Source of the DNA: Candidatus Taylorbacteria bacterium
GTDB taxonomy: Bacteria; Patescibacteriota; Minisyncoccia; Phycocordibacterales; HO2-43-120
Assembly (NCBI GenBank): GCA_039934295.1
Contig: JBDTMN010000001.1
Location: 1 to 38,090 of the forward strand
Reading direction: 5' to 3'
DNA length: 38,090 nucleotides
A program made the position numbers and the translations under genes. This document shows, piece by piece, positions 1 through 38,090 of the stretch. The notes beneath the pieces were generated by a model. That model ran no database searches. It saw only the letters and a program-made list of their open reading frames with translations, and was not told the origin of the DNA. Numbering within the stretch: position 1 is the first letter of the stretch; each line of letters opens with the position of its first letter.

Positions 1-135
1 CAGTTTTTCGCTTTGATTCTGTTTGAAAATAGAATCCAGAAGTTCGCATTGTAGGTACTCGATAAAAGCCCCCCTTGGATTGTCACGGAAGACTTCTGCG
101 TCGAAATTTTCTCGCACTTGTTGGAAATTAAGCAT
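1..135 (-). CDS. AbiEii-type nucleotidyltransferase toxin, N-terminal fragment
   Basis: Only the first 45 codons lie in the window; the gene runs off the left edge. It starts with ATG at 135, three bases after the stop codon of the AbiEi-like gene, which is the usual antitoxin-then-toxin order. The fragment begins MLNFQQVRENFDAEVF and contains EYLQCELLDSIF, the kind of N-terminal helix that precedes the nucleotidyltransferase core in AbiEii/AbiGii toxins. Toxins of this family are predicted to transfer nucleotides to a target such as tRNA and arrest growth; that is family knowledge. The catalytic GS...D motif lies beyond the window, so activity cannot be judged. The call rests mainly on gene order and the short match. 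Confidence 0.72.
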   Translation of the reverse strand, partial: MLNFQQVRENFDAEVFRDNPRGAFIEYLQCELLDSIFKQNQSEKL

Positions 136-137
136 GT

Positions 138-734
138 CTATTTCATTAAACTTTCTACAATCTTTGTAATTCTTTTGTTGTCGAATATCTTGGCGTACTT
201 CGCCAGCTTCTCCTTATTGAGACTGTTTAGTGTGATAGGATTGAGACGTAATCCTTCGATATCGTCTGCGCTCTGTATTTTCGCTAGATTGAAATAAATA
301 TAATCAAGCAGGGCCTTTTCCGGTTCAGCTAAGAGAAACATCCGCGCACCTGTTTCCTGAATTGTATATCCCCAAAATAGTTCCTTCTTTATATGTCTAT
401 ACACAAATAGACCAAAGTCGTTCTTTATTTGTCTGGTATTTCGAGTTGTTATAGAAGTTGGCGTATATACGATTTCCGGAATCAATCCATGATAATGCAG
501 AGCCCACTCAAGACTCAAATAACTGGGTTGATAGAGCCTAAACGAGATATTTTCTTGAGTCAGCTCATTTTTCTTGTTTGCTATGGCGTAAAGCCCATTT
601 TTGAGACGGATGATCTGCTTGCTCTTTGCAAGGGATGTGAATTGGGCGGGTATGACCTTTTGACCCATGATTCTTAGGTCCTGGATTGAAAATATGGAAT
701 CCGTAAGATTTTCGAGTAATTCAGTGTATCTCAT
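138..734 (-). CDS. AbiEi-family antitoxin / transcriptional regulator of a type IV toxin-antitoxin pair
   Basis: 198 aa. The N-terminal third (about residues 1-55) reads as a winged-helix segment with a turn (LKNGLYAIANK). The rest carries the AbiEi pattern: SYLSLEWALHYHGLIPE near residue 71, a YTPTSITTRNTRQI strand, FGYRHIK-like FVYRHIKKELFWGY, and EKALLDYIYF near residue 139. In this family the protein both represses its own promoter and antagonises the AbiEii nucleotidyltransferase, whose gene follows at once on the same strand. A TATAAA-like hexamer lies about 11 bp before the ATG. Pairing with the downstream toxin makes the call firm. Such modules are typically phage-defence or stabilisation cassettes; which applies here cannot be told. 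Confidence 0.85.
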   Translation of the reverse strand: MRYTELLENLTDSIFSIQDLRIMGQKVIPAQFTSLAKSKQIIRLKNGLYAIANKKNELTQENISFRLYQPSYLSLEWALHYHGLIPEIVYTPTSITTRNTRQIKNDFGLFVYRHIKKELFWGYTIQETGARMFLLAEPEKALLDYIYFNLAKIQSADDIEGLRLNPITLNSLNKEKLAKYAKIFDNKRITKIVESLMK

Positions 735-851
735 GTTATTGTATATTTATATAATATCTTGAGATGAGTATATCACCTCCAAAATATAGGTCAAGTTCAT
801 ACGTTTCGGATATAGGTGGAAAATAACCAATAACTGAAACGTATAGCATTT

Positions 852-1676
852 TCATATAATATCCGCAAAATATCTCTCAACCTTTTTGAAGACGTAAATG
901 CCAACGAAAAGCAAAATGAGGCAGGCCAAAAATGAGATGCCGATGAGCGTCCAATTTATGGGCGCGGTGCCCAAGAGAGCGGCGCGGGCGTTTTGGATGA
1001 CGCCGGTCATGGGGTTCAAGGCGAGCAACTTCGAATATTTTCCCGCGATGCTCGCAGGATAAATAACAGGCGTTAAGAACAAAAGAATCTGGATGAAAAA
1101 AGGCAGGGCATAGCGCACATCGCGATACTTGACGTTCACAGCTGCCAAAACAAGACCACCTCCAATAGCCGCCATGACGCTAATGAGGAGAAGAAGTGGC
1201 ATGAGCAGGAATCCAGCTAGGTTCGGCATGTACCCGTAGTAGACCATGAGCCCGACCAATATGACTGATGCTATAGCGAAATCCACGAGCTTGGTCACGA
1301 CCGATGAGATAGGAAGGATGAGGCGCGGGAAGTAGACTTTGGTGATGATGGCTTGGTTGGTTATGAGCACGCTACTCGTTTCAGAAAGCGCGCTCGAGAA
1401 GAATTGCCAAAATAATAGTCCGACGTAGACGAATATCGGATAGGGGACTCCGTCGGAAGGCATCTTAGCCAATTGTCCAAAAAAAACCGTAAAGACAACC
1501 ATCGTGATGAACGGTTGAAATATTGCCCAGCCAGCGCCGATGGCGGTCTGTTTGTAGCGAACCTTGAGGTCGCGCCAGGTAAAAAAATACAGGAGCTCAC
1601 GATATGCCCAGATCTCCTTCAGGTCCCGCAAATGGAATATTTTCCTTGGTCTAATGATTGTTAAAGAAGTGCTCAT
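852..1676 (-). CDS. ABC-2 type polysaccharide/polyol-phosphate export permease (Wzm/TagG-like)
   Basis: 274 aa with six hydrophobic segments. The N-terminal cytoplasmic part contains YRELLYFFTWRDLKVRYKQT, the family signature ending in RYKQT, followed by GAGWAIFQP. NPMTGVIQNARAALLG near the C-terminus is also typical of the Wzm/TagG group. These permeases pair with an ATPase (Wzt/TagH) to move a lipid-linked glycan across the membrane. Normally the ATPase is the next gene, but downstream lies the AbiE pair and upstream an HTH gene, so the partner must be elsewhere. A TAAACT hexamer 8 nt before the ATG could be a -10 box for a leaderless message. Confidence 0.9.
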   Translation of the reverse strand: MSTSLTIIRPRKIFHLRDLKEIWAYRELLYFFTWRDLKVRYKQTAIGAGWAIFQPFITMVVFTVFFGQLAKMPSDGVPYPIFVYVGLLFWQFFSSALSETSSVLITNQAIITKVYFPRLILPISSVVTKLVDFAIASVILVGLMVYYGYMPNLAGFLLMPLLLLISVMAAIGGGLVLAAVNVKYRDVRYALPFFIQILLFLTPVIYPASIAGKYSKLLALNPMTGVIQNARAALLGTAPINWTLIGISFLACLILLFVGIYVFKKVERYFADII

Positions 1677-1687
1677 TGTTGGCTAGT

Positions 1688-1936
1688 TTACCATTTGTTT
1701 ATCTTTTTCACGACTTTTTTCTTGAGTCCCATGTATGACTTGACCGCTTCCTTTTCCAGATTGGGGGAAAGAATCCTCAAAATTTCTTTTCCAAGGATTC
1801 GATACTGTCCGCCAACTTTGTTTGCGCGAAGCAGACCTCTCTTAAGGAGGCGCTTAATCGTGCTTTGACTGATCTTGAGGATTTTTCTGGTTTCAATCGT
1901 TGTATAAACGGCATCAGAATTAATTTTCTGGTTCAT
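1688..1936 (-). CDS. Small helix-turn-helix protein, excisionase/MerR-like
   Basis: 82 aa from the ATG at 1936. VYTTIETRKILKISQSTIKR followed by LLKRGLLRANKVGGQYRILG is a clear MerR/excisionase-type winged helix, with a DNA-contacting R-x-GGQYRI wing. The basic C-terminus (KKKVVKKINKW) may also bind nucleic acid. A longer reading from a TTG at 1972 is possible, but the ATG at 1936 lies 7 nt after a TACAAT box with a perfect -35, so the shorter start is strongly preferred. The target is unknown; the gene lies just upstream of the export permease on the same strand (11 bp gap) and could be co-transcribed with it. Confidence 0.75.
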   Translation of the reverse strand: MNQKINSDAVYTTIETRKILKISQSTIKRLLKRGLLRANKVGGQYRILGKEILRILSPNLEKEAVKSYMGLKKKVVKKINKW

Positions 1937-1943
1937 GCGCGTA

Positions 1944-1972
1944 ATTGTATGCCACATAACAAGAAGTGTCAA
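1944..1972 (-). promoter_or_regulatory. Sigma70-like promoter giving a leaderless transcript
   Basis: On the minus strand TTGACA (1972-1967) is separated by exactly 17 bp from TACAAT (1949-1944), and the ATG of the HTH gene follows 7 nt later. The expected +1 is at or next to the ATG. The -35 element lies in a 10-bp repeat that gives a second TTGACA 10 bp further upstream. Confidence 0.8.
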
Positions 1973-2009
1973 AAGGTGTCAAAAGGTGTCATTTAATAGA
2001 AAGGCAAAA

Positions 2010-2036
2010 GAAAAAAGCCACCCCTAAAGATGGCTC
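2010..2036 (-). terminator. Rho-independent terminator of the nucleotidyltransferase gene
   Basis: Read on the minus strand, AGCCA (2035-2031) and TGGCT (2020-2016) pair around a 10-nt loop and are followed by a run of T. It lies about 55 bp after the stop codon of the gene at 2090-2539. Confidence 0.7.
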
Positions 2037-2089
2037 ACAACACTGAAGATTTTACCCACTCCGTTTGAAAAAGCGGTTGTGAATTATTC

Positions 2090-2539
2090 TCAAGATTCAG
2101 ACTCAAGAAGTCTTTTCCTCATCTCACTTGTCGAAATCGGAGTAAAGTCGAGCGACTTCCTGATCTGAACGTATTTTGCTCCGCGCAGTTCGCAGAACTC
2201 TTTTTTTCGGTCAGCGTGTTTGTCGTCGTCGGTTGAAACCAAAAAGTCTGGTTTAATCGAATCAAACGCCTCCACAAAGTCGAAAATAGGGTCCTTCATT
2301 TTGCGTCCCATGACTACGATGTCGACTGTCCGCAATTCTTCAAGGATTCCTCGCCTATGCGCTTCAGAAAGAATCGCTTTTCTTTTCTTGTAAGCGAGTA
2401 CCGTTGCGTCGTCCGCGTAGCAAACAACAAGACGAGCACCCGGACCCCCGACTGCCTTTGCGTCTTTGAAGAATTGAACGTGACCTCCATGAAGGAGTTC
2501 GTATGTGCCTGAGACGAAGACTGTCTTTTTTGACTTCAT
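2090..2539 (-). CDS. Cytidylyltransferase-fold nucleotidyltransferase (FAD synthetase / RfaE2 / TagD-like)
   Basis: 149 aa. The N-terminus VFVSGTYELLHGGHVQFF contains the nucleotide-binding H-x-G-H motif (HGGH). PDFLVSTDDD and the C-terminal TPISTSEMRKRLL, an ISTS-like motif, complete a single nucleotidyltransferase domain. Members of this superfamily couple CTP or ATP to sugar phosphates, glycerol phosphate or FMN; which substrate applies cannot be read from sequence. The nearby polysaccharide-export permease hints at an envelope role, which is inference. A TAAAAT hexamer 9 nt before the ATG may be the -10 box. Confidence 0.85.
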   Translation of the reverse strand: MKSKKTVFVSGTYELLHGGHVQFFKDAKAVGGPGARLVVCYADDATVLAYKKRKAILSEAHRRGILEELRTVDIVVMGRKMKDPIFDFVEAFDSIKPDFLVSTDDDKHADRKKEFCELRGAKYVQIRKSLDFTPISTSEMRKRLLESES

Positions 2540-2657
2540 ATTTTTTTCATTTTACCACATCGTACCATACCACAAAACAATCTCAATAAAAAGGGAGAGA
2601 TAATTGCATTTGCAGAGCCCCTAAATTTGAGTATGATAGTGAAGTAATATTTTCGAC

Positions 2658-2699
2658 CTTACACCTTACACCTCACACCTCACACCTTACACCTTTACT
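2658..2699. repeat. Tandem 7-nt word repeat (TTACACC family)
   Basis: Five consecutive near-identical units (TTACACC or TCACACC) end about 10 bp before the GTG start of the next gene. It belongs to the class of intergenic word repeats seen at many other positions here, but this copy is direct only, with no inverted half. Confidence 0.75.
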
Positions 2700-2708
2700 T
2701 ACATTTTC

Positions 2709-5207
2709 GTGTATCAAAAAACTCTCAAATACATCGCGCTTTCCGGTCTCTTTCTCGTTCCTTTCGTTCCGCTTATTATTGCAGAGGGACACTTTTTTCC
2801 AAGCCTTCTTTTTCCTTTTATCACGGGGAAAAATTTTGCGTTCAGAATTATCGTGGAAATTGTTTTTGCCGCGTGGCTTGCGCTTGTGGTCGCTCATCCT
2901 CAATACCGGCCAAAGGGGTCGCTCATTCTTTGGGCACTTCTCGCTTTCTTAGGAATTATCGCTGTCGCTGACATTTTTAGTGTCAATCCATCTAAGAGCA
3001 TCTGGAGCAATTTTGAAAGAATGGAGGGATTAGTCACTCATGTCCATTTGCTCGCATATTTTCTCGTGGCGGCGACAATGTTTCAAACGCAGAAATTATG
3101 GAGTTGGTTTCTTCATACCAACATCGGTGTCGGCATTTTCATGGTTCTCTATTGCGCTCTGCAGTTAGGCGGAGAGCTTGTCATCAACCAAGGCGGAGTG
3201 AGAGTTGACGGGACTTTCGGCAACGCGAGCTATCTTGGCGTGTATTTCTTGTTTCTCATTTTCTTCGCGCTACTCTTTGCGGTGAAAAGAAATGCAGGAG
3301 AACTCCGAAATATTGTTGCAAGCGGAATGCTGGGAAGTATCCTTTTTTTAATAAATCAATTTTTTTCATATTTTGCAAGATTGTCCGATCTTCAAGCGAA
3401 ATATGCGGGGGTCGTTCCTCCCGGCGTGAAAGAGAATTTCTTTTTTGGTCCTCTCGATACATGGTTGTTCATCCTCTCTCTCGTAGCGATTATTATTCTC
3501 GCATTTGTTTGGTATAAGTCGAAAAAATGGGGAGACGGTGCTAAAAATAAAGTTGCTTTAAGTTTTTATCTTCTCACGATGGCACTATTTTCGATTCCTC
3601 TCTACTATTCTGCGACGCGAGGGGCGATTTTGGGAAGCATATTCGGACTTACGATTATTTTCGTTCTCCTCGCCCTGTTTGAGAAAAAAAATAAAATACT
3701 ACGGGGAATAAGCATCGCGGTCATTGCCGGCATTATCATTTTGTCCGCTGTCTTTGTGAGCGAGAAGGACAGTGAATTTGTAAAGAATAATGTTACCCTA
3801 TCTCGGTTCAGCTCGCTTTTCAATTCGGACATTAAGACATTTTTCACTTCTGGGGAAGGGAAGTCGCGGTATTTGATTGGCAAAGCGGCTCTTGAGGGTG
3901 CGGAGGCGAGGCCGATTCTGGGATGGGGGGAGGAGAGTTTTAATTATCTCTTCTATGCACACTATGACCCGGCGATGTATAATCAGGAAGCCTGGTTTGA
4001 TCGCGCTCACAACGTTATATTCGACTGGCTCACCGCGGGAGGCATTCTCGGACTTCTTGCGTACCTCTTCATTTTTGTTGTCGCATTTTATTACCTTTGG
4101 AAAGATAGACGCGGGGACTCGCCTCGCATGCCTTTTTCGGAAAGGGTGATTATTGCCGGACTTTTGATCGCCTATTTTCTAGAGAACCTTACCGTTTTTG
4201 ACAACATCGTAAGTTACATTTTTTTCTTCACAGTTCTCGCGTTTCTCCACTATACTTACGGGGGCACTCGGGTACTTCCCGTCGCGAATGCGGTAAAATC
4301 TAATAAGAAAATAAACAAAGTACAGAAAGACGAGACGGATATTGTCGCTCCGATTTTGATTGCCATTGCGCTTCTCTTTTCTCTCTATTTTGTAAATATG
4401 AGGGGAATCCAGACGGCGCGAAATCTTATTTCGGCAATCTCTCCGCAGGAGCAAGGATTCCAAAAAAATCTCGAATATTTTAAACGCGCTCTCTCCTATG
4501 GTTTTCTCGGCAAAAGCGAGGTGAGAGAATTTTTGGCGCAATCGGCGGAGCAGGTGTCTGCTTCAGATGCTGACCAGAAAGTGAAGGACGCGTTTTATAC
4601 TTTGGCGAAAACAGAGCTTGACCAACAGCTTAAAGAGACTCCGCTCGACGTTCGGTATTATTTTTTCGCGGGCACGATGGCTCTTCGAATTGAAGGAGCA
4701 AATGCGGGCATTCCGTATCTCGAGAAAGCCGTCGAACTTTCCCCGAAGAAACAGCCTATTCTTTTGGAGCTTGGGCAAGCGTATGCAAATGCAGGCAAAA
4801 TTCCCGAGGCGGTCAAGCTGTTTCAAAAAGCCTACGAACTTGATACGACGTATGATGATGCACGGGTCATCTATGCTTTGGGTCTCATCTACTCGAAAGA
4901 CAATGCGGGAGCGCAGAAACTTTTGGGCACAAGATGGGATTCACTGCTTTTGTCGGACGCGCGGTTTCCGAGCGCGTTTAGCGTTTCGGGACAGTATCCG
5001 CAGGCGATTGCCCTTTGGAAAAAATGGATAGAGAAGGACCCGAAAAATTTCCAAGCGCATCTTTCTCTTGCTTTGAGCTACATCAAAATAAACGATAGGA
5101 CGAATGCTGTTCTGGAGTTGCAAAAAGCTATTTCGCTTGACGCAACGTTTAAGGAGAGGGGGGAGGATTTGATTGGAGCTATTAAGGCAGGCAAGAAAAT
5201 CGAGTAG
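2709..5207 (+). CDS. O-antigen ligase/polymerase-like membrane protein with C-terminal TPR repeats
   Basis: 832 aa, GTG start. Residues 1 to about 460 contain roughly a dozen hydrophobic segments. Around residue 435 RAHNVIFDWLTAGGILGLLAY is the Wzy_C/O-antigen-ligase signature (R-A-H-N followed by a Gly-rich helix); STRGAILGSIFG-like YSATRGAILGSIFG precedes it. After a linker and a further membrane span near 565, residues about 640-820 form TPR-like helices (LELGQAYANAGKIPEAVKLFQKAYELD and similar). Such proteins polymerise or ligate lipid-linked glycans at the outer face of the membrane. The Wzm-like permease 1 kb upstream fits an envelope-glycan role. No Shine-Dalgarno is visible before the GTG. 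Confidence 0.88.
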   Translation: MYQKTLKYIALSGLFLVPFVPLIIAEGHFFPSLLFPFITGKNFAFRIIVEIVFAAWLALVVAHPQYRPKGSLILWALLAFLGIIAVADIFSVNPSKSIWSNFERMEGLVTHVHLLAYFLVAATMFQTQKLWSWFLHTNIGVGIFMVLYCALQLGGELVINQGGVRVDGTFGNASYLGVYFLFLIFFALLFAVKRNAGELRNIVASGMLGSILFLINQFFSYFARLSDLQAKYAGVVPPGVKENFFFGPLDTWLFILSLVAIIILAFVWYKSKKWGDGAKNKVALSFYLLTMALFSIPLYYSATRGAILGSIFGLTIIFVLLALFEKKNKILRGISIAVIAGIIILSAVFVSEKDSEFVKNNVTLSRFSSLFNSDIKTFFTSGEGKSRYLIGKAALEGAEARPILGWGEESFNYLFYAHYDPAMYNQEAWFDRAHNVIFDWLTAGGILGLLAYLFIFVVAFYYLWKDRRGDSPRMPFSERVIIAGLLIAYFLENLTVFDNIVSYIFFFTVLAFLHYTYGGTRVLPVANAVKSNKKINKVQKDETDIVAPILIAIALLFSLYFVNMRGIQTARNLISAISPQEQGFQKNLEYFKRALSYGFLGKSEVREFLAQSAEQVSASDADQKVKDAFYTLAKTELDQQLKETPLDVRYYFFAGTMALRIEGANAGIPYLEKAVELSPKKQPILLELGQAYANAGKIPEAVKLFQKAYELDTTYDDARVIYALGLIYSKDNAGAQKLLGTRWDSLLLSDARFPSAFSVSGQYPQAIALWKKWIEKDPKNFQAHLSLALSYIKINDRTNAVLELQKAISLDATFKERGEDLIGAIKAGKKIE

Positions 5208-5210
5208 GCA

Positions 5211-5334
5211 GGATTCACAGATTTGGCGAATTTCTTTGTCGCCAGCTCCGTATGTTCCCGCGCAGTAGCATCAGAACTACAGCTTGGTCACATTACTCGC
5301 TGGCTCCTCGAACTTCGCCCAAATCTGCGAATCC
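5211..5334. repeat. Large nested inverted repeat after the Wzy-like gene
   Basis: GGATTC-CAGATTTGG at the left end (5211-5234) pairs with CCAAATCTG-GAATCC at the right end (5310-5334) with few mismatches. An inner GCCAGC/GCTGGC pair and a GTAG/CTAC pair nest inside. No coding potential is evident. The region could be a cruciform or a folded RNA of about 124 nt. Confidence 0.7.
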
Positions 5335-5348
5335 TTAAATAATGAGAT

Positions 5349-5644
5349 GTGCGCACTAGGATTCGAACATTACATGTTCAGTACCCCGATTGGATTTTTT
5401 CTTCGTCATAGGATGACTCGAAAAATACTCAATCGGGCTTCGAATCCTAGAAGTAGGTAATCGCATTACCTACTTGCGCTTCCTCAAAAGTCTCGGTGCG
5501 CGCACTAGGATTCGAAGCCTACTGCTTCAGTACAGCTTTCCCATCCCCCACCACTTTGTTGCAAAGTGGTGGGGGATATGGGAGAAGCTTTTCGAATCCT
5601 AGGCGAAAGCAAAATAGTTTGCTTTCTTGCTTGCCCCTCGCAGA
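5349..5644 (-). repeat. tRNA-Ile 3'-end-derived palindrome array, two units of about 150 bp
   Basis: The final 19-25 bases of the tRNA-Ile T-arm and acceptor region recur at 5349-5367 and 5492-5516, in the same orientation as in the tRNA (5645-5669). In each unit CTAGGATTCGAA (5356-5367; 5505-5516) is answered by its inverse TTCGAATCCTAG (5439-5450; 5591-5602). Inside lie long hairpins with unrelated sequence (for example 5534-5589, a 19-bp-class stem). Between units sit perfect short hairpins (5451-5475, 11-bp stem; 5605-5626, 9-bp stem). The structure repeats while the stem sequences do not. Confidence 0.85.
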
Positions 5645-5649
5645 CTCGG

Positions 5650-5722
5650 TGCGCGCACTAGGATTCGAACCTAGGACCCCATCAGTATCAGTGATGTGCT
5701 CTACCAACTGAGCTATGCGCGC
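5650..5722 (-). tRNA. tRNA-Ile (anticodon GAT)
   Basis: Full cloverleaf on the minus strand: 7-bp acceptor GCGCGCA/TGCGCGC, D-arm GCTC/GAGC, anticodon stem CATCA/TGATG with loop CTGATAC giving GAT, and T-arm CTAGG-TTCGAAT-CCTAG. The discriminator base is A, and a complete CCA is not encoded (the DNA continues CCG). Copies of its 3' end form the adjoining palindrome array. Confidence 0.95.
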
Positions 5723-5799
5723 GTAAAATCTTTACAGAATATAGCAAAAACGGGACGTGGTGACAACTTTTTTTGGAATCTCTCCCAACTTTCGAATTA

Positions 5800-5834
5800 T
5801 ACTTTCTACTTTACACTTTCAACTTTTAACTTCA
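5800..5834. repeat. Degenerate ACTTT-type word repeat before the TerC-like gene
   Basis: Units of the form TACTTTC, TACTTTA, CACTTTC, AACTTTT follow each other and end 4 bp before the ATG at 5839. Direct orientation only. Same class as the other word repeats. Confidence 0.6.
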
Positions 5835-5838
5835 TTTT

Positions 5839-6753
5839 ATGACCTGGTTTTCAATTCTACTCACCATATCCGGCCTCTGTCTTTTTGAAATCATCAGCAG
5901 TGTTGATAATGCCATTATCAATGCCGAAGTGCTTTCGACTATGGGAAAGAAAGCGCGAAAATGGTTCCTTTTCTGGGGGCTTTTATTTGCGGTCGTGGTG
6001 GTTCGCGGTCTTTTGCCGTGGCTTATCGTTTTTTTGGCCACTCCTTCGCTCGGACCCGTCCAGGCTTTTACCGCGACTTTTAGCAATGACCCTAAAGTGC
6101 ATTTGGCGATAGAATCGGCAGCACCTATCCTTCTTGCGGGAGGAGGGATCTTTCTCATCTTTCTTTTTCTTCACTGGCTTTTTTTGGAGCCAAAAAATTA
6201 CGGACTTTTTGGAGAGAAATTCTTTCACTCGCAAGGCAATTGGTTTTTCGCTCTCGTATCAATCATTCTCGCCATGGTAGTATGGTTCGCTCTCAAAATA
6301 AATCCATTTATGGCGTTCGGGGCGGTACTCGGTTCTACTGTTTTTTTCATCACGCACGGCTTTAAAGAAAATGCTGAGAAGAGCGAACGAGAGCTTATCT
6401 CGGGCGCGAGCGCCAAGTCTGATATAAGCAAAATTTTGTATCTTGAGGTGATTGACAGCACTTTTTCGATTGACGGAGTTTTGGGAGCTTTTGCCTTCAC
6501 GCTCTCTGTTCCACTGATTCTTATCGGCAACGGCTTGGGGGCTCTTGTCTTGAGACAACTTACCGTAGGCAACATTGAAAGAATAAAAAAATACCGTTAT
6601 TTGAAAAACGGAGCGATGTACTCGATTCTTTTCTTGGGACTCATCATGCTTTCTGAAAGTTTTGGAGCGCATATCGCAAGCTGGCTCTCCCCGCTCGTAA
6701 CATTTGTCGTCATCCTCTATTTTTTCCTAAAATCTAAAAAAGAACTCGACTAG
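5839..6753 (+). CDS. TerC/DUF475-family integral membrane protein
   Basis: 304 aa with about eight to nine membrane spans. The N-terminal LCLFEIISSVDNAIINAEVL and the later ILYLEVIDSTFSIDGVLGAF are the paired acidic motifs (E..SxDNA and E..DSxFSxDGV) shared by TerC and DUF475 proteins, where Asp/Glu residues sit inside the membrane and are thought to bind or move metal ions, as in the manganese exporter MeeF/Alx group. The protein is alone in its unit: a word repeat precedes it and a strong hairpin terminator follows. The exact ion is unknown. Confidence 0.88.
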   Translation: MTWFSILLTISGLCLFEIISSVDNAIINAEVLSTMGKKARKWFLFWGLLFAVVVVRGLLPWLIVFLATPSLGPVQAFTATFSNDPKVHLAIESAAPILLAGGGIFLIFLFLHWLFLEPKNYGLFGEKFFHSQGNWFFALVSIILAMVVWFALKINPFMAFGAVLGSTVFFITHGFKENAEKSERELISGASAKSDISKILYLEVIDSTFSIDGVLGAFAFTLSVPLILIGNGLGALVLRQLTVGNIERIKKYRYLKNGAMYSILFLGLIMLSESFGAHIASWLSPLVTFVVILYFFLKSKKELD

Positions 6754-6767
6754 TAGCCGTATCTCAA

Positions 6768-6810
6768 AACCCCGAAAAAAGCCAGTAAATCACTGGCTTT
6801 TTTGGGGGTT
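6768..6810 (+). terminator. Rho-independent terminator after the TerC-like gene
   Basis: AAAAAAGCCAGT (6775-6786) and ACTGGCTTTTTT (6792-6803) form a 12-bp stem with a 5-nt loop, extended outward by AACCCC/GGGGTT. The symmetric A and T runs would allow action in both directions. Confidence 0.88.
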
Positions 6811-6817
6811 TCTGTCC

Positions 6818-6845
6818 TTGACTTTTACCCCAGATATGCTATAAT
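6818..6845 (+). promoter_or_regulatory. Sigma70-like promoter of the leader RNA / cold-shock-domain gene
   Basis: TTGACT (6818-6823), 16-bp spacer, TATAAT (6840-6845). The predicted start near 6852 leaves a leader of about 183 nt before the ATG at 7035, in contrast to the leaderless layout of many genes here. Confidence 0.75.
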
Positions 6846-6877
6846 ACTCCCAGAAATAAAGTGCTCTTTGCAATCGG

Positions 6878-6994
6878 GTTGTTACCGTCTTTTGGGACGA
6901 ATTTCTGTACCATGCGCCTCTAGGCGGATTGTGGCGTTGCGAATGCCACTCATGCGAATGGTCCTAATCGTTTTTCTCAAAATACGGTAACAAC
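6878..6994 (+). ncRNA. Structured 5' leader RNA (candidate riboregulator)
   Basis: GTTGTTACCGT (6878-6888) and ACGGTAACAAC (6984-6994) form a perfect 11-bp closing helix. Inside, ACCAT/ATGGT (6909-6913 with 6958-6962) closes a junction holding two hairpins, CGCC-TCTA-GGCG (6915-6926) and GTGGCGTT-GCG-AATGCCAC (6931-6949). The element lies between a good promoter and an A-rich unstructured stretch that leads to an AAAAGG ribosome-binding site. It matches no riboswitch class I recognise. The downstream protein ends in a cold-shock-like domain, so a cspA-like thermosensing leader is one possibility (inference). Confidence 0.6.
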
Positions 6995-7034
6995 ATCAAA
7001 CAACAACAAACAAAAAGAAACAAAAGGAAAAAAA

Positions 7035-8165
7035 ATGAAAGACATTGAACGTCCCGCCCCGCTGAAGCCTCTCACAAGAGAGCAACTTCGCGCTCGGCAC
7101 GAAACGGGAAATCGGAATGCCGGTCTGGTGGAAGATGAAGGGATGCGGGCGCTCGAGAGGGCGCTTGATGACATCCAGAAAGAAGCCGGTGAACCCGCAG
7201 TCGAACCCCCAGTAAATCGTCCGATGTTCGGTTCCGATTCGGTGACCCGCTCGGTCTCCTACGAGAACCAGCATTTTGGTTCGGTATCGGTTTCGATTAA
7301 TGACTTTACCATGGGGGAATATTTTCATCCCCTTGGCGATATATTCACGATGGTTGTTCCCCTGCACATTACTGGTCAGCCGAACAAAATCACCTTTTCT
7401 CTTCAACGGGAACTGGCGGATGGAGTCAGGCTGTACTGGGCGCAGAATGGTCCTCCAAAGGATTGCACGGAAGAAGATGTTCCAACGTTTTCGATTCCGA
7501 TTACATGGATGGCGCGTGCTCAGAAGGACATTCCGAGCACGGTTGATAAAGTTGGAAGCGACATTGACCTGGTCTTCATAGATCAGTCTGGCCGCTTCAT
7601 CCTTCTCAACATCAGCCTTGCGTCAATTTTCGGACGCTTCACTCTGACTCTGAACCAGGCCTATGGTGGCCAGGTTGTGAGAACGACGCCGGAAAACGCG
7701 CAAAAATGCAAATTGCAGAGCGTGGTGATAAAGGGGCATGTTGCGTCTGTTGTTCCCCTTTTTGCGGAAGACGCCTACCCTGGTGCAGATTTCTTCCGGT
7801 CATTCAAGTATTTGGCCGGCGGAGTGGTCACGTCGGCCATCGAGATTGGTGCCTCAACCCCGCTTCACAAGTGCGTCATTGCACATTGGGAGCCGGAGGA
7901 GTGGGAGTTACCAACTGAACTTCAGATGGAAGGGGGGTGGCAAGTAGCCACAGTCAAGATGTTTCCTCCAAGCATACGTTACGGTTTCCTCCTGTGTGAG
8001 GACAAGAAGGACTGCTTCGTTCACTTTAAGCAGCTCCATAATCGCAGGGGCAAACCGGTCTATTATTCCTCGTTTCCGCATTTGCGGAAGATGAGCAAAG
8101 TTGCCGTCAAGTTCGAAGAACAACCTGACGGAAAACGGAAAGCCACCGCGGTGCGTGTTCTTTAA
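7035..8165 (+). CDS. Unknown protein with C-terminal cold-shock-like domain
   Basis: 376 aa. Residues 1-70 are charged and probably disordered. Residues about 75-295 are a soluble, beta-rich region I do not recognise (for example FGSVSVSINDFTMGEYF and GRFILLNISLASIFGRF). Residues about 299-376 look like an OB-fold cold-shock domain: W-QVATVKMFPP, then RYGFLLCEDKKDCFVHF, which resembles RNP1 (K-G-F-G-F-I) and RNP2 (V-F-V-H-F), then VAVKFEEQPDGKRKATAVRV. Such domains bind single-stranded RNA or DNA. Unlike most neighbours the gene has a clear ribosome-binding site (AAAAGG, 8 nt before ATG) and a long structured leader. An RNA-binding regulator is a reasonable guess; the main domain's role is unknown. 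Confidence 0.8.
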   Translation: MKDIERPAPLKPLTREQLRARHETGNRNAGLVEDEGMRALERALDDIQKEAGEPAVEPPVNRPMFGSDSVTRSVSYENQHFGSVSVSINDFTMGEYFHPLGDIFTMVVPLHITGQPNKITFSLQRELADGVRLYWAQNGPPKDCTEEDVPTFSIPITWMARAQKDIPSTVDKVGSDIDLVFIDQSGRFILLNISLASIFGRFTLTLNQAYGGQVVRTTPENAQKCKLQSVVIKGHVASVVPLFAEDAYPGADFFRSFKYLAGGVVTSAIEIGASTPLHKCVIAHWEPEEWELPTELQMEGGWQVATVKMFPPSIRYGFLLCEDKKDCFVHFKQLHNRRGKPVYYSSFPHLRKMSKVAVKFEEQPDGKRKATAVRVL

Positions 8166-8200
8166 GTCCAACACTTTCGAGTTGTTGGCAAAATCAAAAG

Positions 8201-8241
8201 GAGCGGAGGGTCATTATTCATGATCCCCGCTCTTTCTTTTT
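8201..8241 (+). terminator. Terminator after the cold-shock-domain gene, overlapping the end of valS
   Basis: GAGCGG-GGGTCAT pairs with ATGATCC-CCGCTC around TATTC, followed by TTTCTTTTT on the plus strand. The last codons and stop of the convergent valS gene lie inside the stem. Confidence 0.75.
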
Positions 8242-10464
8242 ATCTGAGTTAGTAGTAGCGGCCAATGTGGAAGACGAATTATACAACTTTGCGTGTAATT
8301 CCTCTGTCATGAACGGCATGAAAGGATGTAAGAGAGATAAATATTGTGCGTACACATGCCTCAAAACGGAAAGGGAAGTTCTATGATTGTCTGATTGCGT
8401 TTCTATATCGTGCATGTAATTTTCCAAGCTTACAATAAAATCACACAATTTTTCCTGAGCTATTGCGAACGAAAACCTATCGAGAGAGAAGCTTACGGAA
8501 GAACTAAGTTTATGAAGAGCCTCCGCAATTCTCTTGTCATTTGAAGAAAATTGCAGAGAGTTGGAAAAAGCGAATGCATACTCTTCGGCCAATGAAACAG
8601 ATTTTCCTATGCTCCATAGTTTTTGTGAAAATTTCTGATAAAAAAGCAATCGTTCCTCTTCAAAAATAAAATCTTCTTGCAGGTGTGTATATGAAATAAG
8701 AGCCATGCGAGTGACATCTGCTCCAAATTTTTCTAAATAGTATTCAGGATCGACGGCGTTTCCCAAGCTTTTACTCATTTTTTGACCGTCTGAGCCCTTT
8801 ATGAGACGGTGCAAATATACGGTTTTATAGGGCAATTGATCAGTCAGGTAGTAACTTAAAAGAATTTGTCTTGCGATTAATAGTCTAAGTAAGTCATCAC
8901 CAGGAACGCACGAGTCACTCGGGTAAAAGTAAGAAAAATCAGGAGAGAAGTTATCGAAAACGATTGTACCCCACTGTCCGGAAGAAAACCACGTATCAAA
9001 CGTATCTGTTTCCGGTAAATAAGATTTATTTTTCTCTTTTTCCAATACCCACGGTTCACCTTCAGAAGCATAAATTCTTTCTAAACCATCACATATTTCT
9101 CCTAGAGAAATACCGGTTTCTAAGAATGTTTTTAAATTGCCATAATGTTGCTTTCTGGCTCTATCAACAAACCAAATCATAAACTTTGATGGATCGGAAA
9201 TATCATACCAGACAGGAATTTTAATACCCCATACATTTTGTCGCGCTATTGGCCAGTCATGCATTTTGTTTATCCACCCAGTCAATGCTTTCTCTCTCCA
9301 TTTCGGAAAAACAGTAAGTCCACTTTTTCTCATTGCTTCAAGAGCAGGTTTTTTTAATGACTTTTTCTCATCATCAAGCTTCAAAAACCATGTAAGCATA
9401 ATCATACTTTCAACTGTATGTCCGCGTTTACAAAGAAAAACAGAATCCGTGTACGATTTATCTATCTTTTCGATTACTCCTAGTTCCTTCAAGAATAAAA
9501 TTTCTTTGTTGCGCGCTTCAACGGGCTTCATACCTGGATTCCGTTCAATCATATTGCCATTCCAATCCAACAAATTTCGCGATGGAATAGAATTACGCAA
9601 AGTATACCCGTAGTCATAATTATTATATGAAGGAGAAAAAGGAAAAAGATAAGGGTCGCATGTCAATGGGTCAAATTTTCTTTTACTTTCAATTACTTCG
9701 ACCGTATGTCCTGAAATTGGATTTTTCAATATTTTTCCAATATGATGTGCAAACCTATTATCCGCTGGATGGATTAATACATGTGTAGTGGCAAAAAGAA
9801 ATTCAGGACGTGTAGTTGCTAATGCGAGATGTTCTTCACTATTTTCGACTTTAAACTTAATGAAATAAAGAGAGGTATTTTCCTTTTTCTCATTAAGCTC
9901 AATATCTGCCAAAACTGTTCCGCACTGGGAACAATAATTAACCATATACGGTCGTCGATAAATAAGATTATCAGCAATCATTTTTCTGAATGTTTCCCGG
10001 ACTGATTTTAGTGATCGTTCGTCCATCGTAAAGCGAAACCGTGACCAGTCTACACTCGCTCCCAAAGCTTTTGTCTGCTTTTTTATTAACTCATTATTAT
10101 GTTCTACAAAGTGCTGTATTTCTGTAAAAAGTTCACTTTTAATGTAATCAAATCTGTTTTTACCTTTTTTTTCCAATTCTCGTTCAAATGTAACTTGAGT
10201 CTCATATCCGCCATGGTCTGTACCAGGGATCCATAGGGTAGTATCACCTTTAGCTCGGTGATAACGGGCCAAGATATCTTGAAGAGCAATCATGAGGATG
10301 TTTCCAACATGCATACCACCGCTTGCGTTTGGAGGGTCAAGAAATAGTGAGAATGGTTTTTTTGATGGGTCAATTTTGGGGGTGAAGTAGTTGCCATCCT
10401 CCCACATTTTGGAAATGCGGGGCTCGACTTCTTTGTGAATGTAGTGTTTGGGTAGAGAGCCCAT
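8218..10464 (-). CDS. valS: Valine--tRNA ligase, short divergent form
   Basis: 748 aa. Class I synthetase: PPNASGGMHVGN near residue 44 occupies the HIGH position, WIPGTDHGGYETQ corresponds to the ValRS signature GTDHAGIATQ, an editing (CP1) region with ATTRPEFLFATTHVLIHP follows, then DTFDTWFSSGQW, and KMSKS lies in GQKMSKSLGNAVDP. The anticodon-binding domain closes with HPFMPFMTEELH. Two deviations: the HIGH motif reads HVGN, and the protein stops right after the anticodon domain, so the usual C-terminal coiled-coil arm of bacterial ValRS (about 880 aa) is missing. The gene looks more AT-rich than its neighbours. TATACT lies 10 nt before the ATG. Confidence 0.9.
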   Translation of the reverse strand: MGSLPKHYIHKEVEPRISKMWEDGNYFTPKIDPSKKPFSLFLDPPNASGGMHVGNILMIALQDILARYHRAKGDTTLWIPGTDHGGYETQVTFERELEKKGKNRFDYIKSELFTEIQHFVEHNNELIKKQTKALGASVDWSRFRFTMDERSLKSVRETFRKMIADNLIYRRPYMVNYCSQCGTVLADIELNEKKENTSLYFIKFKVENSEEHLALATTRPEFLFATTHVLIHPADNRFAHHIGKILKNPISGHTVEVIESKRKFDPLTCDPYLFPFSPSYNNYDYGYTLRNSIPSRNLLDWNGNMIERNPGMKPVEARNKEILFLKELGVIEKIDKSYTDSVFLCKRGHTVESMIMLTWFLKLDDEKKSLKKPALEAMRKSGLTVFPKWREKALTGWINKMHDWPIARQNVWGIKIPVWYDISDPSKFMIWFVDRARKQHYGNLKTFLETGISLGEICDGLERIYASEGEPWVLEKEKNKSYLPETDTFDTWFSSGQWGTIVFDNFSPDFSYFYPSDSCVPGDDLLRLLIARQILLSYYLTDQLPYKTVYLHRLIKGSDGQKMSKSLGNAVDPEYYLEKFGADVTRMALISYTHLQEDFIFEEERLLFYQKFSQKLWSIGKSVSLAEEYAFAFSNSLQFSSNDKRIAEALHKLSSSVSFSLDRFSFAIAQEKLCDFIVSLENYMHDIETQSDNHRTSLSVLRHVYAQYLSLLHPFMPFMTEELHAKLYNSSSTLAATTNSDKKKERGS

Positions 10465-10482
10465 TTTGGTAATAAGTATACA

Positions 10483-11382
10483 TCATCTCCCCGTAATCAG
10501 GCACGCGACTGTGCCGTCGAATGTCCAGCCGTTTTTGAGAGATTTTTGGAGGCCGGCGACGGCGAGGGCGGAGTTGGGAGAAAGGACAATGCCCGTTGAT
10601 TGTAATGCGGTCGATTGGGCATCCAAAATTTCCTGGTCTGTCGCAATCCAGCCGAATCCGCCGGATTTTTTTATTATTTCCACGACTTTGTCTTTTCGGT
10701 ACGCAGTTTTGTCTACAATGGCATCGGCAATCGAGCTCGTCTCATTTTTTTCATCAAGGTCGGGCCTTGATATGGGGGGATTGCCAAAGACTTCGGCGAT
10801 TGGGTGGCAGAAACTGGTTTGCGCAATATGGATTTGGATTTTGAAATTGAGCTTTGAGAATGTCTCTCCGAGAGCTTGGGCTGTTGTGCCGGAAGAAGTG
10901 GGAATGAAAACTGCCTGCAAGTTGGGGATTTCGGAAAGTTCGCGAGCGAGCTCTTCGTATCCCGCGAGCGCGCTGTCATCTTTTGATTGACGTAAACTTA
11001 TTACCTTGGGATTTTTAAGAACGCCAAAAAGTTTTTGAAGCGGTCGCTCGACTTTTTGAATTGTGATATTGGGGTCGGTGATTTTTAGAAGCGAGTCGAG
11101 TTTTTCTTTGTTAATGTTTCTGCCCACAAAAATATCGAGTTTGATTTTGTTCTTATTTTTCAGATTATATTCCCGAACATAAAGCCCTGCCGCATATGCC
11201 GCATTTCCTGAAGAAGAAATAGCAAAATGCTGTGTGCCTTTCGCGAGATACTGCTCAATCATTTTCGGGATTGAACGGCCCTTGTGCGAGCCATATGGAT
11301 GAAGGTCCTCACGTTTGAAATAGAGCGCTGATATGCCCAGTGCTTTTGCAAGGGCGGGGTATTGTTCGTGAGGTGTCAACAT
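10483..11382 (-). CDS. Pyridoxal-phosphate-dependent enzyme, threonine synthase/fold-type II family
   Basis: 299 aa. Near the N-terminus YFKREDLHPYGSHKGRS gives the expected Schiff-base lysine in the S-H-K-G pattern of threonine synthase and related beta-family enzymes. AISSSGNAAYAAGLY is the substrate-binding S-S-G-N-A motif, and FIPTSSGTTAQAL is the phosphate-binding Gly/Ser/Thr loop. NSALAVAGL near the C-terminus is typical. It is shorter than true threonine synthase (about 350-430 aa), so the substrate is open. The gene is divergent from a 54-aa zinc ribbon. TACAAT lies 6 nt before the ATG, so the transcript is probably leaderless. Confidence 0.85.
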   Translation of the reverse strand: MLTPHEQYPALAKALGISALYFKREDLHPYGSHKGRSIPKMIEQYLAKGTQHFAISSSGNAAYAAGLYVREYNLKNKNKIKLDIFVGRNINKEKLDSLLKITDPNITIQKVERPLQKLFGVLKNPKVISLRQSKDDSALAGYEELARELSEIPNLQAVFIPTSSGTTAQALGETFSKLNFKIQIHIAQTSFCHPIAEVFGNPPISRPDLDEKNETSSIADAIVDKTAYRKDKVVEIIKKSGGFGWIATDQEILDAQSTALQSTGIVLSPNSALAVAGLQKSLKNGWTFDGTVACLITGR

Positions 11383-11394
11383 TCTTGTATTGTA

Positions 11395-11537
11395 GACTAG
11401 CTTTTAGCTTTTAGCTATTATGCGTTTGCTTGGAAAAATATTTGCCTAAAGTGAATTTTCGAGTAAAATTAGCCTATTATCTAACAAAACAGTTGTTTCT
11501 TTTAGCTAGAAGCTAGAAGCCAACAGCTAACAGCTTC
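11395..11537. repeat. Inverted word repeat (TAGCTTTTAGC / AGCTAGAAGCTA)
   Basis: TTAGC-type words on the left (11395-11418) are answered by AGCTA-type words on the right (11500-11537). The right half ends just before the ATG of the zinc-ribbon gene, and the left half abuts the promoter of the divergent PLP enzyme. The stem is AT-rich and imperfect, unlike a classical terminator. Confidence 0.7.
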
Positions 11538-11539
11538 TT

Positions 11540-11704
11540 ATGCTACTAATTTGTCCAGAATGTAAAAATGAAGTTGATCCCGTTCTCTATGCAAATGTCG
11601 CCGAGGGAACGATAGTCGAATGCAACCATTGCGGTATTTCGCTTATGGTGAGCAAGATACAAGACGGAAATATTGAAACGACTATTGTTGACGAAGGGAA
11701 ATGA
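11540..11704 (+). CDS. 54-aa zinc-ribbon protein, LysW-like
   Basis: The protein begins MLLICPECKNEVDPVLYANV and continues with GTIVECNHCGISLMV, giving C-x2-C ... C-x2-C, a single zinc ribbon with the spacing and V-E-C pattern of LysW-type small proteins. True LysW (amino-group carrier for lysine/arginine biosynthesis) ends in E-D-W-G-E, with the terminal Glu as attachment site; this one ends in VDEGK and no lysine-pathway genes are near, so the carrier role is not supported. Its function is unknown. It is divergent from the PLP enzyme across an inverted word repeat. Confidence 0.75.
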   Translation: MLLICPECKNEVDPVLYANVAEGTIVECNHCGISLMVSKIQDGNIETTIVDEGK

Positions 11705-11705
11705 G

Positions 11706-11922
11706 GAACATGTAACATGTAACTTGTAACTCGCAGCATGTGAACAGATTTTTCTGACGTTACATGTTACATGTTGCGTGTTATATGATATTTCGGCTTA
11801 TCTATTTTCAAATTATTTCCCGCAATGCTCTCAAAAAGAGATAGCTCGCTCAGACGTCTAAGAGAGCTTCTTCTTTTCTCTTACGTTACATGTTGCGTGT
11901 TATATGATATTTCGTCTTATCT
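11706..11922. repeat. TAACATG word repeat with a 38-bp direct repeat that includes the alr 3' end
   Basis: AACATGTAAC words (11708-11730) are answered by GTTACATGTT words (11758-11776). A 38-bp segment (11766-11803) recurs at 11885-11922 with one mismatch. The second copy holds the last codons and stop of alr, so the alr tail has been duplicated about 119 bp downstream of itself. Confidence 0.8.
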
Positions 11923-13042
11923 GACTCGGAATGTGAGCTAAAATGTCGTAAGGAGTAGTATCGCAGATTTTGGCGATATTCTCGAGAGAATTTCTTTCTT
12001 TCGGATTGTTGCTTATTACAGTCACCTCATCTCCGATTTGAGGATTTTTTACATTTGTCACATCAACTGAAGTAATGTTCAGACTGACTCGTCCAACAAT
12101 GGGGCAGAAAATGTTTTTTATCTCCACGAATCCTTTATTGGAAAGTCTACGGTCTAATCCTTCGTAGTAGCCCAAAGGAAGCGTTGCGATAACCATTTTG
12201 TCTTTTGCCTCGAATGTCCCGTTATATCCAATCTTATCTCCTCTTTCATACATCTTGACTCCGGAAATAATGGATTTCATTTGAAGCGCCGGCAACAAAA
12301 CCAATTCCGCATCCCGCTTTACATTTAATCGGATTCCGTAGAGGCCGATGCCCACACGGGCCACATTGGCATTAACGAGATTTTCATAAAAGTATCCGGA
12401 GGTGTTCGAAATATGAAAAAAAGTGAGATTCGGAAAAACCGTTTTAGCTTTGAGAACTACTTCATTCCACCTTTGGATTTGATCCTTAGTGTATATTTCG
12501 TTCAGATTGTCCGCGTCGGCGAAATGAGACGCGATTCCCACAAGAAGAAAATTCGGATTATTTTTTATGAGTTCCGCTGACATTTCTAGCTCGTCTATCC
12601 GTATGCCCTGTCTGCCCATGCCCGTATCAATTTTAAGATGAAAAACCGTCGGGGAGGTGATGCTTCTCGATAAAGCTTTGAGCTGTTCAAGGCTTGTGAT
12701 AGTGAAGGACACTTTTTTGAGCCGATTCTTGGCGATGTGCTCGGTACGGGTAAAACCGATGACGAGAATGGGAGTTTTGATTCTTTCGTTACGAAGTATG
12801 AGAGCTTCATGGAATGAATCAACGACAAAAAAGGGGAGACCAACAGGGTCGAGGATTTTCGCCACTCCCACGAGGCCGTGCCCGTATGCGTTGCTTTTTA
12901 GCACTGGAGCGACGGCGCTTTTTTTGAAAAGGGATTGGAAATATCTCAAATTGGAGAGGATGTTTTCTTTGGAAATAGTGACTTCAATAAGGGGGTCGTA
13001 TTGAAACCGGTGATTACGTATGTATCGGAGGATTGTTCTCAT
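11900..13042 (-). CDS. alr: Alanine racemase
   Basis: 380 aa from the ATG at 13042; an in-frame extension to 13180 exists but its translation (Cys/His-rich, no family match) looks spurious. VAPVLKSNAYGHGLVGVA carries the PLP-binding lysine in the K-x-N-A-Y-G-H-G motif. HLKIDTGMGRQGI and ARVGIGLYGI are further signatures, and YNGTFEAKDKMVIATLPLGYYEGL contains the region of the catalytic tyrosine of the C-terminal beta domain. The enzyme interconverts L- and D-alanine for peptidoglycan. ddl, which joins two D-Ala residues, lies 5 kb away. The last codons fall in a 38-bp sequence duplicated downstream. Confidence 0.9.
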   Translation of the reverse strand: MRTILRYIRNHRFQYDPLIEVTISKENILSNLRYFQSLFKKSAVAPVLKSNAYGHGLVGVAKILDPVGLPFFVVDSFHEALILRNERIKTPILVIGFTRTEHIAKNRLKKVSFTITSLEQLKALSRSITSPTVFHLKIDTGMGRQGIRIDELEMSAELIKNNPNFLLVGIASHFADADNLNEIYTKDQIQRWNEVVLKAKTVFPNLTFFHISNTSGYFYENLVNANVARVGIGLYGIRLNVKRDAELVLLPALQMKSIISGVKMYERGDKIGYNGTFEAKDKMVIATLPLGYYEGLDRRLSNKGFVEIKNIFCPIVGRVSLNITSVDVTNVKNPQIGDEVTVISNNPKERNSLENIAKICDTTPYDILAHIPSQIRRNII

Positions 13043-13197
13043 AAGAGTGATCTTTATGACCCAATGGTAACAATAGTGATGTCTCAATTCAACTATCTGA
13101 GTTTGTCCAATTGTTCTCAATTCTTTTTCCATCATTTCGGAGCGCAGTGGATTTTCAGAGGATTTACAGATACAATTCAAGTTCGGTATATACCTTA

Positions 13198-13216
13198 TTC
13201 GTGCGAATGGTGGAAT
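13198..13216 (+). repeat. Left copy of a 19-bp inverted repeat flanking the ArsR-like gene
   Basis: TTCGTGCGAATGGTGGAAT. Its inverse occurs at 13618-13636 with one mismatch, on the other side of the regulator gene. It contains an inner TTCG-TG-CGAA symmetry. Confidence 0.75.
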
Positions 13217-13288
13217 ATGGTAGGATAGTGCTATAATGAGAACGTAGAACGCAGAACGTAGAGAACGTAATTTTATATAATTATAAAG

Positions 13289-13585
13289 ATGATAATTACC
13301 TATAAAAAAATGGATAAAGAAAATTTTAAAAAATCGGAACGAATTCTAAAGGCCGTCGCAAATCGAAGGCGGTTGGCGATGTTAGCTTATTTGAAAAAAG
13401 AAAAAGAGGGTTCTGTTGGAAAGATAGCTTACTCAATCAAGCTGTCAATCAGGGCTACATCGAAACACTTGGGGGTTCTCTCTGCTGTTGATCTTGTAGA
13501 TAAAGAGCAACGAAGCACGGAAGTCTGGTATCGATTGCAATCGCCCCAAAACAAAGTTATTGAGTGCCTATTGTCAACATTATGA
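13289..13585 (+). CDS. ArsR-like winged-helix regulator
   Basis: 98 aa. SERILKAVANRRRLAMLAYL and the following GSVGKIAYSIKLSIRATSKHLGVLSAVDLVDKE form an ArsR-family winged helix (the R-L-A-M-L-x-Y-L helix and the S-x-R-A-T-S-K-H-L recognition helix); EQRSTEVWYRL is the wing. No metal-binding cysteines are present, so the signal is not classical metal sensing. ATG 13289 lies 7 nt after TATAAT (13276-13281), which suggests a leaderless message; an internal ATG at 13310 is the alternative. A 19-bp inverted repeat flanks the gene. A GAACGTA word repeat precedes it (about 13239-13270). Confidence 0.8.
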   Translation: MIITYKKMDKENFKKSERILKAVANRRRLAMLAYLKKEKEGSVGKIAYSIKLSIRATSKHLGVLSAVDLVDKEQRSTEVWYRLQSPQNKVIECLLSTL

Positions 13586-13617
13586 ACAAAGTAATTTGAT
13601 AAATTTCAGGCCGATAC

Positions 13618-13636
13618 ATTCTACCATTCGCACGAA
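13618..13636 (-). repeat. Right copy of the 19-bp inverted repeat flanking the ArsR-like gene
   Basis: ATTCTACCATTCGCACGAA, the inverse of 13198-13216 with a single mismatch. It may be an operator pair or the ends of a small transferred segment. Confidence 0.75.
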
Positions 13637-13714
13637 AGGTGGAATAAGGCAAAAGCATGTTTAATATGTGGCGATTGGGGCATCTAAATAAACAAGCTAT
13701 CGGAATCGGCAAGA

Positions 13715-13743
13715 TTGTGTTATTGGAGAATATAAGCTATAGT
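13715..13743 (+). promoter_or_regulatory. Candidate promoter of rpmG
   Basis: TTGTGT (13715-13720), 17-bp spacer, TATAGT (13738-13743), about 63 bp before the rpmG start. Apart from this promoter and the repeat copy at 13618-13636, the stretch 13586-13806 shows no gene. Confidence 0.5.
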
Positions 13744-13806
13744 GTCAAAACAAAATTATTGGAAATGGGGTAAAAAAAGGGAACTCCGTATATAAGAAAA
13801 TCATTC

Positions 13807-13965
13807 ATGTCGCAAGAACGCTTAATAAAACTAGTCTGCAAAATCTGCAAAAGCACTAACTACTGGAGCAGTAAAAACAAGAAGCTCGTCACGAGAAAAA
13901 TCGAGCTTAAAAAGTATTGTAATACGTGCCGAAAGAGGACGGAGCATAAGGAAGGGAAAAAATAG
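13807..13965 (+). CDS. rpmG: Ribosomal protein bL33
   Basis: 52 aa. The protein contains KLVCKICKSTNYWSSKNKK and then KLELKKYC-like KIELKKYCNTCRKRTEHKE. The two C-x2-C pairs are zinc-ribbon ligands of the C+ form of bL33, and N-Y-(x)4-N-K and Y-C-x2-C-x-K-x-T-x-H-K-E are family hallmarks. bL33 sits near the E site of the large ribosomal subunit. A word-repeat inverted structure follows the stop codon and precedes tRNA-Trp, so the two translation genes are adjacent. Confidence 0.93.
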   Translation: MSQERLIKLVCKICKSTNYWSSKNKKLVTRKIELKKYCNTCRKRTEHKEGKK

Positions 13966-14070
13966 CTGTTAGCTATTAGCTGTCAGGTGTTAGCTTGAAG
14001 AGTTGTTTAATGAAGGGTGCATCAACACCTTTTCTTATTCAGCTTTTTCCTATAAGCTTGTAGCTATAAA
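13964..14070. repeat. Inverted TAGCTATTAGC word repeat between rpmG and tRNA-Trp
   Basis: TAGCTGTTAGCTATTAGC words at the left and AAGCTTGTAGCTATA words at the right pair imperfectly. Inside, GGGTG-CATCAA-CACC followed by TTTTC may act as a weak terminator for rpmG. Confidence 0.6.
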
Positions 14071-14080
14071 CTGATTCAAT

Positions 14081-14151
14081 GGGCCTATAGTTTAGCGGTA
14101 AAATTTTCGTCTCCAAAACGAAAGTCCCAGGTTCAATTCCTGGTGGGCCCG
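14081..14151 (+). tRNA. tRNA-Trp (anticodon CCA)
   Basis: Acceptor GGGCCTA/TGGGCCC, anticodon stem TTCGT/ACGAA with loop CTCCAAA giving CCA, T-arm CCAGG-TTCAATT-CCTGG, discriminator G as expected for tRNA-Trp. The D-loop is short. CCA is not encoded. A 64-bp tandem repeat starts right after the gene. Confidence 0.93.
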
Positions 14152-14152
14152 C

Positions 14153-14280
14153 CTTCGCCTCGCTGAAGCTCGGCTACGGCGTGGCAAAGCCCGCACGAAG
14201 AAGAGCGAAAGCTGGGCTTCGCCTCGCTGAAGCTCGGCTTCGGCGTGGCAAAGCCCGCACGAAGAAGAGCGAAAGCGGGG
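14153..14280 (+). repeat. Two tandem copies of a 64-bp unit at the 3' side of tRNA-Trp
   Basis: Unit 1 (14153-14216) and unit 2 (14217-14280) start CTTCGCCTCGCTGAAGCTCG and are nearly identical (few changes). The unit is GC-richer than its surroundings and holds short inverted repeats (CGCC/GGCG; AGCCC/GGGCT). It directly follows the tRNA 3' end and precedes a GIY-YIG reading frame. Confidence 0.88.
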
Positions 14281-14543
14281 AGGCATCTCTTAACCCACTG
14301 TATAATGCAGCGCACTATATTTACAGTTTAAAGTGTAAGGATGGATATTATTTAGGTTGCACAGTTGATCTAAAAAGCAGATTGAAAAGACATGAGAAAG
14401 GTCAGGTTCCAGCTACAGCCAGTCGTCTTCCTGTTAAATTAGATTTCTATTTTGCAACCCCAAATAAATATCAGGCTTTTGAATTTGAAAAATATTTAAA
14501 GTCTGGTTCCGGCCGAGCATTTATTAACAAACATCTGCAATAA
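14181..14543 (+). CDS. GIY-YIG endonuclease-domain protein beside tRNA-Trp (start uncertain)
   Basis: The recognisable domain covers codons from about 14307: HYIYSLKCKDGYYLGCT gives the GIY and YIG positions (Y-I-Y and Y-Y-L-G), VDLKSRLKRHEKG the conserved Arg, and FEFEKYLKSGSGRAFINK the metal-binding Glu. This is the small GIY-YIG type often seen in CPR genomes. The frame is open upstream to a GTG at 14181, but those codons translate the 64-bp tandem repeat, so that N-terminus is doubtful. The only nearby ATG (14305) is out of frame by one base, so the gene may have a non-standard start or a frameshift. Proximity to a tRNA gene recurs for the second GIY-YIG gene at 22993-23232. Confidence 0.65.
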   Translation: MAKPARRRAKAGLRLAEARLRRGKARTKKSESGEASLNPLYNAAHYIYSLKCKDGYYLGCTVDLKSRLKRHEKGQVPATASRLPVKLDFYFATPNKYQAFEFEKYLKSGSGRAFINKHLQ

Positions 14544-14553
14544 ATTATTTTGA

Positions 14554-15513
14554 ATGTGTGGTCAAAAAGGTATGGAATTAAGCCAAAATGAGCTTAGACT
14601 AAAGATTCAGGAACTTCTTGGCAACGAGGTTGCAGTTTTTATATTGAAAGGAACGGGTTCTTGTAACAATGCCTATTCTGTTGAGACTCGGGATGGGCAC
14701 AAGTATATTGTTAAACAAGAAAGAGAGAAGCGAGAGGTTCAACCACAAAATAGTTTACCTATCGAGGCAGGTGTCGCTAGGAAATTATTTGATTTGAATT
14801 TATCGCTCCCTACTCCACACGTTGTTTTTGTTTCAGAAAATCCTCTCATGTATGGATATGAGTATCTTGAAGGTGATTTGATGATAGACGTGTGGAAATC
14901 TCTTTCGGAAGAGGAGAGGTTCAGCATTTGCGCGACTTTAGGAAATTTTCACGCGGAAATCGGTAAAAAGGTCAATAAGGATGAAGCAAAGTCACTAAGA
15001 ATAAAAATTGATGAATCCCCGAGTCTTCATCCAGAAGTTGAGAAAGAATATAACACCATTCTGTCTAGTATTGATGTGCCCGATGAATTAAAAAATTTGG
15101 CTAAACACGCAAGAGCGATTTTTGACCAGACATTTGATAAAACAGTTTTTCAGTTTATTCATAATGATTCACACCACGAGAATATCATAATTAAAAACAA
15201 GAAAATCTCAGGGGTTATTGATTTCGGGAATGCCGAATATGGTGAAATGGCCAAAGAATTTTCCCGTTATATCCGAGACTACCCAAGTTATTTTGAATAC
15301 ATCGTTTCATCTTATGAAGAAAAGTCAGGAAACATACTTTCTCGTGGACGCCTCATTTGTAACGCATTCCTGTCAGGTTTGATGGAAATTGTCGAGGCTT
15401 TCAGGAAGGGGGGAGGAGAACGTGTCAAAGCTCACGAGTCAATTGCAATATATAAGGAAAAAATAGAAAGTCTTAAGTTTGGCACCTCAACCATTTATTC
15501 AAAAAAATCGTAA
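14554..15513 (+). CDS. Aminoglycoside phosphotransferase (APH)-family kinase
   Basis: 319 aa. ATP-binding part: GTGSCNNAYSVETRDGHKYIVKQE, with the lysine of the kinase fold. Catalytic part: VFQFIHNDSHHENIII, the H-x-D-x-H-x-x-N Brenner-type motif, then GVIDFGNAEYGEMAKEFS, the D-F-G-like metal-binding Asp. Substrates of this family range from antibiotics to choline, homoserine and sugars; nothing here selects one. The ATG at 14572 is an alternative start. It follows the GIY-YIG gene by 10 bp but probably has its own unit. Confidence 0.85.
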   Translation: MCGQKGMELSQNELRLKIQELLGNEVAVFILKGTGSCNNAYSVETRDGHKYIVKQEREKREVQPQNSLPIEAGVARKLFDLNLSLPTPHVVFVSENPLMYGYEYLEGDLMIDVWKSLSEEERFSICATLGNFHAEIGKKVNKDEAKSLRIKIDESPSLHPEVEKEYNTILSSIDVPDELKNLAKHARAIFDQTFDKTVFQFIHNDSHHENIIIKNKKISGVIDFGNAEYGEMAKEFSRYIRDYPSYFEYIVSSYEEKSGNILSRGRLICNAFLSGLMEIVEAFRKGGGERVKAHESIAIYKEKIESLKFGTSTIYSKKS

Positions 15514-15567
15514 CTCCGAAGCTTCATTAATGGCCAGACTGAATTTCCTGCTCCGGATTCAAAAAAA

Positions 15568-16305
15568 TTAATCCAACTCGAAATTTTTCCACCAGTTCGC
15601 GACGGGGGATTTGCGGATAAGCTCGATGATTTCGTCTTGGTCGTCTATTATTTTAAAGAGATCCATGTCAGAGGCACTGATCGATTGGTGTGTATCCACC
15701 ATATTCTTTTTTATAAAATCTTGGAGAGGAATCCAGAAATCGGAGCCGACAAGGATAATTGGCACTTTCGGAATTTTACCTGTCTGCACTAAGGTTATAA
15801 TATCGAAGAATTCATCGAGCGTGCCGTAGCCTCCGGGGAAAAAAATAAACGCTTCAGCTGCGAAGAGCATAATTGTCTTTCTGGTGAAAAAATAATAGAA
15901 GCCCACATTATCGGTGAGATATGAATTGGACCCCTGTTCCTTCGGGAGCTTGATGGTAAGTCCCAGCGACTCCCCCCCCGCTTCTTTTGCGCCTTGGTTG
16001 GCAAATTCCATTATTCCGGGACCTCCTCCAGTTAGTACCGCGTATCCGAGCTCGCGGACGATTCTGCCGGCAAGCATCCGAGCGTCCTCTGCGTGTTCGC
16101 TCTCATTCGAAAAACGGGACGACCCGAACACGCTCACCGATTTTTCGTATTTCTTTATAAAATCAAAACCGTTTTTGAACTCTTCGGCAATAAGCGCGAG
16201 GCTCTTTTTTTCGTCCAGCTCAATTTCTTCTGCAGTCATAGGCTTGGTCGAAGGAACGGTTTCAGGAGCGTCTGCTCTCTTTTTATTTTTATCTTCTGTA
16301 GTCAT
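15568..16305 (-). CDS. LOG-family protein (TIGR00730-like nucleotide 5'-monophosphate phosphoribohydrolase)
   Basis: 245 aa. A charged N-terminal extension of about 50 residues precedes the Rossmann-like LOG domain: VSVFGSSRF, VLTGGGPGIMEFANQGAKEAGG, and FFPGGYGTLDEFFDIITLVQTGK, the last being the P-G-G-x-G-T-x-x-E nucleotide-binding/catalytic motif. Proteins of this family cleave the ribose-phosphate from adenine-type nucleotides (cytokinin activation in plants and some bacteria); the bacterial role is usually unclear. TACAAT lies 9 nt before the ATG at 16305. Confidence 0.88.
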   Translation of the reverse strand: MTTEDKNKKRADAPETVPSTKPMTAEEIELDEKKSLALIAEEFKNGFDFIKKYEKSVSVFGSSRFSNESEHAEDARMLAGRIVRELGYAVLTGGGPGIMEFANQGAKEAGGESLGLTIKLPKEQGSNSYLTDNVGFYYFFTRKTIMLFAAEAFIFFPGGYGTLDEFFDIITLVQTGKIPKVPIILVGSDFWIPLQDFIKKNMVDTHQSISASDMDLFKIIDDQDEIIELIRKSPVANWWKNFELD

Positions 16306-16316
16306 TGTTCGGGTAT

Positions 16317-16442
16317 TGTAGCATGTAACTTGTAACTTGTAACATGTAGCGTTTGAAAATAAAGTCTCATTTTTCTGCGTTGCCCTAGTCCGACCTGAAC
16401 GGGTTTAGGACAATTTACAAGTTATATGTTATAAATTAATAA
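16317..16442. repeat. Inverted TAACTTG/CAAGTTA word repeat between the LOG gene and tgt
   Basis: GCATGTAACTTGTAAC words on the left (16321-16350) and ACAAGTTATATGTTATA words on the right (16416-16434) face each other. The left half holds TACAAT/TTACAA boxes for the LOG gene, and the right half holds TATAAA 9 nt before the tgt ATG. Confidence 0.7.
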
Positions 16443-16444
16443 CT

Positions 16445-17701
16445 ATGTCAGCTATTCAATTTAAGATTGAGAAAAAAATCCCCAGAAAACTCGGCCGAGC
16501 GGGCGTGCTTACGACTCCTCACGGCACAGTCGAGACTCCCGCGTTTGTGGTTGTGGGGACGAAGGCAACGGTCAAGTCGTTGACTCCAGAGCAGGTGGCA
16601 TCGGTGGGTACGCAAATTGTGCTTGCGAACACCTATCATCTGTATCTTCAGCCGGGTGAAAAAATTGTGTCCAAGGCCGGAGGGCTCCATGACTTTATGA
16701 ATTGGCAGGGTCCCACGATGACCGATTCAGGAGGATTTCAGGCCTTTTCTCTGGGGGTGGCATATGGGCAGAAAATTTCCAAAATTAAAAATTCGCCCAA
16801 CCCTTTGCCTCGCGGAATTCTCGAGAAAGCTCGCGTGTTAAAAGAGGAAAAGGATGAAATGCCAATGGCAAAAATTACCGACGAGGGAGTCGAGTTCCGT
16901 TCGGTCATTGACGGGAGCAGGCACTTTTTTTCGCCAGAAAAATCCATCGAGATTCAGCGGGCAATCGGCGCGGATATTATTTTTGCGTTTGACGAGTGTG
17001 TCTCGCCTCTGGCTTCCTATGAGTATCAAAAATCGGCGCTCGAGAGGACTCACCGATGGGCGGATCGTTCGCTTATGGAACATAAGCGAACACGCGGACA
17101 GACGCAGACTGAACGCAGACTTACTCGGACAGGAAAGAATCAGGCGTTGTTTGGAATCGTGCAAGGAGGAAGATTTGAAGATTTGCGTAAGGCGAGCGCG
17201 AAATTCATCGGGGGAATGGAATTTGACGGTTTTGGCATTGGCGGGTCGTTTGAAAAAAAAGATATACATTCTGCAGTGGCGTGGGTGAATAAGATACTGC
17301 CTGAAGAAAAGCCACGCCATCTCCTGGGCATTGGGGAGCCTCATGATTTATTTGGAGCGGTAGAAAACGGGTGCGACCTCTTTGATTGTGTCGCGCCAAC
17401 GAGAATGGCGCGGAACGGGACACTCTACACCGCGCGGGGAAGAATCAATATTTTAAATGCTAAATTTCGCTCGGATTTTTCTAAAATTGATAGAAACTGC
17501 GGATGTTATACATGTCAGAATTTTACGAAGGCGTATGTCGCGCATCTTTTTCGAGCAAAAGAAATTTTAGCGAATACGCTGGCATCGATTCATAATCTTT
17601 ATTTTATCGTTGGGCTCGTAAGCAAAATGCGGAGCGCGATTCTCGACGGAAATTTTAACGAGTTTAAAGATGATTTTTTGAGAAAGTACGGAACTAAGTA
17701 A
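16445..17701 (+). CDS. tgt: tRNA-guanine transglycosylase
   Basis: 418 aa. TGT signatures in order: TVETPAFVVVGTKATVKSLT, LANTYHLYLQPG, MTDSGGFQAFSLG (catalytic and guanine-binding Asp and Ser), FRSVIDGSRHFFSPEKSI, IFAFDECVSP, GIVQGGRFEDLRK, HLLGIGEPHDLF, LFDCVAPTRMARNG, and a zinc site C-x-C-x2-C ... H in CGCYTCQNF...IHN. The enzyme swaps guanine-34 for preQ1 or queuine in tRNAs with GUN anticodons. An insert of about 25 residues after FSLGVAYG (KISKIKNSPNPLP...) is longer than usual. No preQ1-synthesis gene is nearby, so the base is probably salvaged. Confidence 0.95.
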   Translation: MSAIQFKIEKKIPRKLGRAGVLTTPHGTVETPAFVVVGTKATVKSLTPEQVASVGTQIVLANTYHLYLQPGEKIVSKAGGLHDFMNWQGPTMTDSGGFQAFSLGVAYGQKISKIKNSPNPLPRGILEKARVLKEEKDEMPMAKITDEGVEFRSVIDGSRHFFSPEKSIEIQRAIGADIIFAFDECVSPLASYEYQKSALERTHRWADRSLMEHKRTRGQTQTERRLTRTGKNQALFGIVQGGRFEDLRKASAKFIGGMEFDGFGIGGSFEKKDIHSAVAWVNKILPEEKPRHLLGIGEPHDLFGAVENGCDLFDCVAPTRMARNGTLYTARGRINILNAKFRSDFSKIDRNCGCYTCQNFTKAYVAHLFRAKEILANTLASIHNLYFIVGLVSKMRSAILDGNFNEFKDDFLRKYGTK

Positions 17702-17703
17702 CC

Positions 17704-17833
17704 GATAACTGATAACGTATAACTGAATGACTGAATAATGTAACAGATAACCACATGACTGAATAACCAGAATATCATTTCTTTGGTTATTGGTCATTGG
17801 TTATTCAGTTATAAGTTATATGTTATAGTTATC
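17704..17833. repeat. Inverted GATAACTGAATAAC word repeat between tgt and ddl
   Basis: Words such as GATAACTGATAAC and ACTGAATAACC (17758-17768) are answered by GGTTATTCAGT (17799-17809) and TTATAAGTTATA words. The whole 130-bp interval is built of such words, and the last gives TATAGT 6 nt before the ddl ATG. Confidence 0.78.
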
Positions 17834-17835
17834 TT

Positions 17836-18804
17836 ATGTCAAAAATCCGAGTCGGAGTACTTCGCGGAGGACCGTCTTCCGAATATGACGTTTCTCTCAA
17901 AACAGGCGGAAGCGTGCTTAAAAACATGCCGGGCAAATTTCAGACCCAAGATATTTTAATCACCAAAGACGGCGTGTGGCACATGGCGGGAGTTCGAAGG
18001 GAACCCCATGAAATTTTTCCGCATGTTGACGTCGTGTTTAATGCGCTCCACGGAGAGTATGGCGAGGACGGAAAAGTCCAGCAACTCTTGGAAGCCCACA
18101 GCATTCCTTTCACGGGATCGGGGGCGTTTGCCTCCGCAATCGCCATGAACAAAGTGCTTGCCAAGGAGTGGTTTTTGAATAACGGCTTGAAAACTCCGCT
18201 TCATCTTGTGGTTCAAAGAGGAGAAGACCGGCCGGGAAGAGTGATTGAAATTTTTAAAACATTTCCTCACCCTTCTATCGTGAAGCCAGCTGGGACAGGT
18301 TCTTCAGTGGGCGTGAACATTGCGTACTCTATCGCAGACCTCGGGCGAGCGCTCAAAGAAGCTCTGAAGTATTCGGACAAAGCATTGATTGAAGAATTTA
18401 TTCCCGGCAGAGAAGCGACCTGTGGTGTCATAGAAAATTGGCGGGGGATGCCCGTCTCCGCTTTGCTTCCGATAGAAATTGTGAAGCCATCAGAATCGAA
18501 ATTTTTTGATTATCAGGCGAAATATGGCGGAGGAAGCAAGGAGATTTGTCCGGGTAATTTCGGGAGAGAAGAAACAGCTCTCATTGCGGAGCTTGCGGTC
18601 AAGGCTCACAAGGCGCTCGGGCTTCGGCACTACTCTCGGTCTGATTTTATCGTTACTCCAAGAAGAGGAATTTATATTTTGGAAACAAACACGCTTCCGG
18701 GTCTCACCGAGGAGTCGCTTTTCCCAAAAGCCCTGCACGCAGTTGGGAGTAACCTGCCGGAATTTTTAGATCATTTGATTATGCTGGCGTTGGAGAAAAA
18801 ATAG
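17836..18804 (+). CDS. ddl: D-alanine--D-alanine ligase
   Basis: 322 aa. ATP-grasp ligase: VGVLRGGPSSEYDVSLKTG (N-terminal E-x-x-V-S motif), NALHGEYGEDGKVQ (H-G-x-x-G-E-D-G), GSGAFASAIAMNKVLAKEW, VKPAGTGSSVGVN, ALIEEFIPGREATCGV, and HYSRSDFIV...ILETNTLPGLTEESLFPKA with metal-binding Asp, Glu and Asn. It makes the D-Ala-D-Ala dipeptide for peptidoglycan, with alr of this window upstream in the pathway. A 128-bp tRNA-associated repeat begins immediately after its TAG stop. Confidence 0.95.
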   Translation: MSKIRVGVLRGGPSSEYDVSLKTGGSVLKNMPGKFQTQDILITKDGVWHMAGVRREPHEIFPHVDVVFNALHGEYGEDGKVQQLLEAHSIPFTGSGAFASAIAMNKVLAKEWFLNNGLKTPLHLVVQRGEDRPGRVIEIFKTFPHPSIVKPAGTGSSVGVNIAYSIADLGRALKEALKYSDKALIEEFIPGREATCGVIENWRGMPVSALLPIEIVKPSESKFFDYQAKYGGGSKEICPGNFGREETALIAELAVKAHKALGLRHYSRSDFIVTPRRGIYILETNTLPGLTEESLFPKALHAVGSNLPEFLDHLIMLALEKK

Positions 18805-18932
18805 TGTGGTCACGAATAAATTTCCTGACGGAAATTTTTCTCGACCCCAGCTCGTGGTTTTTGCCTTTCACAAAGCTTCAAACAAAAACATCACTGCGCT
18901 TTCCAAAAGCTACAAATCTTCCGCAGGGAAGA
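18805..18932 (-). repeat. 128-bp structured repeat, copy A (downstream of tRNA-Val)
   Basis: Nearly identical to 22787-22914 (two differences seen in 128 positions). It contains AAATTTCC-TGAC-GGAAATTT, GTTTTTG/CAAAAAC, GCTTT-CCAA-AAGC and CACGA/TCGTG pairs, so either strand could fold into a branched structure. In tRNA orientation it starts about 17 nt after the tRNA-Val 3' end and ends against the ddl stop codon. Confidence 0.9.
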
Positions 18933-18948
18933 TTTCCTTAACGCTTTG

Positions 18949-19022
18949 TGGACGATAGAGGGGTCGAACCTCTGACCTTGCGAATGTGAATCGCACGCTC
19001 TAACCAGCTGAGCTAATCGTCC
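18949..19022 (-). tRNA. tRNA-Val (anticodon CAC)
   Basis: Acceptor GGACGAT/ATCGTCC, D-arm GCTC/GAGC, anticodon stem TGCGA/TCGCA with loop TTCACAT giving CAC, T-arm CAGAGG-type stem with TTCGACC loop, discriminator A. CCA is not encoded. The 128-bp repeat lies on its 3' side. Confidence 0.94.
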
Positions 19023-19116
19023 ATAAGGAGAATCTTGAGTCTCGATTTATTCTTTTTATTGTAGGCAAGAGAGAAGTAATCTGCAAGCTTCCAGAGAAAA
19101 TAGGTAATGAAAGTAA

Positions 19117-19149
19117 TAAAAAACAGTCCGCCTTAGGCGGACTGTTTTT
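19117..19149 (-). terminator. Bidirectional terminator after the SurA-like gene
   Basis: AAACAGTCCGCC (19121-19132) and GGCGGACTGTTT (19136-19147) form a 12-bp stem with loop TTA; A and T runs on both sides allow termination on either strand. It lies just after the stop of the minus-strand gene at 19164. Confidence 0.9.
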
Positions 19150-19163
19150 ATCGAATAGGGGAT

Positions 19164-19793
19164 TTAATAGTTGACGAAATACTGTATCTTCGCTTTCGCC
19201 TTGGCGTCGCTCAACCAAGCTGTAACCTCGCTTCCTAACTTCTGCTGGCTTATCTCGAATTTAACTTGAGCCATTACTTCTGCGTCTTTTCCGTCGGGAA
19301 TCGTAATTTTATTGTCCTTGACGTACGTGGCTACTTCAAGGTCGGTTACCTGAATTTTATCTTTAAGGATTTCCGCGAGACTCATTTGTAGGTTAATCTG
19401 CTTTTTTAATTCATCTACGCTGATTCCCTGCATTTTCAAGGCATCATCGAACTTTCCGCCTTGAGACTCGACTTGCGATTTTATTTTAGCGAGTTCCCCG
19501 TCAACTGCTTCTGCGGTAATCTTTATGCCCCTTTTGTTCGCTTCTTCCTGAATTAATTTTTCGGCTACGAATGAATCCAGAACCTGCTTTCCGTACTGTG
19601 TCTCGAGTCTTTGAGAAACGCTCGATTTGCTGATTGAGGCGCCGTCGACTGTGGCCGCGGCAGAGGATTGTCTCATGACAATCGAGAAAATGATTACGAG
19701 AATAACAATGATGACGATGATAATAATTGTTTTAGTGCTCTTCTTCATTTTTCCTTTCTTTCCACTCTCCATATTTTGTTGTTCGTTTTCCAT
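19164..19793 (-). CDS. Membrane-anchored SurA N-terminal-domain-like chaperone
   Basis: 209 aa. A charged 18-residue cytoplasmic tail, a single strongly hydrophobic helix at about residues 22-43 (TIIIIVIIVILVIIFSIVM), then an extracellular SurA_N-type helical region: ATVDGASISKSSVSQRL, LDSFVAEKLIQEEANKRGIKIT, and ELKKQINLQMSLAEILKD. This is the peptide-binding chaperone part of SurA/PrsA-like foldases. The parvulin isomerase domain is absent; the protein ends with only a C-terminal helix (WLSDAKAKAKIQYF). Family members help fold secreted proteins. It stands alone between two terminators. Confidence 0.85.
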   Translation of the reverse strand: MENEQQNMESGKKGKMKKSTKTIIIIVIIVILVIIFSIVMRQSSAAATVDGASISKSSVSQRLETQYGKQVLDSFVAEKLIQEEANKRGIKITAEAVDGELAKIKSQVESQGGKFDDALKMQGISVDELKKQINLQMSLAEILKDKIQVTDLEVATYVKDNKITIPDGKDAEVMAQVKFEISQQKLGSEVTAWLSDAKAKAKIQYFVNY

Positions 19794-19918
19794 ATTTGTT
19801 TCTATTATTTTATAATTTTATTAAGTGCGGTAATTATATAGTATTCAATTTAATAATTCCAGTAAGCCAATTTCGCTCCTCAATACGGTTTATCCCGCCC
19901 TCATATTGAAAGAATTTG

Positions 19919-19945
19919 AAAAAAAGGTCACAACGAATTGTGACC
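19919..19945 (-). terminator. Terminator of the fibronectin-III lipoprotein gene
   Basis: On the minus strand GGTCACAA-TTCG-TTGTGACC (19945-19926) is followed by a run of T. Perfect 8-bp stem with a tetraloop. It lies about 43 bp after the stop of the frame-corrected gene (19988). Confidence 0.88.
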
Positions 19946-20037
19946 TCGTTAGACGATATTCTACATAAACACCACCCGTGGACTGCTCTACGGAACGACG
20001 AGGGGTGAAAAAACGGACTGAAAGAACCGTTGTGGAC

Positions 20038-21246
20038 CTACTGGCTTTTCCAAAGTGTGGATGAAAGCCACAAACGGTTGTGCCAAGAAAGGGTTATTCG
20101 TATCGTTAACCCCGTAGACCAATGGGAAGGAGAAAATGGTATCGCTCCAGTTTTCTCGAGGCGAATCCAGATCGGGATTCGCTCGAACGGAATATATTCC
20201 CGCTCCACTTCCTCGAATGACGAAATTCCAGGGAATTTCTGCAAATGGCTGTGAAGGAGGCGAGCTCGGGGACCCCGAAGGTCCAGGCCTTGAAACAATA
20301 AATTGAGGTTTATCGGCGAATTCGTATCCGGCAAAGTCACACTCGTGATAGTCGTTGCCTCGGTTTGCTCCAGTCGCGCCACAAACCCATACGGACTGTT
20401 TGTCGCATCAAAAGGTAGCCCTTCCATAGGACGGTCATAATAAGCCTCTGACCGGTGAGTCAACCCTTCGGGAGGAATTGTGATGGCTGCTTTCTCTGTC
20501 CAGCTTTCGTCTGGGGCTCCCACGTTTCCGCTTACCTTCAAAACGAAAGTCTTCCCGGCGTTGACCCAGCCTCCTTTGAATTGGATACGAATACGGAGAA
20601 TGTCTGTCTGTGGCATCCAGTAGTAAAAGAGATTGGTTCCTGGATTGCCATCAAGCTCAATTCCATAGGATGCAAATTCGAACAGACCTAGTGTTGTGGG
20701 CACGTTATATGTGACCACGTTCGAGGGTAAGCTCTCGATTCCGTCGATGGTGTAGGCTGTTGCGAAGAAGTGATAAGTGATTCCCGCTTGTAGAAACGGA
20801 ATGGTAGTCGTGAGCACAGGGCCCACATCAATTACATTCGTTATGACGCCCGCAACATCGCCGTAATAGATGGCATAGCCAATCACCTCCTCGCTAGGAC
20901 TCAGACTCCAAGCCAAAGTGACAGTTTGCATCGGCGGAAGTGTTACCTGCGCACGTGGCGTGATGGGCGAGATAGCCGCGGCCATCCTTTCTGCATCCGC
21001 GAGAGGCACTAACGAATGTGTCGAGCGCGGATTCACCCCGAATGTTAGGGGTGGCAGCACAGAAACTGCAGACGGAGCTTCCAGGGCGAAACCATGGGAG
21101 CTCTCTGCAGACGGCTGTTGATGGGAGGTGCCTTTTTGGGGCGTCTTTGATGAGGTGGCGCATCCCACACCCATCCACAAAGCCAGTACGGCTCCAATGA
21201 GCGACTGGGTGCTTGCAACAAAAGAACTGCGAACGGATCTCTTCAT
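20038..21246 (-). CDS. Fibronectin type III-domain lipoprotein, C-terminus apparently frameshifted
   Basis: Starts at ATG 21246, with an AAAGGA-type ribosome-binding site 9 nt upstream. The N-terminus is a lipoprotein signal: MKRSV..., a hydrophobic core LIGAVLALWMGVGC with Cys in a lipobox. A Ser/Pro-rich linker follows, then one fibronectin III domain (VTLAWSLSPSEEVIGYAIYYG ... GITYHFFATAYTIDGIESLPSNVV), then a beta-rich domain with WTEKAAITIPP and NSPYGFVARLEQ. The open frame ends at 20038 with an unconvincing basic tail. From about 20285 another minus frame gives SSPPSQPFAEIPWNFVIRGS and later NWSDTIFSFPLVYG, DTNNPFLAQPFVAFIHTL, ending at 19988. That tail resembles the preceding domain, so a one-base shift near 20270-20290 is likely. 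GC content and the ribosome-binding site differ from neighbours. Confidence 0.72.
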   Translation of the reverse strand: MKRSVRSSFVASTQSLIGAVLALWMGVGCATSSKTPQKGTSHQQPSAESSHGFALEAPSAVSVLPPLTFGVNPRSTHSLVPLADAERMAAAISPITPRAQVTLPPMQTVTLAWSLSPSEEVIGYAIYYGDVAGVITNVIDVGPVLTTTIPFLQAGITYHFFATAYTIDGIESLPSNVVTYNVPTTLGLFEFASYGIELDGNPGTNLFYYWMPQTDILRIRIQFKGGWVNAGKTFVLKVSGNVGAPDESWTEKAAITIPPEGLTHRSEAYYDRPMEGLPFDATNSPYGFVARLEQTEATTITSVTLPDTNSPINLNLLFQGLDLRGPRARLLHSHLQKFPGISSFEEVEREYIPFERIPIWIRLEKTGAIPFSPSHWSTGLTIRITLSWHNRLWLSSTLWKSQ

Positions 21247-21473
21247 ACGTTTTTTCCTTTTTTGAATTTGGTCTGACAGCCTATAATCAACATGACACAA
21301 TGCCAGTTTACAATTACGGACTTTCACCCAAACTCAAAAACCTTTTTTTGAAGGAACTTTTATTCTTTTTTAATTATATAACTAATTTATCATCCGTCAA
21401 CTTGTGACAGTGCATAACTCTCGCTTGGGCGCGTAATTTTTTGGCGATTTTTTTGGGTTGTGCTATAGGAGAC

Positions 21474-21869
21474 TTACTGCTTCATGCTCCGCTCATTTAA
21501 CTTCCCACCAAGCCATGCGGCAGGCATGGTAAGGAACGCAAGTGTCCAGGCATACCAAGTAGGACCCAAGTTCATGTTTGCGGTGGCTACTGCACCGACG
21601 ACACTGACCAGAGTACCAATGACACCGAGCACAAGTGCGTGTCTCATTGGATAGTTTGGTGCAAGTCTGGCGACAAGATAGAATCCGAGCACGTTATACG
21701 CACTGCGATAGATGAGAACCACCCAAATAAGCCCTGTGGATACATAAAGATTTCCGTGCGGAAGTATTCCAAAATTTTCAAGTATAAAGTCAGTACCGAA
21801 TGATAAACTTGCGCCGACAACAATTCCCGCAAGACCCGCACCGATACTTTTTAAAATGTTTTTTCTCAT
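21474..21869 (-). CDS. Four-helix membrane protein of unknown function
   Basis: 131 aa. Four hydrophobic segments can be seen: about residues 8-25 (SIGAGLAGIVVGASLSFG), 42-66 (VSTGLIWVVLIYRSAYNVLGFYLVA), 76-97 and 105-123. No charged catalytic motif stands out. It begins one base after the stop of the DUF2200 gene, so it is the last gene of a three-gene minus-strand unit. I do not recognise the family. Confidence 0.75.
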   Translation of the reverse strand: MRKNILKSIGAGLAGIVVGASLSFGTDFILENFGILPHGNLYVSTGLIWVVLIYRSAYNVLGFYLVARLAPNYPMRHALVLGVIGTLVSVVGAVATANMNLGPTWYAWTLAFLTMPAAWLGGKLNERSMKQ

Positions 21870-21870
21870 A

Positions 21871-22233
21871 TTATTTTCTTAAAATCTTCTCCATCTTCCT
21901 GCCCTTTGCCAACTCATCTACTAACTTATCCAAATACCGCACTTTTTGTGTTACCTTATTTTCAATTTCCTCCACACGATACCCGCAAATTACTCCAGTG
22001 ATGAGGCGCGCATTGGGGTTGAGTGACGCACGTTCAAAAAATGTTTCAAGAGTTACTTTTTCTTTTATTAGTTCATTCAGCTTCTTGCTGTCGAAGCCAG
22101 TTAACCACAGAATGACTTGATGTAACTCTGCTTTTGTTCTGCCCTTCTTTTCCACTTTCGCGAGATACATAGGATAGACCGTGGCGAAAATCACGTGTGC
22201 GATACGTTTATTGTGTTCGGGGGTTATTTTCAT
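21871..22233 (-). CDS. DUF2200 family protein
   Basis: 120 aa. The whole length fits DUF2200: IAHVIFATVYPMYLAKVEKKGRTKAEL, ILWLTGFDSKKL, ETFFERASLNPNARLITGVICGYRVEEIE, and the terminal RYLDKLVDELAKGRKMEKILR. The family is small, cytosolic and of unknown function. It sits in a tight minus-strand unit with a DUF1801 protein upstream (16-bp gap) and the membrane protein downstream (1-bp gap). Confidence 0.9.
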   Translation of the reverse strand: MKITPEHNKRIAHVIFATVYPMYLAKVEKKGRTKAELHQVILWLTGFDSKKLNELIKEKVTLETFFERASLNPNARLITGVICGYRVEEIENKVTQKVRYLDKLVDELAKGRKMEKILRK

Positions 22234-22249
22234 ACTATTTTATGATTAG

Positions 22250-22708
22250 TTATTTTCTCGTATAATACCCCGGCCAACATTTTGGACATTTAGGGTAGTT
22301 GCTACTTTTATAAAATGTATGTCCTCGACTGCACACGGTCATTTTCTCAATCTGTGCTTTTTTAATATTTTCTTTAACTTTAAATTTTACGATTTTACTT
22401 ATCAAACCGAGTGGTAGCGATTTATTGATTGGAAATTGTACCGAACCTTTGCCCTGTTTGTATTTTGAAAGTTCCTTTGCAAACTCCGCATGACCTCTCG
22501 GAGTTGCATAAAACCCGATGTGATTTTTGAATGCGGCAAAATAGACAAGAGAAATACCACCTAGTTTATATGCGGGCATCCCGTAGCTAATGCCTTCCTC
22601 GGTCTTCGGCGCAGCTTTTCTGATTGTTGCTCGCACACGCTTAAGGAGTACCTGTACATCTTTGGGATAGCTCGCTATATATGAATTTACGTCTTGATAT
22701 TTTTTCAT
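22250..22708 (-). CDS. DUF1801 domain protein with C-terminal zinc-ribbon-like tail
   Basis: 152 aa. Residues about 1-115 match the DUF1801/YdhG pattern: SYPKDVQVLLKRVRATIRKAAP, EEGISYGMPAYKLGG, YFAAFKNHIGFYATPRG, and KGSVQFPINKSLPLGLISKIVKF. The tail VCSRGHTFYKSS...CPKCWPGYY has C-x2-G-H ... C-x2-C spacing and is probably a small metal-binding ribbon. Function unknown. It is the first gene of the three-gene unit; no Shine-Dalgarno is seen. Confidence 0.88.
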   Translation of the reverse strand: MKKYQDVNSYIASYPKDVQVLLKRVRATIRKAAPKTEEGISYGMPAYKLGGISLVYFAAFKNHIGFYATPRGHAEFAKELSKYKQGKGSVQFPINKSLPLGLISKIVKFKVKENIKKAQIEKMTVCSRGHTFYKSSNYPKCPKCWPGYYTRK

Positions 22709-22733
22709 GTTCTAAACGCTGGCGATTGCGTAT

Positions 22734-22914
22734 TGTGGTCACAGATAATCTCCTCGCCGCCACTCGGAGATTTCCGCAATCTCAATTGTGGTCACGAATA
22801 AATTTCCTGACGGAAATTTTTCTCGACCCCAGCTCGTGGTTTTTGCCTTTCACAAAGCTTCAAACAAAAACATCACTGCGCTTTCCAAAAGCTATAAATC
22901 TTCCGCAGGGCAGA
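22734..22914 (-). repeat. 128-bp structured repeat, copy B (22787-22914), with an extra truncated unit (22734-22786)
   Basis: 22787-22914 matches copy A at 18805-18932 except for two bases. A further TTGTGGTCAC start lies at 22734-22743; after it a different hairpin (AATCTCC/GGAGATT, 22747-22771) occupies 52 bp before the motif recurs at 22786. So the repeat start was duplicated with replaced stem sequence, as in the tRNA-Ile array. In tRNA orientation it lies just after tRNA-Ala. Confidence 0.9.
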
Positions 22915-22928
22915 TATTTTGTCTTTTG

Positions 22929-23002
22929 TGGACCCTACAGGACTCGAACCTGCCACCTCCTCATTGCAAATGAGGCGCTCTAGCCAGATGAGCTAAGGGC
23001 CC
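22929..23002 (-). tRNA. tRNA-Ala (anticodon TGC)
   Basis: Acceptor GGGCCCT/AGGGTCC (with one G-T wobble at 3-70), D-arm GCTC/GAGC, anticodon stem CCTCA/TGAGG with loop TTTGCAA giving TGC, T-arm GCAGG-TTCGAGT-CCTGT, discriminator A, no encoded CCA. Its first ten bases double as the last codons of the GIY-YIG gene. Confidence 0.95.
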
Positions 23003-23232
23003 AGTTTCTTTTTTAACAATCTTCTTCCAGCCGCACTTTTGAAATACACTTCTCGAGCGCGCGCTTCTTCAAATGTAGCATATTCTTCCTTATACACAAC
23101 AGACAATTCTTTCATTTTTCTCGTGGATATTGTATGCCCCGATCTATGCTCATTTAACCGTCTTTGTAAATTTCCGGTATAACCCTTGTAAAATTTCCCA
23201 TCCTTATCTTTTAGAACATATACTGTAAACAT
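22993..23232 (-). CDS. GIY-YIG endonuclease-domain protein nested in a duplicated tRNA-Ala
   Basis: 79 aa, complete domain: FTVYVLKDKDGKFYKGYTGNLQRRLNEH gives the V-Y-V and Y-K-G positions with the conserved Arg, and FEEARAREVYFKSAAGRRLLKK the metal-binding Glu and basic end. Domains of this size act alone as nickases or nucleases, or are homing-type proteins. The ATG (23232-23230) consists of bases 38-40 of a copied tRNA-Ala 5' half, and the TAG stop consists of bases 8-10 of the intact tRNA-Ala, so both ends of the gene are tRNA sequence. This fits insertion of the gene into a tRNA with restoration of a full copy. Confidence 0.88.
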   Translation of the reverse strand: MFTVYVLKDKDGKFYKGYTGNLQRRLNEHRSGHTISTRKMKELSVVYKEEYATFEEARAREVYFKSAAGRRLLKKKLGP

Positions 23233-23306
23233 TGCAAATGAGGTGCTCCCCGCCCGACCGAACAGATTCGATCGTTCGGGCAGGTAGCCAGATGAGCTAA
23301 GGGCCC
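23230..23306 (-). pseudogene. Partial tRNA-Ala copy (bases 1-40) with palindrome in its D-arm
   Basis: In tRNA orientation GGGCCC...GAGCTC-type sequence starting at 23306 repeats the intact tRNA-Ala from base 1 to GGCTA, then a 36-nt palindrome, then GAGC and the anticodon stem-loop up to CAATG. Only one further substitution was noted (GCGCC to GCACC). It ends at the start codon of the GIY-YIG gene. Confidence 0.88.
23249..23284 (-). mobile_element. 36-nt palindromic element, copy 1 (in tRNA-Ala fragment)
   Basis: In tRNA orientation it begins CCTGCCCGAACG and ends TCGGTCGGGCGGG. It interrupts the D-arm of the partial tRNA exactly between GGCTA and GAGC, so the insertion is cleanly delimited by comparison with the intact tRNA. 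Confidence 0.85.
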
Positions 23307-23433
23307 AATAAAAAAAGTTAATTGAATTCTGGGCGTATCAAGGAGATTTTACATTATTTTGACCATATTGCAATTTTTTGTATAAGGCCACCCATCTCGT
23401 GCATTCTGCTTACTTTTAATATAAACTTCCATT

Positions 23434-24879
23434 ATGAAAAGTGACACTTTTCGTCCGACAGTCATAGTTATTTTTGGGGCGACAGGAAATCTGTTCAGGC
23501 AAAAACTCGTGCATGCTCTTTTTGACCTTTTTGAGGCGGGACATCTGCCTTCGCCTTTACGAATCGTGGGTTTTTCCCGAAAAGCGCTTTCGCATGAGGA
23601 GTTTAGAATGCAGATTAAGGAGCTTTTGATTGCAAAACATTCAGACTATTCAAAAGATGCATTGGAGGCATTTGTCTCCCTCGCTTCTTATGAAAAAGGA
23701 GACATACATGAGCTCGATACTTATATTCGCTTGTCGAAAATTTTAAGCGGAATAGACCACGACGCGGGAGTATGTATGAACAAGCTTTTTTATCTCGCAA
23801 CTGCTCCGGAGCTGTATCGGCCAATTTTGGAAAATCTTTCTGCTTCGGGCCTCACGATTCCTTGCGCTCCGGGTACGCCGGAAGAGAAAATGGCCTGGTC
23901 CCGCGTGCTTGTGGAGAAACCTTTCGGTGGAGACCAAATGGAAGCGGAGAAGCTCGATATGCTCTTGGGCAAACTGTTTTCGGAAGAGCAGATTTTCCGA
24001 ATTGACCACTATTTGGCGAAGGAGACAATTCAAAATATTCTGACTTTCCGCTTTTCGAACGGGCTTTTTGAGCCATTGTGGAACAGAGACAATATTGACA
24101 AAGTGGAAATCAAACTTTTGGAAAGTGGCCGAGGCAAAGTGGCGGAGCGGGGAAATTTTTATGACAACCTCGGCGCTCTTCGAGATGTCGGGCAGAATCA
24201 TCTTCTTTCCATGCTTGCCCTTGTTGCCATGGAAAATCCGGGAAGGCTTGACGGGGAAGCAGTGCGCGAAGCCCGTGTCAAAGTCTTGAAGGATGTCCGC
24301 CCGTTCGCAGGGAGGGTAGAGTCATATGCCTCTCGCGCTCAATATGAGGGGTATAGGAAAGAGCAGGGAGTCGCGTCGGACTCCACGACGGAGACGTATT
24401 TCAAGCTAAAAATGGAAATTAATAGCAAACGATGGAAAGGCGTGCCCATCTATCTTGAAGCTGGAAAGGAGCTTCCCGAGTCAAAATCTGAAATCATTAT
24501 TTATTTCAAAGAGCCGAAAGTCTGTATTTGTCCGCCGAACAGGGGAGAGCACAGCCATGAAAATGTTCTTACCTTCCGAATTCAGCCGAACGAAGGCATC
24601 TCGATTTTGTTTTGGGCGAAGCGCCCGGGGTTCGAGTTTGGCCTCGATACACAATCGCTTTCGTTTTCTTATCGGGATTCGGATTCGGAAAACCATCTTA
24701 TTCCCGACGCATACGAGCGAGTGCTCTTTGATTGCATTCGCGGAGACCAAACCCTCTTTTCTTCGACGGATGAAGTTAAAACAGAGTGGAAAATCATAAC
24801 TCCAATAGGGAAAGAGTGGCAGAAGATTCCGCTTTTGATATATAAAGCGGGGGAGCATCCACGCCAAATGATTATGTGA
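23434..24879 (+). CDS. zwf: Glucose-6-phosphate 1-dehydrogenase
   Basis: 481 aa. The NADP fold starts with IFGATGNLFRQKLVHALFDL, the G-A-x-G-(D/N)-L motif (Asn here in place of the usual Asp). VEKPFGGD and then FRIDHYLAKETIQNIL form the substrate and catalytic site (R-I-D-H-Y-L-x-K-E, catalytic His). NFYDNLGALRDVGQNHLLSMLALVAMENP is the second signature. The enzyme oxidises glucose-6-phosphate to phosphogluconolactone and makes NADPH. PGI/PMI 1 kb downstream would supply its substrate. TATAAA lies 8 nt before the ATG. Confidence 0.94.
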   Translation: MKSDTFRPTVIVIFGATGNLFRQKLVHALFDLFEAGHLPSPLRIVGFSRKALSHEEFRMQIKELLIAKHSDYSKDALEAFVSLASYEKGDIHELDTYIRLSKILSGIDHDAGVCMNKLFYLATAPELYRPILENLSASGLTIPCAPGTPEEKMAWSRVLVEKPFGGDQMEAEKLDMLLGKLFSEEQIFRIDHYLAKETIQNILTFRFSNGLFEPLWNRDNIDKVEIKLLESGRGKVAERGNFYDNLGALRDVGQNHLLSMLALVAMENPGRLDGEAVREARVKVLKDVRPFAGRVESYASRAQYEGYRKEQGVASDSTTETYFKLKMEINSKRWKGVPIYLEAGKELPESKSEIIIYFKEPKVCICPPNRGEHSHENVLTFRIQPNEGISILFWAKRPGFEFGLDTQSLSFSYRDSDSENHLIPDAYERVLFDCIRGDQTLFSSTDEVKTEWKIITPIGKEWQKIPLLIYKAGEHPRQMIM

Positions 24880-24908
24880 ACCAGCTGATATTTTAACTTT
24901 GAATTTCT

Positions 24909-25538
24909 ATGAAAATCATCGATATTTCACTTCCATTGGACAAACACACCCTGATTTACCCCGGGAATGTCGCTCTTACTGTCGAGGCTCATGCGACGAT
25001 GCCTGGGTCTGCGACGCATCTCTCCAAAATCACAATGGGCTCGCACACCGGCACTCACGTCGACGCTCCGTCGCACGCAATACTGGGTGCAAAGACGCTT
25101 GACCAGATTCCGCTTGAAACATTGGTCGGGCCGTGTAAAGTATTGGATTTTACGAGTTCCGCGGGAGCGATTAAAATTCAGGAGCTTAAAAAGAAGGGGG
25201 TAAAAGCGGGTGAGCGCATTCTCGCAAAAACACAAAATTCTTTGATTGGTTTCAAAGTTTTCCGCGAAGACTACGTGTATCTTGACGGAGATGCCGCGGA
25301 TTATCTTGCAGAGCTTGGAATCGCACTTTTCGGCATTGATTATCTTTCGATTAAACAGCGTGGGAGCTCGGACCATCGTCCCCATACGTCGCTTCTTTCA
25401 AAAAATATTCCCATTATCGAAGGGCTGAATCTCAAAGATGTCGAAGAAGGGGTGTACGAGCTTTTTTGTCTTCCGCTCAAATTTATCGGGCTCGAAGGAG
25501 CTCCGGCTCGCGTGATTCTTTTAGACAAGAAAAATTAA
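24909..25538 (+). CDS. Cyclase-family metal-dependent hydrolase (kynurenine formamidase-like)
   Basis: 209 aa. MGSHTGTHVDAPSHAI carries the H-x-G-T-H-x-D-A-P-x-H metal-binding motif that defines the cyclase/KynB family, and GIDYLSIKQRGSSDHRPHTSLL supplies the second conserved region. The N-terminus IDISLPLD and the end PLKFIGLEGAPARVILL are also typical. Substrates include N-formylkynurenine, isatin and polyketides; no tryptophan-degradation gene is near, so the role is open. It follows zwf by 29 bp and may share its transcript. Confidence 0.9.
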   Translation: MKIIDISLPLDKHTLIYPGNVALTVEAHATMPGSATHLSKITMGSHTGTHVDAPSHAILGAKTLDQIPLETLVGPCKVLDFTSSAGAIKIQELKKKGVKAGERILAKTQNSLIGFKVFREDYVYLDGDAADYLAELGIALFGIDYLSIKQRGSSDHRPHTSLLSKNIPIIEGLNLKDVEEGVYELFCLPLKFIGLEGAPARVILLDKKN

Positions 25539-25582
25539 TTCTTTCTTTTGCATCGGGCGATAGAAATAAATTTTTTAGCAAT

Positions 25583-25641
25583 CCACCCAATGCTAACTCT
25601 ACGCTGAAGCGCAGAGTTAGCATGGAGTTAGCGTTGGGTGG
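25583..25641. repeat. Nested inverted repeat after the cyclase gene
   Basis: ATGCTAACTCT pairs with AGAGTTAGCAT around CGCT/AGCG, and CCACCCAA outside pairs with TTGGGTGG. A further GGAGTTAGCG copy inside the right arm could pair alternatively with the left arm, giving two mutually exclusive stems. Confidence 0.82.
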
Positions 25642-25676
25642 CAATTAGAAATTTTTTGATATTTGCGGAAAAACTC

Positions 25677-25720
25677 CCCCGCCACTTTAAGCACGCTATA
25701 GCGTGCTTAAAGTGGCGGGG
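25677..25720. repeat. Perfect 44-bp palindrome
   Basis: Left arm CCCCGCCACTTTAAGCACGC-TA and right arm TA-GCGTGCTTAAAGTGGCGGGG are exact inverses with no loop. A purine-rich AGGAGGAAA-type tract (25738-25790) follows. The rest of the gap up to 26,009 holds no supported gene; a short plus-strand frame over the purine tract is low-complexity and rejected. Confidence 0.92.
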
Positions 25721-26009
25721 AAAAAGAGTAGTTTTTAAAAAGAGGAGGAAAGGAAAAAAGAGGAGTAAAAGAGGAGGAAAAGATGCGAAGATGGGCGGCT
25801 TATACATGGAGGCTTGTTAGACAATAATTAAGTGTTACCGAAAATCAGCATTTACATCATATTACTTCTCGTGAATTTTGCTCCACGAAAAAGTTCTTCT
25901 CTTGCTTTGAGTATTTGGTCATGAAGTATTTTAGGGTTGAGAGTTTCGTGAAATGCCTTCATCTTTGGGAGGTATACGAAAACCAATGGGCGGTATATAA
26001 TTACGCGTG

Positions 26010-26975
26010 ATGGAAGAAGCTATCCAAAAATTTGCAAAGCAGTTTACGTTTGAGCCGGAAATTGTAAATGCCGAGTCTCTCAAGCTTGCCAGAAAATTTT
26101 TGGTATGTGGCTTGGGCGGGTCGCACTTGGCGGTGGGGCTTCTCAAAATGAGAGAGCCCAGCATGGATATTTTTATTCATCGCGACTATGGTCTTCCAGG
26201 GCTTCTCGATGCTGACCTAAAGGAGAGGTTCTGCATCGCTTCTTCATATTCCGGCAATACCGAAGAGACTCTTGATTTTGCGGAAAAAGCCTTCGAGAAG
26301 GGTCTTCAAATCGCGGTGATAGCGACCGGCGGAAAACTTATCGATTTTGCAAAGAAACATGAGCTTCCGTACATCGTCATTCCCTCTACCGGTATTCAGC
26401 CCCGAATGGCCCTGGGATATGCGCTCAAGTCGCTTGTGAAATTGATGGGGCGGGAGGCTTTAAACGATGAGCTCACCTCACTTTCTCGAATTTTAAAGCC
26501 AGAAAGCCTTCGAAAGTCTGGAGAGGAGCTCGCTCTGAGCTTTGAAGGAAAAGTGCCAGTTATCTATACGTCCAATTCGAACAAAGAGATTGCTTACAAC
26601 TGGAAAATAAAATTTAATGAAACAGGAAAAATTCCCGCATTTTTTAATGTGTTTCCCGAGCTCAATCACAACGAGATGACCGGATTCGACGTCATTCCGT
26701 CCACAAAAGAGCTCTCGTCGAAATTCCATTTTTTTTTCATCGAAGACGCGTCGGATCATCCGAACATTTTGAAACGCATGAAAATATGTCGAGAACTCTT
26801 CGAAAAAAGAGGATTGCCTGTCACTATGATGGTTCTTGCCGGTAGCGCCACTTTTGAGAAGGTCTTCAATTCCTTGACTCTTGCCGACTGGACAGCATAT
26901 TATACCGCTCTCCATTATGGAGCCGAACCGGAACAAGTACCTATGGTGGAGGAGTTTAAAAAAATGATGCGTTAA
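26010..26975 (+). CDS. Bifunctional phosphoglucose/phosphomannose isomerase-like SIS protein
   Basis: 321 aa from the ATG at 26010, 8 nt after TATAAT (25996-26001). SIS domains: FLVCGLGGSHLAVGLL near the N-terminus, CIASSYSGNTEETL (the S-x-S-G-x-T/N-x-E phosphosugar site), and YIVIPSTGIQPRMALGY. The C-terminal half has PVIYTSNSNKEIAYNWKIKFNETGKIPAFFNVFPELNHNEMTGF, the hallmark of the archaeal/bacterial PGI/PMI family (active-site E-L-N-H-N-E). It interconverts glucose-6-P, fructose-6-P and mannose-6-P, and so links glycolysis, the zwf branch and cell-surface sugars. Confidence 0.92.
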   Translation: MEEAIQKFAKQFTFEPEIVNAESLKLARKFLVCGLGGSHLAVGLLKMREPSMDIFIHRDYGLPGLLDADLKERFCIASSYSGNTEETLDFAEKAFEKGLQIAVIATGGKLIDFAKKHELPYIVIPSTGIQPRMALGYALKSLVKLMGREALNDELTSLSRILKPESLRKSGEELALSFEGKVPVIYTSNSNKEIAYNWKIKFNETGKIPAFFNVFPELNHNEMTGFDVIPSTKELSSKFHFFFIEDASDHPNILKRMKICRELFEKRGLPVTMMVLAGSATFEKVFNSLTLADWTAYYTALHYGAEPEQVPMVEEFKKMMR

Positions 26976-27031
26976 TACCACACCATCTTGATTTACTAAG
27001 GGTGTTTGTCAAGGTGGTGCGGTGTCATAAA

Positions 27032-27256
27032 ATGTTCAAAGATTTCCTGATGAAAAAAATGGTGGAGTCCAAGCTTAAAGACGTTCCCGCTGAAGAGCAG
27101 ATGAAAATTATGGCGATGCTCAACAAAAATCCGGAGCTTTTTATGAAAGTTGCGAAAGAAATCAAAGAGAAAATGGACAAAGGAGCGGACCAAATGACGG
27201 CAAGCATGGAGGTGATGAAAACACACGAACAGGAGCTTCGTAAATTAGTGAACTAG
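27032..27256 (+). CDS. Small conserved-looking helical protein, unknown function
   Basis: 74 aa from the ATG at 27032 (MFKDFLMKKMVESKLKDVP); a start at 27002 is possible but overlaps the spacer after the PGI/PMI gene. The protein is all-helical and charged, with PAEEQMKIMAMLNKNPELFMKVAKEIKEKM and a C-terminal helix. The N-P-E-L-F pattern recalls short helical hairpins in other CPR small proteins, but I cannot name a family. It may share a transcript with PGI/PMI. A strong inverted word repeat follows. Confidence 0.65.
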   Translation: MFKDFLMKKMVESKLKDVPAEEQMKIMAMLNKNPELFMKVAKEIKEKMDKGADQMTASMEVMKTHEQELRKLVN

Positions 27257-27357
27257 TTGGTAGTCCATAGTTGTTAGTCAATAGTTTATAGAATCGAAAA
27301 GAATTAGAAAATTATCTCCTTAATCTTACTAAAGACTAACAACTATAGACTATCAAC
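27256..27357. repeat. Inverted word repeat GTTGGTAGTCC... / ...GACTATCAAC
   Basis: Left arm 27256-27279 and right arm 27334-27357 match at 22 of 24 positions when inverted; each arm is itself built of TAGT(T/C)-type words. The loop is 54 bp. The right arm ends 9 bp before the ATG of the next gene. This is the clearest case of the intergenic word-hairpin class. Confidence 0.88.
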
Positions 27358-27366
27358 TTTATACCT

Positions 27367-27948
27367 ATGACAAAAAAAGTCCTCGTCTTTCTTGGTCATC
27401 CCAACAACGAGAAAACGCTCTGCGGGTCTTTTGCCGATGCCTATGAGGAGGGTGCTCGAAAAGCCGGGTATGAGGTGAAGCGGATTAATTTGGGCGACCT
27501 CAAATTTGACCCGATTTTACACAAGGGCTACAAAGTTATTCAGGAGCTTGAGCCGGACTTAAAAATGGCGCAGGAAGCTTGGAAGTGGGCCGACCATATC
27601 GCCCTTTTTTATCCAAACTGGTTTATCACCATGCCCGCGCTCCTCAAAGGTTTTTTTGACCGCGTCTGGCTTCCGGGGTTTGCCTACCATTTTCTTCCTG
27701 GCCGATATTCGGGCTGGCAGCGGCTTCTTAAGGGACGGAGCGCGGACGTGATTATCACCATGGACGCGAATCCGTTTATCGAGAGACTTTTGTTTGGCGA
27801 CTTTAGCAATGAAATAAAGAATGGAATCATGGGCTTCGCCGGCATCTCGCCCGTGCGCGTTACCAAGGTTGGTCCGATGAAAGGCATTAATGATGAGCGC
27901 CACAAAATATGGCAGGCCAAAATGAAAAAATTAGGGAGCCGGTGTTAG
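27367..27948 (+). CDS. NAD(P)H-dependent quinone oxidoreductase, flavodoxin fold
   Basis: 193 aa. VLVFLGHPNNEKTLCGSFADAY is the N-terminal FMN/FAD phosphate loop of the NQO1/MdaB/KefF family (G-H-P); WADHIALFYPNWFITMPALLKGFFDRVWLPGFAY is the second signature (P-x-W...P-A-x-L-K-G-x-x-D-R). Such enzymes reduce quinones or drugs by two electrons using NAD(P)H in the cytosol. A link to the NADPH-producing zwf nearby is possible but unproven. Confidence 0.9.
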   Translation: MTKKVLVFLGHPNNEKTLCGSFADAYEEGARKAGYEVKRINLGDLKFDPILHKGYKVIQELEPDLKMAQEAWKWADHIALFYPNWFITMPALLKGFFDRVWLPGFAYHFLPGRYSGWQRLLKGRSADVIITMDANPFIERLLFGDFSNEIKNGIMGFAGISPVRVTKVGPMKGINDERHKIWQAKMKKLGSRC

Positions 27949-27985
27949 AAACTGGAGTACGATTTAATTCTATTACACAAAATAT

Positions 27986-28336
27986 ATGACTGAAATTTTT
28001 CCAGAAGAAAAAAATAAGAACACAGTTGAAGAAGTGGAGAACGGTATCCCAGCAGAGTTTATTAAGAAGGGGGAAGAGGTTAAAGATAAACTCAAAGTCG
28101 TAAGGGACGCCGAAGGACCTGTGTTATTTTTTGATTTAAATAAGAAATATATTGATGAGATGAAGGTTCGACTCGGTGGGCTCAATATTTACAAATATTA
28201 TCTCTACTACATTCTTATTGGGAGCACTCCATCGAATAGACTGTACCCGGTGAAGGAGTGTGATTTTCCGGGAGATGATTCAATAGAAGAATTTATTCGT
28301 ACCCGATACGAGAGACTTACTGGCAAGATGAACTAA
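27986..28336 (+). CDS. Hypothetical protein
   Basis: 116 aa. Charged N-terminus (MTEIFPEEKNKNTVEEVENG), a mixed centre with GPVLFFDLNKKYIDEMKVRLGGLNIYKYYLYYILIGSTP and a C-terminus with DDSIEEFIRTRYERLTGK. No signal peptide or membrane span. I do not recognise the family. It is followed by 163 bp without a supported gene before the csoR promoter. In that stretch a roughly 50-codon minus-strand frame (to about 28337) looks protein-like but has no start codon and may be a relic. Confidence 0.65.
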   Translation: MTEIFPEEKNKNTVEEVENGIPAEFIKKGEEVKDKLKVVRDAEGPVLFFDLNKKYIDEMKVRLGGLNIYKYYLYYILIGSTPSNRLYPVKECDFPGDDSIEEFIRTRYERLTGKMN

Positions 28337-28499
28337 ATTATTTTTTCATCTGATTTATGGACCATTCTTACCGCAGGGTCTTTGCCTACTATAGGCAATT
28401 TCTTCGAAAATATTGAATGAATTGCATGAGCAAAGCGGGCGTTTTCGAGAATTTTGGAACAAACAGAGAGGGAATTAATTTGAAAGCATGACTTACATG

Positions 28500-28529
28500 T
28501 TGACAGATAATACCCCTAGGGGGTATACT
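28500..28529 (+). promoter_or_regulatory. Promoter of the copper operon
   Basis: TTGACA (28500-28505), 18-bp spacer, TATACT (28524-28529); the csoR ATG follows 8 nt later, so the transcript is probably leaderless. Confidence 0.8.
28510..28526 (+). promoter_or_regulatory. CsoR operator
   Basis: ATACCCCTAGGGGGTAT is an almost perfect palindrome of the G-tract/C-tract type bound by CsoR/RcnR regulators. It fills the space between the -35 and -10 boxes and overlaps the -10, so the apo-repressor would block RNA polymerase and Cu(I) would release it. Confidence 0.85.
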
Positions 28530-28537
28530 TGTTCTAT

Positions 28538-28804
28538 ATGAAAAAAGATATAAAAGAGAGGGCAATGAAACGACTCAAAATAGTTGAAGGTCAGGTCAGG
28601 GGATTGCAGACCATGCTCGAAGAAGACGCATATTGTATCGATGTTATAACTCAAACATCCGCGGTCAAGCAGGCTCTTTCCGGCATCGAGGATGCCCTCA
28701 TGGAGAATCATTTAGGGACATGTGTAGTTCACCAGATGAAAAAGAGCAAGGAAAAAAAGGCTGTAGATGAAATTCTTAAAGTGTATCGCCTCAAGCGCAA
28801 ATAA
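28538..28804 (+). CDS. csoR: Copper-sensing transcriptional repressor CsoR
   Basis: 88 aa from the ATG at 28538. The all-helical CsoR/FrmR fold is evident: RLKIVEGQVRGLQTMLEEDAYCIDVITQTSAVKQAL, then ENHLGTCV. Cys33, His58 and Cys62 form the Cu(I)-binding C-H-C triad typical of CsoR rather than RcnR or FrmR. An upstream in-frame TTG overlaps the -10 box and is rejected. The operator sits in its own promoter, and copA follows by 3 bp, so it autoregulates the copper operon. Confidence 0.95.
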   Translation: MKKDIKERAMKRLKIVEGQVRGLQTMLEEDAYCIDVITQTSAVKQALSGIEDALMENHLGTCVVHQMKKSKEKKAVDEILKVYRLKRK

Positions 28805-28807
28805 ATC

Positions 28808-31126
28808 ATGAATGAAGCCAAGACGTACAAAGTAAAAGGAATGCATTGCGCCTCGTGCGCCGGCATTATCGAAAAAACTTTCAGAAAGACGGAAGGTGTT
28901 CATTCTGCCGAAGCGAACTACGGCACCGAAGCGGTGAAGGTCGCCTTTGATGAATCGAAGACAAATGCCCATGACCTTTCCCAAAAAATAGAAAAATTAG
29001 GGTATTCTCTTGTTTTGGAAGGGGAAGATACTTCGACGATGCCGAGCGCGAGCGAGATGGGAATGCCCCCAAATGAGCATGCCGAACATCTTGGTTTGAA
29101 TCAGTCCAAGAAGGAAAAACTTGCCGAAGTTACGCGCCAAAAGTTTTTAGTTATTTCAGCCATTCCGATTGCCGTTATCGCCATCTTTGTTATGGGTTGG
29201 GATATTCTTTCTCAATATGGGTCTCTCGGAGAAATGGGTCTTACTGTCAGGGAATTTTTTCATCATCTTTTGCCACTCATGGCGACTTACATGCTTTTAG
29301 TGGTGGGCAAGCCCTATCTACTTGGCCTCTATCGCTTCTTGCGCTTTGGCAAGGCAAATATGGACACTCTCATCGGTATTGGAACCGTCGTCGCATATTT
29401 ATACAGTTTCACTGTCACAGCATTTGAGGAAACCCTGCGACCTTTTATAAATGTGGACTATCAATACTATGATGTGACGATTGTTGTTATTACTTTTATT
29501 GCGCTTGGTAAATATCTTGAAGCACGCTCAAAAATAAAAACAGGTGACGCTATAGAAAAACTTCTCAATCTTCAGGCAAAGACTGCGCTTGTTGTCCGCG
29601 AAGGTAAAGAAGTGGAGATTTCAGTAAACGAGGTGAAGCATGGAGATTTGATTATCATTAAGCCCGGTGCAAAAATTCCGGTTGATGGAGTTATTATCGA
29701 AGGAGGATCTTTCGTTGATGAGTCAATGGTTACCGGCGAACCGATGCCTGCGCAAAAAAAGATTGGAGAAAGTGTTGTGGCAGGAACAATAAACACAAGT
29801 GGGTCATTCACGTTCAAAGCCACGAAAGTTGGCTCCGAGACACTGCTCGCGCAAATTATTAAAATGGTTGAGGATGCGCAGGGAAGCAAAGCGCCGATTC
29901 AAGCCTTGGCGGACAAGATTTCATCCGTGTTTGTGCCAATCGTGCTCGTCATTGCGTTTCTGACCCTCGGCACATGGCTTATTGTCGGTTCCCAATATCT
30001 TGGATTTTCTCAAGCCCTATCATTTGGTCTCGTTTCATTTGTGGGCATTTTGGTTATTGCTTGCCCATGTGCTCTTGGATTGGCCACTCCGACAGCGATT
30101 ATCGTAGGAGTTGGTAAAGGTGCCAAAGAAGGAATTCTTATCAAAGATGCCGCGACTCTAGAAAAACTCCACAAAGTTGATACAGTCATTGTAGATAAGA
30201 CAGGGACGATTACGATTGGAAAACCGACACTGGTTGATATACAAAATTTATCAGATCAAAAAAACGAAGAACTTGTATCGATTCTTGCATCGCTTGAAAA
30301 AAAGTCAGAACACCCGATTGCGCATGCGATTGTAAATTACGCGAAAGAAAAAAATATCCCTATCCGTGATGTCTCGAATTTTGAAAGTCTCCCAGGTAAA
30401 GGAATTAAAGGGACAATTGAGGGCACGGAATATTATGTCGGGAATGCGAAACTGGTAAGTGATCTCAAGATTTCCTTTGAACCTACAAAATTAAATGAAT
30501 TTACTTCACAAGGTAAAACACCAGTCATTCTTGCGACAAAAGATAAAGTGCTCGGTTTTGTTACGGTCGCTGATGAGATAAAAACAGAGTCAGTCGAGGC
30601 GGTAAAAAATCTTCACGCACTTGGAATCAAGGTGGTCATGCTCACTGGAGATGATGAGAAGGCTGCGAAGTATATGGGGTCACTTGTTGGAATCGATGAC
30701 GTGATTGCCCACGTCTTGCCACAAGACAAATTAGCAAAGATAAAGGAACTTCAGTCGCAGGGACATGTAGTCGCAATGGCAGGTGATGGCGTGAATGATG
30801 CTCCGGCACTGGCGCAGGCCGATGTAGGTATTGCTATGGGGACGGGGACTGATGTAGCGATAGAATCGGCAGGCATCGCTTTGCTCGGTGGAGATATTTC
30901 AAAGCTCGCCAAAGCAATCAAACTCTCAAAGATTACCATGCGTGGCATCAAGCAGAATCTCTTTTGGGCGTTCTTCTACAACATTGTCGGAATTCCGCTT
31001 GCCGCTGGAGTTTTCTACCCCATCTTTGGCTGGCTCTTGAACCCAGTTTTTGCTGGTTTTGCGATGGCGATGTCCTCCGTATCTGTAGTTTCGAACTCAC
31101 TAAGAATTAAGGCTAAAAAACTATAA
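28808..31126 (+). CDS. copA: Copper-translocating P1B-type ATPase
   Basis: 772 aa. One N-terminal heavy-metal domain with GMHCASCAG (Cu(I)-binding C-x2-C), a Met/His-containing linker, membrane helices, the actuator loop VTGEPMPAQK (T-G-E), the intramembrane ACPCALGLATP motif (C-P-C) of Cu/Ag pumps, the phosphorylation site DKTGTITIG, HPIAHAI (H-P), and GDGVNDAPALAQADVGIAMG. The C-terminal helices contain YN and MAMSSVSVVSNSLRI, as in CopA. It exports Cu(I) from the cytosol. Its stop overlaps the next ATG by one base (TAATG), a sign of translational coupling. Confidence 0.96.
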   Translation: MNEAKTYKVKGMHCASCAGIIEKTFRKTEGVHSAEANYGTEAVKVAFDESKTNAHDLSQKIEKLGYSLVLEGEDTSTMPSASEMGMPPNEHAEHLGLNQSKKEKLAEVTRQKFLVISAIPIAVIAIFVMGWDILSQYGSLGEMGLTVREFFHHLLPLMATYMLLVVGKPYLLGLYRFLRFGKANMDTLIGIGTVVAYLYSFTVTAFEETLRPFINVDYQYYDVTIVVITFIALGKYLEARSKIKTGDAIEKLLNLQAKTALVVREGKEVEISVNEVKHGDLIIIKPGAKIPVDGVIIEGGSFVDESMVTGEPMPAQKKIGESVVAGTINTSGSFTFKATKVGSETLLAQIIKMVEDAQGSKAPIQALADKISSVFVPIVLVIAFLTLGTWLIVGSQYLGFSQALSFGLVSFVGILVIACPCALGLATPTAIIVGVGKGAKEGILIKDAATLEKLHKVDTVIVDKTGTITIGKPTLVDIQNLSDQKNEELVSILASLEKKSEHPIAHAIVNYAKEKNIPIRDVSNFESLPGKGIKGTIEGTEYYVGNAKLVSDLKISFEPTKLNEFTSQGKTPVILATKDKVLGFVTVADEIKTESVEAVKNLHALGIKVVMLTGDDEKAAKYMGSLVGIDDVIAHVLPQDKLAKIKELQSQGHVVAMAGDGVNDAPALAQADVGIAMGTGTDVAIESAGIALLGGDISKLAKAIKLSKITMRGIKQNLFWAFFYNIVGIPLAAGVFYPIFGWLLNPVFAGFAMAMSSVSVVSNSLRIKAKKL

Positions 31127-31743
31127 TGAAAAAATACCTCTCATTATTGCTTCTCGCCGGTGTCCTCATGGTGGGGGTTTTTGGCTTTAATTCGATGAGC
31201 CATGAATTGAATCATACTTCCGGATGTATTGCATCGGCGGTTAATAATACTCTGTGTTCCAAAAATATAACAGCAATGCCAATTCATCATATTCAGGCAT
31301 ATATTTCATTTTTCAGCGTAACTCGTCCAGTGTCGTTCGCATTATTCTTTTTACTTCTGGTTACTCTGCTTTTGAGTACAGGGGTTTTCAATACAAAACA
31401 GCATGATCATACTTCCGCCGGTCTGTCTTTGTGGCGGGTCCTGCATGATCCTGAACGTTCGATCGCTCGTTCTCGTAAAATTACTCGCTGGCTTTCCCTA
31501 CTTGAAAATAGTCCATCATTGCATAGGATTTCTTTTATTACCTCAAATCTCATAAATCTATGCAAACAAAAAAATCTAAAAATAATAAAAACTATAAATT
31601 CACTGATCCATCTTTGGCCATTGATCTTGTCTGCGGAATGGAGCTGGATGCGAATAATATCAAAGCGTCAGCAGATTACAAAAGTAAAACATACTACTTT
31701 TGCGCCATCCACTGTAAAAATCACTTTACAGCCGATTCTGTGA
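31126..31743 (+). CDS. Small membrane protein of the copper operon, 3' end probably frameshifted
   Basis: Open for 205 codons. Residues 1-22 form a signal or anchor (YLSLLLLAGVLMVGVFGF); HTSGCIASAVNNTLC holds two cysteines near His residues, and residues about 66-86 (PVSFALFFLLLVTLLLSTGVF) form a second span. Up to about residue 135 the sequence is protein-like; after that the frame overlaps the YHS gene by 184 bp and turns unconvincing. The plus-one frame has a TAA at 31553-31555, 4 bp before the YHS ATG, so a one-base shift near 31530 probably hides the true stop. Function unknown, likely periplasmic metal handling from context. Confidence 0.6.
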   Translation: MKKYLSLLLLAGVLMVGVFGFNSMSHELNHTSGCIASAVNNTLCSKNITAMPIHHIQAYISFFSVTRPVSFALFFLLLVTLLLSTGVFNTKQHDHTSAGLSLWRVLHDPERSIARSRKITRWLSLLENSPSLHRISFITSNLINLCKQKNLKIIKTINSLIHLWPLILSAEWSWMRIISKRQQITKVKHTTFAPSTVKITLQPIL

Positions 31744-31760
31744 AGTATGTTGGGGAATAA
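31560..31760 (+). CDS. YHS-domain protein
   Basis: 66 aa. IDLVCGMELDANNIKASADYKSKTYYFCAIHCKNHF is a complete YHS (TRASH-like) metal-binding domain: D-x-V-C-G-M, Y-x-x-x-x-Y-Y-F-C, and H-C-x-x-x-F. Such domains occur in copper and mercury resistance proteins and may hold Cu(I) or deliver it to CopA, inside which they are often fused. Here it is a free protein encoded 434 bp after copA. It overlaps the extended frame of the preceding gene. Confidence 0.9.
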   Translation: MQTKKSKNNKNYKFTDPSLAIDLVCGMELDANNIKASADYKSKTYYFCAIHCKNHFTADSVKYVGE

Positions 31761-31783
31761 ATTATAAAAATAACCAAAACAAT

Positions 31784-32404
31784 ATGAACAACAATCAAAA
31801 CAACAAAATGCTATTCGGAATCGGGGGAATTGTGTTAGGACTTCTTCTTGCTACAGTCTTCACGCCCATTATGAGGTACGAAGGAATGATGTTCCGAGGA
31901 AACACGAATTATTCTCCAAGAACAGTTAGTATCAGTTCGATAGACCAGCACTTCATTGAGCAGATGATACCGCACCATGAAGGGGCCATTGCTATGGCGA
32001 ATCTCGCGCTTTTAAAAGCAACACATCCAGAGTTAAAAACACTTTCAAAGGCGATACTTACAGCGCAGACAGCAGAAAATCAGGAAATGCGTTCTTGGTA
32101 CAAGGACTGGTTTGGAACAAACGTGTCGGAGCAGGGCACTACATTTTCCGGTGGAATGATGTCAGGAAGCGGTATGCATATGGGAAGTACTCAGGATATT
32201 GACGCGTTAAAAAATGCACCCGATTTTGACAAAGAATTTATCGAGCAAATGATTCCTCATCACCAGATGGCAATTATGATGGCTCGTATGCTTGAATACG
32301 GAACAGAGCGTCCAGAAATGCTACAGCTCGCAAAGAATATCCAGAGTTCTCAGTCACAGGAAATCCAGCAAATGCAGACGTGGTATCGAGAGTGGTATAA
32401 GTAA
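31784..32404 (+). CDS. Membrane-anchored DUF305 protein with duplicated metal-type motif
   Basis: 206 aa. An N-terminal hydrophobic segment (MLFGIGGIVLGLLLATVF) acts as signal or anchor. Two repeats follow: DQHFIEQMIPHHEGAIAMANLAL near residue 50 and DKEFIEQMIPHHQMAIMMARML near residue 148, each with the M-I-P-H-H motif of DUF305 and a closing W-Y-x-x-W. A Met/His/Gly-rich linker (GGMMSGSGMHMGS) lies between them. DUF305 proteins often accompany copper and silver resistance genes; His and Met side chains are good Cu(I) ligands. Extracytoplasmic copper binding is the likely role. Confidence 0.9.
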   Translation: MNNNQNNKMLFGIGGIVLGLLLATVFTPIMRYEGMMFRGNTNYSPRTVSISSIDQHFIEQMIPHHEGAIAMANLALLKATHPELKTLSKAILTAQTAENQEMRSWYKDWFGTNVSEQGTTFSGGMMSGSGMHMGSTQDIDALKNAPDFDKEFIEQMIPHHQMAIMMARMLEYGTERPEMLQLAKNIQSSQSQEIQQMQTWYREWYK

Positions 32405-32422
32405 TATAAACCAAGAATAAAC

Positions 32423-33526
32423 ATGACTGCTCAAACACAAAAATATACCTTTCATGTGCATGGTATGCACTGCAATGCATGTATTTTGATGACCGAAAGC
32501 GAACTAGCCGATATGCCGAACATCACTCACGTTAAATCGAGCCTTAAAAATAACTCAGTAGAAGTAATCGGGGATTTTGGAAATAAAACACCTAAACAAA
32601 TCGCTGAAGAATTGACTATCCCCCTCAAGTCACACGGCTATACAGTTTCAGTTGAAAAACAAATCAAGGAAAAGAAATGGTCGGACTTTAAAATTGCAGT
32701 ACCTATTGCGCTCGGATTCGCCGTCTTGTTTGTTGTTTTGCAAAAGATCGGTATCGTTAGTTGGGTGGGTGGGGGGAATGTCACCTACGGCACGGCGTTC
32801 GTGATTGGTATCATCGCGTCACTTTCAACCTGCATGGCGGTGGTCGGTGGCCTTCTACTCTCGATGTCCGCCACGTTTGCAAAAGAGCCCATTCGGTCTC
32901 TTGATGGCCATCAGGGTCAGCGAGGTGAAAAGATAAAACCTCAACTCATGTTCCATGGCGGACGCATTGTAGCATTCTTCATTCTCGGCGGAGTTATTGG
33001 TGCGCTCGGTGCGGTATTTACTCTTAGTACTTCAGCAACTTTTACCCTGAGCTTGATCATCGGAATTGTCATGCTTATTCTCGGAATTAATCTCCTCGAT
33101 GTATTTCCATGGGCAAAGAAACTTCAGCCGTCGATGCCTAAATTTATCGCAAAGCATGCTCACGGAGTCTCAAAGTTGAGTCACACCCGCCCGAACGGCC
33201 GAGGATTCTCGGTCGGGCGGGCCCTTACGCCTCTACTTGTCGGTATAGCGACCTTCTTCTTGCCATGCGGGTTCACGCAGTCCATGCAACTCTATACCCT
33301 CACGACTGGGAGTTTCTTAAAAGGTGGCTTCACCATGCTCGCTTTCGCCTTGGGGACTTTGCCAGTTCTTGCATTGATTAGCGTCAGTTCATTCAGCATT
33401 AAAAAAAGTTCAAAAGCGGGAGTTTTTTTCAAGTCCGCTGGACTCATTGTGATTCTGTTTGCGTTATTTAATCTGATTAACAGCTTTGTAGTGATAGGGC
33501 TTCTTCCGCCGATTTTTAATTTTTAG
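32423..33526 (+). CDS. HMA domain fused to a SafE/UreH-like (CcdA-type) membrane domain
   Basis: 367 aa. Residues about 5-75 are a heavy-metal-associated domain with GMHCNACI (C-x2-C). From about residue 90 six hydrophobic segments follow: GTAFVIGIIASLSTCMAVVGGLLLSM, HGGRIVAFFILGGVIGALG, LSLIIGIVMLILGINLL, LVGIATFFLPCGFTQSMQLY, and others. The S-T-C and L-P-C-G-F motifs are those of the sulfite-exporter/UreH-like/CcdA membrane family, where a cysteine pair carries electrons or metal. The fusion suggests copper delivery or redox handling. Residues about 255-267 (RPNGRGFSVGRA) are encoded by a 36-nt palindromic element in frame. Confidence 0.88.
   Translation: MTAQTQKYTFHVHGMHCNACILMTESELADMPNITHVKSSLKNNSVEVIGDFGNKTPKQIAEELTIPLKSHGYTVSVEKQIKEKKWSDFKIAVPIALGFAVLFVVLQKIGIVSWVGGGNVTYGTAFVIGIIASLSTCMAVVGGLLLSMSATFAKEPIRSLDGHQGQRGEKIKPQLMFHGGRIVAFFILGGVIGALGAVFTLSTSATFTLSLIIGIVMLILGINLLDVFPWAKKLQPSMPKFIAKHAHGVSKLSHTRPNGRGFSVGRALTPLLVGIATFFLPCGFTQSMQLYTLTTGSFLKGGFTMLAFALGTLPVLALISVSSFSIKKSSKAGVFFKSAGLIVILFALFNLINSFVVIGLLPPIFNF
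33186..33221 (+). mobile_element. 36-nt palindromic element, copy 2 (in frame inside the HMA-SafE gene)
   Basis: Begins CCCGCCCGAACGGCCGAG and ends CTCGGTCGGGCGGG. Same length and same outer bases as copy 1 at 23249-23284, and same orientation relative to the host gene. A length of 36 keeps the reading frame and adds 12 codons in a loop between membrane helices. Confidence 0.8.
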
Positions 33527-33538
33527 TTACATTATTCT

Positions 33539-33928
33539 ATGAAACCACTACTCATTTCACTCGTGCTTTCAGGTGCTATTATTGGAGGTTCTTTTTGGGT
33601 AACCAGTGGAAGTTCTCGGCCATCTCGCGCTATTCCCGAAAATAATGTAAGCATTGTTGATGGCAAGCAGATTATAGAAATATGGGCTAAAGGGGGATAT
33701 CAGCCGAGAAAAAGTACTGCCAAGGCGGGCATCCCGACGATTTTGAGATTTAACACGAATGGCACATTTGACTGTTCATCGTCAGTTCGCATTCCAAGCA
33801 TGAATGTAAGTAAATCGCTTCCACAATCAGGAAGCACGGATATTGATATTGGGTTAGGCATACTCGGAACTCTCCAAGGAAGCTGTGGAATGGGGATGTA
33901 CCCATTTGAAGTTGAGTTTCAAAGTTAA
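33539..33928 (+). CDS. Membrane-anchored cupredoxin-like protein
   Basis: 129 aa. An N-terminal signal or anchor (LLISLVLSGAIIGGSFWV) is followed by a short cupredoxin-like beta domain: GGYQPRKSTAKAGIPTILRF, FDCSSSVRIPSMNV, and LGTLQGSCGMGMYPFEVEF. The Cys in F-D-C-S-S and the C-G-M-G-M loop would supply Cys and Met ligands; this is the cupredoxin-1/EfeO-type arrangement. It closes the copper operon and probably binds copper outside the membrane. Confidence 0.85.
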   Translation: MKPLLISLVLSGAIIGGSFWVTSGSSRPSRAIPENNVSIVDGKQIIEIWAKGGYQPRKSTAKAGIPTILRFNTNGTFDCSSSVRIPSMNVSKSLPQSGSTDIDIGLGILGTLQGSCGMGMYPFEVEFQS

Positions 33929-34094
33929 CGCATGAATAGTGAGATTGGTGGCGAAGTAAATTATCGGAATAGAGTGAATACACCTAGACATATCGACACG
34001 AAACTCATTCTATTTTCCTTCAATATAACCATTTCATCTTGCTAAACCAGATTTCTTTATAATAATCTATCTCCTGCTTTATTGAATCTAAATT

Positions 34095-34772
34095 ATGAAT
34101 AAAAAACTTTTATTTAAAATTTTAAGAATATCTATGGGGGTAATTCTCGGTATCATTCTTTTAATTATGGGAGGTATTTATTTTCTAGGGAAAAATATTT
34201 GTGATAACGAATTTATCGGATCCTATAAATCTCCTAATGGAATGCATGAGGCAGTATATACAGAAAAGCGTTGTGGCGCTATTAGTGAAGATGTTGGATA
34301 TATTACGTTGGACGAAAAAGAAATAGTTCGGGCAAGACTTGGAGATCTTAAGACCCGATGGATAGACAATAAGACTCTCTACGTAGAATATTCTGGTATT
34401 AAAGTTTCAAAATTGATTGAAGAATACAACGGGATACATATTAACTTTCAACACAGAGCCTATACTGTTGCAGGTATGTGGGTTAATTCGAATGGGGCCG
34501 AACTTATCTTGGATGAAAATGGACAATTTAATGCCCGCCTCCTACCACGAGAAATTTTTTGGCGGGCAGATCAATCAGGAAAACTTAACGGAAAAGGTAC
34601 TTGGATGATTGGCGAAAGAAAGTCATATCAAACTGTAGAACTCTACTTCCATGAAGTATCTGGGCAGCCTGCAAGCCTCGGTATTCCCATATATATTTCT
34701 GAAGACGGAGATTATCTTTATCAATGGGCTGGTGAGGAAGGGGAAAAAATATATAAGCTAGAGAGAAAATGA
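34095..34772 (+). CDS. Membrane-anchored protein of unknown function
   Basis: 225 aa. N-terminal anchor at about residues 10-32 (ISMGVILGIILLIMGGIYFL). The next part, FIGSYKSPNGMHEAVYTEKRCGAISEDVGYITL, resembles small bacterial lipoprotein-like domains (S-P-x-G-x-x-x-A-V and R-x-C-G-A) of the DUF5412 kind. The second half (LILDENGQFNARLLPREIFW to KGTWMIGERKSYQTVELYF) looks like a lipocalin-like beta barrel. The function is unknown. It stands alone; the 166 bp before it hold nothing I can support. Confidence 0.7.
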   Translation: MNKKLLFKILRISMGVILGIILLIMGGIYFLGKNICDNEFIGSYKSPNGMHEAVYTEKRCGAISEDVGYITLDEKEIVRARLGDLKTRWIDNKTLYVEYSGIKVSKLIEEYNGIHINFQHRAYTVAGMWVNSNGAELILDENGQFNARLLPREIFWRADQSGKLNGKGTWMIGERKSYQTVELYFHEVSGQPASLGIPIYISEDGDYLYQWAGEEGEKIYKLERK

Positions 34773-34870
34773 GGTAAGGAAATTAAGGGGTTTTATTAAA
34801 AATGTGAATTATAATATTTGAAATCACTGAATTTTGAGACTAAATAAAATCAATATGTTAAGCTTTCAAA

Positions 34871-36055
34871 ATGTCATTAAGTATAGGAATCGTGGGACTC
34901 CCAAACGTCGGTAAGTCGACTCTGTTCAACGCGCTGACGCGGAAGAGCGTTCTTGTTGCCAATTATCCTTTTGCGACCATCGACCCTTCGGTGGGCGTTG
35001 TTGCTGTTCCGGATGAGAGGTTGTGGAAACTTTCGGAATTTAGCAAATCGGCAAAGACGATTCCTGCCGTACTTGAGTTCGTGGATATTGCCGGATTGGT
35101 GAAAGGAGCGTCGGATGGAGAGGGGCTCGGCAATCAATTCCTTTCCAATATTAGAGAGACTGATGCGATTGCGGAGGTAGTGCGGATTTTTGATGATGAA
35201 AATATTATCCACGTGGATGGGAAAATTAATCCACTAAAGGACATTGAAGTTGTAAATCTCGAACTCATTCTCGCCGACCTTCAGACGGTTAGCAAAAGAA
35301 GCGGAAGTCTGGGCAAGGATGTGAAGGCGGGGAAGAAAGAGGCGATTATCGAGGGGAAACTTATCGAGAAATTGATTGCCATGCTCGAGGCTGGCAAGCT
35401 GGCTTCGGAAGTTACAGTGGACGAATTTGAAAAACCGTTTTTAAAGTCTCTCCATCTTTTGACCGCTAAGCCGTTTCTCTATGTTTTGAATAAAAAAGCC
35501 GGAGGTACTAACTTGGATGAGAGGCATAATGCAAATCCACAAATGAATGCGAATGCCACGAATGGGGGAAAAGACACGAGATGGGAGGAGCTTATGGATT
35601 TTTTTAATAAAACGGGAGCAAAATATGTAATAGTTGATGCGGGAATTGAGCATGAACTCAAGGATATTGAAGACAAAGACAAAAAAGAACTTCGGGAAGG
35701 ACTTGGCTCAAAAGATGACGGCATTGATAATTTAATTAAAAAAGGCTACGAACTTTTGAATCTCATCACCTATTTCACGACTGGCGAGGACGAGACGCGA
35801 GCGTGGACCATAAAGCGGGGTTGGACAGCACCCGAGGCAGGTACTGCAATTCACGGCGATTTCAAAGATAAATTTATTCGCGCCGAGGTTATTGAATGGG
35901 ACAAGCTTCTCGAAGCCGGTTCCTCGCCCGAACGTACCGAGGACGGTAGTTCGGTACGGGCGGGATATGCATCAGCCCGAGAAAAAGGACTGGTCCGAAC
36001 GGAAGGTAAGGAATATGTGGTCAAAGACGGGGATGTGATTGAATTTAAAATATAA
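34871..36055 (+). CDS. ychF: Ribosome-binding ATPase YchF (Obg-like)
   Basis: 394 aa. G1 GLPNVGKSTLFNALT, switch region NYPFATIDPSVGVV, G3 DIAGLVKGASDGEGLGNQF, FLSNIRETDAIAEVVRIF, the coiled insert, VLNKKAGGTN at the G4 position, and the C-terminal TGS-type domain with LITYFTTGEDETRAWTIKRGWTAPEAGTAIHGDF and GKEYVVKDGDVIEF. YchF binds ribosomes and prefers ATP to GTP. Residues about 351-365 (SSPERTEDGSSVRAG) interrupt the TGS region and are encoded by a 42-nt palindromic element. The last 25 bp, including the stop, are repeated inverted just downstream. Confidence 0.94.
   Translation: MSLSIGIVGLPNVGKSTLFNALTRKSVLVANYPFATIDPSVGVVAVPDERLWKLSEFSKSAKTIPAVLEFVDIAGLVKGASDGEGLGNQFLSNIRETDAIAEVVRIFDDENIIHVDGKINPLKDIEVVNLELILADLQTVSKRSGSLGKDVKAGKKEAIIEGKLIEKLIAMLEAGKLASEVTVDEFEKPFLKSLHLLTAKPFLYVLNKKAGGTNLDERHNANPQMNANATNGGKDTRWEELMDFFNKTGAKYVIVDAGIEHELKDIEDKDKKELREGLGSKDDGIDNLIKKGYELLNLITYFTTGEDETRAWTIKRGWTAPEAGTAIHGDFKDKFIRAEVIEWDKLLEAGSSPERTEDGSSVRAGYASAREKGLVRTEGKEYVVKDGDVIEFKI
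35923..35964 (+). mobile_element. 42-nt palindromic element, copy 3 (in frame inside ychF)
   Basis: Begins CTCGCCCGAACG and ends TCGGTACGGGCGGG. It shares its outer bases and orientation with copies 1 and 2; the centre is 6 nt longer. It adds 14 codons without breaking the frame, at a place where YchF proteins normally run directly from the G-residue loop to the A-R-x-x-G-L-x-R-x-E-G-K segment. Confidence 0.75.
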
Positions 36056-36235
36056 TCTCGTAAGAGATTATATTTTAAATTCAATCACCCTGAGATTCGC
36101 CAACAAAGCGAATCGAACGGGTAGGTAGAGTTTAAAATTTAGCAAAATTTTAAATCCGAGATCCCGAGCCTCGCGAGGGATAGGTAGAGTTTAAAATTTA
36201 GGAAAAATGCTTCGCCGGGCTAGAGCGAAGCATTT
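36035..36235. repeat. Mosaic of palindromes after ychF
   Basis: 36035-36059 (end of ychF with stop) is repeated exactly inverted at 36064-36088, loop GTAA. GATTCGC/GCGAATC (36094-36114) follows. A 21-bp direct repeat (36122-36142 and 36181-36201, TAGGTAGAGTTTAAAATTTA-G) brackets a CCCGAG/CTCGCG region. AAATGCTTCGC (36205-36215) pairs perfectly with GCGAAGCATTT (36225-36235); with the T run on the minus strand it can also terminate the gene at 36250. Confidence 0.88.
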
Positions 36236-36249
36236 GGGGAAATCGAGTC

Positions 36250-36447
36250 CTATTTTTTCAAGGCTTTTTTCAGAGCTGCTTCAGCATTTGACGAAAGTTT
36301 CTGTGGATCGAGACCGATTTCACGCAGTTCTTCATCCACTTGCTCGATTGGCTTTTCGAGTGAAACATCGGCATCATACGTTGCAACTCTTGGAAAAAGT
36401 TCGTAAGGATCACGACCATCCCAATTGGACGGATTAGTAGCTTTCAT
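36250..36447 (-). CDS. Hypothetical 65-aa protein
   Basis: Starts at ATG 36447, placed 8 nt after a -10 box with a perfect -35, so longer readings are rejected. The sequence MKATNPSNWDGRDPYELFPRVA...EKPIEQVDEELREIGLDP...KALKK is acidic, then helical and Lys-rich at the end; no membrane span or known motif. I do not recognise a family. The hairpin AAATGCTTCGC/GCGAAGCATTT just beyond the stop, followed by T residues, is a fair terminator. Confidence 0.7.
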   Translation of the reverse strand: MKATNPSNWDGRDPYELFPRVATYDADVSLEKPIEQVDEELREIGLDPQKLSSNAEAALKKALKK

Positions 36448-36455
36448 CTGCTGAT

Positions 36456-36484
36456 ATGGTAGCAAAGATGAGACCACTTGTCAA
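36456..36484 (-). promoter_or_regulatory. Near-consensus promoter, leaderless layout
   Basis: On the minus strand TTGACA (36484-36479), 17-bp spacer ending in TTTGC (extended -10 TG), TACCAT (36461-36456), then 8 nt to the ATG at 36447. Same layout as the promoter at 1944-1972. Confidence 0.75.
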
Positions 36485-36505
36485 GTTCGGAAGAAGGCGG
36501 TGTTT

Positions 36506-36528
36506 GTGTCAACGTGGCAGGTTGACAC
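36506..36528. repeat. 8-bp inverted repeat, operator-like
   Basis: GTGTCAAC-GTGGCAG-GTTGACAC, perfect arms with a 7-bp spacer, just upstream of the promoter at 36456-36484. It could be a binding site for an unknown regulator. Confidence 0.5.
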
Positions 36529-36620
36529 ATCTTTCTTCTGCCATGTCAAAGCTCGCGAGCTGAAAAATTTCTCGCTTTTCTTAGTGACGCTAAAACAAAG
36601 ATTGAGTACACCCATGTAAA

Positions 36621-36647
36621 GAAAAAGGCCCCGTAAGGACGGGCCTT
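36621..36647 (-). terminator. Rho-independent terminator of a possible small RNA
   Basis: On the minus strand AAGGCCC and GGGCCTT (36647-36641 with 36631-36625) pair around a 9-nt loop, extended by flanking G-C pairs, followed by TTTTTC. No gene on the minus strand ends here; the nearest has its own terminator at 36728-36753. Confidence 0.75.
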
Positions 36648-36669
36648 ACAGGAGCTTTTTCGTGGTGAT
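36625..36669 (-). ncRNA. Candidate small transcript of about 45 nt
   Basis: A promoter-like pair, TTGCAT (36703-36698), 16 bp, TATTAT (36681-36676), lies just before, and a strong terminator lies at the end; no start codon occurs between. The product would be essentially one hairpin with a short 5' tail containing ACCACGAAAAAGCTCC. Prediction only. Confidence 0.35.
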
Positions 36670-36675
36670 AGCTAT

Positions 36676-36703
36676 ATAATACAAGAGTTAGTGGTAAATG
36701 CAA
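36676..36703 (-). promoter_or_regulatory. Candidate promoter of the small transcript
   Basis: TTGCAT, 16-bp spacer, TATTAT on the minus strand. It precedes no reading frame, only the hairpin terminator 30-50 bp downstream. Confidence 0.4.
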
Positions 36704-36727
36704 GTGTGTCGATTGCAATGCTAAATA

Positions 36728-36753
36728 TAAAAAAAAACCAGATTGCTCTGGTT
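36728..36753 (-). terminator. Terminator of the 36761-36931 gene
   Basis: On the minus strand AACCAGA-GCAA-TCTGGTT (36753-36736) is followed by a run of T. It lies 8 bp after the stop codon. Confidence 0.88.
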
Positions 36754-36760
36754 CGTGAGA

Positions 36761-36931
36761 CTACTCCAAAATATCGGGAAGGGTTCGATGTTGCTTAAAG
36801 TTGAAGCGAACGTCCTTCGGTTCAGGAGTGTCAGGGCGCGAGCTGATTTCGGGAATCTCTCCCTGTGATGGCTCCGAGGTCTGTTGCTCCGGTTCAGGCT
36901 CTGTGGGCTTGAATTCGTCTGGTGTGCTCAT
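36761..36931 (-). CDS. Hypothetical 56-aa Pro/Glu-rich protein
   Basis: Starts at ATG 36931 (MSTPDEFKPTEPEPEQQ); a longer frame to 36967 would run into the -10 region TATAAT (36961-36956). Sequence is almost entirely P, E, S, T and Q, so it is disordered, with a short C-terminal motif DVRFNFKQHRTLPDILE that could be a binding peptide. A strong terminator follows. Function unknown; the terminator and promoter argue that it is a real gene. Confidence 0.6.
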   Translation of the reverse strand: MSTPDEFKPTEPEPEQQTSEPSQGEIPEISSRPDTPEPKDVRFNFKQHRTLPDILE

Positions 36932-37021
36932 AGGTTTGTTTCTGTGCCTTTTATTATTATACCACATAACACGACACTAGTAATGTACAAAATAGAACCT
37001 ATTCTGTGCTATATTTAATGC

Positions 37022-37279
37022 ATGGATAGCTTGATTCACGCTGACATTTTCTTTTTTATTACCACCATCGCAGTAATCCTTCTTACCCTAGGTTTAATTG
37101 TCGCGCTTGTGTATGCTATTCGAATTTTGAAAAGTGTCGACCATATTTCAACCAAGGTCAAAGAAGAGAGCGACAGAGTGATTGAAGACTTGGGTGAGCT
37201 TCGAAGCAATGTGAAAGATAACGGATGGAAGCTCGGACATATTATGCGTTTTTTTAGAAAAGTATTTAAGAAGAAGTAA
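37022..37279 (+). CDS. Small membrane protein with cytoplasmic coiled tail
   Basis: 85 aa. One strong membrane helix at about residues 10-33 (FFFITTIAVILLTLGLIVALVYAI) followed by an amphipathic helix (SVDHISTKVKEESDRVIEDLGELRSNVKDNGWKLG) and a basic end (FFRKVFKKK). This is the DUF948-like layout seen in many small Gram-positive and CPR proteins. The ATG lies 6 nt after TATATT with an upstream TG (extended -10), so the transcript is probably leaderless. It is divergent from the Pro/Glu-rich gene and followed by a YtxH-like gene with which it may work. Confidence 0.75.
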   Translation: MDSLIHADIFFFITTIAVILLTLGLIVALVYAIRILKSVDHISTKVKEESDRVIEDLGELRSNVKDNGWKLGHIMRFFRKVFKKK

Positions 37280-37334
37280 AATTAAAAGTTAACACAAATC
37301 AACGAAGGGATTCGTGGATTAGTATCATATTAAT

Positions 37335-37694
37335 ATGACAAAAAAACATGAAAGTGGAATGGGTGCGGGAAAAAAAATATTGATGGGAGCAGGCATTGCG
37401 ACATTGGCCGCTGCCGCTGCGGGAGCATATCTTTTGTATGGTTCTGATGCAAGAAAGAAAAAACGAAAGGAAATAAAGGCCTGGATGCAGAGCGCGAAGG
37501 CGGATGTGATGAAAAAGATGGAAAGCGTAAAAGAGATGAACGAGGAAATTTACAACACTATCGTGAACGAAGTCGTAGCGAAATACAAGGCGCTCAAAGA
37601 AGTTGACACAACTGAAATGGAGGAGCTCTCAAAACATTTTCGCGACCAGTGGAAGCATATTAAGAAAGCTCTCGAGACGAAGCCTAAGAAATAA
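37335..37694 (+). CDS. YtxH-like small membrane protein
   Basis: 119 aa. GMGAGKKILMGAGIATLAAAAAGAYLLYGSDARKKKRKEIKAWMQSAK is the YtxH pattern: a Gly/Ala-rich membrane helix (residues about 12-35) followed at once by a Lys/Arg-rich stretch and a long charged helix. In Firmicutes such proteins are general-stress products of unknown role. The preceding gene is of the same size and architecture, 55 bp upstream; they are probably co-transcribed. Confidence 0.78.
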   Translation: MTKKHESGMGAGKKILMGAGIATLAAAAAGAYLLYGSDARKKKRKEIKAWMQSAKADVMKKMESVKEMNEEIYNTIVNEVVAKYKALKEVDTTEMEELSKHFRDQWKHIKKALETKPKK

Positions 37695-37698
37695 CATA

Positions 37699-37788
37699 TA
37701 ACTGAATGACCGATAACTGAATAACGGACGACGCGCAGAATATTTTCTGGTTATTCAGTCATTCTGTTATTCGTCATAAGGTTATAAG
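37699..37788. repeat. Inverted TAACTGAATGAC/GTCATTCTGTTA word repeat
   Basis: TAACTGAATGACCGATAACT-type words (37699-37725) are answered by GGTTATTCAGTCATTCTGTT-type words (37749-37769). Related in sequence to the repeat at 17704-17833. The last word supplies TATAAG 7 nt before the next ATG. Confidence 0.75.
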
Positions 37789-37795
37789 TACTATC

Positions 37796-38090
37796 ATGGA
37801 CACTTCTTGGGGAAAAGTGGGTGATTGGTATCACGATTTGTTGCAGAGAGAAGGTACATACCAGAGTGATGTTATCTTGCCGAACATTCTTCGGCTTCTC
37901 GATATCAAAGAGGGCACTGTTTTGCTAGACCTTGCCTGCGGTGAAGGATTTTTTGCTCGCGAGTTTGCTAAGAAGAAAGCCAAAGTAATCGGTGTTGATA
38001 TTGCGCCCGAACTTATTCAAATCGCTAAGAAGAATTCACCGAGTTCTATAGAATTTTTCGCAAGGTCTGCAGATGACCTTTCACCGCTCT
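37796..38090 (+). CDS. Class I SAM-dependent methyltransferase, N-terminal part
   Basis: The gene starts at ATG 37796 and runs off the right edge after about 98 codons. GTVLLDLACGEGFFAREFAKK is motif I (L-D-L-x-C-G-x-G), binding S-adenosylmethionine, followed by VIGVDIAPELIQIAKK (acidic end of strand 2, motif II) and FARSADDLSP (D at the motif III position). The preceding WGKVGDWYHDLL-type segment recalls Methyltransf_11 proteins of CPR bacteria. The substrate cannot be told from the fragment. Confidence 0.88.
   Translation, partial: MDTSWGKVGDWYHDLLQREGTYQSDVILPNILRLLDIKEGTVLLDLACGEGFFAREFAKKKAKVIGVDIAPELIQIAKKNSPSSIEFFARSADDLSPL

Follow-up and report, generated by a model that had tools for sequence, protein, structure and literature searches.

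A folded leader RNA and a candidate two-gene module around a hypervariable cold-shock-domain protein of Patescibacteria

In a 38,090-nt stretch of DNA from a Candidatus Taylorbacteria bacterium (hereafter the window; contig 105 kb, genome 1.05 Mb), a near-consensus promoter and a folded leader RNA precede the gene of a 376-amino-acid protein that ends in a cold-shock domain (CSD). With a probability of about one half, we prefer to read the leader as the beginning of a single-gene transcription unit with high output, and the CSD protein as half of a rare module of two genes in Patescibacteria. Strong expression is the most likely function of the leader, in that its structure would act as a shape that shields the transcript from decay and keeps the ribosome-binding site (RBS) free, and not as a sensor. 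The protein itself, judged from sequence only, would be abundant, would bind RNA or the ribosome, and would be the substrate or working partner of an adjacent amino-acid-activating enzyme. Strict pairing of its family with two unrelated enzymes of this type is most simply explained if protein and enzyme work together; an abundant CSD protein and a dedicated ligase, the latter in a putative role, would then form one module.

The leader alone is ordinary; the module is not. That one family goes with either of two unrelated enzymes, both ATP-using and amino-acid-handling, suggests equivalent jobs for the two, and such a shared role is directly testable. If true, the module would offer a foothold on a process in ultra-small bacteria with genomes of about 1 Mb, where a second synthetase gene is costly, and would explain the second valyl-tRNA-synthetase-like (ValRS-like) gene retained in some of these genomes. 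In the literature searched, with most subscription papers outside it, no description of such a module was found.

Results

Table 1. Coordinates of the features at the CSD-protein locus (window numbering).
Feature	Position	Strand	Remarks
terC/DUF475 gene	5839-6753		ends in a terminator-like repeat, before the promoter
Sigma-70-type promoter, extended -10	6818-6845	+	TTGACT-16-TATAAT, 11/12 matches, TG before the -10
Leader RNA, 183 nt	6852-7034	+	predicted start 6852; fold -48.2 kcal/mol, z -3.1 to -3.2
Closing helix, 5' strand	6878-6888	+	pairs with 6984-6994; its self-complement is also a minus-strand match in the sequence search
Closing helix, 3' strand	6984-6994	+	11 perfect pairs with 6878-6888
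A-rich single-stranded linker	6995-7034	+	Shine-Dalgarno-like AAAAGGA before the ATG; predicted unpaired
Gene of the 376-aa CSD protein	7035-8165	+	highest G+C among the window ORFs of at least 100 aa (n = 32)
Regions of the CSD protein	residues 1-36; about 62-300; about 300-376		predicted structure: low-confidence N-terminus; beta-rich; cold-shock domain
Terminator-like hairpin and T run	8201-8241		overlaps the stop codon of the convergent gene; found by eye, not in the promoter-region scan list
Second, divergent ValRS-like gene, 748 aa	8218-10464	-	convergent partner; HIGH/KMSKS kept, editing-site motif lost

Promoter and structure of the leader

The clear promoter claimed in the first-pass annotation was confirmed as the near-consensus site of Table 1. 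It was the top-scoring of 10 promoter-like sites in a scan of positions 5000-10600, a total that showed no excess over shuffled sequence (9.8 sites), and its position predicts transcription to start at about 6852. Promoter-like sites were also found upstream of the family gene in 10/10 relatives. The site in genome G501 was picked by eye, and the G501 leader in the fold comparison starts at this site and not at the script-chosen one.

The same annotation had described a structured leader of about 183 nt, with an 11-bp closing helix, an inner helix, two hairpins and an open A-rich RBS linker, and this description held for 6852-7034, the start being a predicted one. The predicted fold (-48.2 kcal/mol) places one inner helix and two hairpins inside the closing helix. 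For 6852-7034 the z-score was -3.1, with 2/500 shuffles equally good, and for 6853-7034 it was -3.17, with 0/200. At the Rfam gathering threshold, the window yielded four tRNAs only and left the leader unmatched; at E up to 10, six sub-threshold matches in 6750-7100 lay over the upstream terminator or promoter region, and none was credible as a leader family. Searching the genome for further copies of the leader returned short A-rich chance matches only. An ATG-started frame within the leader (6943-6990, + strand; a 15-residue product with much Val, Leu and Ile) overlaps the closing helix, has no RBS visible by eye, and is probably a chance occurrence.

A leader of this kind might be temperature-responsive in the manner of cspA, with cold refolding that alters access to the RBS, as had been suggested at first. 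The leader is long and folded, the protein has a CspA-type domain, and this domain was the only CSD found in the genome. The cspA leader of E. coli is a thermosensing 5' UTR (PMC4496569), and in both cases a long 5' UTR precedes a CSD-encoding gene. The resemblance ends there, since structure and RBS access barely depend on temperature in the predictions for the window leader. Its core was identical from 5 to 50 C; the minimum-energy folds at 15, 25 and 37 C differed only in two outer closing pairs and a 2-bp inner piece, and the RBS region was 67-74% unpaired at every temperature from 5 to 50 C. In E. coli cspA-type leaders a cold box is expected near the 5' end; none was found in 6852-7034 with up to 2 mismatches. 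The leader is moreover not conserved in relatives, and it lacks the GTCGA element that precedes 7/9 of the relatives' own stand-alone csp genes. We consider a temperature switch very unlikely and prefer a leader that serves expression strength.

The GTCGA-containing element was noticed upstream of stand-alone csp genes of relatives (loci L061-L068 and L071), often as AGTCGAGTT, 47-71 nt before the start codon. The expectation is 0.09 occurrences per 150 nt, a figure to be read with some of the nine genes coming from close relatives. It may be a genuine leader element of the csp genes in this group.

Leaders in relatives and before other genes

Leaders of the 11 family members ranged from 31 to 183 nt, those of the 10 relatives from 31 to 175 nt, and their sequences were unrelated. 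Homologous genes without a conserved leader had been named beforehand as the finding that would refute the leader hypothesis, and at the sequence level this is what the 10 relatives show. Three leaders of one genus were aligned, without a structure model, and leader divergence precluded a covariation test. Fold z was below 0 in 11/11 leaders (mean -2.55), at or below -2 in 6/11, and at -3.0 or below in four (the window, G011, G501 and G655). Two leaders were near chance (G031, z -0.93; G516, z -0.44), which counts against our reading. The leaders of G655 and G198 run to a later ATG in this comparison than in the promoter scan, so that their lengths differ between the two, and the family member in G438 has no clear start codon.

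Control upstream regions of the same loci (n = 72) had a mean z of -1.05, and 25% of them reached -2 or lower. Seven other leaders of these loci could be anchored to a promoter, and four of them had z-scores of -3.1 to -5.8; both sets were scored with fewer shuffles than the family leaders and were not length-matched. Since four of these seven were strongly folded, structure is not specific to the CSD-protein gene: structured leaders are common behind strong promoters in these genomes. The view that leaders are mostly absent from the genome holds poorly even within the window itself: for the gene at 20038-21246 (- strand), too, an 11/12 promoter is followed by a leader of 120 nt (z -4.4). This gene encodes a 402-aa protein without a Pfam match, with a lipoprotein-signal-like start and the second highest G+C in the window. 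A similar case in G516 (L044, 2981-3637, - strand) is the gene of a 218-aa protein with no Pfam match and no relative in the compared loci; it has a consensus promoter, a 125-nt leader with z -5.8 and a GC3 above that of its neighbours, the same design as the CSD-protein gene.

As a shape, the leader may be compared with 5' stabilisers of the ompA type, in which a stable stem near the 5' end likewise lies upstream of an open RBS (PMC2948425). In 8/11 family leaders a predicted helix starts no more than 4 nt from the predicted 5' end. In ompA-type stabilisers the stem lies within 2-4 nt of the 5' end; the strong helix of the window leader, by contrast, begins 26 nt from a 5' end that is itself predicted, and this too counts against our reading.

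Where the leader ceases to be conserved could be located among congeners. In locus L052, the DNA of G031 remains similar to that of G471 as far as position 6606 and to that of G516 as far as 6599, where similarity ends; the predicted transcription start of L052 is near 6600 and its start codon at 6693. Similarity resumes 39 nt after the ORF in G471 and inside the ORF, at 7089, in G516. As similarity ends at the predicted transcription start, the promoter has been kept; conservation is lost for the leader and, wholly or in part, for the ORF.

Such joint divergence of leader and ORF between a promoter and a downstream flank that stay similar would also suit autoregulation, in which the CSD binds its own mRNA leader and tunes synthesis, leader and protein co-evolving so that neither is conserved. 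The domain is of an RNA-binding type, and the A-rich single-stranded linker is a possible target. Of the 11 leaders, however, only that of the window has an A-rich linker, no leader motif is common to the family, and unrelated genes also have structured leaders. Nothing in this analysis favours autoregulation, which we regard as distinctly unlikely.

The 376-aa CSD protein

The proposed OB-fold C-terminus was supported, and by its predicted structure it is a genuine cold-shock domain. Against the Pfam cold-shock domain (PF00313), the C-terminal ~75 residues scored 24.8 bits (E 2e-5; cut-off 27), and in the genome search the same region reached 28.7 bits, over the 27-bit cut-off. The predicted full-length model (pLDDT 83, pTM 0.83; C-terminal part mostly above 85) gives this domain a five-stranded OB fold like that of CspA, and it aligned with E. 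coli CspA (1mjc) at Z 10.6 and an rmsd of 2.0 over 68 residues. Its RYGF and FVHF strands resemble RNP1 and RNP2. The CspA fold is thus common to this domain, CspA/CspB and other PF00313 proteins. In contrast to CspA/CspB, several RNP residues are altered, a beta-rich domain of ~240 residues without a clear fold match is added, and the family is rare and hypervariable, not small and ubiquitous.

Modelled alone, the beta-rich domain had a pLDDT of 87. The best hit of a structure search among 997 chains had Z 5.7, below the level of unrelated folds, and the best Foldseek hit had E 0.066; lack of a convincing match is no proof of a new fold. No PDB sequence relative of the 376-aa protein was found. 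By the Pfam model, the window genome has no stand-alone cold-shock protein. Of the 12 genomes searched with this model, four lacked such a protein (G000, which is the window genome, G001, G011 and G655), and the other 8 had at least one.

Distribution and pairing with partner enzymes

Two samples were searched: 397 genomes of the order, and 383 genomes of the class, for which the model had only 4 rows and was less sensitive. The CSD-protein family was present in 9/397 genomes of the order (12 matches less 3 CSD-only), a count from which the CSD-only matches in G535, G708 and G719, and also G159, were left out. The class sample added G198 and G438, in both of which an ATP-grasp gene adjoins the CSD gene. 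For 8 of the 11 members the next gene downstream, on the same strand, encodes an ATP-grasp protein of ~490 aa; in the other three (window, G011, G501) the adjacent, convergent gene is ValRS-like. The two partner types are thus oppositely oriented, and in the window the paired genes do not share an operon, which counts against our reading.

Within the order sample, a full-length ATP-grasp gene was found in 6/397 genomes and a ValRS copy at 50% identity or more in 3/397. These were exactly the 9 family carriers, with the partner adjacent in 9/9, and neither partner, so defined, was seen in any of the 397 genomes without the CSD protein. Five further ValRS matches under E 1e-100 were only 31-34% identical and were counted as canonical. 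Of 24 genomes checked, all 8 with the ATP-grasp pairing had the full-length gene; it was found in 0/16 others, two of which gave weak partial matches only. G001 and G719, from the same families (f1, f57) as carriers, lack both CSD family and partners; the former gave a weak partial ATP-grasp match and the latter the dropped CSD-only match. The 9 carrier genomes span only 6 taxonomic families and are not 9 independent events, and a phylogeny of all 11 family members gave no clear answer as to whether the ValRS-paired ones form one group.

The neighbours could be coincidental, the CSD gene being a single mobile cassette and the partners passengers of its landing sites. In favour of this, the neighbours are of two different kinds, and the composition of CSD gene and partner in the window differs (GC3 0.57 and 0.33). 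Passengers, however, should not be confined to genomes with the CSD gene, as the partners are in the order sample. We judge coincidence very unlikely and retain a module of two genes that act together.

Partner enzymes

The canonical ValRS lies elsewhere in the window genome (C4) and over its first part is 38% identical to the copy at 8218-10464. Identity of the copy with its counterparts is 69% in G501 and 50% in G011, where the gene seems split between two contigs. Against TIGR00422 it scored 547.4 bits, under the curated cut-off of 612.1, and its Anticodon_1 domain scored 51 bits. The GTG...H/D editing motif of the aligned canonical ValRS is lost, and HIGH- and KMSKS-type motifs are present; by these motifs, the copy may be either a synthetase that is active but does not edit, or a ligase that has been repurposed. 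That a genome of about 1 Mb has a second ValRS-like gene, its editing site degenerate, is an observation in its own right.

The ATP-grasp enzyme is well conserved (mean column identity 69%), with the active-site sequence ECNPR in 8/8 members. It weakly matches ATP-grasp_3 and a biotin-carboxylase-named model, not RimK, and a search for sequence relatives in the PDB found none. Ribosomal protein S6 receives glutamates from RimK (PMC4431377). The E-x-N motif is common to the partner enzyme and to RimK and similar ATP-grasp ligases; the weak model matches and lack of a PDB sequence relative set it apart from RimK. In another known system, EpmA ligates beta-lysine to EF-P (PMC6544042). EpmA and EF-P likewise pair an aminoacyl-tRNA-synthetase paralog with an OB-fold protein, and modification by the window pair is putative. 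EF-P has OB folds, and EpmA is a LysRS paralog without an anticodon-binding domain. The window paralog, unlike EpmA, is ValRS-like and keeps its anticodon-binding domain. EpmA on EF-P and RimK on S6 are precedents for enzymes of these types modifying translation proteins, and by analogy the partners at this locus may do so as well. More specifically, the neighbouring dedicated ligase might attach an amino acid or a peptide to an abundant, hypervariable CSD protein, ATP-grasp and editing-less ValRS paralog filling the same role in different lineages as a new modification or translation-control module; in this detailed form we hold the idea to be unlikely.

Divergence rates and composition

The two halves of the candidate module evolve at different rates, with a mean column identity of 34% for the CSD protein vs. 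69% for the ATP-grasp enzyme. Between the congeners G031 and G471, the central domain of the CSD protein is 32% identical, the lowest value of the compared locus; the ATP-grasp enzyme is 66% identical and the other compared neighbours 53-98%.

A hypervariable protein beside a conserved partner, patchily distributed (9/397), is also the pattern of a conflict module, the main rival to our reading. The fast-changing CSD protein would block translation or amino-acid use, or act like a bacteriocin, and the partner would provide immunity, the ValRS copy being insensitive. Against this, immunity is not an obvious role for an ATP-grasp enzyme, and most of the locus is stable across genus-level distances. 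PADLOC gave no trusted match; one 12-bit Cas2 match on the ValRS-like protein was taken as chance, and absence from that library does not exclude defence. No relatives of the 4-row alignment, of two family members or of one ATP-grasp protein were found in viral contigs, and none of one family member (G655) in plasmid and phage collections. In genome contigs, a scan gave three loci, those of G031, G057 and G011. A conflict role is doubtful in our estimate, and we continue to prefer an abundant protein with a dedicated enzyme.

Composition is consistent with high output. The G+C of the CSD gene exceeds that of its flanks in 11/11 members, and most CSD genes have few rare codons and a strong bias to C/G-ending codons, which is weakest in G198. 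In the window the bias is modest (GC3 0.57 vs. 0.49 in seven r-protein genes). The partner genes checked (G057, G516, G501 and the window) lack this bias. Selection for output is our preferred but not proven explanation of the high G+C. Recent import was considered as an explanation and dropped, as the contrast with the flanks recurs in 11/11 members while the locus is stable.

A separate observation concerns the ribosomal-protein operon of the window genome (L020; G000:C3:75000-82000), in which a ~99-nt repeat occurs in nine copies in 7 kb, from 533 to 6577, in successive gaps between genes.

Follow-up and report, generated by a model that had tools for sequence, protein, structure and literature searches.

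The window analyzed here, a 38,090-nt stretch of a Candidatus Taylorbacteria genome, contains a tRNA-Ala gene, a broken copy of its 5′ part and, between the two, a gene for a small GIY-YIG nuclease (Table 1). Read in tRNA orientation (the minus strand), the order is tRNA-Ala nt 1-41, the nuclease open reading frame (ORF) and the whole tRNA-Ala, all in the same orientation. A sequence-only reading of this DNA had described the arrangement as a half-copy, a 79-codon gene and a complete tRNA, and sequence comparison confirmed that layout: with its insert removed, the broken copy is identical to the intact gene at 40 of 41 bases, far beyond chance. Both ends of the ORF are tRNA sequence, as had also been claimed, with the ATG formed by the last three bases of the fragment (nt 39-41, or 38-40 in canonical numbering) and the TAG by nt 8-10 of the intact gene. 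An inserted 36-nt hairpin, CCTGCCCGAACGATCGAATCTGTTCGGTCGGGCGGG, brings the length of the broken copy to 77 nt. The sequence-only reading had the position and identity of the half-copy right but overlooked this D-loop hairpin, as well as the palindromes in other broken copies described below. No second copy of the hairpin was found in its own genome with up to three mismatches allowed, making it single-copy. The nuclease ORF is all that lies between the tRNA-Ala repeats (an insert of ~230 bp), with no recombinase or integrase gene. Upstream of the broken copy, a sigma-70-like match represents a possible original tRNA promoter, though a weak one since four such matches were found against 1.4 expected.

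Table 1. Features of the window discussed in the text, with coordinates counted from its first nucleotide.
Feature	Position	Strand	Details
Two tandem ~150-nt units after tRNA-Ile(GAT)	5347-5647	-	tRNA-Ile(GAT) at 5648-5722 (-); also L146, L150, L140, L149, L151
Second small GIY-YIG domain	14313-14513	+	157 bp downstream of tRNA-Trp (14081-14153, +)
Intact tRNA-Ala	22928-23002	-	anticodon TGC; ARAGORN; RF00005, 62.9 bits
GIY-YIG nuclease ORF	22993-23232	-	79 aa; PF01541, E=3e-12
Broken 5′ copy of tRNA-Ala	23230-23306	-	nt 1-41 plus hairpin insert; starts exactly at tRNA nt 1
Hairpin in D-loop of broken copy	23249-23284	-	36 nt, after nt 22; -20.7 kcal/mol folded alone
Sigma-70-like promoter match	23346-23373	-	TTGCAA-16-TAAAAT, 9/12; 40 bp before broken copy

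The ORF scores well above the PF01541 cut-off (47.1 versus 22.6 bits). Among 23 related proteins, Y5, Y15, G17, R25, H29, E61 and K65 are invariant, and these include the catalytic set of the GIY-YIG superfamily (two Tyr, Gly, Arg and Glu, here Y5, Y15, G17, R25 and E61). Among solved structures, UPF0213 proteins come nearest (1zg2, E 7e-15; 1ywl, 2e-11), followed by SLX1, with I-TevI reaching only 2e-4. Against the group I intron endonuclease model TIGR01453, the protein scored 13.7 bits, under the cut-off of 56, and it consists of the catalytic domain alone. An Rfam search of the locus (L002; E up to 1) matched no intron, in keeping with the earlier description of the arrangement as intron-free; with no group I or group II intron around the gene, we rejected an intron-encoded homing endonuclease.

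Four GIY-YIG matches were found in this 1.05-Mb genome. One lies in a 431-codon frame and is probably UvrC. The three others are small genes, and each of them sits beside a same-strand tRNA: Ala, Trp (157 bp after that tRNA) and Gln (173 bp after that tRNA). At the Trp and Gln loci of this genome, where the nuclease lies downstream, no broken tRNA copy was found. The spacer between tRNA-Trp and its nuclease (window 14154-14310) is rich in repeats, with a ~60-nt unit present twice, and leaves the nuclease frame open (150 codons). We compared these loci with the one other genome of the genus, referred to here as the sister species. At its tRNA-Gln and tRNA-Trp loci, matched through neighbor genes, the nuclease is absent. 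Clean empty sites, a comparison that the sequence-only reading had proposed for relatives, are limited to these two 3′-side loci, with none found for the 5′-side form.

The sister species holds a near twin of the tRNA-Ala arrangement at its tRNA-Ser(GGA) gene (L007). There, a duplicated promoter region with the 5′ part of tRNA-Ser is followed by a GIY-YIG gene, the promoter region again and the intact tRNA-Ser, and the broken tRNA-Ser carries a hairpin inserted in its anticodon loop. Its tRNA-Ala locus, which shares the glucose-6-phosphate dehydrogenase neighbor, has a half-copy (nt 1-35) and an intact tRNA with no nuclease gene, which may reflect decay or an independent event. Because the tRNA-Ala half-copies of the two species are each closer to their own genome's tRNA than to each other, the events were either independent or homogenized.

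Association with tRNA genes extends across the order. We collected 121 small GIY-YIG genes from 60 genomes, taking the best-scoring matches first. Same-strand tRNA genes occur within the first 100 bp after these genes at 2.02 per kb, compared with 0.02 per kb at 400-1400 bp and a genome average of 0.018 per kb per strand; downstream tRNA density on the opposite strand is 0. The genes fall into class A (29 with a same-strand tRNA at most 160 bp downstream), class B (15 with a same-strand tRNA upstream) and class C (the other 77, with no tRNA nearby), so that a minority of the genes lie on the 3′ side of a tRNA. The sequence-only reading had held that the same gene away from tRNAs would weigh against its model; small GIY-YIG genes not beside a tRNA make up 77 of the 121. 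The enrichment next to tRNAs for which it had proposed to test was found.

The second expectation, flanking tRNA duplication, was also borne out. Inspection of the 29 class A loci showed that in 23 of them the gene is preceded by a 5′ copy of the tRNA that comes after it (that of L098 has diverged). These copies nearly always begin at tRNA nt 1 and end at positions that vary by locus, around nt 15, 25-28, 35, 41 or 56. The anticodon arm, previously suggested as the point of entry, is thus only one of several junction positions. In class A, most stop codons are no more than 5 nt from where the tRNA begins, and at 8 of the 29 loci they fall inside it, five times at nt 8-10. Sharing of the stop codon with the tRNA, as in the window, therefore recurs, though a second case of a start codon within the remnant was not established. 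Clear repeats flanking GIY-YIG genes away from tRNAs were seen only at L114 and L051, and in the upstream class at L095. Recurrence of the layout rules out chance or an isolated oddity.

The hairpin in the broken tRNA-Ala likewise has counterparts. On inspection, all 23 recognizable broken copies of the order contain a GC-rich palindrome, either inserted or replacing tRNA sequence, mostly in the D-arm region. Hairpins were rated by folding energy, as a perfect-stem score proved too strict for palindromes of 16-20 nt. A strong hairpin lies within 140 bp upstream of 83% of class A genes, compared with 17-24% of more distant upstream windows. In class C the figure is 31%, near the background of about 25%, and the idea that palindromes accompany all small GIY-YIG genes found no support. 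Broken tRNA-Leu copies usually carry the 20-nt palindrome CCTGCCTGCCGGCAGGCAGG or a close variant, which is shared by Bacteroidota, Omnitrophota and CPR and is inserted precisely, mostly at nt 15 or 22-24, without target duplication. When only clear hairpins are counted, the CCTGCC type appears 23 times and the TCCGCC type never in Leu copies, versus 11 TCCGCC and no CCTGCC in Asn/Lys copies. The four seed loci are part of these counts, and since at least two of them recur under other ids, a few duplicates are counted. The precise, favored insertion sites, together with a palindrome type that goes with the nuclease family, suggest a process linked to the nuclease.

The 20-nt palindrome is also dispersed: of 98 genomes of the order, 33 contain it, with 1-20 copies each, and none contains its reversed control. 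Seven of the 56 palindrome copies listed have a listed GIY-YIG gene no more than 200 bp downstream. A role in guarding the joint transcript against misfolding found no support: across 53 loci, in silico removal of the palindrome left the frequency of predicted pairing between the 3′ acceptor strand of the tRNA and the broken copy unchanged (0.83 against 0.86, p=0.84), a comparison that says little either way because the energy model favors long-range pairing in any case.

Related nucleases reside at the same kind of tRNA. On the protein tree, class A isotypes cluster (four Leu, three Asn, two Arg and several Ser), and the isotype label changes 15 times, compared with a mean of 21.4 and a minimum of 17 in 5000 shuffles. 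All 23 proteins together gave an alignment too diverse for a collection-wide scan, so the Leu subfamily was chosen as the query. A protein-only search of 84,980 species genomes recovered 342 relatives, of which 80 loci were kept. These span at least 20 phylum-level groups, including CPR, Bacteroidota, Ignavibacteriota, Omnitrophota and Nitrospirota, and some of the hosts, such as Ekhidna lutea and Algoriphagus limi, are cultured isolates. Wherever a tRNA directly follows the gene it is tRNA-Leu (43 of 43 loci), with every isoacceptor represented, and a 5′ copy is present at 37 of these 43. In the Asn subfamily, the top matches lie at tRNA-Asn and remoter matches at Lys, Pro and Met, with a 5′ copy in 13 of 14. 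We infer that the Leu subfamily has been transferred between phyla, reading this from its distribution since the Leu-subfamily tree is poorly resolved.

Other targets and orientations follow a similar plan. Several Bacteroidota (L193, L204, L220, L240) show a mirror form, in which an intact tRNA-Leu with its terminator is followed by the nuclease and then by the 3′ part of the tRNA, with palindromes in the arms of this 3′ copy. At L114 (1900-2400, G039:C4), a GIY-YIG gene lies between exact 81-bp duplications of the 5′ end of a glycosyltransferase-like gene; the repeat includes the start codon of that gene. The mirror form and L114 together suggest a general rule, by which one part of the target is left broken while a whole copy remains. 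At L255, L257 and L270, broken tRNA copies with palindromes are found in tandem or after the intact tRNA, and in L255 the nuclease gene itself seems to be present twice.

A tRNA-Lys cassette found at the same locus in two congeneric CPR genomes is 89% identical over 509 bp. Its nuclease ORF is 88% identical, compared with 74% for a neighboring gene, and identity at codon positions 1, 2 and 3 of the nuclease is 92, 93 and 80%, a pattern indicating that the nuclease is under purifying selection and kept functional. Homing or transfer would explain why the cassette seems younger than the sequence around it; slower evolution could produce the same appearance. Relocation of the cassette together with its tRNA between the two species was rejected, because wider flanks place both copies at one locus, with tRNA-Ala and shared genes after it.

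We favor, at a probability of roughly 0.7, a free-standing, isotype-specific mobile gene that resembles homing endonucleases, invades tRNA genes and leaves one intact copy. In the window, a small nuclease gene would have invaded tRNA-Ala in this manner, carrying or rebuilding the part of the target that it breaks. The enzyme would cut an unoccupied tRNA gene of its own isotype, and repair from an occupied copy would install the tRNA fragment, the gene and the tRNA. With one whole tRNA remaining, the cell would survive; gene and tRNA would be co-transcribed from the old tRNA promoter, and normal end processing would free the tRNA. The core of the sequence-only reading, a tRNA-targeting nuclease that leaves a whole tRNA, gains support from the enrichment, the duplications and the isotype-matched subfamilies. 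Under such a homing-like model the intact tRNA should still be a target of the nuclease, which weighs against the model, as do the 77 genes not beside a tRNA and the lack of broken copies at the Trp and Gln loci. The palindrome could be the footprint of nuclease-linked insertions that are tolerable only in a non-functional tRNA copy, or it could serve to make the broken copy useless as a target or as a partner in recombination.

The strongest competitor, to which we give about half that weight, starts from the palindromes themselves. Here the GIY-YIG enzyme would act on hairpins (single-stranded DNA of tRNA genes and short palindromes) and insert or spread palindromes in trans, much as RAYT does with REP, the tRNA layout being a by-product. 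Such mobilization would explain why palindrome type follows the nuclease and tRNA family rather than the host, the precise insertion into tRNA-Leu without target duplication, and the dispersed 20-nt copies, a few of them just upstream of GIY-YIG genes. It sits poorly with the lack of upstream hairpin enrichment at GIY-YIG genes away from tRNAs, and most palindrome copies are not near a nuclease gene. One could also speculate about a two-part, undescribed system. In it, isotype-specific GIY-YIG nucleases would target hairpin loops in tRNA genes, and each would have a palindrome of its own that enters tRNA arms in trans. Scars would persist only in broken copies, so that the gene would travel across many phyla together with a whole tRNA and a scarred tRNA fragment that is sacrificed. 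We regard this system as slightly less likely than the palindrome-based competitor.

The remaining explanations are improbable to differing degrees. A host function, with the nuclease co-transcribed with the tRNA to aid its processing or regulation and the broken copy serving as a regulatory leader, would fit a gene that abuts a same-strand tRNA in many lineages and is under purifying selection in one pair. We think it improbable, given the patchy presence between sister species, the broken tRNA copies and the mirror 3′-side arrangement; nor would a processing factor need the tandem repeats (L255, L257, L270) or insertion into a protein gene. Still less likely is that the insert is what remains of a conventional integrative element that used the tRNA as its attachment site (tyrosine recombinase, prophage or ICE). 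The insert does have tRNA sequence as direct repeats on its two sides, but it consists of the nuclease gene alone and lacks an integrase, and the repeat is usually a 5′ part running from nt 1 to a variable end, whereas integrases usually use and restore the 3′ end. We give the least credence to an intron or split tRNA, in which the broken 5′ half would be spliced to a 3′ half: several junctions do lie in the anticodon loop, at nt 35|36, a place where tRNA introns are usual, but the downstream tRNA is whole by itself, the hairpin would spoil the broken copy and Rfam detected no intron at the locus.

How does the family compare with known systems? Like free-standing GIY-YIG homing endonucleases of the phage T4 Seg type, its members are small, have the catalytic set, are linked to their target, are patchily distributed and need no intron. 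Related nucleases also share a specific target, as homing endonucleases do, seen here in the isotype clustering and the uniform tRNA-Leu context. Unlike enzymes of the I-TevI type, the window protein is one 79-aa domain without extra DNA-binding domains, and unlike free-standing homing endonucleases in general, the target is an essential tRNA gene of one isotype of which a whole copy is always left. Some endonuclease genes of fungal mitochondria carry a replacement end for the gene they invade. The likeness lies in a split gene of which an intact version is left, made from old and new parts; the fungal cases, however, concern protein genes, whereas those described here are bacterial, mostly involve tRNA genes and have a palindrome in the broken copy.

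Members of the Ssn family are small GIY-YIG single-strand nucleases with a repeated target in Neisseria. As these relatives cut single-stranded DNA at repeats, the hairpins of tRNA genes would be natural targets. Both REP/RAYT and Ssn combine a small nuclease with short, dispersed palindromic repeats. The present family may do likewise, its palindromes being linked to the nuclease at tRNA loci, with no hairpin enrichment at the other GIY-YIG genes; here the palindrome lies inside broken tRNA copies beside the nuclease gene. From the same host lineage, rRNA genes of CPR are described as holding GIY-YIG inserts that match no intron and lie mostly at the tops or bases of stem-loops, with GIY-YIG judged to be outside spread by homing (PMC11270868); that study deals with rRNA genes only and does not mention tRNA. 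In a paper on the GIY-YIG superfamily (PMC1564403) we found no description of an association with tRNA, nor did we find a report in the open-licence literature of GIY-YIG genes with tRNA fragments. We would group the family with free-standing, homing-like endonuclease genes while not claiming membership. Judged by genome sequences, the recurrence of the layout across many phyla points to an unrecognized mobile gene family that enters tRNA genes without killing the cell.

Because tRNA genes are essential and conserved, a parasite able to enter them harmlessly has targets in every genome, and the family is widespread in CPR and Bacteroidota. Since its subfamilies track isotypes, genome sequence alone is enough to read off target specificity, and the palindrome in every recognizable broken copy offers a concrete, unexplained handle on mechanism. 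The layout also accounts for odd GIY-YIG proteins whose ends run into tRNA genes and may bear on assembly breaks at tRNA genes in these bacteria.

Other tRNA-linked elements were noted in these genomes. About 20 of the 38 tRNA genes of the window's genome are followed by a structured element of ~150 nt without an ORF, each unit of which ends in a copy of the last 15-24 nt of its tRNA. Both-sided changes occur in 30 of its 35 consensus pairs, and no Rfam match was found in the loci searched. A model of the element (R1) matches in 45 of 60 genomes of the order, with up to 40 copies, often in tandem. Near a tRNA-Met of the window's genome (L139), a group I intron model scored 48.3 bits (2136-2414, +) and 43 bits (146-376, -), just under its gathering cut-off of 50. 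Inverted repeats of 11-14 nt, for example ATCAAGACCATTGC...GCAATGGTCTTGAT, surround some tRNA genes of the sister species (L007, 1766-1881; L124, 96-193, -) and would lengthen the acceptor stem. Finally, several tRNA genes are found no more than ~500 bp from where a contig ends (G000 contigs C10, C20 and C24; G001 contigs C1, C14, C16, C18, C26 and C37), exceeding what the number of contigs suggests, and assemblies may break at tRNA-linked repeats.
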